A DNA stretch of 64,000 nt from [Pseudomonas] carboxydohydrogena (GTDB taxonomy: Bacteria > Pseudomonadota > Alphaproteobacteria > Rhizobiales > Xanthobacteraceae): NCBI RefSeq assembly GCF_029030725.1, contig NZ_CP113162.1, forward strand, positions 1,300,501 to 1,364,500, written 5' to 3'. The translations under genes were made by a program, and so were the position numbers. Positions 1-64,000 of this stretch are shown piece by piece; position 1 is the first letter of the stretch, and each line of letters starts with the position of its first letter. The notes under the pieces were generated by a model that worked only from the letters and a program-made list of their open reading frames with translations, made no database searches and was not told the origin of the DNA.

Positions 1-27
1 GCCGAAGGGCGGAATGGGAGGGGTTAA

Positions 28-390
28 GACCTGGTTTGTGTTGTTAAGGTAAATTTAACTATGAAGTTGAGGCCGGACGGGAACCCGCTAGTATGTATCT
101 ACTCCATACGGCGACGGTTTCTCCCAAGAGCCGCAGCCGGGTCCAGAGGTCGAATGAAGTTGAATAACGGGTGGCAATAGATCGGCCATCGCGCGGGGAG
201 GGGTGGGGATTTCCTTCGCGAAAGGCTGTCATTGATCAAGGGAGGACCTGTCCGGTCCTCCCTTTTTCATTTTCGGTGCGGGATGACGGCTTTTTCACCC
301 CGGACGGACACAGGCCGCTTGCGCTGCGGCGCAAAAGCCGTATTTCAGGGATTGGCTGGCCCGGTTCGTTCCCGATCCGGCGGCTTCTGG
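28..390. other. Intergenic region upstream of the rhomboid gene
   Basis: All three forward frames close within the first 52 bases, so an upstream plus-strand gene could only end there. The rest has no convincing coding frame. It contains several short inverted repeats and a good intrinsic terminator near its end (listed separately), so a short transcript ending there is possible. I cannot assign it to a known RNA family. Confidence 0.4.
240..267 (+). terminator. Rho-independent terminator
   Basis: A nine-base-pair perfect stem (GGGAGGACC pairing with GGTCCTCCC) with a five-base loop is followed by TTTTT. It sits upstream of the rhomboid start and would end any transcript coming from the left edge. 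Confidence 0.75.
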
Positions 391-1203
391 ATGACACCAT
401 TGCTGGCACCTCCCGAACGCGCCCACGAACCCATTCTGACGCTGCCGCGTCCGATGACGCTCCTGCTCGCGATCCTGTTCGGGATTCATATCGTGCGGAT
501 GCTGCTGCCAGCGGCCTTGGATCAGGAAATCATCTGGGTGTTCGGCTTCGTGCCCGCGCGCTACGAAACCACATTGATGGCCGAGCAGATTCCGGGCGGG
601 ATCGGCGCAAGCATCTGGAGTTTCCTCACTTATTCGCTGCTGCACGCGGACCTCACCCATATCGGCTTCAACATGCTGTGGATGCTGCCGTTCGGCAGCG
701 CGCTGGCGCGGCGCTTCGGCGGGGTGCGGTTTTTCGTCTTCCTCGCCATCACCGCGGTGGCCGGGGCATTGGCGCATCTGCTGACGCATGCCCATGAACT
801 GGCGCCGATGATCGGCGCATCCGCGGCCGTGTCCGGCACCATGGCCGCCTCGCTGCGTTTTGCATTCCAGCGCGGCAGCTTCCTGTCATTTCGTCGCACC
901 CCCGATGCCGATGCGGCCGCGCGCATCCCGGCGCTGCCCTTGTTGCGGGCGCTGCGCAACGGGCGGGTGCTCACTTTTCTCGGAATCTGGTTCGTCATGA
1001 ACCTGTTCACCGGGCTTGGCGCCATCGAGATCGGCACTCAGGGACAAAGTATCGCATGGCAGGCGCATGTCGGCGGTTTCCTGGCCGGCCTTTTGTTGTT
1101 CTCGCTGTTCGATCCCGTGCCGCGCGGCGACAACGAGGATGCGCCGGAATTGTCGCCGGCCGATATTTCACCCGAGGAAAACCTGTCCTCTCGCGACGTC
1201 TGA
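391..1203 (+). CDS. Rhomboid family intramembrane serine protease
   Basis: This is a multi-spanning inner-membrane serine protease that cuts substrates within or next to their membrane segments. The 270-residue product starts at the ATG at 391; longer in-frame extensions run back through the terminator and are unlikely. The nucleophile is probably Ser144 in GASA, one residue different from the usual GxSG. The partner histidine is probably His226 in AWQAHVGG. An N-rich first half (residues about 80-105, with HIGFNMLW) matches the conserved HxxxN element of the family. About six hydrophobic segments are visible and the C-terminal tail is acidic and disordered. Substrates cannot be told from sequence. 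The next gene, on the same strand, encodes a CBS protein after a gap of about 170 bases, so co-transcription is possible but not shown. Confidence 0.9.
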   Translation: MTPLLAPPERAHEPILTLPRPMTLLLAILFGIHIVRMLLPAALDQEIIWVFGFVPARYETTLMAEQIPGGIGASIWSFLTYSLLHADLTHIGFNMLWMLPFGSALARRFGGVRFFVFLAITAVAGALAHLLTHAHELAPMIGASAAVSGTMAASLRFAFQRGSFLSFRRTPDADAAARIPALPLLRALRNGRVLTFLGIWFVMNLFTGLGAIEIGTQGQSIAWQAHVGGFLAGLLLFSLFDPVPRGDNEDAPELSPADISPEENLSSRDV

Positions 1204-1376
1204 TTCGATTTTTCTTTTCCTTGCAGCCCTACCTGCATTGATCCATCATTCATGGGTCAATACCGGGCTGCCCTGCGCCGGTGGTGCAACCAAATTGCCG
1301 CCGCGTGAGTTGTTCCCGGCTGGACGAGATCGCACGATCAGAATGCGATCGCATCACTTTATGGGAGGCGCTGGCA

Positions 1377-1805
1377 ATGACGGTTCAGGCAATTCTCGGT
1401 ACCAAGGGATTCGAAGTCATCAGCATCCAGGCGGATGTTAAGATGTCCGATGCGATCCGGCTCTTGAGCGAACGCCATATCGGCGCGGTGCTGGTGATGG
1501 ATGGCCATCATATCGAAGGCATTCTGTCCGAGCGCGACGTGGTGCGCGTGCTCGGCCAATATGGCGCGAAAGTGCTGGATTTGCCCGTCAGCGAAGCCAT
1601 GACGCGCAAAGTCGTCACCTGCCGCCGCGCCGACACCGCCGCCTCGATCATGGAAAAGATGACGAACGGCAAATTCCGCCATCTGCCGGTGGTCGAGAAC
1701 GAGCATGTCGTCGGCCTGATTTCGATCGGCGACATCGTGAAATGGCGCGTCAGGGAATACGAGCGGGAGCAGGAGGCTCTGCGCGATTATATCAAGACGG
1801 CTTGA
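1377..1805 (+). CDS. Tandem CBS-domain protein
   Basis: This small soluble protein of 142 residues consists almost entirely of two CBS motifs (about residues 8-65 and 73-130). Such stand-alone CBS pairs usually bind adenosine nucleotides and act as sensors or regulators. The start at 1377 is chosen because GGGAGGCG lies a few bases upstream and the protein begins MTVQAIL, as in close family members; an in-frame start at 1281 would add an unconserved tail. The motif ISERDVVR-like segment in the first domain (here LSERDVVRVL) and SIGDIVKW in the second are typical. The partner protein is unknown. Confidence 0.88.
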   Translation: MTVQAILGTKGFEVISIQADVKMSDAIRLLSERHIGAVLVMDGHHIEGILSERDVVRVLGQYGAKVLDLPVSEAMTRKVVTCRRADTAASIMEKMTNGKFRHLPVVENEHVVGLISIGDIVKWRVREYEREQEALRDYIKTA

Positions 1806-1815
1806 GGTTTCGTCT

Positions 1816-2913
1816 TTACGGCGGGGCCTGCTGCGCGGTGCCGGGCGGCTGGCTTGCCGTCGGCGTCAGCATGTTGATCGCTTCCTGAATCGATTCGATG
1901 GCGCGTTCTGTGGCGCGCTCGCCATGCGCGATGCATTCCTCCGCGCGGTGGAAATCGAACCATCCGATCCGACCGACGCGGGGGGAGATCAGCACGTCCG
2001 GCGGATCGCCCGCGAGGCGTGCGCGGGTGATGCGGTCCTGCATGATGTTGAAGGCGTCCACCATCACGGTGGAAATGCCGGGGCGGCCGGGAGCGCCGAA
2101 GAATTCGCGTTTCATGGTCTTCTCGGCGGAGAAGAATCCAAACCGTTTTCTTTCCGGAGGAGGCTCGGGCACCACGGCGTCTTCCGGCGTTCCGTGCGAT
2201 ACGATCGTGCCATGACCGGTGATGTCGGTGGAGACGTTGCAGGCGATCACGATCTCGGCGCCCATCGCGCGCGCCGCCGATACCGGCACCGGATTGACCA
2301 GTGCGCCGTCCACCAGCCAGCGATCGCCGATCAGGATCGAAGCGAAAATACCGGGCAGCGCGTAGGACGCGCGCATCGCATCGACCAGCCTGCCGTGGTT
2401 GAGCCAGATCTCGTGGCCGGTTTTCACTTCGGTTGCGACGGCCACATATTTCAGCGGCAATTCCTCGATAGTGATCCGTCCGAAGGTGGCGTCGAGTTGC
2501 GCCGCGAGCTTGTCGCCGCCGATCAGGCCGGAGCCGTTCAGGCGGATGTCGAGATAGCCGAACACGCTGCGCGGCACGAGATGCCGTGCCCATGCCTCGA
2601 ACGTATCGAGATGACCGGCCGCGTAGGAGCCTCCCACCACCGCGCCGATCGAGGTGCCGACGATGATGTCGGGAATGATGCCGTTGGCGATCAGGGTGCG
2701 CAGGATTCCGATATGGGCAAAGCCGCGCGCCGCGCCGCCGCCGAGAGCGAGGCCGATTTTGGGCCGGCGTGGAGCAGGGGGCGTGTCCTTGTCGTCGGCC
2801 CCGATGGCCTGGCCGATCCCTTTTAAGACTTCGAGCAACCCGGAGCCTCCCGGTAATGGATAGTGGCTCTCCGGCGCGGTTTTCCCGCCTTGGGCGGGCC
2901 GGATGGAGAACAT
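1816..2913 (-). CDS. Patatin-like phospholipase / acyl hydrolase
   Basis: A 365-residue patatin-fold lipid acyl hydrolase of the RssA/NTE-like group. The oxyanion-hole motif GGGAARG is at residues 58-64, the nucleophile Ser88 is in GTSIG, and the catalytic Asp202 is in VDGA, so the Ser-Asp dyad is complete. About 50 residues before the domain are low-complexity and there is no clear signal peptide, so it is predicted to be cytoplasmic. It converges on the CBS gene with only about 10 bases between stops. Its natural substrate (phospholipid, storage lipid or other ester) cannot be inferred. Confidence 0.92.
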   Translation of the reverse strand: MFSIRPAQGGKTAPESHYPLPGGSGLLEVLKGIGQAIGADDKDTPPAPRRPKIGLALGGGAARGFAHIGILRTLIANGIIPDIIVGTSIGAVVGGSYAAGHLDTFEAWARHLVPRSVFGYLDIRLNGSGLIGGDKLAAQLDATFGRITIEELPLKYVAVATEVKTGHEIWLNHGRLVDAMRASYALPGIFASILIGDRWLVDGALVNPVPVSAARAMGAEIVIACNVSTDITGHGTIVSHGTPEDAVVPEPPPERKRFGFFSAEKTMKREFFGAPGRPGISTVMVDAFNIMQDRITRARLAGDPPDVLISPRVGRIGWFDFHRAEECIAHGERATERAIESIQEAINMLTPTASQPPGTAQQAPP

Positions 2914-3048
2914 GCGGTGGTTATTGCCGGAATGTGACTGAAGCGGGACGTTTTATCCAGATATCTTCTGCGCCGGAGCCCTTTCCGCCGCCCCCTGGGC
3001 GGGTCTGGAGGCTTGAATTCGCCGCCTTTTCAGGGAAAAAGCTACCGT

Positions 3049-4098
3049 ATGATGACATTCCGGCATGGCAGTCTTGTCTCAAGGCGCATGGCGCGCATTG
3101 CGTGCGCCTGCATGACGGTCGTGCTGTCCGGCCTGATGTTCGTGGAATCCGCTCATGCGCAGTTTCCCGGCGATCAACCGGCGCCGGTTCCTCCCGGCAG
3201 TATTCCGCAGGTGGAGTCGTCAGGGTCTGCCATCAGTCTCGCGCCGCCGTCCGGTTTGTCTCCCGCCGATTTGCCCGCCCAGCTCACCCAGCCGCCGCTG
3301 TTGCCGCAGGCTCCGGCGGTTCAGGCCACGCCGCAAGGCACGCTCACTTTGTCCGCGCGTTTCGGCAAGGACATGCCCGCGATCAATGGCGGACTGGTCT
3401 GGCGAATCTATTCCGACAAGCCCGGCCCGAACGGAGCGATGCATCTCATCCGCGAGGAGCGCGCCGCGGCGCCGGTGATTCCGCTGCCGCCGGGCGGCTA
3501 TGTGATCCATGTCAGCCTCGGCCTCGTCAGCGACGTGCGGTCGGTGACGATCAGGCAGGAAGACACCACGCGCGAGGCGTTCGATCTTGCGGCGGGCGGT
3601 TTGCGGATCGAGGGCCGTGTCGGTACGTCGAAAATCCCGCAGGGTCAGATCGTGTTCTCGATCTACAAGGGCAGCCAGTTCGAGATCGGCACCGGTGACC
3701 GCTCTCCGATCGCGCAGAACGTCGCGGCGGGCGATGTGCTGATGCTGCCGGCTGGAATCTATTATCTGGTCTCGACCTATGGCGACGCCAATTCGATCGT
3801 CCGTTCCGACATTCGCGTGCAGGCCGCGAAGCTCACCGATGTCGTGGTTACCCACCGTGCGGCCGTCATCACGCTCAAGCTTGTCGGCGAGAAAGGCGGC
3901 GAGGCTCTTGCCAACACCGCATGGTCGGTGCTGACGCCCGCAGGCGACGTCATCAAGGAATCGATCGGCGCGTTTCCGCGCGTGATGCTGGCCGAGGGCG
4001 AATACAAGGCCATCGCCAAGAATGACGGCAAGGTGTTCGAGCGTGACTTCGAAGTGAAGAACGGCGTCGATGGCGAAGTCGAAGTGCTGACGCGTTGA
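3049..4098 (+). CDS. Exported protein of unknown function
   Basis: I do not recognise a named family. The 349-residue product begins at the ATG ATG at 3049; a TTG start at 3013 is possible but less likely. An N-terminal signal peptide is clear: arginines, a hydrophobic stretch, then AHAQF around residue 36, suggesting signal peptidase I cleavage and periplasmic location. A proline-rich linker (about residues 40-100) is followed by repeated beta-rich segments that look like carboxypeptidase-regulatory/fibronectin-like folds, with phrases such as LPPGGYVIHVS, LPAGIYYLVST and LAEGEYKAIAK spaced about 85-110 residues apart. This suggests three related beta-sandwich units. It is transcribed away from the patatin gene. 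Confidence 0.8.
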   Translation: MMTFRHGSLVSRRMARIACACMTVVLSGLMFVESAHAQFPGDQPAPVPPGSIPQVESSGSAISLAPPSGLSPADLPAQLTQPPLLPQAPAVQATPQGTLTLSARFGKDMPAINGGLVWRIYSDKPGPNGAMHLIREERAAAPVIPLPPGGYVIHVSLGLVSDVRSVTIRQEDTTREAFDLAAGGLRIEGRVGTSKIPQGQIVFSIYKGSQFEIGTGDRSPIAQNVAAGDVLMLPAGIYYLVSTYGDANSIVRSDIRVQAAKLTDVVVTHRAAVITLKLVGEKGGEALANTAWSVLTPAGDVIKESIGAFPRVMLAEGEYKAIAKNDGKVFERDFEVKNGVDGEVEVLTR

Positions 4099-4099
4099 T

Positions 4100-4205
4100 T
4101 ATGACAAAATGTCATAGTCTCTAATTCGGACTAACCATCAAACAAATTTTCCTGTTGCCCTCGCGTGCGGATGCGAGGGATTTACGCCGCCTTAAGTAAG
4201 GCGGC
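4100..4205. repeat. Three successive inverted repeats in a gene gap
   Basis: Within 106 bases after the exported-protein stop there are three stems: TATGACA/TGTCATA with a three-base loop (4100-4116), CCCTCGC/GCGAGGG (4158-4179), and GCCGCCTT/AAGGCGGC with a four-base loop (4186-4205). None has a good T tract. They may end the upstream transcript or act in the leader of the GGDEF-EAL gene that starts at 4255; the first could also be an operator. Confidence 0.45.
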
Positions 4206-4254
4206 ATTGGATGCGCGCGCGTGAAGAAGTTGCGTCAATGCGCGAGGATGCGTT

Positions 4255-6747
4255 GTGAGTGCAATCGGTGTTTCGAACGAAAATATTTCCGGGTCAGATC
4301 TGTTCAGCGATTTGTCGGTACTGGAACGAAAATGGCGCGCTGCGCTGAAACCGGGACGCCGGCTGCCTCCCTTTGAGGACGTAACGCTGGGAGGTCTGGG
4401 CCGCATCGCCGATAACATGGCGCTGCTTCGGGGGCAGGGCGGCGATATCGAAATCTTGCGTGCCGGGCGCGAGGTCGATGAATGGCTCGAAAGCGAAGTT
4501 CACCACACGCCGCTGGCCATGCTGCCGCCGGACTGTGCGCTGGCGCTCGCGGAGGCTTGCGCATCGGCGCAGCACAACCAGAAGCCCTATCTCGCTTCCG
4601 CCCATTGCGTGCGCCACGGCAAGGTGCAGGCTTACGACGTTCTCGCGTTGCCGATGGCATCGCGCTGGGGCGATGTGCTCACCAGCATCTATGTTCATGC
4701 GCGTGGTCTCGATTTCGACCTGCTGGATGCGGTGTTCTGCGCCACCGATGACGGCGTGCTGTCGCTCGCGGCCATTCGCGATGCCGAAGGGCATCCGGTC
4801 GATTTTCAGATCGTGCATCTCAATCAGGGCGCGGCGCGGCTGTTGCGGCTGCCCTCCGACGAATTGCGCTGGTTGCGGCTGAGCGCGGGAACGCATCTGT
4901 TGTCATTCACCAACGTGCTGGCGCAACTCGCGGAAGCGACGGGTGCCGCGGCCAATGTGCAGATCGAAGTCGAGGGCGATGGCTTCACCCTGAAACTGAA
5001 TGTCGCGCCGGTCGGCGACATGCTGTCGGTGATCCTGACGGACGTCACCGACCTGAAGCGCCGCGAAAGATCGTTCCGCCTGCTGTTCGATGCCAACCCG
5101 ATGCCGATGTGGGTATTCGACGCGCAAACCAAGAATTTTCTCAACGTCAACGATGCGGCCATCCGCCACTATGGATATGACCGCTCGACCTTCCTGAGGA
5201 TGAATCTCCTCGATATCTGGCCTGAGGATGAGCGCCAGGCCCATGCGGGCGTGCTGGACGAAGTCGGCGATGTCTATCAGTCGGCCCGCAACTGGCGGCA
5301 TGTGAAGGCCGATGGTTCGGAGATCGAGGTTTTGACATTCGGCCGCCGCGTGGCGTTCGATGGCAGGGACAGCTTTCTGGTGACGGCGGTGGATATCACA
5401 GAGCGGCGCAAGGCGGAGGCACGCATCGCCTATATGGCGCATCACGACAACCTCACCGGCTTGCCGAACCGCGTGAAATTCCGCGACCACCTCGACCATG
5501 CGCTGGAGCGCGGCGAGGGCGGCGAGGAACGCATCGGTGTGATGTGCATCGATCTCGACATGTTCAAGAATGTGAACGACTCGTTCGGCCACCCGGTCGG
5601 CGACCGCCTGCTGAAGATGGTGGCGGAGAGGCTGCACGCCGTTCTGCCCGCAGATTCTCTGGTGGCGCGCCTCGGCGGCGACGAATTCGCGATGATCGTG
5701 AAACGCAACCCGATGCCGCGCGAACTCAATGATCTTTCCGCCACGTTGATCGCCAGCGTGAGCGCGCCCTATGCGGTGGACGGGCTGGAGCTCGTGATCG
5801 GGGCCAGCGTCGGCATCGCGATGTCGCCGGGTGACGGCGTGACCGGCGACGATCTGCTGCGCAACGCGGACATGGCGCTTTACCGTGCCAAGTCGGAAGG
5901 CGGCGGCGCGCATTGCTTCTTCGAGCAGGAAATGGACCGGCAGGCGCAGACCCGCCGCGCACTCGAATTCGATCTGCGTCATGCGCTGGCCAACGGCGAG
6001 TTCGAATTGCACTACCAGCCGCTGGTCGATGTCGCGGCCAACCGCATCGTCGCATTCGAGTCGCTCATTCGCTGGCGTCATCCGGAGCGCGGCATGGTTT
6101 CGCCAGCGGAGTTTATCCCGGTGGCTGAGGACATCGGGTTGATCGTGACGCTTGGCGAATGGGTGCTGCGCGAGGCCTGCACCGAGGCGGCGAAATGGCC
6201 GACGGATATCAAGGTGGCGGTGAACCTGTCGCCGATCCAGTTCAGGAGCCGCAATCTGGTGCAGACCGTGATCGCGGCGCTGGCGCATTCGGGTCTTGCG
6301 CCGACGCGGCTGGAGCTGGAAATCACTGAATCGCTGTTTCTCGCGGAGACCGAGGCGAACCTCGCGACGCTGCATCAGCTACGCAGCCTCGGCGTGCGTA
6401 TCTCGATGGACGATTTCGGCACCGGCTATTCGTCGCTGAGCTACCTGCGCAGCTTCCCGTTCGACAAGATCAAGATCGACCGTTCGTTCGTGCGCGATCT
6501 CGCCGAGCGGCAGGACTGTGTGGCAATCGTGAAGGCGATCTCGGGGTTGGGCCAGAGCCTGAACATCTCCACGACAGCGGAAGGCGTCGAGACCGAGGAT
6601 CAGCTCGACCGCCTGCGCGCGATGGGTTGCACCGAAGTGCAGGGCTTCCTGTTCAGCGCCGCCAGGCCGGGCTGCGAGGTGGCGGGGTTGCTCGACAGGT
6701 TCGGGCAGACGCGGGTGAAGGAGAAAGGCGCTGCTGCGGCGGCGTGA
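4255..6747 (+). CDS. PAS-GGDEF-EAL cyclic-di-GMP signalling protein
   Basis: An 830-residue protein with a GTG start. It has an N-terminal PAS-like region (about 15-160), a second PAS-like segment (about 160-260), a clear PAS domain (about 275-385, starting FRLLFDANPMPMWVFD), a GGDEF domain (about 390-555) and an EAL domain (about 570-815). GGDEF is intact at about residues 473-477, so diguanylate cyclase activity is plausible. I see no RxxD inhibitory site five residues before it. In the EAL domain the signature is ESL (about residue 602), but DDFGTGYSSLSYL and other metal-binding elements are present, so phosphodiesterase activity is likely. No membrane segments are seen; it is a cytoplasmic sensor. 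The ligand of the PAS domains is unknown. Confidence 0.93.
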   Translation: MSAIGVSNENISGSDLFSDLSVLERKWRAALKPGRRLPPFEDVTLGGLGRIADNMALLRGQGGDIEILRAGREVDEWLESEVHHTPLAMLPPDCALALAEACASAQHNQKPYLASAHCVRHGKVQAYDVLALPMASRWGDVLTSIYVHARGLDFDLLDAVFCATDDGVLSLAAIRDAEGHPVDFQIVHLNQGAARLLRLPSDELRWLRLSAGTHLLSFTNVLAQLAEATGAAANVQIEVEGDGFTLKLNVAPVGDMLSVILTDVTDLKRRERSFRLLFDANPMPMWVFDAQTKNFLNVNDAAIRHYGYDRSTFLRMNLLDIWPEDERQAHAGVLDEVGDVYQSARNWRHVKADGSEIEVLTFGRRVAFDGRDSFLVTAVDITERRKAEARIAYMAHHDNLTGLPNRVKFRDHLDHALERGEGGEERIGVMCIDLDMFKNVNDSFGHPVGDRLLKMVAERLHAVLPADSLVARLGGDEFAMIVKRNPMPRELNDLSATLIASVSAPYAVDGLELVIGASVGIAMSPGDGVTGDDLLRNADMALYRAKSEGGGAHCFFEQEMDRQAQTRRALEFDLRHALANGEFELHYQPLVDVAANRIVAFESLIRWRHPERGMVSPAEFIPVAEDIGLIVTLGEWVLREACTEAAKWPTDIKVAVNLSPIQFRSRNLVQTVIAALAHSGLAPTRLELEITESLFLAETEANLATLHQLRSLGVRISMDDFGTGYSSLSYLRSFPFDKIKIDRSFVRDLAERQDCVAIVKAISGLGQSLNISTTAEGVETEDQLDRLRAMGCTEVQGFLFSAARPGCEVAGLLDRFGQTRVKEKGAAAAA

Positions 6748-6753
6748 GACGAC

Positions 6754-7317
6754 CTAAAATCGCGTCACGATCTCGTTCAGCGGCGGGCGAGGGCGGTCCT
6801 CTATCGTCTTGGTCGCTTTGCCGATGTGGATGAAGCCCGCGATCTTCTCGTTCGGCGCAAGGCCGAGCGCATCCATCGCGTCGCGGTCGAACGCCATCCA
6901 GCCCGTCACCCAGTCGCAGACGTAGCCGAGCGCGGTCGCGGCGTGAACGATGTTCATCGCACTGGCGCCCGCCGACAATTCCTGTTCCCACGCGGGCACC
7001 TTGAAGTGCTCGACGGTCTTGCTCACCACCGCGATCACGAGCGGGGCCTGTGAGAACCGCGTGCGCTCCTTCTCGATCTGGTCGGGTGTCGCCTGCGGAT
7101 TCTTCTGCGCGAAGATCTTTGCGAAAATCTCGCCAGCACGCGCGCGGCCGTCGCCCTCGAACACGATGAAACGCCAGGGCGACAGCTTGCCGTGATCGGG
7201 TACGCGGGAGCCGATGGTGAGGATGGTGTCGAGTTCGTCGGCGGAAGGACCGGGGCTGGTCATTTCCATCGGCTTGAGCGAGCGGCGGGTTTTCAGAAGT
7301 TCAAGTGCGTCGGGCAT
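6754..7317 (-). CDS. Nitroreductase family protein (YdjA-like)
   Basis: A 187-residue FMN-dependent NAD(P)H oxidoreductase of the small nitroreductase family. The start MPDALELLKTRRSLK contains the conserved arginines that hold the FMN phosphate. HGKLSPWRFIVFEG and the C-terminal GFIHIGKATK are also characteristic. The length agrees with E. coli YdjA, which works as a homodimer. The physiological substrate is unknown. It lies downstream of thrS on the same strand with about 90 bases between, and its stop nearly touches that of the convergent GGDEF-EAL gene. Confidence 0.9.
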   Translation of the reverse strand: MPDALELLKTRRSLKPMEMTSPGPSADELDTILTIGSRVPDHGKLSPWRFIVFEGDGRARAGEIFAKIFAQKNPQATPDQIEKERTRFSQAPLVIAVVSKTVEHFKVPAWEQELSAGASAMNIVHAATALGYVCDWVTGWMAFDRDAMDALGLAPNEKIAGFIHIGKATKTIEDRPRPPLNEIVTRF

Positions 7318-7410
7318 ATTCTGTCTTTCAGGTCTGTCTTGTGACCAACAGATAGGAAGACGCCGATGCCCGGCACAAGGGCGGGCACCGGCTTTAAGTT
7401 TAGATAGCCT

Positions 7411-9456
7411 TTAAGCAAGGCCTTTCACTCGCTTCACGTCCGGCGGTGTCGCCTCGGCGGTCAGCGCCTTAAGAGCCTCGTCGAGCGGCAGCACGGTCTG
7501 GCCCTCGCGGCCGAGGCGGCGGATCGAGACGGCGCGCGTCTCGGCTTCCTTCTTGCCGACGACGAGAAGGGCCGGGACCTTGGCCAGCGAATGCTCGCGC
7601 ACCTTGTAGTTGATCTTCTCGTTGCGCAGATCGATGTCGACGCGCAAGCCAGCGGCACGGCAGGCTTCGAACACCTCGCGGGCGTAATCGTCGCCATCCG
7701 AGGTGATGGTGGTGATGACCGCCTGCACCGGCGCGAGCCAGAGCGGGAAGTGACCGGCGAAGTGCTCGATCAGGATGCCGGTGAAGCGTTCCAGCGAACC
7801 GCAGATCGCGCGATGCACCATCACCGGAGCGACCTTGTTGGAATGCTCGTCGATGTAGAACGCGCCGAACCGTTCCGGCAGGTTGAAGTCCACCTGCGTG
7901 GTGCCGCACTGCCATTCGCGGCCGATGGCGTCGCGCAACACATATTCGAACTTCGGGCCGTAGAATGCGCCTTCGCCCGGATTGATCGAGGTCTTGATGC
8001 GGTTGCCGGACTTCGCCTTGATCTGCTCCAGCACCTCGGTCATCACGCGTTCGGCGTGATCCCACGCTGCATCCGTGCCGACGCGCTTCTCGGGGCGCGT
8101 CGAGAGCTTCACCGTCAATTCGCCCTCGAAGCCGAAATCCTCATAAGTTGAGAGGATCAGATCGTTGATCTTGAGGCATTCGTCCGCGAGTTGTTGTTCG
8201 GTGCAGAAGATATGCGCGTCGTCCTGCGTGAAACCGCGCACGCGCATCAGTCCGTGCATCGCGCCCGACGGCTCGTAGCGATGCACGACGCCGAATTCCG
8301 CGAGGCGGATCGGCAGTTCGCGATAGCTCTTGAGGCCATGCTTGAAGATCAGCACATGGCCGGGGCAGTTCATCGGCTTGATCGCGAACCAGCGTTTGTC
8401 CTCGGCTTCGTCGCCAGCCGACTGCGCCGCGAACATGTTCTCGCGATACCATTCCCAGTGGCCTGAGGTCTCCCACAGCGACTTGTCGAGCATCTGCGGT
8501 GCGTTGACCTCGTCGTAATCGGCGGCCAGGCGGCGGCGCATGTAGGCGATGATCGCCTGAAACAGCGTCCAGCCCTTCGCATGCCAGAACACGACGCCGG
8601 GACCTTCCTCCTGAAAGTGGAACAGGTCCATCTCGCGGCCGAGACGGCGATGGTCACGCTTCTCGGCTTCCTCAAGCTGCTTGAGGTAATCGTCGAGATC
8701 CTGCTGCTTGGCGAAGGCGGTGCCGTAGATGCGCGTCAGCATCGGATTGTTGGAATCGCCGCGCCAGTAGGCGCCCGCGACCTTCATCAGCTTGAAGGCG
8801 TTGCCGACCTTGCCGGTCGAGGTCATGTGCGGGCCACGGCAGAGGTCGAACCATTCGCCCTGCTTGTAGATCTTGATCGACTGATCTCCGGGAATGGCAT
8901 CGACCAGTTCGACCTTGAAATTCTCGCCCTTGTCGCGGAACACCTTCTTGGTGTCGTCGCGCGTCCACACTTCCTTGGTGAAGGGCGCGTCCTTGGCGAT
9001 GATCTCGCGCATCTTCTTCTCGATGGCGGCGAAGTCCTCCGGCGTGAACGGCTCGTTGCGGAAGAAATCGTAATAGAAGCCGTTGTCGATCACCGGGCCG
9101 ATGGTGACCTGCGTGCCCGGCCATAGCGCCTGCACGGCTTCGGCCAGCACATGCGCGGCATCGTGCCGGATCAGCTCCAGAGCGCGCGGGTCTTCGCGGT
9201 TGATGAATTCGATTTTCGCATCGTGCTCGATCGGGTCGCCGAGGTCGGACACAATGCCGTCGAGCGCCATCGCCACCGTGCGTTTGGCGAGCGAGGGCGA
9301 GATGCCCTTGGCGATCTCGAAGCCGGTGGTGTTCTTGGGAAATTCGCGCGTCGCGCCATCAGGGAAGGTGACGGCGATTTTGTCGGGATGTTCGGCGGGC
9401 TTGAGGTTGGCGAGGCCGAACTGGAATCCGGACGCGGGCGCTTCTTTATCGGTCAT
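7411..9456 (-). CDS. thrS: Threonyl-tRNA synthetase
   Basis: A class II aminoacyl-tRNA synthetase of 681 residues that charges tRNA-Thr. The domains are TGS (about 20-95), the HxxxH editing domain ([13 protein letters not shown], about residues 95-110 onward), the catalytic core with MNCPGHV zinc/substrate contact, motif 2 ([19 protein letters not shown]), motif 3 ([16 protein letters not shown]), and a C-terminal anticodon-binding domain. The N-terminal TGS region starts with about 20 extra residues, which is usual in this group. No T-box or other leader is seen in the 98 bases before the start. The full editing domain implies hydrolysis of Ser-tRNA-Thr. Confidence 0.98.
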
Positions 9457-9554
9457 AAGTCTCTCCTGTTGCTCACTCCTGCGAACGAGCGCAGGTAAGC
9501 GATAGGAGAGGGATATAGCAGCGGAATCGCCGCGGGCAAAGGCGTTTGAGCGCC

Positions 9555-11774
9555 TTACGCCGTCAGCAAATCCTCGATCATGACCGGCAATTTGCGGACC
9601 CGTACCCCGGTGGCGTGATGGACGGCGTTGGTGATCGCCGCCGCGATGCCCGCCAGCCCGATTTCACCGAGGCCGCGCGCGCCAAGCTCGTTGAAGATCG
9701 TATCGGGATGCTCGACGAACGACACATCCATGCGCGGCGCATCGGCATGCGTCGCCATGACGTAATCGGCGAAATTGCTGTTGATCGCCGCTCCATTTTG
9801 CGGGTCGTAATGGGTGTGCTCGAACAAGGCCATGCCGACGCCCATGATGACCGCGCCCTCGATCTGGTTGGCGGCCATCTTGCGGTTGATGACACGCCCG
9901 CCGTCGATGACGGTGACGACGCGCTCGACCTTCAGTCGCGCGAGCTCCGGCTGCCAGCTCACCTCGGCGAATTGCGCCCCGAAGGAATGCAGGGAGTACT
10001 TCTTCTTCAGCGGATCGTTGAAGCCACCTTCGCTCTTGCCGTGCCCCTTGACCGATGCCTTGCCGGCCATTTCCAGCACGCTTGCGAACGGCAATCCGCC
10101 ACCATCGGTTGAGCCGACCGTGGTGTTGGCAGCAACCACCTTGCCGTCCTTGAAGGTCAGATCGCGCGGCTTGTGGCTGGCGAATGGCGAGTTCGGCGTT
10201 TTCACCGCGAGGTCGATAACGGCTTGCTGCGCCTCGCGCACGGCCTGAAGCATCGCGGGAATAACGGAAGCGGTCGCCGCCGAGCCGCCGGAGAACGGGC
10301 CGGGCGGCAGGTCGGTGTCGCCGAGCACGACCTCGATCCTGTCGGTGGGCACGCCCGCCTCGGCGGAGACGATCTGCGCCGCCGCCGTGTAAGTGCCGGT
10401 GCCGATGTCCTGCGTCGCGCAGGTCACGCGCACGGTGCCGTCCGATTTCAGTTCGACGGCGGCTTGCGTCGGCATGCGCAGCGCGATCCACGAGGCGCCC
10501 GCGACGCCCCAGCCGAGGATTTTTCCATCCTTGCTCATCGAGCCGATGCCGGGCGTGCGCTTGCTCCAGCCGAATTTGTCCGCTCCGGTTTGCAGGCATT
10601 CGACCATGTGGCGTGACGAGAACGGCAGGCCGCTGCTCTCATCCACCTTCGGCTCGTTCATGATGCGGAACTGAACCGGATCGATCTTCAGCTTGACTGC
10701 GAGTTCGTCGATAGCGGATTCCAGCGCGAACAGGCCCGGCACCGCGCCGGGGCCGCGCATCGAAGTCGGCGTGCCGACATTGCGTCTGGCGAGCGAGGAC
10801 CGCACCAGCAGGTTGGGCGTGGAATAGAGGAACGGCGTCGCCTCGCCGCAATTCTCCGCATAGTCGTCCGATAGCGAGGTGTGGTTGATGGAGTCGTGGC
10901 TGAGGCAGACGAGCTTGCCCTCCGCCGTCGCGCCGAGCCTGATGCGCTGCTGCGTCAGCGGCCTGTGGCCTGCGGATTCGAAATTCATCTTCCGGGTGAG
11001 GACGAGCTTGATCGGCTTTTTGAGCTTTTTCGCTGCGGCGGCGGCAATGAAGCTGTGCGCCCAAGGCCACAGCTTGCTGCCGAAGCCCGAGCCGATGAAC
11101 CGTGCGACGACGCGAATATTGTCGGCTGGCTCGCCCAGCACGGCGGCTGCGACCTGCCGGTGATTCACGACCGCCTGACTCGGCTCGTAAAGCGTGAACA
11201 CGCCATTCTCATAGGTCACGACCGAAGCATGCAGTTCGATGACGGAGTGAGTCTCGGTCGGCGTGACGTAGGTCTCATCGACCTTGACCGGCGCTTCCGC
11301 GAACGCCTTCTCCACGTCGCCGCGCTGGCTCTCCGTGGACCATTTCGCAGACTCCAGTTCATCCTTCACGTTGAAGGGTCTGGCGTCGTATGTGACCTTC
11401 ACCGCATCCGCCGCAGCGGTGGCCTGCTCGAATGTGTCGGCGATGACGGCGGCGACGTACTGGCCATAATAGCGCACTTCATTGTCGGCGAACGGCGGCC
11501 GCTTCTCGTCGATCATGCCTTTCTTGTTTGGCGGGTTGAGCTTGCCGATGTTGCCCGAATGCAGCACGAGCCGCACGCCCGGCATCTTTTCGGCAGCCGA
11601 CGGGTCGAGAGTCTTGATCGTGCCGGCCGCGACGGTGGCACGGACCGGAACGGCATAGAGCATGCCGTCGAAATGATGGTCGGAGGTGTAGATGGCTGTG
11701 CCGGTGACTTTCTTCGGCCCGTCCACGCGATTGAGCGGGGAGCCGATCACCTTGCCGGGGTCCACGTAATTCAT
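9555..11774 (-). CDS. paoC: Periplasmic aldehyde oxidoreductase, molybdenum cofactor subunit
   Basis: The 739-residue large subunit of a xanthine-oxidase-family enzyme, closest to the PaoC/YagR type. It carries the molybdenum cofactor and oxidises the aldehyde substrate. The catalytic base is probably Glu704 in GARGLGE near the C-terminus. GPGAVPG and GGSAATAS-type glycine-rich loops for cofactor binding are present. It has no export signal of its own and would be carried across by the Tat signal of the iron-sulfur subunit, as known for E. coli PaoABC. It is the last gene of a three-gene operon, with 20 bases between it and the FAD subunit. Substrate range (aromatic or other aldehydes) is inferred from the family only. 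Confidence 0.92.
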
Positions 11775-11794
11775 GGTGCAATCTCGCTATTGGT

Positions 11795-12799
11795 TCAGGC
11801 CAGCTTTGCTGCGGCGTCGAGAGTGTGAACGAGGCATCGCTTTGCCAGTTCGACCTTGAAGCCGTTCTGGCTTTGCGGTTTCGCGTCTTTCAGGAACGCA
11901 TCGGCGGCGGCACGAAACGCCTCCTTGTCCGGCGCTTTGCCGATGAGTGTTTTCTCCGCGTCCGCGTTACGCCATGGCCGGGTGCCGACGCCGCCCATCG
12001 CGAATTGCGCGGTCTCGATCCTGCCGTTCGCGACCGTCATGACCACGGCGGCGGAGGTGAGGGCGAATTCATAGGACACGCGGTCGCGCAGCTTCAGGTA
12101 GAGCGAGCGCGATCCGCTCAGTGGCGCGGGCAGGGTGACATGAGTGATGAGGTCGCCGGGCTGCATCACGGTTTCCTTGCTCGGCGTGTTGCCGGGCAGC
12201 AGGAAGAAATCAGCGATTGGCACATCGCGTTCGCCCTTCGCGCCGCGAATGTGGATAACGGCGTCGAGCGCCATCAGCGCGACATTCATGTCGGAGGGAT
12301 TACTGGCGATGCACTGGTCGCTGGTGCCGAGGATCGCGAGCGTGCGGTTGAAGCCGTTGATCGCTGCGCAGCCCGATCCGGGATCGCGTTTGTTGCAAGC
12401 CATGTGCTCGTCGCGAAAATAGACGCATCGCGTCCGTTGCAGGAGGTTGCCCGCCGTCGTCGCCATGTTGCGCAGCTGCGCGGACGCACCGGACAAGAGA
12501 GCCTGCGACAGAACGGGATAGTTACGCACCACGCGCTCGTCATGCGCGAGGTCGGCGTTGCGGACGGTCGCGCCTATTTTTAAGCCGCCGTCATCGGAAG
12601 CTTCGATCTTGTCCAGCGGCAGGTGGTTAATGTCGATCACCTGCTGCGGCGTTTCGACATTCAGCTTCATCAGGTCGATGAGCGTGGTGCCGCCCGCCAG
12701 AAAGCGGATGTCCGCGCCTTGCTGGGCGGTCCGCGCGGAGGAGGCGGCCTTGATCGCGGCATCCACATCGTCGGCGCGGCGAAGTTGGAATTGATGCAT
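11795..12799 (-). CDS. paoB: Periplasmic aldehyde oxidoreductase, FAD and 4Fe-4S subunit
   Basis: The 334-residue FAD-binding subunit of the xanthine-oxidase family (PaoB/YagS-like). FLAGGTTLIDLMK (residues about 33-45) and TTAGNLLQRTRC are the FAD-binding elements. An inserted cysteine segment with Cys125, Cys135, Cys144 and Cys163 matches the arrangement that binds an extra 4Fe-4S cluster in E. coli PaoB, a feature absent from ordinary xanthine dehydrogenases. Electrons would pass from the 2Fe-2S centres of PaoA to this flavin. It lies 11 bases from the PaoA stop, which supports a single transcript. Confidence 0.93.
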   Translation of the reverse strand: MHQFQLRRADDVDAAIKAASSARTAQQGADIRFLAGGTTLIDLMKLNVETPQQVIDINHLPLDKIEASDDGGLKIGATVRNADLAHDERVVRNYPVLSQALLSGASAQLRNMATTAGNLLQRTRCVYFRDEHMACNKRDPGSGCAAINGFNRTLAILGTSDQCIASNPSDMNVALMALDAVIHIRGAKGERDVPIADFFLLPGNTPSKETVMQPGDLITHVTLPAPLSGSRSLYLKLRDRVSYEFALTSAAVVMTVANGRIETAQFAMGGVGTRPWRNADAEKTLIGKAPDKEAFRAAADAFLKDAKPQSQNGFKVELAKRCLVHTLDAAAKLA

Positions 12800-12810
12800 C
12801 TGCGATCTCC

Positions 12811-13431
12811 TTACGTACCCTGCCGGACCTGCTGGATCGCCGCGACGATGTTCTGATACGCGCCGCAGCGGCAGATGTTGCCGCTCATCAGTTCGCGCAC
12901 GTCATTGTCGGACGGGCCACACGGCTCTTTCATCAGCGCCACGGCGGACATGATCTGGCCGGAGGTGCAGTAGCCGCACTGATAGCCATCGTGGTCGACG
13001 AAGGCGGCCTGCATCGGGTGCAGGTTGCCGGGCTCGCCGAGGCCCTCGATGGTGGTGACTTCGCGCCCGCCCAGCGTGGCGGCGAAGGTCAGGCACGAAT
13101 TCACGCGGCGGCCATCGACATGCACGGTGCACGCGCCGCACTGGCCGTGGTCGCAGCCTTTCTTGGTGCCGGTGAGGTGGACATGCTCGCGCAGGAAGTC
13201 GAGCAGCGTGGTGCGCGGATCGATGGTGGCCGAATAGGGCTTGCCGTTGATGGTCAGTTTCGCATCAACGGCATAGCCCGGCGAGACGGATGTCTGCGTC
13301 GGTGTCATGTCAGCCTTGCTTTGGGTTGGCCAGTTGGCAGCAGTTGCGATGCCCGCGGCACCGATGGTTTGCAGGACGGTCCTGCGATCCGGGCCTGCTT
13401 TACCCGGTTTGGATGGGTCATGATTTGTCAT
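12811..13431 (-). CDS. paoA: Periplasmic aldehyde oxidoreductase, 2Fe-2S subunit with Tat signal
   Basis: The 206-residue iron-sulfur subunit and first gene of the operon. A twin-arginine signal is plain: DRRTVLQ with Arg16-Arg17, then a hydrophobic stretch to about residue 35, so the whole complex is predicted to be folded in the cytoplasm and exported by Tat. Two 2Fe-2S clusters are fully provided: the ferredoxin-like one by Cys96, Cys101, Cys104 and Cys116, and the alpha-helical one by Cys155, Cys158, Cys190 and Cys192 (CGYC...CRC). No XdhC/PaoD-type maturation factor is encoded next to the three genes. Confidence 0.94.
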   Translation of the reverse strand: MTNHDPSKPGKAGPDRRTVLQTIGAAGIATAANWPTQSKADMTPTQTSVSPGYAVDAKLTINGKPYSATIDPRTTLLDFLREHVHLTGTKKGCDHGQCGACTVHVDGRRVNSCLTFAATLGGREVTTIEGLGEPGNLHPMQAAFVDHDGYQCGYCTSGQIMSAVALMKEPCGPSDNDVRELMSGNICRCGAYQNIVAAIQQVRQGT

Positions 13432-13599
13432 GCATCCCTCGATGCTCGTGACTCACACTTTCAAAACCCCGCCGGGTTCGAATTTGTCTAACTCCAAACA
13501 ATAGCGCGGGTTGCGGCCGGTTCCATGACCGGATCGCCAAATGCCTCACACAAAAAAGTGTCGCGAAAACATAAGCGGTTGCGGTGTCCGCCAGCGAAG

Positions 13600-13941
13600 T
13601 CATTCGGGCATGTCATTGACGCCGCGCCAGCGTGCGTAACGCCAGGGCAGATACCAGCGCGCATTCAGCGGTTTCTGCTTCGGCACGAAGTCGAGGCCCG
13701 CCGTGCCCCATGGCTGGCAGCGCAGCAACCGCGCCAGCGTCATCCAGCCGCCCGCCCACAATCCGAACCGGCCAATGGCTTCGTCGCCATAGGCCGAGCA
13801 GGTCGGAACATGGCGGCAGTTGAATCCGATCAGCGGCGATAGGGTGGAGCGATACAGCCAGATCATGCCGCGTCCGGCGTTGCGCGGCGCGTTCTTCGCC
13901 ATGTCGCAGGCACGGCAGCCGCAGGACAATTTGAAAGCCAT
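13600..13941 (-). CDS. yidD: Membrane protein insertion efficiency factor YidD
   Basis: A 113-residue YidD-family protein. The conserved core IWLYRSTLSPLIGFNCRHVPTCSAY (residues about 27-51, split here for reading) shows the RHxPTCSxY signature of the family. YidD is thought to assist YidC in placing membrane proteins. The N-terminal extension carries three cysteines (Cys7, Cys9, Cys12), a feature I recall from rhizobial versions. Unlike in most bacteria it is not beside rpmH, rnpA and yidC here. An alternative start at 13863 would give only the core. Confidence 0.9.
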   Translation of the reverse strand: MAFKLSCGCRACDMAKNAPRNAGRGMIWLYRSTLSPLIGFNCRHVPTCSAYGDEAIGRFGLWAGGWMTLARLLRCQPWGTAGLDFVPKQKPLNARWYLPWRYARWRGVNDMPE

Positions 13942-14161
13942 GAGCCTGATCTGGGTATGCGTTGGTTCCGGTTCCAGGAACTATACTGGTTTTTTCGCCA
14001 CACTTTCACAGCATCGCGCCGGTTTGAATGCATCGCGCCGAATGTTTCATGGACGCTACGGCGCGGCGCCGTTACGCTTTTCATAATGATCGTGTGACAG
14101 GATTCGTGTCGCGCCTAATGCCATGTCCGAGGGACGTGGAAGGGATTGAAGGTCTGCTCTC

Positions 14162-15109
14162 GTGGGGTCGCTCTCATCCGGCGGCTGGGTGCGGGTTTGC
14201 GCCGCAGCTCTCCTGATTGCGCTGGTCGGCCTCGCCGCGCGCGAAGAGACCGCACATGCCTCCGGTGCCGCTCAACCAGCTTCACCCGCTCACGCCGCGG
14301 ACGCGGCCCATGTGGCGGAGACCGTGGAGCCGCGCCGTCAGCCGATGACGTTCGTGTGGCACCCCGCGCCGAAAGGCCGGTGCGCGCCGGATTGTCGCGA
14401 CTGGATCGAGGCGGTCGGCGTCATCACCAGCGACACGCCCGCATTGTTCGAGAAGACCGCCACCGGCCATGATTTGTCGTCCGCGACCGTGGTGCTGAAT
14501 TCCAGCGGCGGCTCGGTGCTTGATGCGCTGGCGCTCGGCCGGGTGTGGCGCAAGGCGGGCATCTTCACCACCGTCGGTCGGGTGATCGAGACGGATGGAT
14601 TGAACGGCAAGGTTCGCGCGATCCAGCCGGATGCCTATTGCGAATCGATGTGCGTGTTCCTGTTGCTGGCGGGGAATACTCGCACCGTGCCACCGGAGGC
14701 GCATGTGCGCGTCCACCAGATCTGGATGGGCGACCGCGCCAACGACGCGAAGGCCGCGACCTACACCGCGCAGGATCTGATGATCGTCGAGCGCGATGTC
14801 GGCCGCCTTGCGAAATACACCTTCGACATGGGCGGCACCGGCGATCTGCTGACGCTGGCCTTGAGCGTGCCGCCGTGGGAGCCGCTGCATGAATTGTCGC
14901 GGGCCGAATTGCGGCTGGGCAACCTTGTGACCGACGAACCGGTGGTAGCCGACGCGCCGAAGCTCGAGCTGCCGCACACGGTGACTGTGGGCAAGCCTGT
15001 CGTGACCAAGCCTATTCAGGATCGCGTGGCGACCGTTCCGGCAGCGATGGCGCCGACCAAGACGGCGGAAGCCCTGCCGCCGACCGGCGGAGCCGCGGCC
15101 GGGCAATAA
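14162..15109 (+). CDS. Exported ClpP-fold-like protein of unknown function
   Basis: A 315-residue protein with a GTG start. It has a signal peptide (hydrophobic residues about 10-26, cleavage probably near AHASG at 31-35), so it is periplasmic. The middle resembles periplasmic ClpP/crotonase-fold proteins: LNSSGGSV (112-119) fits the glycine-rich oxyanion strand, Ser162 in YCESMCVFLLLAG fits the nucleophile position, and His185 in HVRVHQIW follows at a suitable distance. Catalysis is inferred, not shown. Four cysteines (Cys74, Cys78, Cys160, Cys164) could form disulphides after export. The C-terminal 60 residues are proline/alanine-rich. The neighbouring genes give no hint of a role. Confidence 0.8.
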   Translation: MGSLSSGGWVRVCAAALLIALVGLAAREETAHASGAAQPASPAHAADAAHVAETVEPRRQPMTFVWHPAPKGRCAPDCRDWIEAVGVITSDTPALFEKTATGHDLSSATVVLNSSGGSVLDALALGRVWRKAGIFTTVGRVIETDGLNGKVRAIQPDAYCESMCVFLLLAGNTRTVPPEAHVRVHQIWMGDRANDAKAATYTAQDLMIVERDVGRLAKYTFDMGGTGDLLTLALSVPPWEPLHELSRAELRLGNLVTDEPVVADAPKLELPHTVTVGKPVVTKPIQDRVATVPAAMAPTKTAEALPPTGGAAAGQ

Positions 15110-15126
15110 TGCGGGCGGCAGTCGGA

Positions 15127-15600
15127 CTATTCGGCGGGAGCCGTGTCGGCGTCGAGCGCGCCTGACGCCTTCTCTTTATTCTCGATCTGGTCGATGGCAT
15201 CGACCACGGCGTCGAACGTCAGCAGCGTCGAGGCATGGCGGGCCTTGTAGTCCCGCACCGGCTCCAGCACCGCGATGTCGGCCCATTTGCCGTCGGGCGG
15301 CGAGCCGTTGTCTTTGAGCATCTTCGTCACGGTGTCGCGCAACTGGCGCAACTCGTCGGCGTTCGAGCCGATGATGTGGCGCGCCATGATCGAGGAGGAG
15401 GCCTGACCCAGCGCGCAGGCTTTCACGTCATGGCCGAAATCGGTGACGACGCCGTCCTTCATGGTGAGGTCGATCTTCACGGTGGAGCCGCACAGCTTGG
15501 AATGCGCCGTCGCCGAGGCGTCGGGATGGGGAAGGCGGCCCAGGCGCGGGATATTGCCGGCCAGTTCGATGATTTTCTTGTTGTAGATGTCGCTAATCAT
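15127..15600 (-). CDS. Iron-sulfur cluster assembly scaffold, NifU/SufU-like
   Basis: A 157-residue protein of the IscU/NifU N-terminal/SufU superfamily. The start MISDIYNKKIIELAG at 15600 matches the family; a TTG or ATG start further upstream would add an unconserved tail. Two cluster-ligand positions, Cys37 (KLCGST) and Cys62 (KACALGQAS), are present. The third expected cysteine is alanine (Ala123 in KARHASTLL), so it may bind zinc or a cluster in another way, or be a divergent scaffold. It is divergent from folE with a 254-base shared upstream region. No suf or isc genes lie nearby. Confidence 0.85.
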   Translation of the reverse strand: MISDIYNKKIIELAGNIPRLGRLPHPDASATAHSKLCGSTVKIDLTMKDGVVTDFGHDVKACALGQASSSIMARHIIGSNADELRQLRDTVTKMLKDNGSPPDGKWADIAVLEPVRDYKARHASTLLTFDAVVDAIDQIENKEKASGALDADTAPAE

Positions 15601-15647
15601 AAGATGCCCAAGGGACCGGAAGGGCTCTAAAGGGGTCAAGGTGACCC

Positions 15648-15677
15648 TTGGCTCGCGGTCCTGCGATCCTATATAAT
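15648..15677 (+). promoter_or_regulatory. Possible sigma-70-type promoter for folE
   Basis: TTGGCT (15648-15653) and TATAAT (15672-15677) are separated by 18 bases and point toward folE, leaving a leader of about 170 bases. The -10 is a perfect match, rare in this GC-rich sequence; the -35 is moderate. Confidence 0.45.
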
Positions 15678-15854
15678 GGCTCGTTCGCAGGAATAAACCT
15701 GTCGAATGGACCGGCTGCCCCCGAAACCCGCGTTTTGGTGTTCGGCAGCCTTAAAAACCCACGCAAGGCGTCCGATGGCCCCGCAGGGCCTCTGGCGACC
15801 CGGTGACACTCCGGCCCCGTCTTTGGCAATGAAGGGCCGGTCGAACGGAGAGCC

Positions 15855-16541
15855 ATGATGGATGCTGTCATCAAGCCGCTGCGCAGCAAGCTCGACAAGA
15901 CCGAAGTCCCTGCCTCGGAGATCGAGGAGGCGGCGGTCAAGCCGGATCAGTCGCGCCCGTCGCGCGATGAGGCCGAACAGGCGGTCAAGACGCTGCTGGC
16001 CTATATCGGCGAGAATCCCTCGCGCGAGGGACTGCTGGATACGCCGCGCCGGATGGTCGAAGCCTATGACGAACTGTTTCAGGGCTACCACCAGTGCCCG
16101 GCCGAGGTGCTGAACCGTACCTTCGGCGAGACGGCGGGCTATGACGATTTCGTCCTGATCCGCGACATCGAATTCCATTCGCATTGCGAGCATCATGTCA
16201 TGCCGTTCTACGGCAAGGCGCATATCGCCTATACGCCGGTCGACCGCGTGGTGGGGCTGTCGAAGATCGCGCGCCTCGTCGATGCGTTCGCGCATCGCTT
16301 GCAGACGCAGGAGCATCTCACCGCGCAGATCGCCGCGGCGCTCGACAAGGTGTTGCAGCCGCGCGGCGTCGCGGTGCTGCTCGAGGCCGAGCACACCTGC
16401 ATGTCGGTGCGCGGCATCGCCAAGCACGGGGCGAAGACGGTGACTTCGCGTTTCACTGGAATGTTCTATGACAATCCGGATGAACAGAACCGTTTTCTGC
16501 ATATGGTGCGGGGCATTAGCGCGCCATTTTCAGGCGCTTGA
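15855..16541 (+). CDS. folE: GTP cyclohydrolase I
   Basis: A 228-residue type I enzyme that converts GTP to 7,8-dihydroneopterin triphosphate, the first step of folate synthesis. The core motifs are [11 protein letters not shown], the zinc/active-site HCEHH in [26 protein letters not shown], and the second zinc cysteine in [11 protein letters not shown]. The first 45 residues are an unconserved extension. There are two adjacent ATG codons at 15855 and 15858. hisI follows after 33 bases on the same strand, so the two are probably co-transcribed; both enzymes open purine-type rings at a zinc centre. Confidence 0.97.
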
Positions 16542-16574
16542 AGTTTCAGCCGAACCTTGGAATGTTGACCGCAA

Positions 16575-17003
16575 GTGACGACGCAATCAGGCCACAACGC
16601 AGAACTTGAGGAAGGCTTGTCGTTCGCGCCGCGCTTCGACGCGGCCGGCCTCGTGACCTGCGTTGCGACCGATGCGCAAAGCGGTGACGTGCTGATGGTC
16701 GCCCACATGAACGACGAGGCGCTGCGCCGGACGATCGAGACCGGCGACGCTTGGTACTACAGCCGTTCACGTAAGAAGCTGTGGCGCAAAGGCGAGACCT
16801 CGGGGCATGTCCAGCGTGTCGTCGAGATGCGCACGGATTGCGATCAGGACGCGGTATGGATTCGCGTCACGCAGGCGGGCGCGGCCTGCCACACCGGCCG
16901 GCACTCCTGCTTCTATCGCGTGGTGAAGGGCGAGAACGGCGACGCGAAGCTCATATTCGCCGATGCCGACAGGGCGTTCGATCCCGGCAAGGTTTATAAG
17001 TAA
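16575..17003 (+). CDS. hisI: Phosphoribosyl-AMP cyclohydrolase
   Basis: A 142-residue single-function HisI, third step of histidine synthesis, opening the adenine ring of phosphoribosyl-AMP. The GTG start at 16575 is the only reasonable one in frame. [14 protein letters not shown] supplies the metal-binding cysteine and aspartates, and [12 protein letters not shown] is the signature zinc motif. There is no HisE domain, so phosphoribosyl-ATP pyrophosphatase must be encoded elsewhere. No other his genes are in the window. Confidence 0.96.
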
Positions 17004-17182
17004 AACCGCTGCCTTGTCGTCTCCGCGCGGGTGGTCCCGCCTTCGCGGGAGCGACGCCAGCGCCCGTTAACCTCCCGTTAACCATAATCGCCCAGGGTGC
17101 AGACGGGTCGGAAGGCCTTGCGCGCGTCGGGAGCCGTGCGTGTCATCGCGTTATCACAACGTGTCACCGGGGAGCGGGACAC

Positions 17183-18118
17183 ATGGCAATCGACAGCACG
17201 ACTGCATCGTCGGTCATCGATTCTGCGCGCGCGAAAATAGCGGGCGCCATCAAGCAGGCCGCGGATGCGACCGGCGCGAGCTTCGATTACCTGATTTCCA
17301 CCGCGAAGATCGAATCCAACCTCGACCCGAAGGCGCAGGCGTCCACCTCCTCGGCGCGCGGGCTTTATCAATTCATCGAACAGACCTGGCTCGCCACCGT
17401 GAAGCAGGCGGGGGCCGCGTTCGGCTACGGCAATTATGCGAATGCGATCTCGCAATCGCCGTCCGGCACCTATTCCGTCAGCGATCCGGCGACTCGCGAC
17501 CAGATCCTCAAGCTGCGCGACGATCCCGCCGCCAACGCGGCGATGGCGGGCGCGCTGACGCAGGCCAACAGCTTCAAGCTCTCAGGCGAACTCGGGCGTC
17601 GCCCGACCGATGGCGAACTTTACATGGCGCACTTCATGGGCGTCGGCGGCGCGACCAAGCTGATCTCCAGCGCGCAAAGCAATCCGGGGGCGTCCGCGCC
17701 CGCGATGTTTCCCAATGCGGCCGCCGCCAACCGCTCGATCTTCTACAACCGTGACGGCGGCGCGCGCAGCGTGTCGGAAGTCTATTCGGACATCAATGCG
17801 CGCTTTGCCCGCGCGGCGAATTCTCCGATGGCGCGCTTCGCGGTGGCCTCGGCGGGCGGCTCGTCGCCTGCGATGGACAACATGGCGTATCTGTCGAGTT
17901 TCCCGCAGGGCAGCGGCGCGTCCATGACGGCGCGGCAGATGGGGCCCACATTCCATTCGTTGTTTCAGGCAGGCGATCGTGCCGAGCCTTTATCTCTGAC
18001 GGTGCGCCAGTTGTGGGGTGCGGGCTCGCAGGCCAATGCGGAAGCGCCCGCCGCCGCCAATCCGGACCAGTCGCAGTTCAACCTGTTCAGCGATCCGAAG
18101 GGCGTGTTCGCCAGCTAA
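17183..18118 (+). CDS. Lytic transglycosylase, SLT domain
   Basis: A 311-residue protein with an SLT-type peptidoglycan transglycosylase domain (about residues 30-175). The catalytic glutamate is probably Glu44 in AKIESNLDP; SSARGLYQFIEQTW and YMAHFMG are the accompanying conserved segments. No clear signal peptide is visible, and the remaining 130 residues are alanine/serine-rich and unconserved. Such proteins in rhizobia are often linked to envelope-spanning machines such as flagella, but no such genes are nearby. A DUF2336 gene follows on the same strand after 135 bases. Confidence 0.87.
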   Translation: MAIDSTTASSVIDSARAKIAGAIKQAADATGASFDYLISTAKIESNLDPKAQASTSSARGLYQFIEQTWLATVKQAGAAFGYGNYANAISQSPSGTYSVSDPATRDQILKLRDDPAANAAMAGALTQANSFKLSGELGRRPTDGELYMAHFMGVGGATKLISSAQSNPGASAPAMFPNAAAANRSIFYNRDGGARSVSEVYSDINARFARAANSPMARFAVASAGGSSPAMDNMAYLSSFPQGSGASMTARQMGPTFHSLFQAGDRAEPLSLTVRQLWGAGSQANAEAPAAANPDQSQFNLFSDPKGVFAS

Positions 18119-18253
18119 CTGCCGAGGTTAACGAAAACTCAACGGCCGCAGCCGGTTATGGTGAACTGTTTCTTAAGTGTCATGGTTTACGCTTTCTGAC
18201 AGTGGTGCCGCAGTCGCGGCGCAGTCAGCAAAGTTGCGTAAGCCGGAACACCC

Positions 18254-19675
18254 ATGATCGTTCGGCAGTTTATCAGTTGGGTTCGTACCGCTCCCGCCGG
18301 GGAGCGCGCCGAGGCGACACGGGCATTGGCCCGCGCCTGGCTCATCTCCGATTTATCGCAGGACGATCGCATCGCCGCCGAAGGCGCGCTCTTGATGCTA
18401 CTCGACGATGCCTCGCCGCTGGTGCGGCAGGTCATGTCGGACGTGTTCGCGGCAGAGCCGGGCGCGCCGCCCGCCATCGTCGCGGCGCTCGCGGCCGACC
18501 AGCCCGAGATCGCGCTGCCGGTTCTCGAATTCTCGCCGCTGCTGCTCGATGCCGATCTGGTCGATCTCGTCGCCACCGGTTGCCAGCAGGTGCAATGCGC
18601 GGTGGCGCGGCGCGTGGAGTTGCCGGTCGCGGTCGCGGCCGCGCTCGCGGAAGTTGGCGACGCGGCGGCGGTGCTCGAACTGATCGAAAATCCCGGCGTG
18701 ACATTGGCGCCGTTCTCGCTGGAGCGGATTGTCGAGCGCCATGGCGACCTTGCCGTGATCCGCGAACAGCTTTTGCAGCGTGAGAATTTGCCTGCGTCGG
18801 TGCGTCTTGCACTGGCGGCGAAGGTGTCCGCGACGCTGGCCCGCTTTGCCGCCGCCCGCGACTGGATCACGCCCGGCCGTGCCGACCGTCTTGCCGCGGA
18901 AGCGACGGAGCGCTCGCTGCTCGATATCGCAAGCCTGTCGCAGGGGGAGGAGCTGGCAAATCTCGTCCATCATCTGCGCGAGAGCGGCCAGCTCAATGCC
19001 GGGCTCGTGCTGCGCGCGTTGTTGTCGGGCAATGCCGGTCTGTTCGAGGCGGCGCTTGTCGAATTGAGCGGCCTGCCGCAGCGCCGTGTCGCCGCGCTGG
19101 CCTATGGCCGGGGGGCAGGGCTGGACGCGCTGCTGACGAAAGCGGGGTTTCCGGCCTCGACCGTTCCGGCTTTCCGCGCGGCGGTCGCGGCGATTCTGGA
19201 AACCGGCTTTGTCGATACGCAGGATGGCGTGACGCGCTTGCAGCGTCGCATGGTCGAGCGCGTGCTGACGCAATGCGAGAGCGAAGTGGTGTCCGCGCAC
19301 GATCCGCTGCTGGTGCTGCTGCGGCGCTTCGCGGTCGAGGCGGCGCGTGAGGATGCGCGGTTGTTCTGCGACGATGCGGCCACCGAGATCGATGCGCAAC
19401 GGTTCGTGCAGATGATCGAGGATGCGGCGCCTGCCGAGGACGATGGTAGCTATGACGGCGAGATCGTGAACGAGGATGACGAGGATATCGTCTTCGTTGA
19501 ATCGCCGCCGCTTGCGCCGCGTTTGGATGACGAAAGCGAGTTCGGCTACGAAAGCGAATTCGACGACTATGCACCGCTGGACGAAAACTATATCGCGTCC
19601 AATGACGAGTATGCGGTGATCGAGGGGCTGGATGCCGAGATTGCCCAGATCGTCCGCGAGCGCATCGCGGCCTAA
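18254..19675 (+). CDS. DUF2336 domain-containing protein
   Basis: A 473-residue cytoplasmic, helix-rich protein that starts MIVRQFISWVRTAPAGERAEATRALARAW, the usual opening of this alphaproteobacterial family (written here in two motifs: IVRQFISWV and ERAEATRALA). The helical repeats over residues 1-340 resemble HEAT-like solenoids, suggesting a protein-binding scaffold. Residues about 395-450 are very rich in Asp and Glu and contain several tyrosines, followed by a short helical end. The function is unknown; family members often lie near chemotaxis or phosphorelay genes, and here an Hpt/receiver pair converges on it. Confidence 0.85.
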   Translation: MIVRQFISWVRTAPAGERAEATRALARAWLISDLSQDDRIAAEGALLMLLDDASPLVRQVMSDVFAAEPGAPPAIVAALAADQPEIALPVLEFSPLLLDADLVDLVATGCQQVQCAVARRVELPVAVAAALAEVGDAAAVLELIENPGVTLAPFSLERIVERHGDLAVIREQLLQRENLPASVRLALAAKVSATLARFAAARDWITPGRADRLAAEATERSLLDIASLSQGEELANLVHHLRESGQLNAGLVLRALLSGNAGLFEAALVELSGLPQRRVAALAYGRGAGLDALLTKAGFPASTVPAFRAAVAAILETGFVDTQDGVTRLQRRMVERVLTQCESEVVSAHDPLLVLLRRFAVEAAREDARLFCDDAATEIDAQRFVQMIEDAAPAEDDGSYDGEIVNEDDEDIVFVESPPLAPRLDDESEFGYESEFDDYAPLDENYIASNDEYAVIEGLDAEIAQIVRERIAA

Positions 19676-19706
19676 AGCAACATCGTGCTTTATATGAACA
19701 TGCAAG

Positions 19707-19732
19707 AGCGCTGCCATTGAGCAGCGCTTTTT
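19707..19732 (+). terminator. Rho-independent terminator of the DUF2336 gene
   Basis: A perfect eight-base-pair stem, AGCGCTGC/GCAGCGCT, with a six-base loop is followed by a run of five T, 31 bases after the stop codon. Confidence 0.85.
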
Positions 19733-19759
19733 GTTGGGGGGTGAGGAAAGTAGAGGTGT

Positions 19760-20344
19760 TTAGTCCGCCGGAACGATGCTCGGCGCCAGCACGGCTTCGA
19801 GGTGTTCGGGACGGTCGCGGTTGGCCTCGATCAGGAATTCGTCGGCCAGTTTCCGCAAACGGGTGCTCAGTTCGTCCGCCGTGTCTTTCGTCCTCGAGCG
19901 GCCCTTCGGCAACTCGCGCACGATCGCCTGAATCGCATGAACATGATGAGCGATCAGGTCGGAGGGCACCGTCATCAGTTCCGGTGCGTGTTCAAGAATC
20001 CGGCATAGGCTTTCGGCGGCGACGGCCGCCTTGGGGTAGCCGAACGTGGTGGCATCGCCCTTGATGTCGTGGGCCGCGCGAAACAGTTCTTCCCGGTTCT
20101 GACTGGTGAAGCCGTCCTTTTTCACGACTTCGAAAGCGCGGGCGAGCCGGGCGCATTCCTCGTCCATCCAGCTCTTGAATTCACCGGACAGACCGGCGAG
20201 GGCCTCCTCGGCGCGCGCGACCGGATCGTCGGTGTCGCGCTCGTCCGTGTGGCGCACGTATTTGCGCAACGGATTTGGCTGGGTGATGACCTGATGGGCC
20301 TCGAATGTTTCGACCTTGAGGCCGTCGGTTTTGTCTCTGGCCAT
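19760..20344 (-). CDS. Hpt phosphotransfer protein
   Basis: A 194-residue protein with a histidine phosphotransfer domain (about residues 50-150). The phospho-accepting residue is probably His92 in RAAHDIKGDATTFGYP, followed by the glycine and small residues typical of Hpt helices. It would pass phosphoryl groups between a hybrid kinase and a receiver. It lies five bases downstream of the receiver gene on the same strand, so the two form a unit. No cognate hybrid kinase is encoded nearby. Confidence 0.87.
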   Translation of the reverse strand: MARDKTDGLKVETFEAHQVITQPNPLRKYVRHTDERDTDDPVARAEEALAGLSGEFKSWMDEECARLARAFEVVKKDGFTSQNREELFRAAHDIKGDATTFGYPKAAVAAESLCRILEHAPELMTVPSDLIAHHVHAIQAIVRELPKGRSRTKDTADELSTRLRKLADEFLIEANRDRPEHLEAVLAPSIVPAD

Positions 20345-20349
20345 GGCCG

Positions 20350-20895
20350 TTATCCCGGGCTGCGGGCTTTATCGAGCAACGAGGGCTGTTGCAGGATTTC
20401 CGCCTTGCCGCCGTTGCGGCGATCGATGCCGATATAGGTGTTGATGGTGTTGCGCCGCCGGTCGGGGCCGAAATAGCTCTTGGTGCGGATGAAAGGACGG
20501 GGCGACACCACCACGTTGAGGATGCGCTGATAGAGACCCTTGGCCGAGATCGGCTTTGCGAGGAATTCGGTGACGCCCGCGTCGCGCGCGGTCATGACGC
20601 GGCGCTTTTCCGAATGGCCGGTGAGCATGATGATCGGCGCATATGGATTGCCGACGCCGTCCGGCTGGCGGATCATCTGCGCGAGTTCGAGCCCGTCGAA
20701 AATTGGCATCGACCAGTCGGTGATGACGATGTCGGGGACGTAATGGCTGTACATTTCCAGCGCGGTGGCGCCGTCCTCGGCTTCATAGACTTCGCGTGCG
20801 CCGAACGAATGCAGCAGCGTGCGCAAAATGCGCCGCATGTGCGCGTTGTCGTCACAGACGAGAAACCGCAGCTTGTTGAAGTCGATGTGGAACAT
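20350..20895 (-). CDS. Single-domain response regulator with conserved tail
   Basis: A 181-residue CheY-like receiver. The acidic pair is Asp15-Asp16, the phospho-acceptor Asp60 (VITDWSMP), the switch threonine Thr92 and the lysine Lys114 (LAKPIS), so it is fully functional on paper. There is no DNA-binding output domain. After the receiver, about 50 residues hold two spaced copies of a G-x-DRR motif (YFGPDRRR and YIGIDRRN), whose role I do not know. With the adjacent Hpt it probably forms part of a phosphorelay acting by protein-protein contact. Confidence 0.9.
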   Translation of the reverse strand: MFHIDFNKLRFLVCDDNAHMRRILRTLLHSFGAREVYEAEDGATALEMYSHYVPDIVITDWSMPIFDGLELAQMIRQPDGVGNPYAPIIMLTGHSEKRRVMTARDAGVTEFLAKPISAKGLYQRILNVVVSPRPFIRTKSYFGPDRRRNTINTYIGIDRRNGGKAEILQQPSLLDKARSPG

Positions 20896-20996
20896 GCCCA
20901 GCCACGTAAACGGACGCCGATACGGGAAAAGTCTAGGCTGGCGGCCGTTAACGCCCGGTTAAGCATAAATGCGCAGTCCGAGGCATCTTGCGGCGG

Positions 20997-21776
20997 TCAA
21001 ACGCCGAACTGCTCGCTCAAAATGCGTTCTTCGAGGCTGTGGCCGGGGTCGAACAGCATGCGGATGGAGATGCTCTTGTCGGTCAGCACCTCGACGCGGG
21101 TGACGTAGCGCACTTCGTTATGGTCGGCGACGGCGGCGAGCGGCCGCCGTTCGTCTTCCAGCACCTCGATGGTGATATGGGCGGAGCTCGGGAGCAGGGC
21201 GCCGCGCCAGCGCCGTGGCCGGAAGGCATTGATCGGCGTCAGCGCCAAAAGATTTGCCGTGATCGGAATGATCGGCCCCTGTGCCGAATAATTATAGGCG
21301 GTCGATCCGGCAGGCGTGGCGACGAGGATACCGTCCGAAATCAGTTCGGGCATCCGCACCTGTTCGTCGATCAGGATGCGCAGCCGCGCCGCCTGATAGA
21401 TCTGGCGGAACAAGGCGACTTCGTTGATGGCGTGATGCACATGCACCTCGCCTGCGGCGTCGGTTGCGCGCATCAGGAGGGGGTTGATGACGGTCATGCG
21501 CGCGGCGTTGAGGCGCTCGATCAGGCCATGGCGGCTGTATTCGTTCATCAGGAAGCCGACCGTGCCGCGATGCATGCCGTAGATCGGCGTGCCGGAGCGC
21601 ATCCGCTCATGCAGGGTGCGCAGCATCAGCCCGTCGCCGCCGAGCGCCACCACGACATCGGCGTCGTCCACTTCGCGGTTGCCATAGTCCGACGACAATT
21701 GCGCCAGCGCGCGCTGGGCTTCCAGCACGGGGCTCGCGACAAAGGCAATGCGCTGATATTTGCTCTCGACGGTCAT
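20997..21776 (-). CDS. nadK: NAD kinase
   Basis: A 259-residue NAD kinase, which makes NADP from NAD with ATP. The GGDG motif is at residues 46-49 ([15 protein letters not shown]), followed by RGTVGFLMN and the GSTAYN-type segment ([16 protein letters not shown]). The length is a little short of the E. coli enzyme but normal for alphaproteobacteria. It stands alone, transcribed in the same direction as the receiver/Hpt pair with a 101-base gap. Confidence 0.96.
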
Positions 21777-22084
21777 GAAGGCTGGTGAACCCGTGGGGCA
21801 GCCGGATCGGAATGTGAATTCCTCAACTGTATCCGGTCTTTGGCCTCTGCGGTACTGGGGGCAGGAGGCTTCGCGTGCGACCCTTTAATAGCGTTAACGC
21901 CGCAAGACCGCACGCCGGCAGGCGCGGGCGGGACGAAATCGACATTAACAAGATGTCATGCAGATGAACAGAAACCGTTTGGCGGCTTCAGTTCGGGTTC
22001 AGTGCGCGCGGCCCATCATCGGGCCACGATCACCGCTTCGGCCATTCGGTCCACAGCGCTCTGATCCCGAAACAGGAGTTTGCC
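21777..22084. other. Divergent intergenic region
   Basis: This gap lies between the starts of nadK (minus) and a small exported protein gene (plus). It must hold promoters for both. I see no strong -10/-35 pair and no coding frame of note; GTTAACGCCGC near 21890 and CATTAACAAGATGTC near 21945 are the only AT-richer spots. Confidence 0.3.
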
Positions 22085-22309
22085 ATGTTGAAGATCATTT
22101 CAGCCGCCATTGTTGCCGCTTCGGTGATGGTTGCGCCGGCGATGGCCGCGACCGTCATCAAGACGCAAAAAACGATCACCCATTCGCAGGTTCTCAAGCC
22201 TTCGGTGGCCAATGCCAACGCGCACATGGTGAAGAAGCATCATCGCCATCATGTGCGTCCGCATCACCACACCAAGCGCGTGGTCGTGAAGCATCGTCAT
22301 CATCGCTGA
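22085..22309 (+). CDS. Small histidine-rich exported protein
   Basis: A 74-residue protein. The first 21 residues are a textbook signal peptide ending MAPAMAA-like (VAPAMAATV), so the mature product is about 52 residues and periplasmic. The mature part is strongly basic and histidine-rich: about 12 His, mostly in clusters (KKHHRHH, RPHHH, KHRHH) in the last third, with Lys and Arg between. It could bind metal or polyanions; this is inference. AGGAG lies a few bases upstream of the ATG. A strong terminator follows. Confidence 0.75.
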   Translation: MLKIISAAIVAASVMVAPAMAATVIKTQKTITHSQVLKPSVANANAHMVKKHHRHHVRPHHHTKRVVVKHRHHR

Positions 22310-22354
22310 TTGACGACAGCGGCGCGGCTTGCCCCGGCTGCGTTCGCTGAATTG

Positions 22355-22400
22355 AAGCCGGTTCGTGGATTTCCCCGTCCACGGACCGGCTTTGTTTTTT
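22355..22400 (+). terminator. Rho-independent terminator
   Basis: AAGCCGGT-t-CGTGGA pairs with TCCACG-g-ACCGGCTT (14 pairs around one mismatch), followed by TGTTTTTT. It ends the histidine-rich gene transcript and abuts the 3' end of the convergent btuB gene. Confidence 0.88.
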
Positions 22401-24483
22401 AGTTCGTCACGAAACGTACGCCGCCATAGACGCCAATGCCGGTCTTATCGAAGCCGAGCGGGTTTTGATAATGACGATCGAGCACGTTATCGATGCGGCC
22501 GAACACCGACCAGTTCTGATCGACTTTGTAGTTCGCCGCGAGGTTGAGGAGCTGATAGCCGGGCGCGCGCTGGCCGACATCGATCCACGAACTGATCCAA
22601 AGCGCGGTGGCCGTGAGGGTCAGGGCGTCCGTCGCGGCCCAGCGTGCCTGGGCGCTCCACTTATGTTCCGGACGCCGCTCCAGCGCGGTGTGCTTGATGT
22701 CATCCGTTGCGATCGTGTGAGTATAGTCGCCGCGCAGGGTCAGGCGCTCGGTCACTGCGACCGACGCGAAGGCTTCAAGCCCGTGAGTCGTTGCTAACGC
22801 GACGTTCTCATTCACCGTGACGTAGGGATTTCCCGGAGTCACGGGCACGCCAATGATGAGATTATTGAAGCTGTTGTGATACCAGGTCGCTCCGAACTGG
22901 ACTCGCTTGTTGAAAAGCGCCTGCTCAAATCCGAAATCGTATCCCTTGCTCTCCTCAGGTTTCAGATTCACGTTCGGAAGCGTGAAGGGACCATAGATCT
23001 GGTCGATGGAGGGGGCATGAAAGCCTGTGCCGTAACTGGCCTTCAGCTTGGTTCCGGTCTCGGGAAATACGATCGCGGGCGCGATGCGGAAAGTATCGTG
23101 GCCGCCGAAATGATCGTTCTGATCGTGGCGCACGTTCGACACCAGAAAGAAGCGGTCGAGGAAATTGGACTGCAACTCCGCGTAGCTGCCGAGGTTTTGA
23201 ATCGTGCCGTTCACGGCGGGATAGCCGTAGGTGGCGTAATTCAAATAACCCTTTTCGGTTTCATTCTCGACACCGGCAACGAGCGTTTGTCCCGGAGCCA
23301 GAGCGAAATCGGACTTCCAGTACACTTTCGTGCGGTCGCCGTGGAACGTACTGAGCGGGTTCGCTCCGAAAGCAATGGCTGCAAACGGATCGGAAGAACT
23401 CCGGTCGGTATCGGTATAGGTGACGCCGAAATGGTTGTTGAAGCGGCCATCGAGCAGCCGGAACACGCCGTCGAGCAGTCCGCTGAATTGTTGGCTCTTG
23501 CCGCGCGACTGAATCGGGTTGGGAGCAGGGTAGAGATCGCTCTCGGTGAACCGGGTCTGCGCATCGGTATAACGGGCGACGGCTGTGAGAGAGAACATCT
23601 CGGAGAAGTCATGGATGACTTTGCCGTGGAAGGTCAGGTTGTCATAGAAGTCGTTGTTGCGCTTCTGTCCCGGGGGCAAGGTGGAAAGCGGCGTGACCGG
23701 CGTCGACTCCACGCGGACATGCGATCCGCTGAAGGCATAGCTGGTATCTTTGGTCGAGCCGCTGACCGACGTAGACTGGTTGAACGTGCCGAACGATCCG
23801 CCTTCGAGCAGGGTGGACCATTGCGGCGGACCTTTGCCGGCCTTGGTGGTGATCGAAATCACGCCGCCCATGGCGTCGGCTCCATACAGACCGCTTTGCG
23901 GGCCGCGCAGAACTTCGAGCCGGTCGATGTCGAACGCGGTCAACGAGCCGAAATCAAACGCTCGGTTCGGATTCGAAGGGTCGCTGACATCTATCCCGTC
24001 AATAAAAACCTTGGTGCCATTGGCGTTGGCGCCGCGCATGAAGACTGATGTCTGCCCGCCGGGGCCACCGGTCTGGACCACATTCAGGCCGGGAACGGTC
24101 TGGAGCAGGTCTGGCACCGTTCGCCGCTGGGTTTCCTGAATTTCCTGTCCGGTGATCACAGTGACCGAGCTTCCCACCTGACTGACTGGCGTCGGGATCG
24201 TGGTCGGCGACGTGACCAAAGGCTCGGCAGGATTTGGCACCGGCACTGCAACGATGGCAGGCGCTTGATGCACGCGCGGCTTCGCATCGACGCGTTTGTT
24301 GCGCTTCGGCAGCCGCTGGTTCGGCTTCTTCGGGGCAGGGCTCACCTGAATCGCGGGGAGTGGCGGTTCCGCCTGCTGTGTCTGTTGCGCTTCGGCCGGT
24401 GAAATGAAAGCCGCGCTCGCCAGCAATGCCGCGAGCAGGGCAGGCGAGATGCGCTTGCGCGAAAATATTTGATGCGATGTCAC
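22399..24483 (-). CDS. btuB: TonB-dependent vitamin B12 receptor
   Basis: A 694-residue outer-membrane receptor that would import cobalamin using TonB energy. It has a signal peptide (first about 32 residues, ending SPAEAQ), a proline/lysine-rich linker to about residue 105, a plug domain (about 105-215, with SVTVITGQEIQETQRRTVPDLL in two parts and RGANANGTKVFIDGIDVSDPSN), and a 22-strand barrel ending in an aromatic-poor RFVTN. The plug resembles BtuB rather than siderophore receptors. The function is supported by the cobalamin riboswitch in its leader. No btuF/btuCD or cob genes are in the window. Confidence 0.9.
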   Translation of the reverse strand: MTSHQIFSRKRISPALLAALLASAAFISPAEAQQTQQAEPPLPAIQVSPAPKKPNQRLPKRNKRVDAKPRVHQAPAIVAVPVPNPAEPLVTSPTTIPTPVSQVGSSVTVITGQEIQETQRRTVPDLLQTVPGLNVVQTGGPGGQTSVFMRGANANGTKVFIDGIDVSDPSNPNRAFDFGSLTAFDIDRLEVLRGPQSGLYGADAMGGVISITTKAGKGPPQWSTLLEGGSFGTFNQSTSVSGSTKDTSYAFSGSHVRVESTPVTPLSTLPPGQKRNNDFYDNLTFHGKVIHDFSEMFSLTAVARYTDAQTRFTESDLYPAPNPIQSRGKSQQFSGLLDGVFRLLDGRFNNHFGVTYTDTDRSSSDPFAAIAFGANPLSTFHGDRTKVYWKSDFALAPGQTLVAGVENETEKGYLNYATYGYPAVNGTIQNLGSYAELQSNFLDRFFLVSNVRHDQNDHFGGHDTFRIAPAIVFPETGTKLKASYGTGFHAPSIDQIYGPFTLPNVNLKPEESKGYDFGFEQALFNKRVQFGATWYHNSFNNLIIGVPVTPGNPYVTVNENVALATTHGLEAFASVAVTERLTLRGDYTHTIATDDIKHTALERRPEHKWSAQARWAATDALTLTATALWISSWIDVGQRAPGYQLLNLAANYKVDQNWSVFGRIDNVLDRHYQNPLGFDKTGIGVYGGVRFVTN

Positions 24484-24661
24484 GTTCGGTCCCCACCGAA
24501 ATCTTGCGGGCGGAGAACGATCGGGCTTCCAGACTCATGATGCGAAAGCGAGGGCCTTGCATCGGGACTGGAGAAGGCCGCAGGCGTTTCTCCGCAACGG
24601 TTGTTGTCGTGTCACCGCTGCGGAAGCCGCTCCTCGCGCACCCCGCGCAATGGATGGATGA

Positions 24662-24882
24662 CCGGGACAGGCAGGTCTCCTGGCTCACGGATCAATGCTG
24701 CTGTCCGCCTTCCCAAGCCGGCATGTGCCGTGTGCTCAGTGGCATGATGGACAGCGGCTCACCGCTGACAGTTGCGGGGGCAGCTTCGGAATTGCCGCGC
24801 AGGACGAGGTGTGCGAAACATCACCGCAGCGCGACGGCACCGAATTCCCTATTACGCCAGCTTGCGCCGGCACCTGTACCGT
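24662..24882 (-). promoter_or_regulatory. Cobalamin riboswitch upstream of btuB
   Basis: Read on the minus strand, this 220-base leader has the known cobalamin-aptamer elements in order: a 5' ACAGG stem side, GGGAA...CGGTG, the B12-box CTGCCCCCGCAACTGT, CCACTG, GGGAAGGC, and the 3' end GAGCCAGGAGACCTGCC whose CCTGT pairs with the first stem. About 180 bases separate it from the btuB start. Adenosylcobalamin is expected to shut off btuB expression. No T-rich terminator is obvious, which favours control of translation start, but this was not folded. Confidence 0.92.
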
Positions 24883-24996
24883 GCCCGCAATCAAGCGGGG
24901 CGCCGGTGTCGTGTCAACGCCACATTGTCCGAGAATCCCCACGCGATGGACTTCCCCGATCTGCGTTGCAAATGGGAGACAGCGGCAGGCCGCGTC

Positions 24997-25413
24997 ATGC
25001 GCGTTGCCATGCCGCTATTTGCTGTCGCTCTCATGCTCGGCGGCTGTGCGTTCGGCAGCGCGGATTATGATGGTGTGACTTATACCGCGGACCGCGGCGT
25101 CAGCGATCAGCCGTTTCCGAAGAATTATCGCCCCGAATTGCTCGCATTCCTGCACACCTACCTGAACGACCCGACCAACGTGCGCAGCGCGGCGATCGCG
25201 GAACCCGTCCAGCGCGAGGTTGGCGGACGGCAGCGTTACGTCACTTGTCTGCGCTACAGCGCGAAGGATTTCGGCGGCCACTATACGCCGATGCGCGACC
25301 GCGCGGCGCTGTACATCGACGGCCGTCTCGATCGCCTGATCGAGAAGCCGGGCGAGATCTGCGCGGGGGCGAACTATGCGCCGTTTCCCGAGTTGGAGAA
25401 ACTGACACGGTGA
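24997..25413 (+). CDS. Small lipoprotein of unknown function
   Basis: A 138-residue product if it starts at the ATG at 24997; an ATG at 24946 in the same frame would add 17 residues. From 24997 the protein has a short basic start, a hydrophobic core and LGGC at residues 14-17, a good lipobox, so it is probably a lipoprotein. The mature part has no motif I recognise; segments LLAFLHTYLNDPTNVRSA and YVTCLRYSAKDFGGHYT suggest a compact domain with Cys pairs. It is divergent from btuB, on the other side of the riboswitch. tspO follows within eight bases, so the two are probably one operon. Confidence 0.78.
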   Translation: MRVAMPLFAVALMLGGCAFGSADYDGVTYTADRGVSDQPFPKNYRPELLAFLHTYLNDPTNVRSAAIAEPVQREVGGRQRYVTCLRYSAKDFGGHYTPMRDRAALYIDGRLDRLIEKPGEICAGANYAPFPELEKLTR

Positions 25414-25420
25414 GCTCGCG

Positions 25421-25897
25421 ATGCAGTTCCGGACGACCACTCGGCTGGCGGCCTGTCTGGTGCTGTGTCTCGGCATTGCCGCCGTGCAGGGCATCGTGAC
25501 GCGGCCGCAGATCGCGGGCTGGTATAGTGATCTTGCGAAGCCGTCATGGACGCCGCCGCCGTCGCTTTTCCCGATCGTCTGGACCGCTCTCTATACCTTG
25601 ATGGCGGTGGCGCTGTGGCGGCTGTGGGAGAAGGCCGCGCCATCATCGGCGCGCAACCGGGCGATCGCGCTGTTTCTCGTTCAGCTTGCCCTCAACGCGG
25701 CATGGTCGCCGCTGTTCTTCGGGGCGCATGCGACGCGCGCGGCGCTGATCGACATCGTATTGCTGCTGGCCGCGATCGCTTTGACGATGGTGATGAGCGT
25801 GCGGGTGGATCGTATCGCGGCGTGGCTGCTGGCGCCGTATCTCGCATGGGTCGCCTACGCGGCGACGCTCAATGGCGGCATTGTCTGGATGAATTGA
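25421..25897 (+). CDS. tspO: TspO/MBR family tryptophan-rich membrane protein
   Basis: A 158-residue five-helix membrane protein of the TspO family. The signature WYSDLAKPSWTPP (residues about 34-46), FPIVWTALYTLMAVALW and NAAWSPLFFG are all conserved. TspO binds porphyrins and in Rhodobacter regulates photosynthesis genes by affecting tetrapyrrole levels; its role here is not known. It sits seven bases after the lipoprotein gene and near the B12 receptor, so two tetrapyrrole-related genes are close, although on opposite strands. Confidence 0.93.
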   Translation: MQFRTTTRLAACLVLCLGIAAVQGIVTRPQIAGWYSDLAKPSWTPPPSLFPIVWTALYTLMAVALWRLWEKAAPSSARNRAIALFLVQLALNAAWSPLFFGAHATRAALIDIVLLLAAIALTMVMSVRVDRIAAWLLAPYLAWVAYAATLNGGIVWMN

Positions 25898-26055
25898 GAG
25901 GGTGGTCCGTTCCGAGAATCGGCAGACGGACTCGGAACCGGTTTTTTCGCAAGATATCCGCGCAAAAACAAAGCGCGGGACTCTATCCCCGAATCTCCTT
26001 CAAATCCGGCATCGATAAGGGCGATTCTCGCCCCGAGACTGCCGAGCGAACAGCC

Positions 26056-26133
26056 ATGATGGATCGTGCCCTTACACTCGTCCTGACCTTTGCGGTCGTC
26101 GCGAACACGCTCTGCCTGTGGTCATATATGTAA
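26056..26133 (+). CDS. Possible 25-residue membrane micropeptide
   Basis: A short frame starting ATG ATG encodes MMDRALTLVLTFAVVANTL and six more residues, which is a single hydrophobic helix with one Arg at its N-side. AACAGCC precedes it without a strong ribosome site. It could be a small membrane protein; it could equally be chance. It is not tied to a neighbour. Confidence 0.3.
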   Translation: MMDRALTLVLTFAVVANTLCLWSYM

Positions 26134-26156
26134 GGCAGACGCGGGAGCGGGGTGCC

Positions 26157-26357
26157 TCAGTTGAGGTAGCCTTGATTCGCGGCTTCGATGCGGGTTGAGA
26201 TATCGACGTAATACTTCAACTGGGAGTTTTCGGTTTCGAGGTGCTCATTGGCGATCAGGAGCGCACGCACGGCGCTGCGCAGATTGCCGTCGCAACTCGC
26301 AATGGTTTCGTCGATCAGCAGATCGTAGCGGTCGGCCGAAAATTCTGAAGACGCCAT
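26157..26357 (-). CDS. Small conserved hypothetical protein
   Basis: A 66-residue acidic, helical protein with no export signal or known motif. The sequence reads as two amphipathic helices: DRYDLLIDETIASCDGN and SAVRALLIANEHLETENSQL. I believe similar small proteins occur in related genomes, but I cannot check. The start MASSEF is preceded on the minus strand by GGGGGTGACCCG, with a usable ribosome site. Confidence 0.6.
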   Translation of the reverse strand: MASSEFSADRYDLLIDETIASCDGNLRSAVRALLIANEHLETENSQLKYYVDISTRIEAANQGYLN

Positions 26358-26522
26358 CGGGTCACCCCCATCTCACCACGTTGAGCTGTTGATAACTCCC
26401 AAGTCGGACAGCCATGAGGCGGTTCGGCACATCCGTGACTTTTGCCCGCTATTCACAGCGGGTCTGTGGACCGTTTGTGCAAAACGTCCGGCTGGGCTCT
26501 TTAAAAAATGACAGGGAGATTG

Positions 26523-26597
26523 TGGTGCCGGCGGAGAGGATCGAACTCCCGACCTTCGGTTTACAAAACCGCTGCACTACCGCTGTGCTACGCCGGC
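26523..26597 (-). tRNA. tRNA-Thr (anticodon UGU)
   Basis: Seventy-five bases including an encoded CCA. On the minus strand the acceptor GCCGGCG pairs with CGCCGGC; the D arm is GCACAGCGGTAGTGC, the anticodon loop TTTGTAA gives UGU, and the T arm is GGGAG-TTCGATC-CTCTC. The discriminator base is A. The bottom pair of the anticodon stem is a G-A mismatch. Confidence 0.95.
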
Positions 26598-26698
26598 GAT
26601 GGGGCAACAGCTACCAGCGTCATGCGGACGGGACAAGCCGTCCAGCAGGCATTTCTTGGCCCGAAGCTGCCGGGCGGGCTCGGTGTGCGACGTTTTAG

Positions 26699-27052
26699 TT
26701 AAAACGGACCGTGCCGTTTCACGTTGTCCATCACCGCTTCCAGCTCTTTGATCCGCGCGTCGGTATTGTCCTGAATACATTTGGCATCGGCGCCGCAGGC
26801 TTCGCGCTTTTTGATGAAAGCGCTCTGGGCATCCTGAATGACGCCGCGCTGGCCCATGGCCACGAATGACGTCGCCCATTGATACAGTGTTGCCATGCGC
26901 GCCTCGGCCTGACCGAGGCGGTAGCTGGAACAGATCGTCTTTTCGCTTGCCGTCGCGGCCTTGGCGCAATCGAGCGGCGCGTAGCCGGCGGCGAAGGCAG
27001 GAACGCTCGAGGTCAGGGCGATCAGCAGCGCGAGAGGGCGGATCTTGTTCAT
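26699..27052 (-). CDS. LprI-type (DUF1311) exported protein
   Basis: A 117-residue protein with a signal peptide (cleavage probably after PAFAA, near residue 22). The mature part has the LprI/DUF1311 pattern: DCAKAATASEKTICSSYRL, ARMATLYQ, then KKREACGADAKCIQDNTDARIKEL, with four cysteines probably paired in two disulphides. The family includes the Mycobacterium lysozyme inhibitor LprI; lysozyme inhibition here is inference from that. It is the first gene after a membrane diguanylate cyclase on the same strand, 41 bases away. Confidence 0.85.
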   Translation of the reverse strand: MNKIRPLALLIALTSSVPAFAAGYAPLDCAKAATASEKTICSSYRLGQAEARMATLYQWATSFVAMGQRGVIQDAQSAFIKKREACGADAKCIQDNTDARIKELEAVMDNVKRHGPF

Positions 27053-27093
27053 GGGTGTCGCCTTCCGTATCGACGGGCCATCCCCGGATCAAA

Positions 27094-28323
27094 TCAGACT
27101 TTCTGGCTGGTGTCAGGAAGCAAGGCCGGGGCCAGGGAAGCGCCCTGTTCTTCAATGAGAGGCACGGTCGCGGTCTCGGTGCGATTGCGTCCGGATTCCT
27201 TGGCGCGATACAGCGCCTGATCGGCGCGGCGGAACGTATCCTCGTATGCAATGTCGGTGTCCAGACAGGTCGCCACGCCCGCCGAGACGGTGACGGGAAT
27301 TCCGATGGAGCCCGCGGTGAAACGTGATCGAGCGACCGCGACACGCATGCGTTCGATGGCATCGACAGCCGTGAGAGGATGTGCGGCATCGAGCAGGACG
27401 GTGAATTCCTCGCCGCCGCTGCGCGCGACGATATCGTTCTTCCGGCTGTGCCCCCGCAGGATGTCCGCGACCTTGACCAGAACCTGATCTCCCACGTCGT
27501 GGCCGTAGGTGTCGTTCACGGCCTTGAAATGATCGATGTCGATCACGGCGACGGCAAAACCGGAACGGTTGAGTCTGGCTTCCCGGAAGCGTTTTGCGCC
27601 GCTGCGCGCCAGCATTCTGCGGTTCGGCAGGGCGGTGAGATAGTCCGTCGATGCGGCGACCTCCAGCCTGCGTCTCAGATAATCCGAGCACATCAGCAGA
27701 AAAGCGGTCGTGCCGACGACCGGCAGCAACGTCATCACGATCGGCGACAGCAGGTTCAGCCAGTTGGTGCCGCTCTCCACCGCGAAGTCGCGGTCGATGT
27801 CCATGAGAAGATAAATCACGAATCGTCCGAAGCCGTACGCCACTCCCATTGCGAAGAGGCCGATCAGGATTCTCCGGCTGAGCGAAGTGTCGTCGGCGGA
27901 CTTGAACAGCAGAGTCCATATGCTGGCGCCCATCAGCCAGGCCCATGCGATGGAAACGATCACCACGCGGATCTGAAAACTGGGATGGACGACAGAGAAC
28001 CAGAGAACGCCGGTGGTGGTGACGATTGCCGGGAGAAGCTGCCACGCTTTGGGGCGCTCCCCATAGAATTGTTGAACGGCCGCGTAATAGGCGGTGAGAC
28101 CGAGCGCCATCAGGGCGTTGGCGCTGACAAGCATCACAGGCCGGGGCAACGGATGGCCGAATGCGAACACGGCGCATCCACCCGCGATCAGGACGGTGCC
28201 GATCTGCCATGACCTTGCGGCTGGCTGCAACGCAGGCGGCAGGTCGCGGGAGACCACGCTCAGGACGCAGGCATTGGCGATGATCATCAGAGATACGGTC
28301 GTAAAGACGGTGCCTGCTTCCAT
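27094..28323 (-). CDS. Membrane-bound diguanylate cyclase
   Basis: A 409-residue protein if started at the ATG at 28323; upstream in-frame starts (28347, 28539) are possible. The first about 215 residues hold six or seven hydrophobic helices, an integral membrane sensor of unknown ligand. The C-terminal GGDEF domain (about 235-385) has DIDHFKAVNDTYGHDVGDQVL in two motifs and an active GGEEF near residue 300. RKND ends five residues before GGEEF, which is a proper RxxD product-inhibition site, so feedback control by cyclic-di-GMP is expected. There is no EAL domain. Confidence 0.92.
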   Translation of the reverse strand: MEAGTVFTTVSLMIIANACVLSVVSRDLPPALQPAARSWQIGTVLIAGGCAVFAFGHPLPRPVMLVSANALMALGLTAYYAAVQQFYGERPKAWQLLPAIVTTTGVLWFSVVHPSFQIRVVIVSIAWAWLMGASIWTLLFKSADDTSLSRRILIGLFAMGVAYGFGRFVIYLLMDIDRDFAVESGTNWLNLLSPIVMTLLPVVGTTAFLLMCSDYLRRRLEVAASTDYLTALPNRRMLARSGAKRFREARLNRSGFAVAVIDIDHFKAVNDTYGHDVGDQVLVKVADILRGHSRKNDIVARSGGEEFTVLLDAAHPLTAVDAIERMRVAVARSRFTAGSIGIPVTVSAGVATCLDTDIAYEDTFRRADQALYRAKESGRNRTETATVPLIEEQGASLAPALLPDTSQKV

Positions 28324-28707
28324 TCCCCTCGTGGTCCTTTGTCCCATTCCCCGGATTTTCGTCTGTAGCTTTAGCCCGCCATCCTTGAATCGAGCGTTCA
28401 GAGCGATGCTGAACAGCCTGTTACCGGAATCGTGAAAGTGCGGATTAAACGCCGCCACGATTGCGAGGCGCGCGTTGCGCCGCTGGCCGCAGGAGCATCG
28501 GGCGGGGCAGCGGCTGGCGCAGTCCCGCGCCCGCTGCATTTTTTCTTTCGTTAACCGCTCTTTTTATTCCTATTTTAGGCCCCGATTGCTGCAATTGAAC
28601 GCGAACCGGGTCTTGCGCGTTAGCCTTACCGCGCGATCGCGTCCGCCTCTTAACTTATGGCGGCGGCGGCTGAACTAGGATCGAGGCGAATCCGGAAGGT
28701 TGCTCTG
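28324..28707. other. Divergent intergenic region, 384 bases
   Basis: The gap lies between the start of the diguanylate cyclase (minus) and a small exported protein (plus). The part near 28,545-28,590 is AT-richer (CTTTTTTTATTCC-type stretch) and may hold promoters. No coding frame with good codon use or RNA motif is apparent. If the cyclase starts further upstream, part of this region belongs to it. Confidence 0.3.
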
Positions 28708-29139
28708 ATGCGTATTGTCGTCTCGCTCGCGGTTCTGGTCGGCAGCACGGTGCTTGCGCTTGCGGATAGCGGTGGCGTGATCGCCGTTCCGGGCAAACCC
28801 GGCGTTCCGGTGATGATCAACGGACGCGATGCGACCTACGCGATGGTCGAAGGCGACTGGGGATTGTCGCGCGGCGTCCATGTGCAGCCGACGGTCTATG
28901 GCGGATGGGATCGCTACGAGGCGCCGCCGGTCGGCCACTATTATCCATCGCTCGGCCGCCGTCCCGGTTATGGCCGGCTTGAAATTCAACCTCCGGCGAA
29001 CCGCAAATTGCCGCAGCCCGCGGAAAGCTATCACCAGTCATGGTCGGCGCAATCCGCGCCTCCAGCCTTGCAGCCGGTGCCGGAAAATCCACCGGCGGTG
29101 ATCGTCGCCCCGGAGCCGTATCGGCAATTCAGAAATTAA
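28708..29139 (+). CDS. Small exported protein of unknown function
   Basis: A 143-residue product from the ATG at 28708, with GGAAGG upstream. The first 19 residues are a signal peptide ending ALADS. The mature protein is rich in Pro, Gly and Tyr (for example GKPGVPVMINGRD, VGHYYPSLGRRPGYGRLE) with little predicted secondary structure. I recognise no family. It is followed by another exported Tyr/Gly-rich protein 31 bases downstream, so the pair is likely co-transcribed and surface-related. Confidence 0.75.
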   Translation: MRIVVSLAVLVGSTVLALADSGGVIAVPGKPGVPVMINGRDATYAMVEGDWGLSRGVHVQPTVYGGWDRYEAPPVGHYYPSLGRRPGYGRLEIQPPANRKLPQPAESYHQSWSAQSAPPALQPVPENPPAVIVAPEPYRQFRN

Positions 29140-29170
29140 AAACACAACATTGACTGACAGGAGAGTGCGT

Positions 29171-29722
29171 GTGCGTTTCAAGGTTCTGGGTCTCGCCGCG
29201 ATGATCGGGGCGATGGTCAGCGCCGTTCCGGCGATGGCCTGCTACAACGGTTGCGGCGGCGGTCTGTTCACGTCGGGCGCGACGGCCTATGGGTGCGGTT
29301 ATGTCGCGAGCGGTTGCGGCGTGACCGTCCGCGAGCAATTGCCGAACCTCGATGCAGGCCCGCAATATTACTACGTCAATCAGGGTCCGACCTATACGGG
29401 ACCGGGCGACATCGCGCCGGTGCCGACCTATCAGGAGCGCTCGGTGTCGGGCTGGGCGGCTTACAATCGGCCGTATTACTACGGCTACAATGGCGGCCCG
29501 TACGCGCATGCGTCGCATCATTACTATGACGGCGCCTATATCCAGGGTCCGCGTGTGTACAGCTACCGCTGGCGTCACCATCATCGCGCGCGCTATCAGC
29601 GCACGAATGTCCGCCAGCCCAATCGCGGTGTGAAGCCGCGCACCCATTACTACTACACGGGCCATCCGGCCGGCGAGAAGGTCGTGCGCGGCAACGCTCA
29701 CGCGCATCCGAACAAGATGTAA
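29171..29722 (+). CDS. Tyrosine- and histidine-rich exported protein
   Basis: A 183-residue product from the GTG at 29171, chosen because AGGAGA lies six bases upstream; a GTG at 29165 is too close. A signal peptide ends near PAMAC (about residue 23). The mature protein starts with a cysteine/glycine-rich part (CYNGCGGG...YGCGYVASGCG), then a tyrosine-rich part with repeated YY, and a basic His/Arg-rich end (RWRHHHRARYQR). No known domain is seen. It may be a surface or periplasmic structural protein. Confidence 0.75.
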   Translation: MRFKVLGLAAMIGAMVSAVPAMACYNGCGGGLFTSGATAYGCGYVASGCGVTVREQLPNLDAGPQYYYVNQGPTYTGPGDIAPVPTYQERSVSGWAAYNRPYYYGYNGGPYAHASHHYYDGAYIQGPRVYSYRWRHHHRARYQRTNVRQPNRGVKPRTHYYYTGHPAGEKVVRGNAHAHPNKM

Positions 29723-29790
29723 TCCATCGATCGTGGCTGATCTGGTTTCGCTCCTTTCCGCGTGACGCTGAGGGGAGCGAAATTTTTTTC

Positions 29791-29871
29791 TAAAGCGTTT
29801 TCAAGCGAAGCATGACCTCGGGCTTGACCCGAGGATGGAAACCGGTTCGCGTGAAGAAAACGCGTCAAAAA
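29791..29871. repeat. Nested palindromic repeat of Bradyrhizobiaceae type
   Basis: The outer arms are GCGTTTTC and GAAAACGC, with further pairing of CAAGCGAA against TTCGCGTG. Inside is a second palindrome, CCTCGGG-CTTGA-CCCGAGG. The sequence AAACCGGTTCGCGTGAAG is one I associate, from memory, with a high-copy intergenic repeat in Bradyrhizobium, Nitrobacter and Rhodopseudomonas genomes. It lies between the stops of two convergent genes, the usual site for such elements, and could also act as a terminator on both strands. Confidence 0.6.
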
Positions 29872-29881
29872 TTTCTGGATG

Positions 29882-30700
29882 CTATTTCATCAAGCCGAGC
29901 CGCGATGCGCCGATGTAGAGCGCGAGCGCGGTGGCGTTCGAGACGTTCAGGCTCTTGATCTCGCCCGGCATGTCGAGCCGTGCCACTGTGCCGCAGGTTT
30001 CCCGCGTCAGTTGCCGCAAGCCCTTGCCTTCGGCGCCGAGCACGAGCGCGAGGGGCGCGCGCAATTCCGTCTCCGCGAGATTGGTGCCGCCCTCGCTGTC
30101 GAGCCCGACGGTGAGGAAGCCGTGCTCCTTCATCTCGTTCAGCGCGCGCGCGAGGTTCTGCACGATCACGAGCGGCACCATCTCAAGCGCGCCGGAGGCG
30201 GATTTCGCCAGCACGCCGGTGGCTTCGGGACTGTGACGCGCCGTCGTCACCACGGCTTTCACCGCGAACGCCGCCGCCGAGCGCAGGATCGCGCCGACAT
30301 TGTGCGGATCGGTGATCTGGTCGAGCACCAGCACGATGCCGTCCTGCGGCAGTTTTGAAATGTCGAGCGCGGGCAGGGGATCGGCTTCCGCCAGCAGGCC
30401 CTGATGCACGGCGTCGGGGCCGAGCCGCTGGTCGATCACGCTGGGGCGCACCACCTCGGGGGTGAGCCTGTTGAGGGGGATGTTGTCTTCCTCAAGCCGC
30501 CGCAGCGCGTTTTCCGTGACGAACAGCTTGCGGATTTTCCGCTTCGGGTTGGCCAGCGCCAGAGTGACGGTGTGCCAGCCGTAGAGAATCGCCGGCCCGT
30601 CGCGGTCCTCCCGGTTCCGCCGATGCGGCGGGCCGCCGCGGCCGCGCTGGGGCGTGCGGTTCGAGCCCTTGAAGCGGGAGAATGAGTCATGGCTGGCCAT
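29882..30700 (-). CDS. rlmB: 23S rRNA (guanosine-2'-O)-methyltransferase RlmB
   Basis: A 272-residue SpoU/TrmH-family enzyme that methylates the 2'-O of a guanosine in domain V of 23S rRNA (G2251 in E. coli). After about 30 basic residues (RGRGGPPHRRNRE) there is a substrate-binding domain (about 35-105) and the knotted SAM domain with LVLDQITDPHNVGAILRSAAAF in two motifs, LGAEGKGL and IKSLNVSNATALALY. All three SpoU motifs are intact. It is transcribed away from tRNA-Tyr. Confidence 0.94.
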   Translation of the reverse strand: MASHDSFSRFKGSNRTPQRGRGGPPHRRNREDRDGPAILYGWHTVTLALANPKRKIRKLFVTENALRRLEEDNIPLNRLTPEVVRPSVIDQRLGPDAVHQGLLAEADPLPALDISKLPQDGIVLVLDQITDPHNVGAILRSAAAFAVKAVVTTARHSPEATGVLAKSASGALEMVPLVIVQNLARALNEMKEHGFLTVGLDSEGGTNLAETELRAPLALVLGAEGKGLRQLTRETCGTVARLDMPGEIKSLNVSNATALALYIGASRLGLMK

Positions 30701-30821
30701 GGCGCGCTTGTCTCACGCAGGTTCCTGCAAGGCAATCGGGAAGCCGCCGATTCGGGCGATCCTCAAGCCAGCACTGGACTTTTTAAGGATTCAGGATCGG
30801 GGAAATAAGCTGTCGCCTTGG

Positions 30822-30850
30822 TTGACTTTCCCCCGTCGCTTCCCTCATAA
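30822..30850 (+). promoter_or_regulatory. Probable promoter for tRNA-Tyr
   Basis: TTGACT (30822-30827) and TCATAA (30845-30850) are spaced by 17 bases and point toward tRNA-Tyr, about 90 bases downstream. There is no other gene in between. Confidence 0.55.
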
Positions 30851-30949
30851 ACGCCGCCGACCGGGTGCCCGTGAACGGGCTCGCTTTTCAATGTCACTCT
30901 GGATTGCCCGACTGCCTCGCGGCGGACAGGCCTGATGACACCGAATTCC

Positions 30950-31035
30950 GGGGGAGTGTCCCGAGTGGCAAAGGGAGCTGACTGTAAATCAGCCGCCGTA
31001 TGGCTTCGAAGGTTCGAGTCCTTCTTCCCCCACCA
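30950..31035 (+). tRNA. tRNA-Tyr (anticodon GUA)
   Basis: Eighty-six bases with encoded CCA. The acceptor GGGGGAG pairs with CTTCCCCC, the anticodon stem-loop is GACTGTAAATC with GTA, a class II variable arm (CCGCCGTATGGCTTC) is present as expected for tRNA-Tyr in bacteria, and the T arm is GAAGG-TTCGAGT-CCTTC. Confidence 0.96.
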
Positions 31036-31040
31036 TACTG

Positions 31041-31079
31041 AAAACGCTCGCGGAAAGTGAATTTCCGCGAGCGTTTTTT
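31041..31079. terminator. Bidirectional terminator between convergent tRNA genes
   Basis: A perfect 16-base-pair stem (AAAACGCTCGCGGAAA with its complement) and five-base loop is flanked by an A run on the left and TTTTTT on the right. It can stop tRNA-Tyr from the left and tRNA-Gly from the right. Confidence 0.9.
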
Positions 31080-31144
31080 ATTGGCCGCGGCCGGATGCAG
31101 AAAGGCCCATGAGCGTGGGCCGCATCATTCGTGGAATGTGAAAC

Positions 31145-31218
31145 TGGAGCGGGTGAAGGGAATCGAACCCTCGTATTCAGCTTGGAAGGCTGCTGCTCTA
31201 CCATTGAGCTACACCCGC
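31145..31218 (-). tRNA. tRNA-Gly (anticodon UCC)
   Basis: Seventy-four bases with encoded CCA. On the minus strand the acceptor GCGGGTG pairs with CACCCGC, the D arm is GCTCAATGGTAGAGC, the anticodon stem-loop CAGCCTTCCAAGCTG gives UCC, and the T arm is GAGGG-TTCGATT-CCCTT. It converges on tRNA-Tyr, unlike the common all-same-strand Tyr-Gly-Thr cluster. Confidence 0.96.
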
Positions 31219-31312
31219 GCTGCCGATGAACTAGCACGGCTACAGACGGGCCTCAACAGCCGCCGCGAAAACTCAACCGATTGAAGTTAAAGCCATTTGG
31301 GATGCCGGCGGA

Positions 31313-31645
31313 TCAATCGGTGTCGTCCGATGCCTCATCCCGGAACGATGTCAGGCGAGAGATGAACGCCAGCATCAGGCCTATGCCCACCAGTGAAAAC
31401 GCCATGGCGAATATCTTCGTCACCGCGGCGCTCGGCGCCAGATTGGCGTCGCCCACGGTCGTGAGCGACACCACGCTGAAATAGGCCGCATCAAGCCAGG
31501 ACCATCCCTCCACGGATCGGAACACCAATGTCCCGATCAGGGTGGCGACCAGCAGTAGAAATACGATGGCTCGGAATTCCGGATCGCGAAGGCCGCGCCG
31601 GAAGCCAAGGAACAACAAGACCAGGCCCGTGATCAGCGATTTCAT
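31313..31645 (-). CDS. Two-TM ion channel with NaK-like filter
   Basis: A 110-residue protein from the ATG at 31645 (an upstream in-frame extension to 31711 is unlikely). Two hydrophobic helices (about 25-43 and 78-97) flank a pore helix and the filter SLTTVGDANLAP, with the selectivity sequence TVGDAN at residues 63-68. This is an ion_trans_2 pore domain. Potassium channels have TVGYGD here; the Bacillus NaK channel, which does not choose between sodium and potassium, has TVGDG. A non-selective cation channel is therefore more likely. It would work as a tetramer in the inner membrane. The C-terminal tail (DEASDDTD) is acidic. No ligand-binding domain is attached. Confidence 0.82.
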   Translation of the reverse strand: MKSLITGLVLLFLGFRRGLRDPEFRAIVFLLLVATLIGTLVFRSVEGWSWLDAAYFSVVSLTTVGDANLAPSAAVTKIFAMAFSLVGIGLMLAFISRLTSFRDEASDDTD

Positions 31646-31813
31646 GCGGCTGGCTCGCGAATGAACAGGCGAGCATTGCCTTCGATTCGGATCGCGCGCG
31701 CAACCGCGCATTGGCGTTGTCAGCGCCTAAAAATTGCGGCCCGTAATTTTGTCACGGCCGGAAAGGCTTGCCGGTCGGGAGACGAGGGCGCCGCATGCGG
31801 CGCCCTCGCAATA

Positions 31814-32101
31814 TCATGCGGCTGAACGGTTCTTGATCGCGCCGACGATCGCGGTGAGGATCGCGCCACCCGCGCCGCCGCCGACAACCTGCGTCAGAAT
31901 CGAGCCGACATCGAAATTGCCGCTCTGGAGTGATGCCGCCACTGCCGGCCATGCCATCGTGATGATCTGGCCGAGCACGCCGCCGCCGACCAGGCCCGCG
32001 ATGGTATTGCCGAGAGTGCCGAGATCGAATGTCGGAGAAGCCTTACCCGCGGCATTGCCGCCGAGAGCACCCGCCACAAGATTGATTAAAATCTGTTCCA
32101 T
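31814..32101 (-). CDS. Small glycine-rich membrane protein of unknown function
   Basis: A 95-residue protein with two or three glycine-rich hydrophobic stretches (LGNTIAGLVGGGVLGQIITMAW and VVGGGAGGAILTAIVGAI) joined by short polar loops. I do not recognise the family; I believe similar proteins exist in related rhizobia. The start MEQILINLVAGALGG is preceded on the minus strand by GGGATTAGGTC. It lies between the channel gene and a divergent YeaQ-type gene, all small membrane proteins. Confidence 0.65.
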   Translation of the reverse strand: MEQILINLVAGALGGNAAGKASPTFDLGTLGNTIAGLVGGGVLGQIITMAWPAVAASLQSGNFDVGSILTQVVGGGAGGAILTAIVGAIKNRSAA

Positions 32102-32283
32102 GACCTAATCCCGAATGTTGCCAACATAACGAGTGTAGCACTTTGATGTGATATTCTATCGTCACGGGGCCGTGACGCAGTTGCATGCATTATTCGCTGT
32201 GGACCGGAGGATGTGCGCAATTGCCAAGGATTATTGGTCGGCGAAAGCTCGGATTCTCGTTCACACACTGAAGGAGCAAGGCA

Positions 32284-32541
32284 ATGCAAGGCGCTGAAAT
32301 GGGTTGGATTGCGGCTATCATCGTAGGCGGGCTGGCTGGCTGGTTCGCCGAGATGTTCATGAAGAGCGGGACCGGCATCCTGATGAATATCGTACTCGGC
32401 ATCGTCGGCGCGGCGTTGGCGAATTTTCTTCTGGGACTGTTCGGTATCGCGCTGGGCGGGTGGGTCGGTTATCTCATCGCCGGATTCATCGGTGCCTGTA
32501 TCCTGATCTTTGTCTGGCGCGCGATCCGCGGACGGGCGTGA
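32284..32541 (+). CDS. GlsB/YeaQ/YmgE family membrane protein
   Basis: An 85-residue protein with three hydrophobic, glycine-rich segments: GWIAAIIVGGLAGWFAE, NIVLGIVGAALANFLL and VGYLIAGFIGACILIFVW. This is the transglycosylase-associated/GlsB family of stress-induced inner-membrane proteins, which has no known enzymatic activity despite the name. A good AGGAGCAAGGC ribosome site is just before the ATG. Confidence 0.9.
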   Translation: MQGAEMGWIAAIIVGGLAGWFAEMFMKSGTGILMNIVLGIVGAALANFLLGLFGIALGGWVGYLIAGFIGACILIFVWRAIRGRA

Positions 32542-32638
32542 CCACGATCGCCTGAGCGACCCGGCGGCGGATGCGAAGCCGCCGGATCGTGAAGGTTTTA
32601 CGTCGGCGGATTGATGTCGCCCGCGTCGCGAAAAGGAT

Positions 32639-34387
32639 CTAGGCATCCTGTTCCGGCGCGGCGTCCGGGCGTGTCACAAGACGGATGTCGCAGACGATGC
32701 CGGACACGGCATAGTGCACCTCGTAGCCGCCGCCCATCTGTCCGGTGAGACTGGTGATGAGGCGGGTGCCGAAGCCTTCGTGCTCCGGGGCCTTCACCGG
32801 CGGTCCGCCGCGCTCGCTCCAGCTCATGCAGATCAGATTGCCGTGCTCGACGGCTTCCTTGGTCCATCGCACCTCGACATGGCCGGTGTCGTTGGAAAGC
32901 GCGCCGTATTTCATCGAGTTGGTGCACAGCTCATGAAAGATCATGGCGGTCGGCACGACGATGGCGGAGCGCAGATCGACCGGTGGTCCCGAGAGCGTGA
33001 AACGGTGCGCGAGATCTTCGCGCGCGGGCGCAAGCGCAGCTTCGGCAACCTCGCGCAGGTCGGCGTGCTGCCAGTTATGTCGCGTCAGAAGATCGTGGCT
33101 GCGCACCAGCGCTTGCAGCCGTTCATGAAAATTACGCAGCGCCTCCGTCCCCTGATTGGTGCGAAAGCTCATGGATGCGATGGATTGCACGGTGGCGAGC
33201 GTGTTCTTGACCCGGTGCGCAAGCTCGTGGACGAGAATTTCGCGCCGCGCCTCGGATTCCTCACGCTCGTCCTCGCGCCGCGCGTTTTCGTCCATCAGGC
33301 TGTCGAAGGTCTGGCCGAGCACGCCGATCTCGTCGTTGCGCCCGTCGAGCCGGTTGCGGACGCCATCCTGCCCCCGCCGCCAGCTTTCCGCCGTGGCGAC
33401 CATCTGCATCAGGGGCCGGCGGATGATGCTGTCGCCGACGAGCCACGCCAGCAGGAACGCGGCCGCGCTGCCGAGCACGAACAGCAGCACGCTGCTGCGC
33501 AGCGCGCGGTCGATCGGCCCCAGCGCCTCCGCGCGCGCGATGCCGCTCGACACATAAAGCCCGAACGATGTGTAGGGAGCGGGGATGTAGCCGACGATCC
33601 GGTCGATGCCGTCGCGGCTGCGGATGTCCGCCGTGCCGGGCAGCGCCGAGAGCAGGTACATGTATGGCGTCGGGAAGCTCGTGCCGATGAATTTTTCCGG
33701 ATCGGGTTCGCGTGCGATGATGATGCCGTTGCGGTCCGCCACGGTCACCGCGCTGCCTGGCGCGAGCCCCCGCTCGCGCAATTGCCGGCCGAGCCATTCG
33801 AGATTGACGCCGGCGCCGACGACGAAATCGATGTGATCGCCGGTCACGACCGGCAACACGACCGGAATGATGCGGCGGCCGGACAAGCGGCTCATGGTGT
33901 AATCGCCGACAGAAAACTGCCGCGTGCTCAGGGCCTCGCGGAAATAATAGCGGTCGCCGAGATTGACGGCCGGAACGCCGCCCTCGCTGAAGCAGCGCGG
34001 TTCTCCGTCCGGCTCGATGACGACAATGGAAGTCAGCGGCGGCAGTTTGGTCCGCACGCGCGCCAGATATTGCTGGCAGGCGGCGAATCCGCCGCCGCGA
34101 ATTTCCGACGCCTGGCCGACCGCGTGCAGCACGCCCTTGATGCCTTCGAAGATCTGCTCCATCTCGGATACGGCGAAATGCGCGTTGCGCAACGCCTCCG
34201 CGTTGGCGTCCTGATAGCGGGAATCGCGCAGATCGAGCGAGGAGTAGATCAGGGCGGCGAGACCGGGCAGGCAGGCGACCAGCACCAGCGACAGGAGGCG
34301 GTAGACCAGCGACATGCGGCGCATGGAGGAAAAGCGTCTCAAGCCGTGGTTCCCGATTTCGCGAAGGGTCTCATGGGCTGGATTCAT
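32639..34387 (-). CDS. HWE-family sensor histidine kinase
   Basis: A 582-residue membrane sensor kinase from the ATG at 34387. A TM helix (about 30-48) precedes a periplasmic Cache-like sensor domain (about 50-280), a second TM helix (about 290-315), a HAMP domain (about 315-370) and the kinase. His391 in HELAHRVKNTL is the phosphorylation site. HELCTNSMKYGAL and WSERGG are the altered N box and the WxE motif that define the HWE group, common in rhizobia. Its partner response regulator is not adjacent. The Cache-type sensor suggests a small extracellular ligand such as an organic acid; that is inference. Confidence 0.9.
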   Translation of the reverse strand: MNPAHETLREIGNHGLRRFSSMRRMSLVYRLLSLVLVACLPGLAALIYSSLDLRDSRYQDANAEALRNAHFAVSEMEQIFEGIKGVLHAVGQASEIRGGGFAACQQYLARVRTKLPPLTSIVVIEPDGEPRCFSEGGVPAVNLGDRYYFREALSTRQFSVGDYTMSRLSGRRIIPVVLPVVTGDHIDFVVGAGVNLEWLGRQLRERGLAPGSAVTVADRNGIIIAREPDPEKFIGTSFPTPYMYLLSALPGTADIRSRDGIDRIVGYIPAPYTSFGLYVSSGIARAEALGPIDRALRSSVLLFVLGSAAAFLLAWLVGDSIIRRPLMQMVATAESWRRGQDGVRNRLDGRNDEIGVLGQTFDSLMDENARREDEREESEARREILVHELAHRVKNTLATVQSIASMSFRTNQGTEALRNFHERLQALVRSHDLLTRHNWQHADLREVAEAALAPAREDLAHRFTLSGPPVDLRSAIVVPTAMIFHELCTNSMKYGALSNDTGHVEVRWTKEAVEHGNLICMSWSERGGPPVKAPEHEGFGTRLITSLTGQMGGGYEVHYAVSGIVCDIRLVTRPDAAPEQDA

Positions 34388-34503
34388 TAAGGAAGCAGGG
34401 GCAGGGCGAGTCAAGCCGCGTTATCCGCCGGAAAAGGCGTCGGAAATATCCGGCGAGAAGGGCGTGACGAACGCCAAGCGGTCGGCTATAGACAACCGCC
34501 TGT

Positions 34504-34579
34504 AGGGGTGTAGCTCAGTTGGTAGAGCATCGGTCTCCAAAACCGAGGGTCGCAGGTTCGAGTCCTGCCGCCCCTGCCA
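34504..34579 (+). tRNA. tRNA-Trp (anticodon CCA)
   Basis: Seventy-six bases with encoded CCA. The acceptor AGGGGTG pairs with CGCCCCT, the D arm is GCTCAGTTGGTAGAGC, the anticodon stem-loop TCGGTCTCCAAAACCGA gives CCA, and the T arm is GCAGG-TTCGAGT-CCTGC. In many proteobacteria it precedes secE directly; here a phosphatase gene intervenes. Confidence 0.97.
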
Positions 34580-34611
34580 GTCTTTAAGATTTAAGACGAT
34601 AAGAGACGATC

Positions 34612-34638
34612 ATCCCGCTCACCGCAGCGGGATTTTTT
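34612..34638 (+). terminator. Terminator after tRNA-Trp
   Basis: An eight-base-pair stem, ATCCCGCT/AGCGGGAT, with a six-base loop runs into a T tract of six. Confidence 0.85.
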
Positions 34639-34720
34639 ATGCCTTATGCAGACTTGATATCTGCGTCGCATGAATCCTCTATACGGATTGCTGGCCGGCC
34701 AGCAGACCGGGAAAATTGCC

Positions 34721-35455
34721 ATGACGGTTTCAGCAGAGTTCATTCCCTCCGGATTTCGCGCGCCTGAGGGTGTGCGCATCTACGCGATCGGCGACATCCA
34801 CGGTTGCAACGATCTTCTGCGGGACAGGCTCGCGGCGATCGAGGCCGATCTTGCCGCGCGTCCCGGCGTCGAGGCGCTGCGCATCTTCATCGGCGACTAC
34901 ATCGACCGTGGCCCGGATTCGCGCGGAGTGGTCGAGACGCTGATCGAACTCGGAAACCGGGAGCGGTGTGTTTTTCTGTGCGGCAATCACGAGGTGCTTC
35001 TCCTGGATTTTCCGCAGAACCCGAAGCTGATGCCGGCCTGGCGTTCGGTCGGTGGCCTCGACACGCTGGCGTCCTACGGCATCGCGTCGTCGCCCGAGCC
35101 GGACCCGGCGGAGGCATTGCAGCTGGCCAATACGTTCGAACGCGTGCTGCCCGGCAGCCACCGCGATTTCTATTGCAATCTCGCCATCTCCCACGCGGCG
35201 GGCGATCTGTATTTCGTCCATGCGGGGGTGCGGCCGGGGGTCGCGCTGGAGGCGCAATCGGTGGCGGACCGGACCTGGATCCGGCATGAATTCCTGAATC
35301 ATGAAGGGCTGTTCGAGAAACTCATCATCCACGGCCACACGCCCGCGACGGAACCGGAAATCAGGCCGAACCGGATCAATATCGACACAAGGGCCTTTTC
35401 CTCCGGCCGCCTGACCTGCATCTGGCTGGAAGGAGACCGTTTCGGCTTTATCTGA
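34721..35455 (+). CDS. Metallophosphatase, serine/threonine phosphatase type
   Basis: A 244-residue protein from the ATG at 34721. It has all the phosphoesterase-family metal and phosphate motifs in order: GDIHGC (about 25-30), GDYIDRGPDS (about 66-75), GNHE (about 105-108) and HGHTPA near the C-terminus. This matches the bacterial PrpA/PrpB or lambda-phosphatase-like group, with two metal ions. It might be a protein phosphatase or a diadenosine tetraphosphatase; the sequence does not decide. It lies between the tRNA-Trp terminator and the secE promoter, so it is probably monocistronic. Confidence 0.9.
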   Translation: MTVSAEFIPSGFRAPEGVRIYAIGDIHGCNDLLRDRLAAIEADLAARPGVEALRIFIGDYIDRGPDSRGVVETLIELGNRERCVFLCGNHEVLLLDFPQNPKLMPAWRSVGGLDTLASYGIASSPEPDPAEALQLANTFERVLPGSHRDFYCNLAISHAAGDLYFVHAGVRPGVALEAQSVADRTWIRHEFLNHEGLFEKLIIHGHTPATEPEIRPNRINIDTRAFSSGRLTCIWLEGDRFGFI

Positions 35456-35516
35456 AACATGAGGCCGTGACGGGATTTACGGGTCCAGGTCGGGGGCGGG
35501 CAGGGCCGCTGGCACC

Positions 35517-35545
35517 TTGACCTGATGGCCGGTCCGCAGTAGATA
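35517..35545 (+). promoter_or_regulatory. Probable promoter of the secE-nusG operon
   Basis: TTGACC (35517-35522) and TAGATA (35540-35545) are 17 bases apart, in the 269-base gap before secE. The leader would be about 170 bases long. Confidence 0.55.
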
Positions 35546-35724
35546 GCGCTACCTGCTGCCGGCCCGTTCAACGGATATCCGGCGCGGCTTTATCTCCCCG
35601 GACAATCGAGCCCGCGCAAGCCTGTTTGGCGGCTCATCCTTCAAACGAGGGTTGGGCGGCGCGAACGTCTGTCCGGAACGCAACTGGCCCGACACTTTAT
35701 TAGACGCGAGTGGATACAGAGACG

Positions 35725-35916
35725 ATGGCGTTCAGCCCGTTCAAATTCCTGCAAGAGGTTCGTTCCGAGACCTCCAAGGTGGTCTGGCCGACCCGCCGCG
35801 AGACCATGATCACGACCGTGATGGTGTTCGTGCTGGTGGTGGTTTCGTCGATTTTCTTTTTCGTCACGGATCAGGTGATCCGGATGTTGATTACGTTCGT
35901 CCTCGGCATTCGCTAG
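35725..35916 (+). CDS. secE: Preprotein translocase subunit SecE
   Basis: A 63-residue single-TM SecE, the essential clamp of the SecYEG channel. The sequence FLQEVRSETSKVVWPTRRET carries the conserved amphipathic helix and WPxRxE motif, followed by one TM helix (about 28-50). The short form without extra TM helices is normal in alphaproteobacteria. nusG starts 19 bases after its stop, so the two form one operon. Confidence 0.97.
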   Translation: MAFSPFKFLQEVRSETSKVVWPTRRETMITTVMVFVLVVVSSIFFFVTDQVIRMLITFVLGIR

Positions 35917-35935
35917 CGACGGCTGGAACTGACAC

Positions 35936-36466
35936 ATGAGCATGCGCTGGTACATCGTTCACGCCTACTCGAATTTCGAGAAGAAGGTCTCCGAGTCGAT
36001 TCGCGAGCAGGCCAAGCAACGCGGCCTCGAGGAGTTGTTCGAGCAGGTGCTGGTTCCGACCGAGAAGGTCACGGAAGTGCGCCGCGGCCGCAAGGTCGAT
36101 ACCGAGCGCAAGTTCTTCCCCGGCTACGTGCTGGTGAAGATGAACCTGACCGACGAGGCGTTCCACCTCATCAAGAACACCCCGAAGGTGACGGGTTTCC
36201 TCGGCGCGGAAAACAAGCCGATGCCGATTTCGGAAGCCGAAGCGATGCGCATCCTGCATCAGGTGCAGGAAGGCGTGGAGCGGCCGAAGACCTCCGTGTC
36301 GTTCGAGGTCGGCGAAAACGTCCGCGTGGCGGATGGTCCGTTCGCGTCGTTCTCCGGCGTGGTGGAGGAAGTGGACGATGCGCGTTCGCGCGTGAAGGTC
36401 GCGGTGTCGATCTTCGGCCGCGCGACGCCGGTCGAACTGGAATTCGGTCAGGTCGAGAAGGTCTGA
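35936..36466 (+). CDS. nusG: Transcription termination/antitermination protein NusG
   Basis: A 176-residue NusG with the NGN domain (about 3-115, starting MRWYIVHAYSNFEKKV) and a C-terminal KOW domain (about 125-176, with FEVGENVRVADGPFASFSG). It binds RNA polymerase and links it to Rho or to ribosomal protein S10. It has no inserted domain. Confidence 0.98.
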   Translation: MSMRWYIVHAYSNFEKKVSESIREQAKQRGLEELFEQVLVPTEKVTEVRRGRKVDTERKFFPGYVLVKMNLTDEAFHLIKNTPKVTGFLGAENKPMPISEAEAMRILHQVQEGVERPKTSVSFEVGENVRVADGPFASFSGVVEEVDDARSRVKVAVSIFGRATPVELEFGQVEKV

Positions 36467-36597
36467 TCGTGATCGGAGCGGTTCGCCGCTCCGCAAGACC
36501 CGTGGAAGGGGGCAGGTGATCGCCAGTCACCTGCGAAACCGGACCACGGTTCCTCAAGAAGGCCCGGAATGGTCCGGGCCATTTGAAGGAGTTGAGC
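36467..36597 (+). promoter_or_regulatory. nusG-rplK gap with three stem-loops
   Basis: Three perfect hairpins are seen: GGAGCGG/CCGCTCC with loop TTCG (36475-36492), GCAGGTGA/TCACCTGC (36512-36534) and GGCCCGGA/TCCGGGCC (36561-36580). None has a T tract. In E. coli the L11-L1 mRNA leader is bound by L1 to repress its own operon; one of these could serve that role, which is inference. AAGGAG for rplK follows the last stem. Confidence 0.5.
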
Positions 36598-37026
36598 ATG
36601 GCAAAGAAAGTGACCGGATACCTGAAATTGCAGGTGCCGGCCGGTGCGGCGAACCCGTCGCCACCGATCGGCCCCGCGCTTGGTCAGCGCGGTCTGAACA
36701 TCATGGAGTTCTGCAAGGCGTTCAACGCGCAGACCCAGAAGATGGAAAAGAACACCCCGATCCCGGTGGTCATCACCATTTACGCGGACCGTTCCTTCAC
36801 CTTCGAGATGAAGACGCCGCCGATGTCCTTCTTCCTCAAGCAGGCAGCGAAGATCCAGTCCGGCTCGAAGGCGCCGGGCCGCGACAAGGCCGGCAAGGTG
36901 ACCAAGGCGCAGGTGCGCGAGATCGCCGAGAAGAAGATGAAGGATCTCAACTGCGATACCGTCGAGTCGGCCATGAAGATGGTCGAGGGCTCTGCCCGTT
37001 CGATGGGTCTGGAAGTGGCGGGGTAA
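36598..37026 (+). CDS. rplK: 50S ribosomal protein L11
   Basis: A 142-residue L11, part of the GTPase-associated centre. It begins [13 protein letters not shown] at the ATG at 36598, preceded by [26 protein letters not shown] is the conserved N-domain loop and the C-domain ends SMGLEVAG. It is co-transcribed with rplA. Confidence 0.98.
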
Positions 37027-37032
37027 CGGGTC

Positions 37033-37725
37033 ATGGCACTTGGAAAGAAGCTCGTGAAGGCCCGTGAGGGCATCGACCGCGAAAAGCTCTACCCGATCGC
37101 GGACGCCATCAAGATGGTCAAGGAACGCGCGCACGCGAAGTTTGACGAGACCATCGAAATCGCCATCAACCTCGGCGTCGATCCGCGTCATGCCGACCAG
37201 ATGGTGCGTGGCGTCGTCACGTTGCCGAACGGCACCGGCCGCACGCTGCGCGTCGGCGTGTTCGCGCGTGGCGCCAAGGCGGATGAAGCCAAGGCTGCGG
37301 GCGCCGACGTTGTCGGCGCTGAAGACCTCGTCGAGATCGTGCAGGGCGGCAAGATCGAGTTCGATCGCTGCATCGCCACCCCGGACATGATGCCGCTGGT
37401 CGGCCGTCTCGGTAAGGTGCTCGGCCCGCGCGGCATGATGCCGAACCCGAAGATCGGCACCGTGACCATGGACGTCGCTGCGGCCGTGAAGGGCGCCAAG
37501 GGCGGCTCGGTCGAGTTCCGCGTCGAAAAGGCCGGCATCGTTCAGGCCGGCGTCGGCAAGGCGTCGTTCTCGGAAGAGAAGCTCGTCCAGAACGTCAAGG
37601 CGCTCGCGGATGCGGTCGCCAAGGCCAAGCCGGCGGGTGCCAAGGGCACCTACATCCAGCGCGTCGCGGTGTCCTCGACCATGGGCCCCGGCGTCAAGGT
37701 CGAGCCGGGCAGCCTGAATTCCTGA
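37033..37725 (+). CDS. rplA: 50S ribosomal protein L1
   Basis: A 230-residue L1 of the stalk region, which also represses translation of its own operon in bacteria. The core [25 protein letters not shown] (in two segments) and [14 protein letters not shown] are conserved. It begins six bases after the rplK stop. Confidence 0.98.
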
Positions 37726-37751
37726 TCGGGATTTGCCGATAAAGATTGCGG

Positions 37752-37782
37752 GGCGGGGCGGATCAAATCCGCTCCGCCTTTT
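37752..37782 (+). terminator. Terminator after rplA
   Basis: An 11-base-pair stem (GGCGGGGCGGA with TCCGCTCCGCC, one G-U pair) and five-base loop is followed by TTTT. It separates the L11 and L10 operons. Confidence 0.85.
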
Positions 37783-38396
37783 GCTTTTGGAGAGCAGAAT
37801 TTCGGGCGGTATGATTGTCTTCCGAGAAAGCCTCTGAAGCGCCCGTTGCTGGCCCGAAACCTGCTTTCGGAACCCAGAATCCGCTTGGCAAAGCGGCCGG
37901 GACTCGTTAAACATTCCTTTCCGGGCGTGCTGGCTGTCGCTGGCGCGTCCGTGTTTGCTTTCCGAAAAACCCATCAATAGGAGTTCATTCCTCGTCGATC
38001 AATCCGCATGGCTTGTTCGACCCGGAAAAGGACGACTGTCGGTATGATTTTGGAAGGCGGCAGGGGCCGCATCCCGATGGATCGTGGCTTCGAATCCTGT
38101 CCAAGACTGCGGGTGCCTTGCCCATTCTTTTGAAGGGCTTCGCTTAATTTCCTGCACAGACGGGTGAAGACCGGATTTGCATTCCCGCATCAACGGCGGG
38201 CAGCTGATTTGGTTCGACCTCGACACCTCGGAAGGTTCGCGCAGGCGGCCTGACGAGAGGGCAGGCTGTCAATGTCGTCAGGCCCTGACGTGTCGAGAGA
38301 TTGATTTGAGTCTCGAGACCCGAGCTGGGCAGGACGATCGGTGCAACCCGGCGGTCCTGCTTCCGAGCAAAGGCCGCCAACCGGAAAGAGCTTGCT
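37783..38396 (+). promoter_or_regulatory. rplJ leader: Long leader of the rplJ-rplL operon
   Basis: The 670-base gap before rplJ must contain the promoter and a regulatory leader. Near its end are stems GCAGGAC/GTCCTGC (38329-38360) and a CGAGA/TCTCG stem (about 38293-38316). In other bacteria an L10-L12 complex binds such a leader to repress rplJL translation; I infer the same here. I found no clear -35/-10 pair. No coding frame with good codon use is present. Confidence 0.5.
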
Positions 38397-38915
38397 GTGG
38401 AACGAGCGGCAAAAAAAGAGGCGGTCGACGCGCTGAAGGGGACTTTCAAGTCCACGGGCGTTGCGGTCGTCGCTCATTATTCCGGCCTGACCGTTGCCCA
38501 GATGCAGACTCTGCGTTCGCAGATGAAGCAGGCTGGCGCCTCGGTGAAGGTCTCGAAGAACCGTCTCGCCAAAATTGCTCTTGAGGGCACGGACGTTGCC
38601 TCCATTGGCTCCCTTCTCAAGGGGCCAACCGTGATCGCCACTTCGAACGATCCGGTCGCAGCGCCGAAGATTGCCGTCGAATTCGCCAAGGCGAACGAAA
38701 AGTTCGTCATTCTTGGCGGCGCGATGGGAACGACTGTCCTGAATCCCGACGCGGTGAAGGCGCTTGCCTCGCTGCCGTCGCTCGACGAACTGCGCGGCAA
38801 ACTTGTCGGCCTCCTGGTGGCGCCGGCAACCAAGCTCGCTCAGCTCGCCAACGCTCCCGCGGCGAAGGTCGCGCGCGTTGTTCAGGCTTATGCCTCAAAG
38901 GGTGAAGCGGCGTGA
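38397..38915 (+). CDS. rplJ: 50S ribosomal protein L10
   Basis: A 172-residue L10, the base of the L7/L12 stalk. It starts at a GTG (38397), [17 protein letters not shown]. The N-domain that binds 23S rRNA contains [15 protein letters not shown] and [10 protein letters not shown]. The C-terminal helix that carries L7/L12 dimers ends [12 protein letters not shown]. rplL follows 52 bases later. Confidence 0.97.
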
Positions 38916-38967
38916 TGCCATTCTCCATTTCAACTGGTTCGAACTGATACGCTGAAGGAAAACTACA

Positions 38968-39348
<381 letters not shown>

Positions 39349-39360
39349 TACGACAATCTT

Positions 39361-39394
39361 GTCCGGGCCGGTCCGTTCGCGGGCCGGTCCGGAC
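39361..39394 (+). promoter_or_regulatory. Long hairpin between rplL and rpoB
   Basis: A 15-base-pair stem with two G-U pairs, GTCCGG...CCGGAC, has a TTCG loop and no T tract. In E. coli the rplL-rpoB gap has an attenuator and an RNase III site; this hairpin could play either part. The remaining 320 bases to rpoB show no clear coding frame. Confidence 0.55.
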
Positions 39395-39716
39395 ACGACA
39401 ATGTGTGGCGGTTCGGGGAGGTATCCCTCGAAAAGCTGCAAAAACCCACCACATAGGTGGGAGCACGAAAGGTGTCCCGGCCACCATGGGTTACGGGACT
39501 AAGGCGTCGGAGAGCGAAAGCTATTTCGGGCTGTTCGAGAATTTAGGGTTTGGTTGACGGGCAAACGCGCCGAGCGTTTCGCACGTCATTTTGCGTCCTG
39601 GGATGCGGCGCGGCAACGCGCGCGACCGGGACGGTTTTGAAATTCAAGCCGGAACGCGGTGCGCAGCCGCGGTCCGGGGAATGCCGCCGGTCAAGGCGGC
39701 GAAATGAGAGGCCACG

Positions 39717-43853
<4,137 letters not shown>

Positions 43854-43864
43854 CGGAAATTATC

Positions 43865-43918
43865 TGCCCGGCCTCCCGGCCGGGCATTCGCGCCTCGCTC
43901 CCTCAGGATGCGAGGCGC
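43865..43918 (+). repeat. Two hairpins between rpoB and rpoC
   Basis: TGCCCGGCC/GGCCGGGCA with loop TCCC (43865-43886) and GCGCCTCGC/GCGAGGCGC with an 11-base loop (43890-43918). Neither has a T tract. The first stem has the same arm sequence as the palindrome between tuf and rpsJ (59990-60025), with a different loop. Confidence 0.6.
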
Positions 43919-43980
43919 ACGAGCTGACGAGACATTCTCGAATTCGCTGCCGGTGACGATCGGCACGCAAGGAGAAGACG

Positions 43981-48186
<4,206 letters not shown>

Positions 48187-48210
48187 CGGCTCGCCCCGCT
48201 CACCTCTTGA

Positions 48211-48236
48211 AAAGGCCGCCTTCGGGCGGCCTTTTT
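48211..48236 (+). terminator. Terminator of the rpoBC operon
   Basis: GGCCGCC/GGCGGCC with loop TTCG, extended by A-T pairs, runs into TTTTT. It starts 25 bases after the rpoC stop. Confidence 0.9.
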
Positions 48237-48481
48237 GCTGCGATGCGCGGGCAGTTCGCGGCGGCTTGTCTCAGTTTCCGGTCCATGCGGGCGCGGCCCA
48301 GTCCGTTCGTTGCCCGCGCGCAAGGATCGTATTGAAAAAGAACCTATTCTTTCGGCGGAACGGGGCGGTTTTGGTTGCCGAGCCGGGTTTTGTTCATCTA
48401 CCTTTCAGGGGAAAAAGGCTTTGTCTATTTTGATGTTAGGCTGGCATACGACCGGCCGGTGGCGGGACGAATAGCGCGGAA
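48237..48481. other. Gap before the FAD-methyltransferase gene
   Basis: TTGTCT (48421-48426) and CATACG (48445-48450) are 18 bases apart and make a weak promoter for the next gene. Nothing else is recognisable. Confidence 0.3.
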
Positions 48482-50536
48482 ATGATCAATCTTGCGATTA
48501 TCGGGGGTGGCCCGGGCGGCCTGATGTCGGCCTGGTACCTGAAGAAGAAGCTCGGCCCGTTGTGCCGGGTTTCGATCTTCGAGGCCTCGAACCGTCTTGG
48601 CGGCAAAATCCAGACCGGAAAATTCGATTCATCGGCCGCGATCTACGAGGCGGGCGTCGCCGAAATCTATGACTATTCGATGACGGGTCCCGATCCGCTG
48701 CGCGAGCTGATCCAGCATTTCGGATTGCAGACCGTGCCGATGGATGCCGAGCAGATTCAGCTCGATGGCGAATTGCTCGACGACATTCCGGGCATGCGCC
48801 GCAAATACGGTCCCGAGACCGCGAACGCGATCGCCAATTTCCGCAAGCGCTGTACCGGTCTGGTTTCGCCGATCGAATATTACGAAGGCGTCGGCGCGCA
48901 CGACAACGAACATCCCTGGGCGCTCAAGAGCGCGGAAGATGTGCTCGACGAGGAGGTGGCCGACCCCATCGCCAAGCGCTTCATCAAGGTGATGGCGCGC
49001 TCCGATATCGCGACCGAGAGCCACAACACCAACGGCCTCAACGCCCTGAAGAACTACGTGATGGATATCGAGGGCTATATCGGCCTGTACTCGATCCAGA
49101 ACGGCAACGAGCAGTTGATCCACAGCCTGCGCAGCGAGATCGACGCCGAAATCAACCTCAACCATCGCGTGCTCAAGGTCGGCAAGGCCGATTCCGGCAA
49201 GTACGCCGTCGAGATGATGAACGGCAAGGCGGCGGTGACGAAGGAATTCGACCTCGTGCTGATGTGCCTGCCGCATTCCTGGCTGGCGACGATGCGCTGG
49301 GAAGGGGAGTTGCTGCGCCATTCGATGGTGCGGCATATCGCCTATTTCGACCGTCCGGCGCATTACCTGCGGGTGTCGATTCTGTTCGATGAACCGTTCT
49401 GGGGCGACAAGGTGCCGGGTGCGTGGTGGATGTCGGAGGCCTTCGGCGGCTGCTGCATCTACGTGGAGGGCGCGCGCCACGATGTCGGCCGCAACGGCGT
49501 GCTGAACTGGCTGATCGCGGGCTCGGATGCGCTGGCTTACGCCAACCTCTCGGACGAGGAACTGATCGATGCCGCGCTCAAGTCGTTGCCGGCTTCTTTC
49601 GGCAAGGTTCGCCCGCATTTCATCGAGGGCAAGATTCACCGCTGGCTGTCGTCGGTGAACTGCATTCCCGGCGGCTTGCCGGTGCGCGACGTGATGACCA
49701 ACCATCGGCCCGAGCCTTACGAGCATCCGGGCTTTGTCGTGGTCGGCGACTATCTGTTCGACTCGACCCTCAACGGCCTGCTCGATTCTTCCGACGCCGC
49801 GACCGACATCATCACCACCGAGATGATGAAGCTGCGCTATGAGCGCGGCGAAACCGGCAACGTGCCGTCCGACAAGATCGACCGCGCCTATTTCGAGAAC
49901 TATCGCAATGCCGGGCCTTATTCGGAAGTCTGGCAGAAATTCACCGATCCCGATTACCTGATGGAGATGATCCGGATCGTGTGGCGGCCCAAGAAAGGCT
50001 ACCGGCTGCTCATCGCGGGCTCTGCGAGCGGCGAACTGGTCGGTGCGCTGCGCGAGCGTGGCGTTGACGCCTGGGGCATCGAGAACAACCGTTCCATCCA
50101 CGCCAGGACGCCGAAGGCGCTGCGGAAATACAACAAGCTCGGCACCGTGACCAAACTGCCGTTCAAGGCCGACTCGTTCGACTTCGTGTTCGAGACCAGC
50201 CTGTGTCATCTCTCCGACAAACAGGTCGTGAAGGGCATTCGCGAAATCAACCGCGTGGTGAAGACCGGATTCGTGTTCGGTTCGGTGACGAGCGACATGG
50301 CGCCCGCGCTGATCGATCGCTATGACCTGCTGCGCGGCGTCAAGAAGCTCGGCACCTGGTGGGAATGGTCGGAATTGTTCTTCGGCAACGGTTTTGATCT
50401 GTCCGCGCATCGGGACGACCGGACCGATCAGGTCTGGGAGGCCACCCTCAAGGCGGGCAAGGGGCCGGGCGACTGGTACGCGGACTCCGACAGCCTGCGT
50501 TATTCTTTCTTCGACAAGATTGCGGACGACGACTGA
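48482..50536 (+). CDS. FAD amine-oxidase-like / SAM methyltransferase fusion protein
   Basis: A 684-residue two-part protein I cannot assign to a named family. The first part (about 1-455) is an FAD-dependent oxidoreductase of the amine oxidase/phytoene desaturase type: GGGPGG at 8-13, Glu34 for the FAD ribose in FEASNRLGGK, and HPGFVVVGDYLFDSTLNGLLDSS at about 414-436 as the closing FAD motif. The second part (about 500-640) is a class I methyltransferase: LLIAGSASGEL, acidic Glu in AWGIENN, LPFKADSFDFVFETSLCHLS and INRVVKTGFVFG. The two activities might act one after the other on one substrate. No signal peptide or TM helix. It starts a four-gene group with an ABC exporter, an FkbM methyltransferase and an ATP-grasp protein. 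Confidence 0.85.
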   Translation: MINLAIIGGGPGGLMSAWYLKKKLGPLCRVSIFEASNRLGGKIQTGKFDSSAAIYEAGVAEIYDYSMTGPDPLRELIQHFGLQTVPMDAEQIQLDGELLDDIPGMRRKYGPETANAIANFRKRCTGLVSPIEYYEGVGAHDNEHPWALKSAEDVLDEEVADPIAKRFIKVMARSDIATESHNTNGLNALKNYVMDIEGYIGLYSIQNGNEQLIHSLRSEIDAEINLNHRVLKVGKADSGKYAVEMMNGKAAVTKEFDLVLMCLPHSWLATMRWEGELLRHSMVRHIAYFDRPAHYLRVSILFDEPFWGDKVPGAWWMSEAFGGCCIYVEGARHDVGRNGVLNWLIAGSDALAYANLSDEELIDAALKSLPASFGKVRPHFIEGKIHRWLSSVNCIPGGLPVRDVMTNHRPEPYEHPGFVVVGDYLFDSTLNGLLDSSDAATDIITTEMMKLRYERGETGNVPSDKIDRAYFENYRNAGPYSEVWQKFTDPDYLMEMIRIVWRPKKGYRLLIAGSASGELVGALRERGVDAWGIENNRSIHARTPKALRKYNKLGTVTKLPFKADSFDFVFETSLCHLSDKQVVKGIREINRVVKTGFVFGSVTSDMAPALIDRYDLLRGVKKLGTWWEWSELFFGNGFDLSAHRDDRTDQVWEATLKAGKGPGDWYADSDSLRYSFFDKIADDD

Positions 50537-50640
50537 TCGCGTATGGTCCGCGAAGGTCGGCCGCCAGGGCGGCCGGCCTTCGCCTGATCGTCCGTACCGA
50601 AACCGCGCATAACAAATCGCGCACTGGGTAAATCCTTTCG

Positions 50641-52599
50641 ATGTCGCCACCGCCGGATAGCACCGCCCCGGAGTCCGTTGCCGACAAGCGCGCCGCCGAG
50701 GAGGTCGCGCGTCCAGAGCCTGTTCCGGAGCCGGTCGCGGTCGATATTGACGACGACGATGACGAGGATCTCGTCGCCTTTACCGCGAGCGAAGCCGCGG
50801 GCGCGTTCGCGACGATCTGGCGCTTCACATGGCCGTTGATGCGCAACTACAGGCGCTGGCTTGTATTCGTCGGCATCGGGCTGTTCGTGGAGACGTTGTT
50901 CAACGTCATCATGCCGCTCAGCCTGAAATACCTGATCGACGATGCGCTGGGGGAGGAGGACTTCCACGCGCTCTACGTGATCCTCATTGTACTGGCGGCC
51001 GCAGGCATTCTCACCTCGATCGTGGCAGTCTGGTACGAACTCTGGGACGCGCGCCTGTCCGCGGCGGTGATCTCCGACGTCCGCACCCGGCTGTTCAATC
51101 ATCTGCAAAGCCTTCCGGCGTCGTTCTTCGGCCGCACCAAGCGCGGCGAAATCCTGTCGCGCTTCTCGGTGGACATGGCGGGTTACGAAAGCTCGATCAA
51201 ATCGCTCGCCAACAGCGCGCTGCTGCCGCTGTTCGAACTGATCGCCGGCATCGGCCTGATGATCTGGCTGAACTGGCAACTTGCGGTGGTGGCGCTGCTG
51301 ATTTTCCCGGTGACGCTGGTTGGTCCGCGAATCCTGACGCCGAAGGCGGTGCAGGCCAATTACGAGCAGAAGGTCAATGAATCCGCGATCCTCGGCGTGG
51401 TGCAGGAGAACATCGGCACCCAGCTCGTGGTGAAGGCGTTCGGCCTGCAACGCAAGGCGTTCGGCTGGTTCACGTTCCGCAACCTCAATGCGCGGCGCTC
51501 GATCGCGGAGGCGACCTTCCTGTCCTCGATGGTGGAGCGCACCGTCACCGTCTCCGTGCTGCTGCTGCATCTCGTCGTGCTCGGCATCGGCGCGTATCTC
51601 GCCACCAAGGGCCAGATCACGGTCGGCACTTTCGTCACCTTCGAGAGCGCGTTCTGGGAAATTTCCTACAACATCGCGCATCTGATGCATTTCATTCCGC
51701 TGGCGATCTCCTCGGCCGCCTCCGTGCAGCATATGCAGGAACTGCTCGACGAGCCGGTGCGGGGCGCGGACCGGCCGGGCGCACCGGTCATGCCGCCGGT
51801 GATGAACGATATCGCCTTCGAGCGCGTCAGTTTCAGCTATGAGGGCACCGACACCAAGGTGCTCGACGCCCTGACGTTGAAGCTCGAGGCCGGCAAGAAT
51901 ATCGCCATCGTCGGCCCCAGCGGCTCGGGCAAGAGCACGCTGCTCAACCTGATCCTGCGGCTTTACGAGCCGACCGAGGGGCGTGTCACGATCGATGGCG
52001 TCGATATTCGCAGGGTGACGCGGGATTCGCTGCGCTCGCACATGGCCGTCGTCTTTCAGGAGAACATGCTGTTCAATATGTCGATCCGCGAGAACATCCG
52101 GCTCGGCAAGCAGGATGCGACCGACGCCGAGGTGGAGGCCGCGGCGAAGACGGCGGAAATCCATCGTCACATCGTCTCGCTGCCGGACGGTTATGACACG
52201 CTGGTCGGCGAGCGCGGCGACACCCTGTCCGGCGGCCAGCGCCAGCGCATCGCGATCGCACGCGCGATGGTGAGAAACCCCTCGGTGCTGTTGCTGGACG
52301 AGGCGACCTCGGCGCTCGATCAGACCACGGAAGCCGCGATCAACCGCACGCTGCTCAAGGCGGCAGAAGGTCGCACCATGATCTGGTCGACCCATCGCCT
52401 GACCTCGGTGGTTGAAATGGATGAGATCATTGTGGTGAGCGGCGGCCGGGTGCTGGAACGCGGGTCACACCATGATTTGATTGAAAAGGACGGCCTCTAT
52501 CGTCAGCTTTGGGATGATCAGATGCACCAGCCGCACCATGATGCGGGTGACGAAGATGACGACGAAGATGACGAAGACGACGACGACGATGATGAATGA
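50641..52599 (+). CDS. ABC exporter, MsbA-like half transporter
   Basis: A 652-residue half transporter with six TM helices (about 65-345) fused to an ATPase domain (about 385-620), working as a homodimer. Walker A is GPSGSGKST, the signature is LSGGQRQRIAIARA, Walker B is VLLLDEATSALD and the switch His follows in STHR, so ATPase activity is expected. The layout is that of lipid, peptide or polysaccharide exporters. Both ends are odd: residues about 36-45 are a run of Asp/Glu (DIDDDDDEDL), and of the last 19 residues 17 are acidic. It is 104 bases downstream of the FAD-methyltransferase gene and probably exports the product of this cluster (inference). Confidence 0.92.
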   Translation: MSPPPDSTAPESVADKRAAEEVARPEPVPEPVAVDIDDDDDEDLVAFTASEAAGAFATIWRFTWPLMRNYRRWLVFVGIGLFVETLFNVIMPLSLKYLIDDALGEEDFHALYVILIVLAAAGILTSIVAVWYELWDARLSAAVISDVRTRLFNHLQSLPASFFGRTKRGEILSRFSVDMAGYESSIKSLANSALLPLFELIAGIGLMIWLNWQLAVVALLIFPVTLVGPRILTPKAVQANYEQKVNESAILGVVQENIGTQLVVKAFGLQRKAFGWFTFRNLNARRSIAEATFLSSMVERTVTVSVLLLHLVVLGIGAYLATKGQITVGTFVTFESAFWEISYNIAHLMHFIPLAISSAASVQHMQELLDEPVRGADRPGAPVMPPVMNDIAFERVSFSYEGTDTKVLDALTLKLEAGKNIAIVGPSGSGKSTLLNLILRLYEPTEGRVTIDGVDIRRVTRDSLRSHMAVVFQENMLFNMSIRENIRLGKQDATDAEVEAAAKTAEIHRHIVSLPDGYDTLVGERGDTLSGGQRQRIAIARAMVRNPSVLLLDEATSALDQTTEAAINRTLLKAAEGRTMIWSTHRLTSVVEMDEIIVVSGGRVLERGSHHDLIEKDGLYRQLWDDQMHQPHHDAGDEDDDEDDEDDDDDDE

Positions 52600-52940
52600 G
52601 GCCCGGCCTTGCGTTGCCGCCGAATTGTCGCGCGCGGGCTTTTTTGCCCCCCTTTTTGCCCCCTTTCATGATGGGCCGTGACGGAAGCATCGGCGTGGAT
52701 CGGGGTTATCGCGGTCGGGTGCCGAAAGATTAACCACTCACTAACGCAGCCCTTTCTATTTGACGAAACTTGAAATCATGTATCAAGGATTGTCTTGGAG
52801 AGTGGGGCGATGCATGAAGCGATTATCGGCTGCCTGGGCCGTATTCGCTTCATAGCGTCGGTGCCCCGAACAGGCAGGCCATGCCGGGTCCAGATTGGGA
52901 CCGGAAATAAAAGTATCGTGATTTGGAAATTTTTCCTGCC
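52600..52940. other. Gap between exporter and FkbM gene
   Basis: A C-rich, T-rich stretch with CTTTTTTGCCCCCCTTTTTGCCCCC (two parts, about 52639-52664) could weakly end transcription. TTGACG (52760-52765) followed after 15 bases by TATCAA is a weak promoter candidate for the FkbM gene. A 62-codon frame at 52795-52983 overlaps the FkbM start and is not supported. Confidence 0.35.
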
Positions 52941-53915
52941 ATGGATTCCATCGCTCTCGAGCGCAGCCCGAAACCGGCTTTGACGTTTGACCGTCAGACC
53001 GGCCGCATTGGCGGAGCGGGTGTGCGCGAACGCCTTACCATCGGCGCGATGCAGGCGGGGGCTGCGATCAGCTCCGCCTGGTATTTTCGCGGCTTTGCGG
53101 CGGGGTGCCAGGGGCTGCGCGTGCTGTCGGCCGAGCAGCCGATCGAGGTGCGCCTCAACGAGGATGCGATATTTTCCTTCCCGTTCTGCGATGGCTACTG
53201 GAGCCTGCTGCTGTTCTCCAGCTATCGCTACGAATTCGACATCGAGATGTTCTTCAAGGGCATCGCCGACGCCGACTACACCCTGATCGATGGCGGCGCG
53301 AATTTCGGCTACTGGTCGGTGCTGGCGTCGAGCCGTCCCTATGGCGCGCATCGCTCGATCGCGATTGAGCCGTCGTCGGCGAATTTCACATGGCTGTCAC
53401 GCAACGCGTCCCGCAATGGCGGGAGGTTCACGCCGGTGAAGGCGGCGATCGGCGCGACTGAAGGCGTCGCGCATCTGTCGGGCCGCAAGCATGAGGCACT
53501 GTCGATCGCAGGCGGTTCGGACGCAGGCGAGGAAGTCCCGGTTGTGACGCTCGATTCCCTGATGGAGCGGATGAAGCTCGATCCGAAGGGGCGTTACGTC
53601 GCCAAGCTCGATGTCGAGGGCGTCGAGATCGCGGCCATCGCGGGCGGCGAGAAACTTCTGTCCGGCGATTGCGTCATGATCTGCGAAGAGCATGGCAACG
53701 ACCGCAACCACACCATTTCGCGGCACATCCTCGATCACACGCCGTTCAAGCTGTTCTGCTACGATCCGGCCACGGGCCGCTTCGAACAACTGACGGATGT
53801 CTCACCGCTCGACCGGATCAAGCGGGCCGTCAATTACGGCTACAACGTGCTGGCGACGGCGAGCCCTTATTGGGAACAGCGAATCCGCGCGCTCGGTCCG
53901 TTTTCGAGGGAGCGA
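52941..53915 (+). CDS. FkbM family methyltransferase
   Basis: A SAM-dependent methyltransferase of about 325 residues from the ATG at 52941 (its TGA stop is at 53916-53918, so the full CDS runs three bases past the coordinate given). FkbM family landmarks are IDGGANFGYWSVLAS, AIEPSSANFTWL, and YVAKLDVEGVEIAAIAGGE, the KxDVEG motif. Such enzymes methylate hydroxyl groups on sugars, polyketides and other natural products. The ATP-grasp gene begins inside its last codon (ATGA overlap), so the two are translationally coupled. Confidence 0.9.
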
Positions 53916-55102
53916 TGAGCGCGTCCCTTCCTCCGGCCGGTGTTGTTCTTCTCGGTGGCGTTCACGGCGCATTGGCGGCGGCGCGCACGCTCGGCCGCAA
54001 GGGCATCCCCGTTGTTTATGTGAGCGACGATCACCCGTTGCCGCGCTTCTCCCGCTATGTGCGGGAGAGTTTCGCGTGGCCCGGCGCGCAGGCGCCCGGT
54101 GCCGCGCAATGGCTGCTCGATCTGGCAGCGACACGCGGCCTGAAAGACTGGCTGCTCATTCCCTGCGCGGACGGCGACGTGAAGCTGATCGCCGAGAACC
54201 GGGATGCGCTGCAAAAGGCGTTTCGCGTGGTGTCGCTGAAATGGGACGACCTGAAGCAGCTTGGCGACAAGAAGCTACTGGCCGGGCTTGCCGCGCGGGT
54301 CGGAATTCCGTTTCCCCGCAGCTACCGGGTGGAGAGTGAGGCGGATCTCGCAGCGCTCGAGCCCGCCTTTCCGGTCCTGCTCAAGCCCGCGCAACGCGAG
54401 GTGCGCAACAGCTTCACGCAGGACAAGGTCTGGCGCGCGAACACCCGCGAGGAACTGGACGCACTATATCGCGATGCGGCCGCACATTCCGGCGCGCCGG
54501 GCGTGGTGGTGCAGGATTACATTCCGGGTGAGGGGCACGAGCAGTATTCCTACGCGGGAGTCTGGTCGGACGGCGAGCCCGTCGCGGAGATGACGGTCCG
54601 CCGGAGACGGCAATATCCGTCGGACTTCGGCATCAGTTGTTTCATCGAGATCGTGGACGAGCCGCGGATTCGCGATGTCGCCGAGAAGCTGCTGCGCGCG
54701 GCCCGCTACGAGGGGCTGGTGGAGATCGACTTCAAGTTCGATCCCCGCGACGGCCAGTTCAAGCCGCTCGACGTCAACACGCGGGTCTGGGCCTGGCTCG
54801 GGCTCGGGGAGGCGGCGGGCACCGATTTCGTCACCATGCTTTACCGCATGGCCCATGGAGAACCGCCCCCGGCGTCGGCAAATTCCAGTGACCATCGCTG
54901 GATGCATGTTCTTCGCGACGCTCCGGCGGTTCTGTCGCTGGTCCGGTCGGGGCAATGGCGCGGGGGACTGCGGGCCTATCTGGCGAGTTTCCGCCAGCCG
55001 ATCGCATGGGCGACCATGGCATGGGACGATCCCGTTCCCTTCATGGTCGAAATCCCGATCACGGCGTTCCGCATCCTGCGGCGCCGGATGTCGCGAGGCT
55101 GA
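53915..55102 (+). CDS. ATP-grasp ligase-like protein
   Basis: A 395-residue protein from the ATG at 53915, which overlaps the FkbM stop; a longer upstream frame is spurious. An N-terminal Rossmann-like part (VVLLGGVHGALAAARTLGRKG, about 10-30, in two motifs) is followed by an ATP-grasp fold: FPVLLKPAQREV, GVVVQDYIPGEGHEQYSY, and the metal/phosphate motif LDVNTRVW near residue 290. This layout recalls D-aspartate ligases and other carboxylate-amine ligases that join an amino acid to an acceptor. The substrate is unknown. In the cluster it could build an amide or peptide bond. Confidence 0.85.
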   Translation: MSASLPPAGVVLLGGVHGALAAARTLGRKGIPVVYVSDDHPLPRFSRYVRESFAWPGAQAPGAAQWLLDLAATRGLKDWLLIPCADGDVKLIAENRDALQKAFRVVSLKWDDLKQLGDKKLLAGLAARVGIPFPRSYRVESEADLAALEPAFPVLLKPAQREVRNSFTQDKVWRANTREELDALYRDAAAHSGAPGVVVQDYIPGEGHEQYSYAGVWSDGEPVAEMTVRRRRQYPSDFGISCFIEIVDEPRIRDVAEKLLRAARYEGLVEIDFKFDPRDGQFKPLDVNTRVWAWLGLGEAAGTDFVTMLYRMAHGEPPPASANSSDHRWMHVLRDAPAVLSLVRSGQWRGGLRAYLASFRQPIAWATMAWDDPVPFMVEIPITAFRILRRRMSRG

Positions 55103-55785
55103 GCCACCGGGATCGGCTGTCGGAGATGCAGGCTGGTCCGATAGGGTTGGCACCTTCTACTGTATAATTATACCTAATCTTTTAAAATCAATTAGTTATA
55201 TGAATCGCCAAAGGCGTAAAGTGCGCGCGGCGGTGGTTCTCTGACCCAGGGAATCGCGATTGGCGCGATTCTCGCTCCGGGAGAATTCGTCTTTCGCGCG
55301 CATCGGATGCGGATGACAGAAACGCCGGAATGGCGCGGGCTTTTTACATTACCTTTCGTCTTGACTTGGCCATGCATGGCTTATACAAACCGGCCACTTC
55401 ACGACAGGCGGTGAGCTTCCCTGTGTCGGAACGGACCACCTTTCATCCCCCGGGCTTCGGCTCCGGCATGAAACGGCACCAACCTCGACCCATGACGCTC
55501 AGACGCTGTCGGTACTAACCAGGCAATGCCAAGACGAAAATCAGTCTCTCGGGCGATTGGCTTCTGAGATTGGCTTTGGATGCATGACCTTGGTGGACTT
55601 CGGGTGAAAGCCTGAGGCGAACTGGGGTCCTCTGTGGCGTTTCAGCGCTTTCCGGTCAGCGATGACCGGCTGGCGCGATTTCGTTTTGCGCGGATGGTTT
55701 GCATCGGCGTGAAGAGAGTGGGGCGGTTGCCCCGAATGAATTTGCAAGACCGCAAGGTCTCGCGTGAACAAGGGTGAAGGCGAAT
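55103..55785. other. 683-base gap before the str operon
   Basis: No gene is seen. The left part (55151-55203) is unusually AT-rich, with the palindrome GTATAATTATAC. A stem GAATCGCG/CGCGATTC (55251-55271) follows. The right part is a long leader for rpsL with GTCTCGCG-type GC elements and a promoter candidate (listed separately). Confidence 0.4.
55361..55387 (+). promoter_or_regulatory. Possible promoter of the str operon
   Basis: CTTGACTT with TTGACT at 55361-55366 and TATACA at 55382-55387; spacing is 15 bases, shorter than ideal. The leader to rpsL would be nearly 400 bases. Confidence 0.4.
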
Positions 55786-56157
55786 ATGCCGACGATCAAC
55801 CAGCTGATCGCAAATCCGCGCGAAGCGCAGAAGTCGCGCAAGAAGGTTCCGGCTCTGCAACAGTCGCCGCAGAAGCGTGGCGTGTGCACGCGCGTCTATA
55901 CGACGACTCCGAAGAAGCCGAACTCGGCGCTTCGTAAGGTCGCCAAGGTGCGCCTGACCAACGGCTTCGAGGTCATCGGCTACATTCCGGGTGAAGGCCA
56001 CAACCTTCAGGAGCACTCGGTGGTCATGATCCGCGGCGGCCGCGTCAAGGACTTGCCCGGCGTTCGCTACCACATCCTCCGCGGCGTCCTCGATACGCAG
56101 GGCGTCAAGAACCGTAAGCAGCGCCGTTCGAAGTACGGCGCGAAGCGTCCGAAGTAA
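55786..56157 (+). CDS. rpsL: 30S ribosomal protein S12
   Basis: A 123-residue S12 beginning [13 protein letters not shown] at the ATG at 55786. It is part of the decoding centre. Lys43 ([13 protein letters not shown]) and Lys88 ([10 protein letters not shown]) are wild type, so no streptomycin-resistance change is seen here. First gene of the str operon. Confidence 0.99.
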
Positions 56158-56643
<486 letters not shown>

Positions 56644-56676
56644 CGGCGACCCGAACGGACATTTAAGGACAGGCCC

Positions 56677-58749
<2,073 letters not shown>

Positions 58750-58788
58750 TTGTCTTTGGTGAAAGCCAAAGTCTGAACGGAGAGTGTC

Positions 58789-59979
<1,191 letters not shown>

Positions 59980-59989
59980 GACACGATCC

Positions 59990-60025
59990 GCCGTCATGCC
60001 CGGCCGGAAGGCCGGGCATGACGGC
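59990..60025 (+). repeat. Perfect palindrome between tuf and rpsJ
   Basis: A 16-base-pair perfect stem (GCCGTCATGCCCGGCC and its complement) with loop GGAA lies 10 bases after the tuf stop, followed by CCCCTTTG, so no strong T tract. It could partly end or process the str transcript. The inner arms TGCCCGGCC/GGCCGGGCA match the hairpin between rpoB and rpoC. Confidence 0.7.
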
Positions 60026-60088
60026 CCCTTTGAATACCGACGTGGATGACCGGACTGACCGGTCGTGACGGGCAAGAAAGAAACGGCA

Positions 60089-60397
60089 ATGAACGGCCAG
60101 AATATTCGCATTCGTCTCAAGGCGTTCGACCATCGGATTCTCGATACGTCGACCCGCGAGATCGTGAACACGGCAAAACGCACCGGTGCTCAGGTTCGCG
60201 GACCGATTCCGCTGCCGACCCGCATCGAGAAGTTCACCGTGAACCGTTCGCCTCACGTCGATAAGAAGAGCCGCGAGCAGTTCGAGATGCGCACTCACAA
60301 GCGCCTTCTCGATATCGTCGATCCGACGCCGCAGACGGTCGATGCTTTGATGAAGCTCGACCTCGCCGCTGGCGTCGATGTCGAGATCAAGCTCTAA
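60089..60397 (+). CDS. rpsJ: 30S ribosomal protein S10
   Basis: A 102-residue S10 starting [16 protein letters not shown] at 60089. It is also NusE, a partner of NusB and NusG. First gene of the S10 operon. Confidence 0.98.
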
Positions 60398-60448
60398 AAA
60401 CTTTTACGTTAGTCCGCTCGCCGGACAGAAAGAATGGGAAGCACGCCG

Positions 60449-61180
60449 ATGCGCTCCGGAGTGATCGCACAAAAGGTCGGGATGACGCGGGTCTTTACGG
60501 AGGCCGGCGAACATATTCCTGTGACCGTGCTGAAGCTGGGCAACTGTCAGGTTGTCGGCCACCGCACCAAGGACAAGAACGGCTACACCGCGCTCCAGCT
60601 CGGTTCGGGCGCTCGCAAGTCCGTTTACATGCCGAAGGCCGAACGCGGACAGTTCGCGGTCGCCAAGGTCGAACCCAAGCGCAAGGTCGTGGAATTCCGC
60701 GTCAGCGATGATGCTGTGATCCCGGTCGGTGCCGAAATCACCGCCGATCACTTCGTCGCCGGCCAGTTCGTCGATGTCACCGGCACTTCGGTCGGTAAGG
60801 GCTTCGCGGGCGGCATGAAGCGCTGGAATTTCGGCGGTCTGCGCGCCACCCACGGCGTCTCGGTTTCGCACCGCTCGATCGGTTCGACCGGTGGCCGTCA
60901 GGACCCGGGCAAGACCTTCAAGAACAAGAAGATGCCCGGTCACATGGGTGTCGATCGCATCACCACGCTGAACCTGCGCGTGGTCCAGACCGATGTCGAG
61001 CGCGGCTTGCTGCTCGTCGAAGGTGCCGTTCCCGGTTCTAAGGGCGGCTGGATCACCGTGCGCGATGCCGTCAAGAAGCCGCTTCCGAAGGAAGCTGCGA
61101 AGCCGGGCAAGTTCAAGCTCGCCGAAGGCGGCGACAAGGCTGCGCCTGCCGCAGAAGCGACTGCCGGGGAGGGCGCGTGA
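60449..61180 (+). CDS. rplC: 50S ribosomal protein L3
   Basis: A 243-residue L3. The start [16 protein letters not shown] at 60449 is chosen by family similarity; an ATG at 60434 would add five residues. [15 protein letters not shown] is the conserved loop reaching the peptidyl-transferase centre. The C-terminal end has an Ala/Lys-rich tail. Stop overlaps the rplD start. Confidence 0.97.
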
Positions 61181-61800
61181 TGGAACTGAACGTCACAACT
61201 CTTGAAGGCAAGGCTGCGGGTTCGGTGAACCTGTCGGACGAGATCTTCGGTCTCGAGCCGCGCAAGGACATCATCCAGCGCGTCGTCAACTGGCAGCTCG
61301 CCAAGCGTCAGGCCGGCACGCACAAGGCCAAGGGCCGTGCGGAAGTCTGGCGCACCGGCAAGAAGATGTACAAGCAGAAGGGCACCGGCGGTGCTCGTCA
61401 CGGCTCGGCCCGCGTGCCGCAGTTCCGTGGCGGTGGCCGCGCGTTCGGTCCCGTCGTGCGCAGCCATGCTCACGATCTGCCGAAGAAGGTTCGTCAACTC
61501 GGTCTGCGCCATGCGCTGTCGGCGAAGGCGAAGGACGGCGGTCTGGTCGTGATCGACAATGCCGAACTGAAGGACGCCAAGACCAAGGCGCTGATCGGTC
61601 ACTTCTCGGGCCTCGGCCTGACCAGCGCGCTGATCGTCGATGGCACCGAAGTGAACAACGGCTTTGCACAGGCCGCCCGCAACATTCCGCACATCGACGT
61701 GCTGCCGATCCAGGGCATCAACGTCTATGACATCCTGCGCCGTCAGAAGCTGGTGCTGACGAAGGCCGCGGTGGACGCGTTGGAGGCGCGCTTCAAATGA
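61180..61800 (+). CDS. rplD: 50S ribosomal protein L4
   Basis: A 206-residue L4 whose ATG at 61180 shares the A of the rplC TGA stop. The loop [21 protein letters not shown] lines the exit tunnel. In E. coli L4 represses the S10 operon. Confidence 0.98.
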
Positions 61801-62096
61801 GCACTCAGGACTCGCGCCACTACGACATCATCGTCTCCCCCGTGATTACGGAAAAGGCGACGTCGGCGTCCGAGCACAACAAGGTTGTGTTCAAGGTTGC
61901 CGCGAAGGCGACCAAGCCGCAGATCAAGGAAGCGATTGAGAAGCTGTTCGACGTCAAGGTGAAGGGCGTCAATACGCTGGTCCGCAAGGGCAAGACCAAG
62001 GTCTTCCGCGGCCAGTTCGGCTCTCAGTCGGATACCAAGCGCGCTGTCGTGACCCTCGAAGAGGGCCACCGCATCGACGTGACCACCGGACTGTAA
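61797..62096 (+). CDS. rplW: 50S ribosomal protein L23
   Basis: A 99-residue L23 beginning [20 protein letters not shown], at the tunnel exit where SRP and trigger factor bind. Its ATG overlaps the rplD stop (ATGA). Confidence 0.98.
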
Positions 62097-62107
62097 GGTT
62101 TACGACG

Positions 62108-62944
62108 ATGGCATTGAAAACATTCAACCCCACGACGCCCGGCCAGCGCCAATTGGTGATGGTCGATCGCTCGGCGCTCTATAAGGGCAAGCCGGTCAAG
62201 GCGCTCACCGAGGGCAAGCATTCCAACGGTGGCCGTGGCAACACCGGCCGCATCACCGTGCGCTTCCGTGGCGGCGGTCACAAGAAGACCTATCGCCTGG
62301 TGGACTTCAAGCGCACCAAGGTCGATGTCGCCGCGACCGTGGAACGGCTCGAATACGATCCGAACCGCACCGCGTTCATCGCGCTGATCAAGTACGCCGA
62401 CGGCGAACAGTCCTACATCCTGGCGCCGCAGCGTCTGGCCGTGGGCGATACCGTGATCGCCGGCAACTACGTCGACGTGAAGCCGGGCAATGTCATGCCG
62501 ATGGGCAACATGCCGGTCGGCACCATCGTCCACAATGTCGAGATGAAGATCGGCAAGGGCGGTCAGATGGCGCGTTCGGCGGGCACCTACGCCCAGATCG
62601 TCGGCCGCGACCACGACTACGTTATTCTTCGCCTGAACTCGGGCGAGCAGCGCATGGTCCACGGCCGCTGCACCGCCACCATCGGTGCGGTGTCGAACCC
62701 GGACCACATGAACACCTCGATCGGCAAGGCCGGCCGCAAGCGTTGGATGGGCCGTCGCCCGCACAACCGCGGCGTCGTCATGAACCCGATCGACCATCCG
62801 CACGGCGGCGGTGAAGGCCGCACCTCGGGCGGCCGCCACCCGGTCACCCCGTGGGGCAAGCCGACCAAGGGCAAGAAGACCCGCACCAACAAGTCGACCA
62901 ACAAGTTCATTCTCATCAGCCGCCACAAGCGGAAGAAGAAGTAA
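62108..62944 (+). CDS. rplB: 50S ribosomal protein L2
   Basis: A 278-residue L2, needed for peptidyl-transferase centre assembly. [21 protein letters not shown] contains the conserved histidine loop. Confidence 0.99.
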
Positions 62945-62956
62945 GGATCGCCGGAC

Positions 62957-63235
62957 ATGGTACGTTCAGTCTGGAAAGGCCCGTTCGTTGAAGGCTCTCT
63001 GCTCAAGAAGGCAGATGCAGCCCGCGCGTCTGGCCGTCACGACGTCATCAAGATCTGGAGCCGCCGCTCGACGATCCTGCCGCAGTTCGTGGGTCTGACC
63101 TTCGGCGTCTACAACGGCCAGAAGCACGTTCCGGTCGCCGTGAACGAGGAAATGGTCGGCCACAAGTTCGGCGAGTTCTCGCCGACCCGCACTTTCCATG
63201 GCCATTCGGGCGATAAGAAAGCCAAGAAGGCTTGA
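62957..63235 (+). CDS. rpsS: 30S ribosomal protein S19
   Basis: A 92-residue S19 with [13 protein letters not shown] and [21 protein letters not shown], placed between rplB and rplV as usual. Confidence 0.98.
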
Positions 63236-63245
63236 GGACTAAGTC

Positions 63246-63632
63246 ATGAGCAAACCAAAGCGCGAACGCGCCCTTTCGGAGAATGAAGCCAAGGCGGTTG
63301 CCCGCATGCTTCGCGTGAGCCCGCAGAAGCTCAATCTTGTCGCGCAACTGATCCGCGGCAAGAAGGCTGCTTCCGCGCTGGCCGACCTGCAATTCTCGCG
63401 CAAGCGGATCGCGGTCGACGTCAAGAAGTGCCTCGAATCCGCGATCGCCAACGCCGAAAACAACCATGACCTCGATGTTGACGCGCTGGTCGTCTCCGAG
63501 GCGCATGTCGGCAACGGCATCGTGATGAAGCGTTTCGCACCGCGCGGCCGTGGCCGTTCGGGCCGTGTCTATAAACCGTTCTCGCAGCTGACGATCGTTG
63601 TCCGTCAGGTCGAGGCCGAGGCGAGCGCTTAA
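63246..63632 (+). CDS. rplV: 50S ribosomal protein L22
   Basis: A 128-residue L22, lining the exit tunnel. [18 protein letters not shown] and the tunnel loop [20 protein letters not shown] are conserved. Confidence 0.98.
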
Positions 63633-63650
63633 AGAGCGCAGGAGAAAACG

Positions 63651-64000
63651 ATGGGTCAAAAGATCAATCCAATCGGGCTGCGTCTCGGCATCAACCGGAC
63701 CTGGGATTCCCGTTGGTTCGCCGGCAAGGGCGAATACGCCAAGCTCCTCCACGAGGACGTGCGGATTCGCGAAGTGCTGATGAAGGAACTGAAGCAGGCG
63801 GCCGTGGCGCGCATCGTGATCGAGCGCCCGCACAAGAAGTGCCGCGTTTCGGTTTACTCGGCGCGCCCCGGCGTGGTGATCGGCAAGAAGGGCGCCGACA
63901 TCGACAAGCTGAAGAAGAAGGTCGCGGAGATCACCCAGTCCGACGTCGTCATCAACATCGTCGAAATCCGCAAGCCGGAACTCGACGCGACGCTGGTCGC
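63651..64000 (+). CDS. rpsC: 30S ribosomal protein S3, cut by window edge
   Basis: The first 116 codons of S3, starting [20 protein letters not shown] after AGGAG. The window ends inside it, just past the KH-domain [18 protein letters not shown]. No defect in the visible part. Confidence 0.98.

Follow-up and report, generated by a model that had tools for sequence, protein, structure and literature searches.

A fused FAD oxidoreductase and SAM methyltransferase with a linked ABC exporter in [Pseudomonas] carboxydohydrogena and its relatives

The window analysed here, a 64,000-nucleotide stretch of the [Pseudomonas] carboxydohydrogena genome, harbours a gene (48482..50536, + strand) whose 684-aa product joins an N-terminal FAD oxidoreductase and a C-terminal SAM methyltransferase in a chain that is conserved over its full length. 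The protein matches only generic Pfam domains, with no curated family describing the whole, and is an uncharacterised variant inside two very broad, known enzyme superfamilies. The occurrence of two conserved domains in one chain suggests, at the level of sequence, two steps on one substrate. We tentatively propose, at a little under even confidence, a tailoring enzyme with two activities and an exporter of its own, by which a single hydrophobic or lipid-like substrate would be dehydrogenated, methylated and exported. The FAD domain would dehydrogenate or otherwise oxidise a small molecule of this kind, the C-terminal domain would move a methyl group from SAM onto the same molecule, and an ABC half-exporter, acting as a homodimer, would flip or export the product over the inner membrane.

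Gene and domain architecture

The frame begins with ATG and has zero internal stops, and no frameshift lies at the joint between the domains in the window. An earlier note made on this DNA had proposed an FAD oxidoreductase/SAM methyltransferase fusion, which is borne out by two Pfam domains above cut-off within a single intact frame. Residues 1–450 (48482..49831, + strand) form an FAD domain of the monoamine-oxidase/GR2 fold, in which the Pfam Amino_oxidase model (PF01593) covers residues 12–426 (E 3.3e-29, 102.9 bits vs a gathering cut-off of 19.8). A less conserved linker with the lowest model confidence (residues 451–480; 49832..49921, + strand) leads into a class I SAM-methyltransferase domain (residues 481–684; 49922..50533, + strand), where Methyltransf_11 matches residues 512–596 (E 2.6e-8, 34.8 bits vs a cut-off of 21.2) and Methyltransf_25 matches the same domain (E 2.8e-7, 31.6 bits vs 27). 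AlphaFold modelled the whole protein with a pLDDT of 88.7 and a pTM of 0.87, the weakest part being residues 451–490 (pLDDT 52–72).

Compared with eight relatives by the Nei-Gojobori method, dN/dS was 0.046–0.195 for the FAD half, 0.067–0.235 for the methyltransferase half and 0–0.32 for the linker. Purifying selection acts on both halves in all eight comparisons, and the fusion is excluded as a chance product because its full-length conservation spans many genera. A phmmer search against PDB sequences returned partial matches only. Searches of open PMC full text found nothing on the fusion protein, the sole match mentioning just rpsL (bll5405).

The FAD domain and its active site

Conservation was assessed on an alignment of 115 rows, comprising 94 fused and 21 other or partial sequences after near-identical copies had been merged. 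The GxGxxG dinucleotide-binding motif (residues 8–13; 48503..48520, + strand) is present in 93/94 fused and 21/21 other rows; G8/G10/G13, E34 and R38-x-G40-G41 are identical in 93/94 fused rows, the exception being an N-truncated frame. The C-terminal Gly-Asp FAD motif (G422-D423; 49745..49750, + strand) occurs in all 94 fused rows. The complete FAD site described in the earlier note thus holds across the family, and we infer from it that the domain binds FAD.

Classical amine oxidases, such as MAO and polyamine/putrescine oxidase, have an active-site lysine beside flavin N5. In a profile alignment, the lysine in the IK-VHAVYETPFW segment of putrescine oxidase 2yg3, which we take to be this flavin-N5 lysine, falls in the column of Arg297 (49370..49372, + strand). 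The lysine is absent from the family, with arginine in its place in 94/94 fused and 21/21 other rows, and ordinary amine oxidation by the FAD domain is doubtful because of this replacement. Residues 1–450 share with the flavin monoamine-oxidase superfamily (PF01593) the fold, the dinucleotide motif, E34, RxGG and the C-terminal GD, but differ in the arginine at the conserved lysine position and in a signature of their own, C325-x-Y327-x-E329-x2-R332 (49454..49477, + strand). Together with Arg297, Cys325 and Tyr327 are invariant (115/115 rows), and Glu329 and Arg332 deviate in one row each (114/115).

These differences bear on the view that the FAD domain is a redox-neutral mutase or isomerase, in which Arg297 and the C-x-Y-x-E-x2-R residues would form a different active site and methylation would be a separate decoration. 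This is supported by the universal exchange of lysine for arginine and by the polar signature not being retained in the aligned putrescine oxidase. However, among the rows shown, neither sequence nor fold comparison singled out a mutase, although such lists exclude nothing, and we consider this view unlikely.

In structural comparisons (Foldseek, VIA), the domain resembles MAO, putrescine oxidase, PPO, LAAO, VioA and renalase, with VIA matches at Z about 29–33, rmsd about 3 and 13–20% identity. Assignment to the phytoene desaturase class by fold was rejected, the match to 5mog (Z 29.7 in the VIA list) being tied with many others. Judged from the predicted model, the fold does not select a substrate class, and fold lists exclude no family. 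Curated models are no more specific: NCBIfam equivalogs for protoporphyrinogen oxidase, HpnE and VioA score at most 41 bits vs cut-offs of 98–600, the protoporphyrinogen oxidase models themselves giving 41 bits vs 517–560. Every NCBIfam match of the FAD part to named desaturases or oxidases lies far under cut-off, in agreement with the low similarity to named desaturases noted earlier.

The glycine-oxidase-type FAD domain of MnmC belongs to DAO, a Pfam model that scores the fusion's FAD domain at 15.7 bits, far under its cut-off of 27.9, so the fusion falls outside the MnmC type; its best model is Amino_oxidase. This weighs on the idea of an MnmC-like enzyme that would act on RNA or another macromolecule by FAD-dependent demodification followed by methylation. 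According to one report (PMC3648344), MnmC is a known bifunctional enzyme that likewise combines FAD oxidoreductase and SAM methyltransferase domains in one chain and carries the same substrate through two successive reactions. However, its domain order is reversed with respect to the fusion, its FAD part is a glycine oxidase homologue forming the C-terminal half and its substrate is macromolecular. The fusion gene's linkage to genes for an exporter and for membrane proteins also argues against an MnmC-like role, which is very improbable.

The methyltransferase domain

The claim that the C-terminal half has a complete class I core stands in part: G513, G517, E534 and D567 are conserved, but the acidic residue of motif I is replaced by isoleucine. 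Motif I (residues 509–517, LLIAGSASG; 50006..50032, + strand) has Ile at the acidic position, residue 511, in the window and Ile or Val in 81/94 fused rows, the remainder having Asp (6/94) or His, Gln or Asn (7/94). The middle glycine of its GxGxG is alanine in 88/94 fused rows, and its first and last glycines, G513 and G517, are identical in all 94. Glu534 at the end of strand 2 (50081..50083, + strand; 94/94 fused rows) is the predicted SAM ribose ligand, a role that we assume from the class I methyltransferase pattern, and D567 is identical in 93/94 fused rows.

Modelled alone, this part reached a pLDDT of 85.2 and a pTM of 0.85 (AlphaFold), and both this model and its fold matches reveal a class I methyltransferase fold. 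Neither outcome named in the earlier note as refuting the fusion, a C-terminal part without a SAM pocket or two genes with a frameshift, was encountered. The fold matches include CgnL (Z 15.2, rmsd 3.5, 191 aligned), TylM1, TleD and SgMT; as far as such models can tell, the matches are small-molecule class I methyltransferases and do not pinpoint a substrate. The top NCBIfam match of the domain in 5/5 proteins is the DVU_1556 family methyltransferase (NF045667; E 5e-8 to 1e-15), but its 33–58 bits compare with a cut-off of 155 and the model's 213 positions cover no flavoenzyme part.

Altered or lost chemistry is possible because the lysine is replaced by Arg297 and the motif I acid is missing. 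The methyltransferase domain might be non-catalytic, serving in SAM sensing or as a structural element, with the FAD domain alone active, as in planctomycetes. The replacement of the acid in most fused rows and the existence of stand-alone FAD proteins in other lineages are consistent with this, but the retention of G513, G517, E534 and D567 in all or all but one of the rows, and a dN/dS nearly as low as that of the FAD half, speak against it, and we regard it as improbable. Under the proposed bifunctional enzyme, the domain would bind SAM and both domains would be catalytic.

The linked exporter and the rpoC–rpsL interval

The gene following the fusion, which like Arg297 escaped the earlier note, encodes an ABC half-exporter with membrane and ATPase domains (50641..52599, + strand; Pfam ABC_membrane, ABC_tran). 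Among 61 relatives searched, it was found at E <=1e-150 in 27, exactly those with a near-identical fusion; three same-genus genomes without either gene are 83–84% complete, and the exporter match of one genome (G033) includes one in-frame TGA. The pairing is fixed: amongst the 48 Nitrobacteraceae-type loci listed (L061-L106, L115, L116; genes called from open frames and BLAST, with no gene finder), the exporter is the next gene in 46, and in the other two (L075, L101) the contig ends first. At these loci, rpoC lies upstream and rpsL downstream wherever the flank reaches, as they do in one genome of another family (G401), and most Afipia, Bradyrhizobium and Rhodopseudomonas-type genomes examined carry the fusion gene in this rpoC–rpsL interval.

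The fusion and exporter occur as a pair again in Phreatobacter (4/4 loci listed), where the exporter is 42–45% identical. Neither rpoC nor rpsL is present in the flanks read at these four loci, which occupy a different chromosomal site, and a TRAP-permease-like gene, identified by eye, lies upstream. The Xanthobacter-type and Nostoc loci have no linked exporter.

Within the window, a likely intrinsic terminator follows rpoC (hairpin and T-run, 48210..48236, + strand; read from the sequence and then folded, and absent from the scan list). Transcription of the fusion gene is therefore probably separate from that of rpoC, and this hairpin and T-run led us to reject a single operon with rpoC. Folding also gave a hairpin between the fusion and exporter genes, which we count against joint tailoring and export.

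Other genes of the interval vary. Downstream of the exporter are genes for an FkbM-type methyltransferase (52923-53918) and an ATP-grasp protein (53669-55102), which were discarded as parts of the system and treated as accessory, homologues occurring solely in L065 among the listed loci; they appear to be a variable insertion in the rpoC–rpsL interval. In several relatives, a protein of ~380 aa is encoded between rpoC and the fusion (e.g. L062 8304-9449, L161 7920-9083). It has a weak LuxR-type helix-turn-helix match, is missing from the window and could regulate the fusion/exporter pair. Elsewhere in the window, a cobalamin riboswitch (24653-24892, − strand, 127 bits) is unconnected with the fusion.

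The exporter's NCBIfam list is headed by MsbA-type models, albeit under cut-off, which lends some weight to a membrane-lipid pathway like that of UfaM and UfaD. Here, the methyltransferase would add a methyl group to a membrane lipid at one of its unsaturated acyl chains, the FAD domain would then desaturate beside the branch and the exporter would be a lipid flippase. The UfaM methyltransferase is of the CMAS type; no CMAS match was found among the fused proteins, which instead match Methyltransf_11/25, while CMAS genes from relatives do give high scores. Of the amine-oxidase-type proteins tested, the nearest is the FAD protein encoded in a CMAS/DUF1365/DUF1295 cluster of a same-genus genome, but the likeness is limited to ~110 N-terminal residues (E 2e-6), relating the two only via the nucleotide-binding end. 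According to one study (PMC7380195), UfaD is an FAD-type desaturase related to phytoene desaturases and UfaM a SAM methylase, and in Rhodobacter and Rhodopseudomonas the two act sequentially, UfaM first, on the acyl chains of phospholipids. They share with the fusion the combination of an alphaproteobacterial SAM methyltransferase and an FAD desaturase-type enzyme, but are separate genes acting on a membrane lipid rather than one fused chain, and the fusion is not known to have a linked UfaO-like gene. UfaM/UfaD is the best working analogue, although membership fails, and this pathway itself is a doubtful account of the fusion.

Hopanoids, presumably made by many fusion carriers, were rejected as the general link, since the distributions of the fusion and of hopene cyclase disagree: the cyclase is over cut-off in 35/61 relatives, one complete genome (G055) has a fusion homologue without it and six genomes (G030, G035, G036, G040, G058, G060) have it without the fusion.

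Distribution and history of the fusion

Near-identical fusions (75–100% identity) are present in 27/61 relatives searched, of which one (G018) is in two pieces and another (G023) is interrupted by a contig end; beyond these, G055 has a 41% identical homologue, and the raw tally of 31/61 also takes in three genomes with short matches. In a sample drawn evenly from the order, 34/397 genomes had a match at E 1e-20 or below, and the 41% homologue as query found 11/398 genomes of the phylum, all in the window's own family; every search drew on a sample of capped size. A scan of genome contigs covered at least 97 relatives and kept 79 loci, a few of them merely short partial matches. Among the matches listed, fusion carriers are Afipia, Bradyrhizobium, Tardiphaga, Rhodopseudomonas, Xanthobacter, Phreatobacter, Rhodoblastus, a Rhodospirillales MAG and Nostoc; the FAD part alone occurs in planctomycetes, one Acidobacteria MAG and one Hormoscilla MAG, where its frame is broken in two. 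The methyltransferase domain was found in 14/199 genomes of the order, invariably in the fused arrangement, with 13 single long frames and one split (G071). Split frames are seen in three relatives, the Bradyrhizobium-like G071 (L046), a MAG (L106) and the same-genus G018 (L025), reflecting either decay or sequencing error.

In a maximum-likelihood tree built from 38 FAD-domain rows, a 100/99 branch separates 12 planctomycete proteins from every one of the 23 fused rows, together with two rows from viral contigs and the one from Acidobacteria. The label 'fused' needs three changes on this tree, where the minimum is two, and the long Acidobacteria branch is unsure; a single fusion event would be the simplest reading. 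The search for the domains as separate adjacent genes, suggested in the earlier note, was negative: a profile of this methyltransferase domain, which could miss more distant methyltransferases, gave no partner gene at E 1e-3 in the flanks (<1 kb to 10 kb) of stand-alone FAD loci (L117, L119-L133, L138, L140-L142). The FAD part persists without a fused methyltransferase in planctomycetes, which counts against bifunctional tailoring.

Stand-alone FAD-domain relatives (37–40% identity) are also present on three viral contigs (L140 4635-6395, L141 4803-6380, L142 4875-6875), which have a neighbour of 410–439 aa in common. The L142 copy carries an insertion of ~140 aa and directly follows a frame that resembles phage head/DNA-pilot proteins (phrog_220), an odd location for a flavoenzyme, within a phage structural region. 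The fusion protein itself was matched by none of 50,697 phage records, and on plasmids its sole match was to the methyltransferase, at 20% coverage, in seven Pseudomonas plasmids. A defence or phage role was set aside, PADLOC and PHROGs giving just weak partial matches.

Membrane partners in other lineages

At Xanthobacter-type loci, the next gene in 5/5 listed encodes a ~290-aa protein with a C-terminal hydrophobic stretch and no Pfam match; in three Xanthobacter-type loci it is followed by a small protein whose start resembles a signal peptide (by eye). The membrane protein is again next to the fusion in two further genomes (G086, G403); in G086 (L159 7893-11062), this protein and the small one are both duplicated in tandem downstream of the fusion gene. 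An RMD1/DUF155 identity, suspected by eye, was rejected, 0/18 members matching that Pfam family. Relatives of the ~290-aa protein follow the stand-alone FAD gene in 14/15 planctomycete loci, the contig ending at the other (L127), and an HGSNAT-type gene comes next in 11/13 of those with enough flank, two of these genes being called by Pfam and the rest by BLAST to those two. One planctomycete locus (L119 2036-9834) continues downstream of this pair into a same-strand sugar-catabolism run of SASA esterase, 3-keto-disaccharide hydrolase/GSDH, Gfo/Idh, TIM barrel, ROK and DeoC genes.

The recurrence of a membrane transporter or membrane-anchored partner in differing lineages and at differing sites is the best functional clue, and the product or substrate would therefore be located at, or cross, the membrane. 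It is in this light that the proposed tailoring and export, with its presumed hydrophobic substrate shared by both domains and its putative exporter cargo, is to be read.

Implications

A broader formulation, possible though with the balance leaning against it, is that these proteins belong to an Arg-type flavoenzyme family (R297...C-x-Y-x-E-x2-R), undescribed so far, that acts at the membrane with exchangeable partners: in planctomycetes, a one-helix membrane protein and an acetyltransferase-like one; in Xanthobacter-type genomes, that same one-helix protein; and in Bradyrhizobium relatives, the ABC exporter. With the methyltransferase domain present in proteobacteria and Nostoc, the outcome would be a novel metabolite or lipid that is methylated and exported. 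The exchange of arginine for lysine offers a chance to probe the role of that position in the monoamine-oxidase fold. Should a single molecule be handled by both domains in succession, soil and symbiotic bacteria would prove to make a new, methylated compound.
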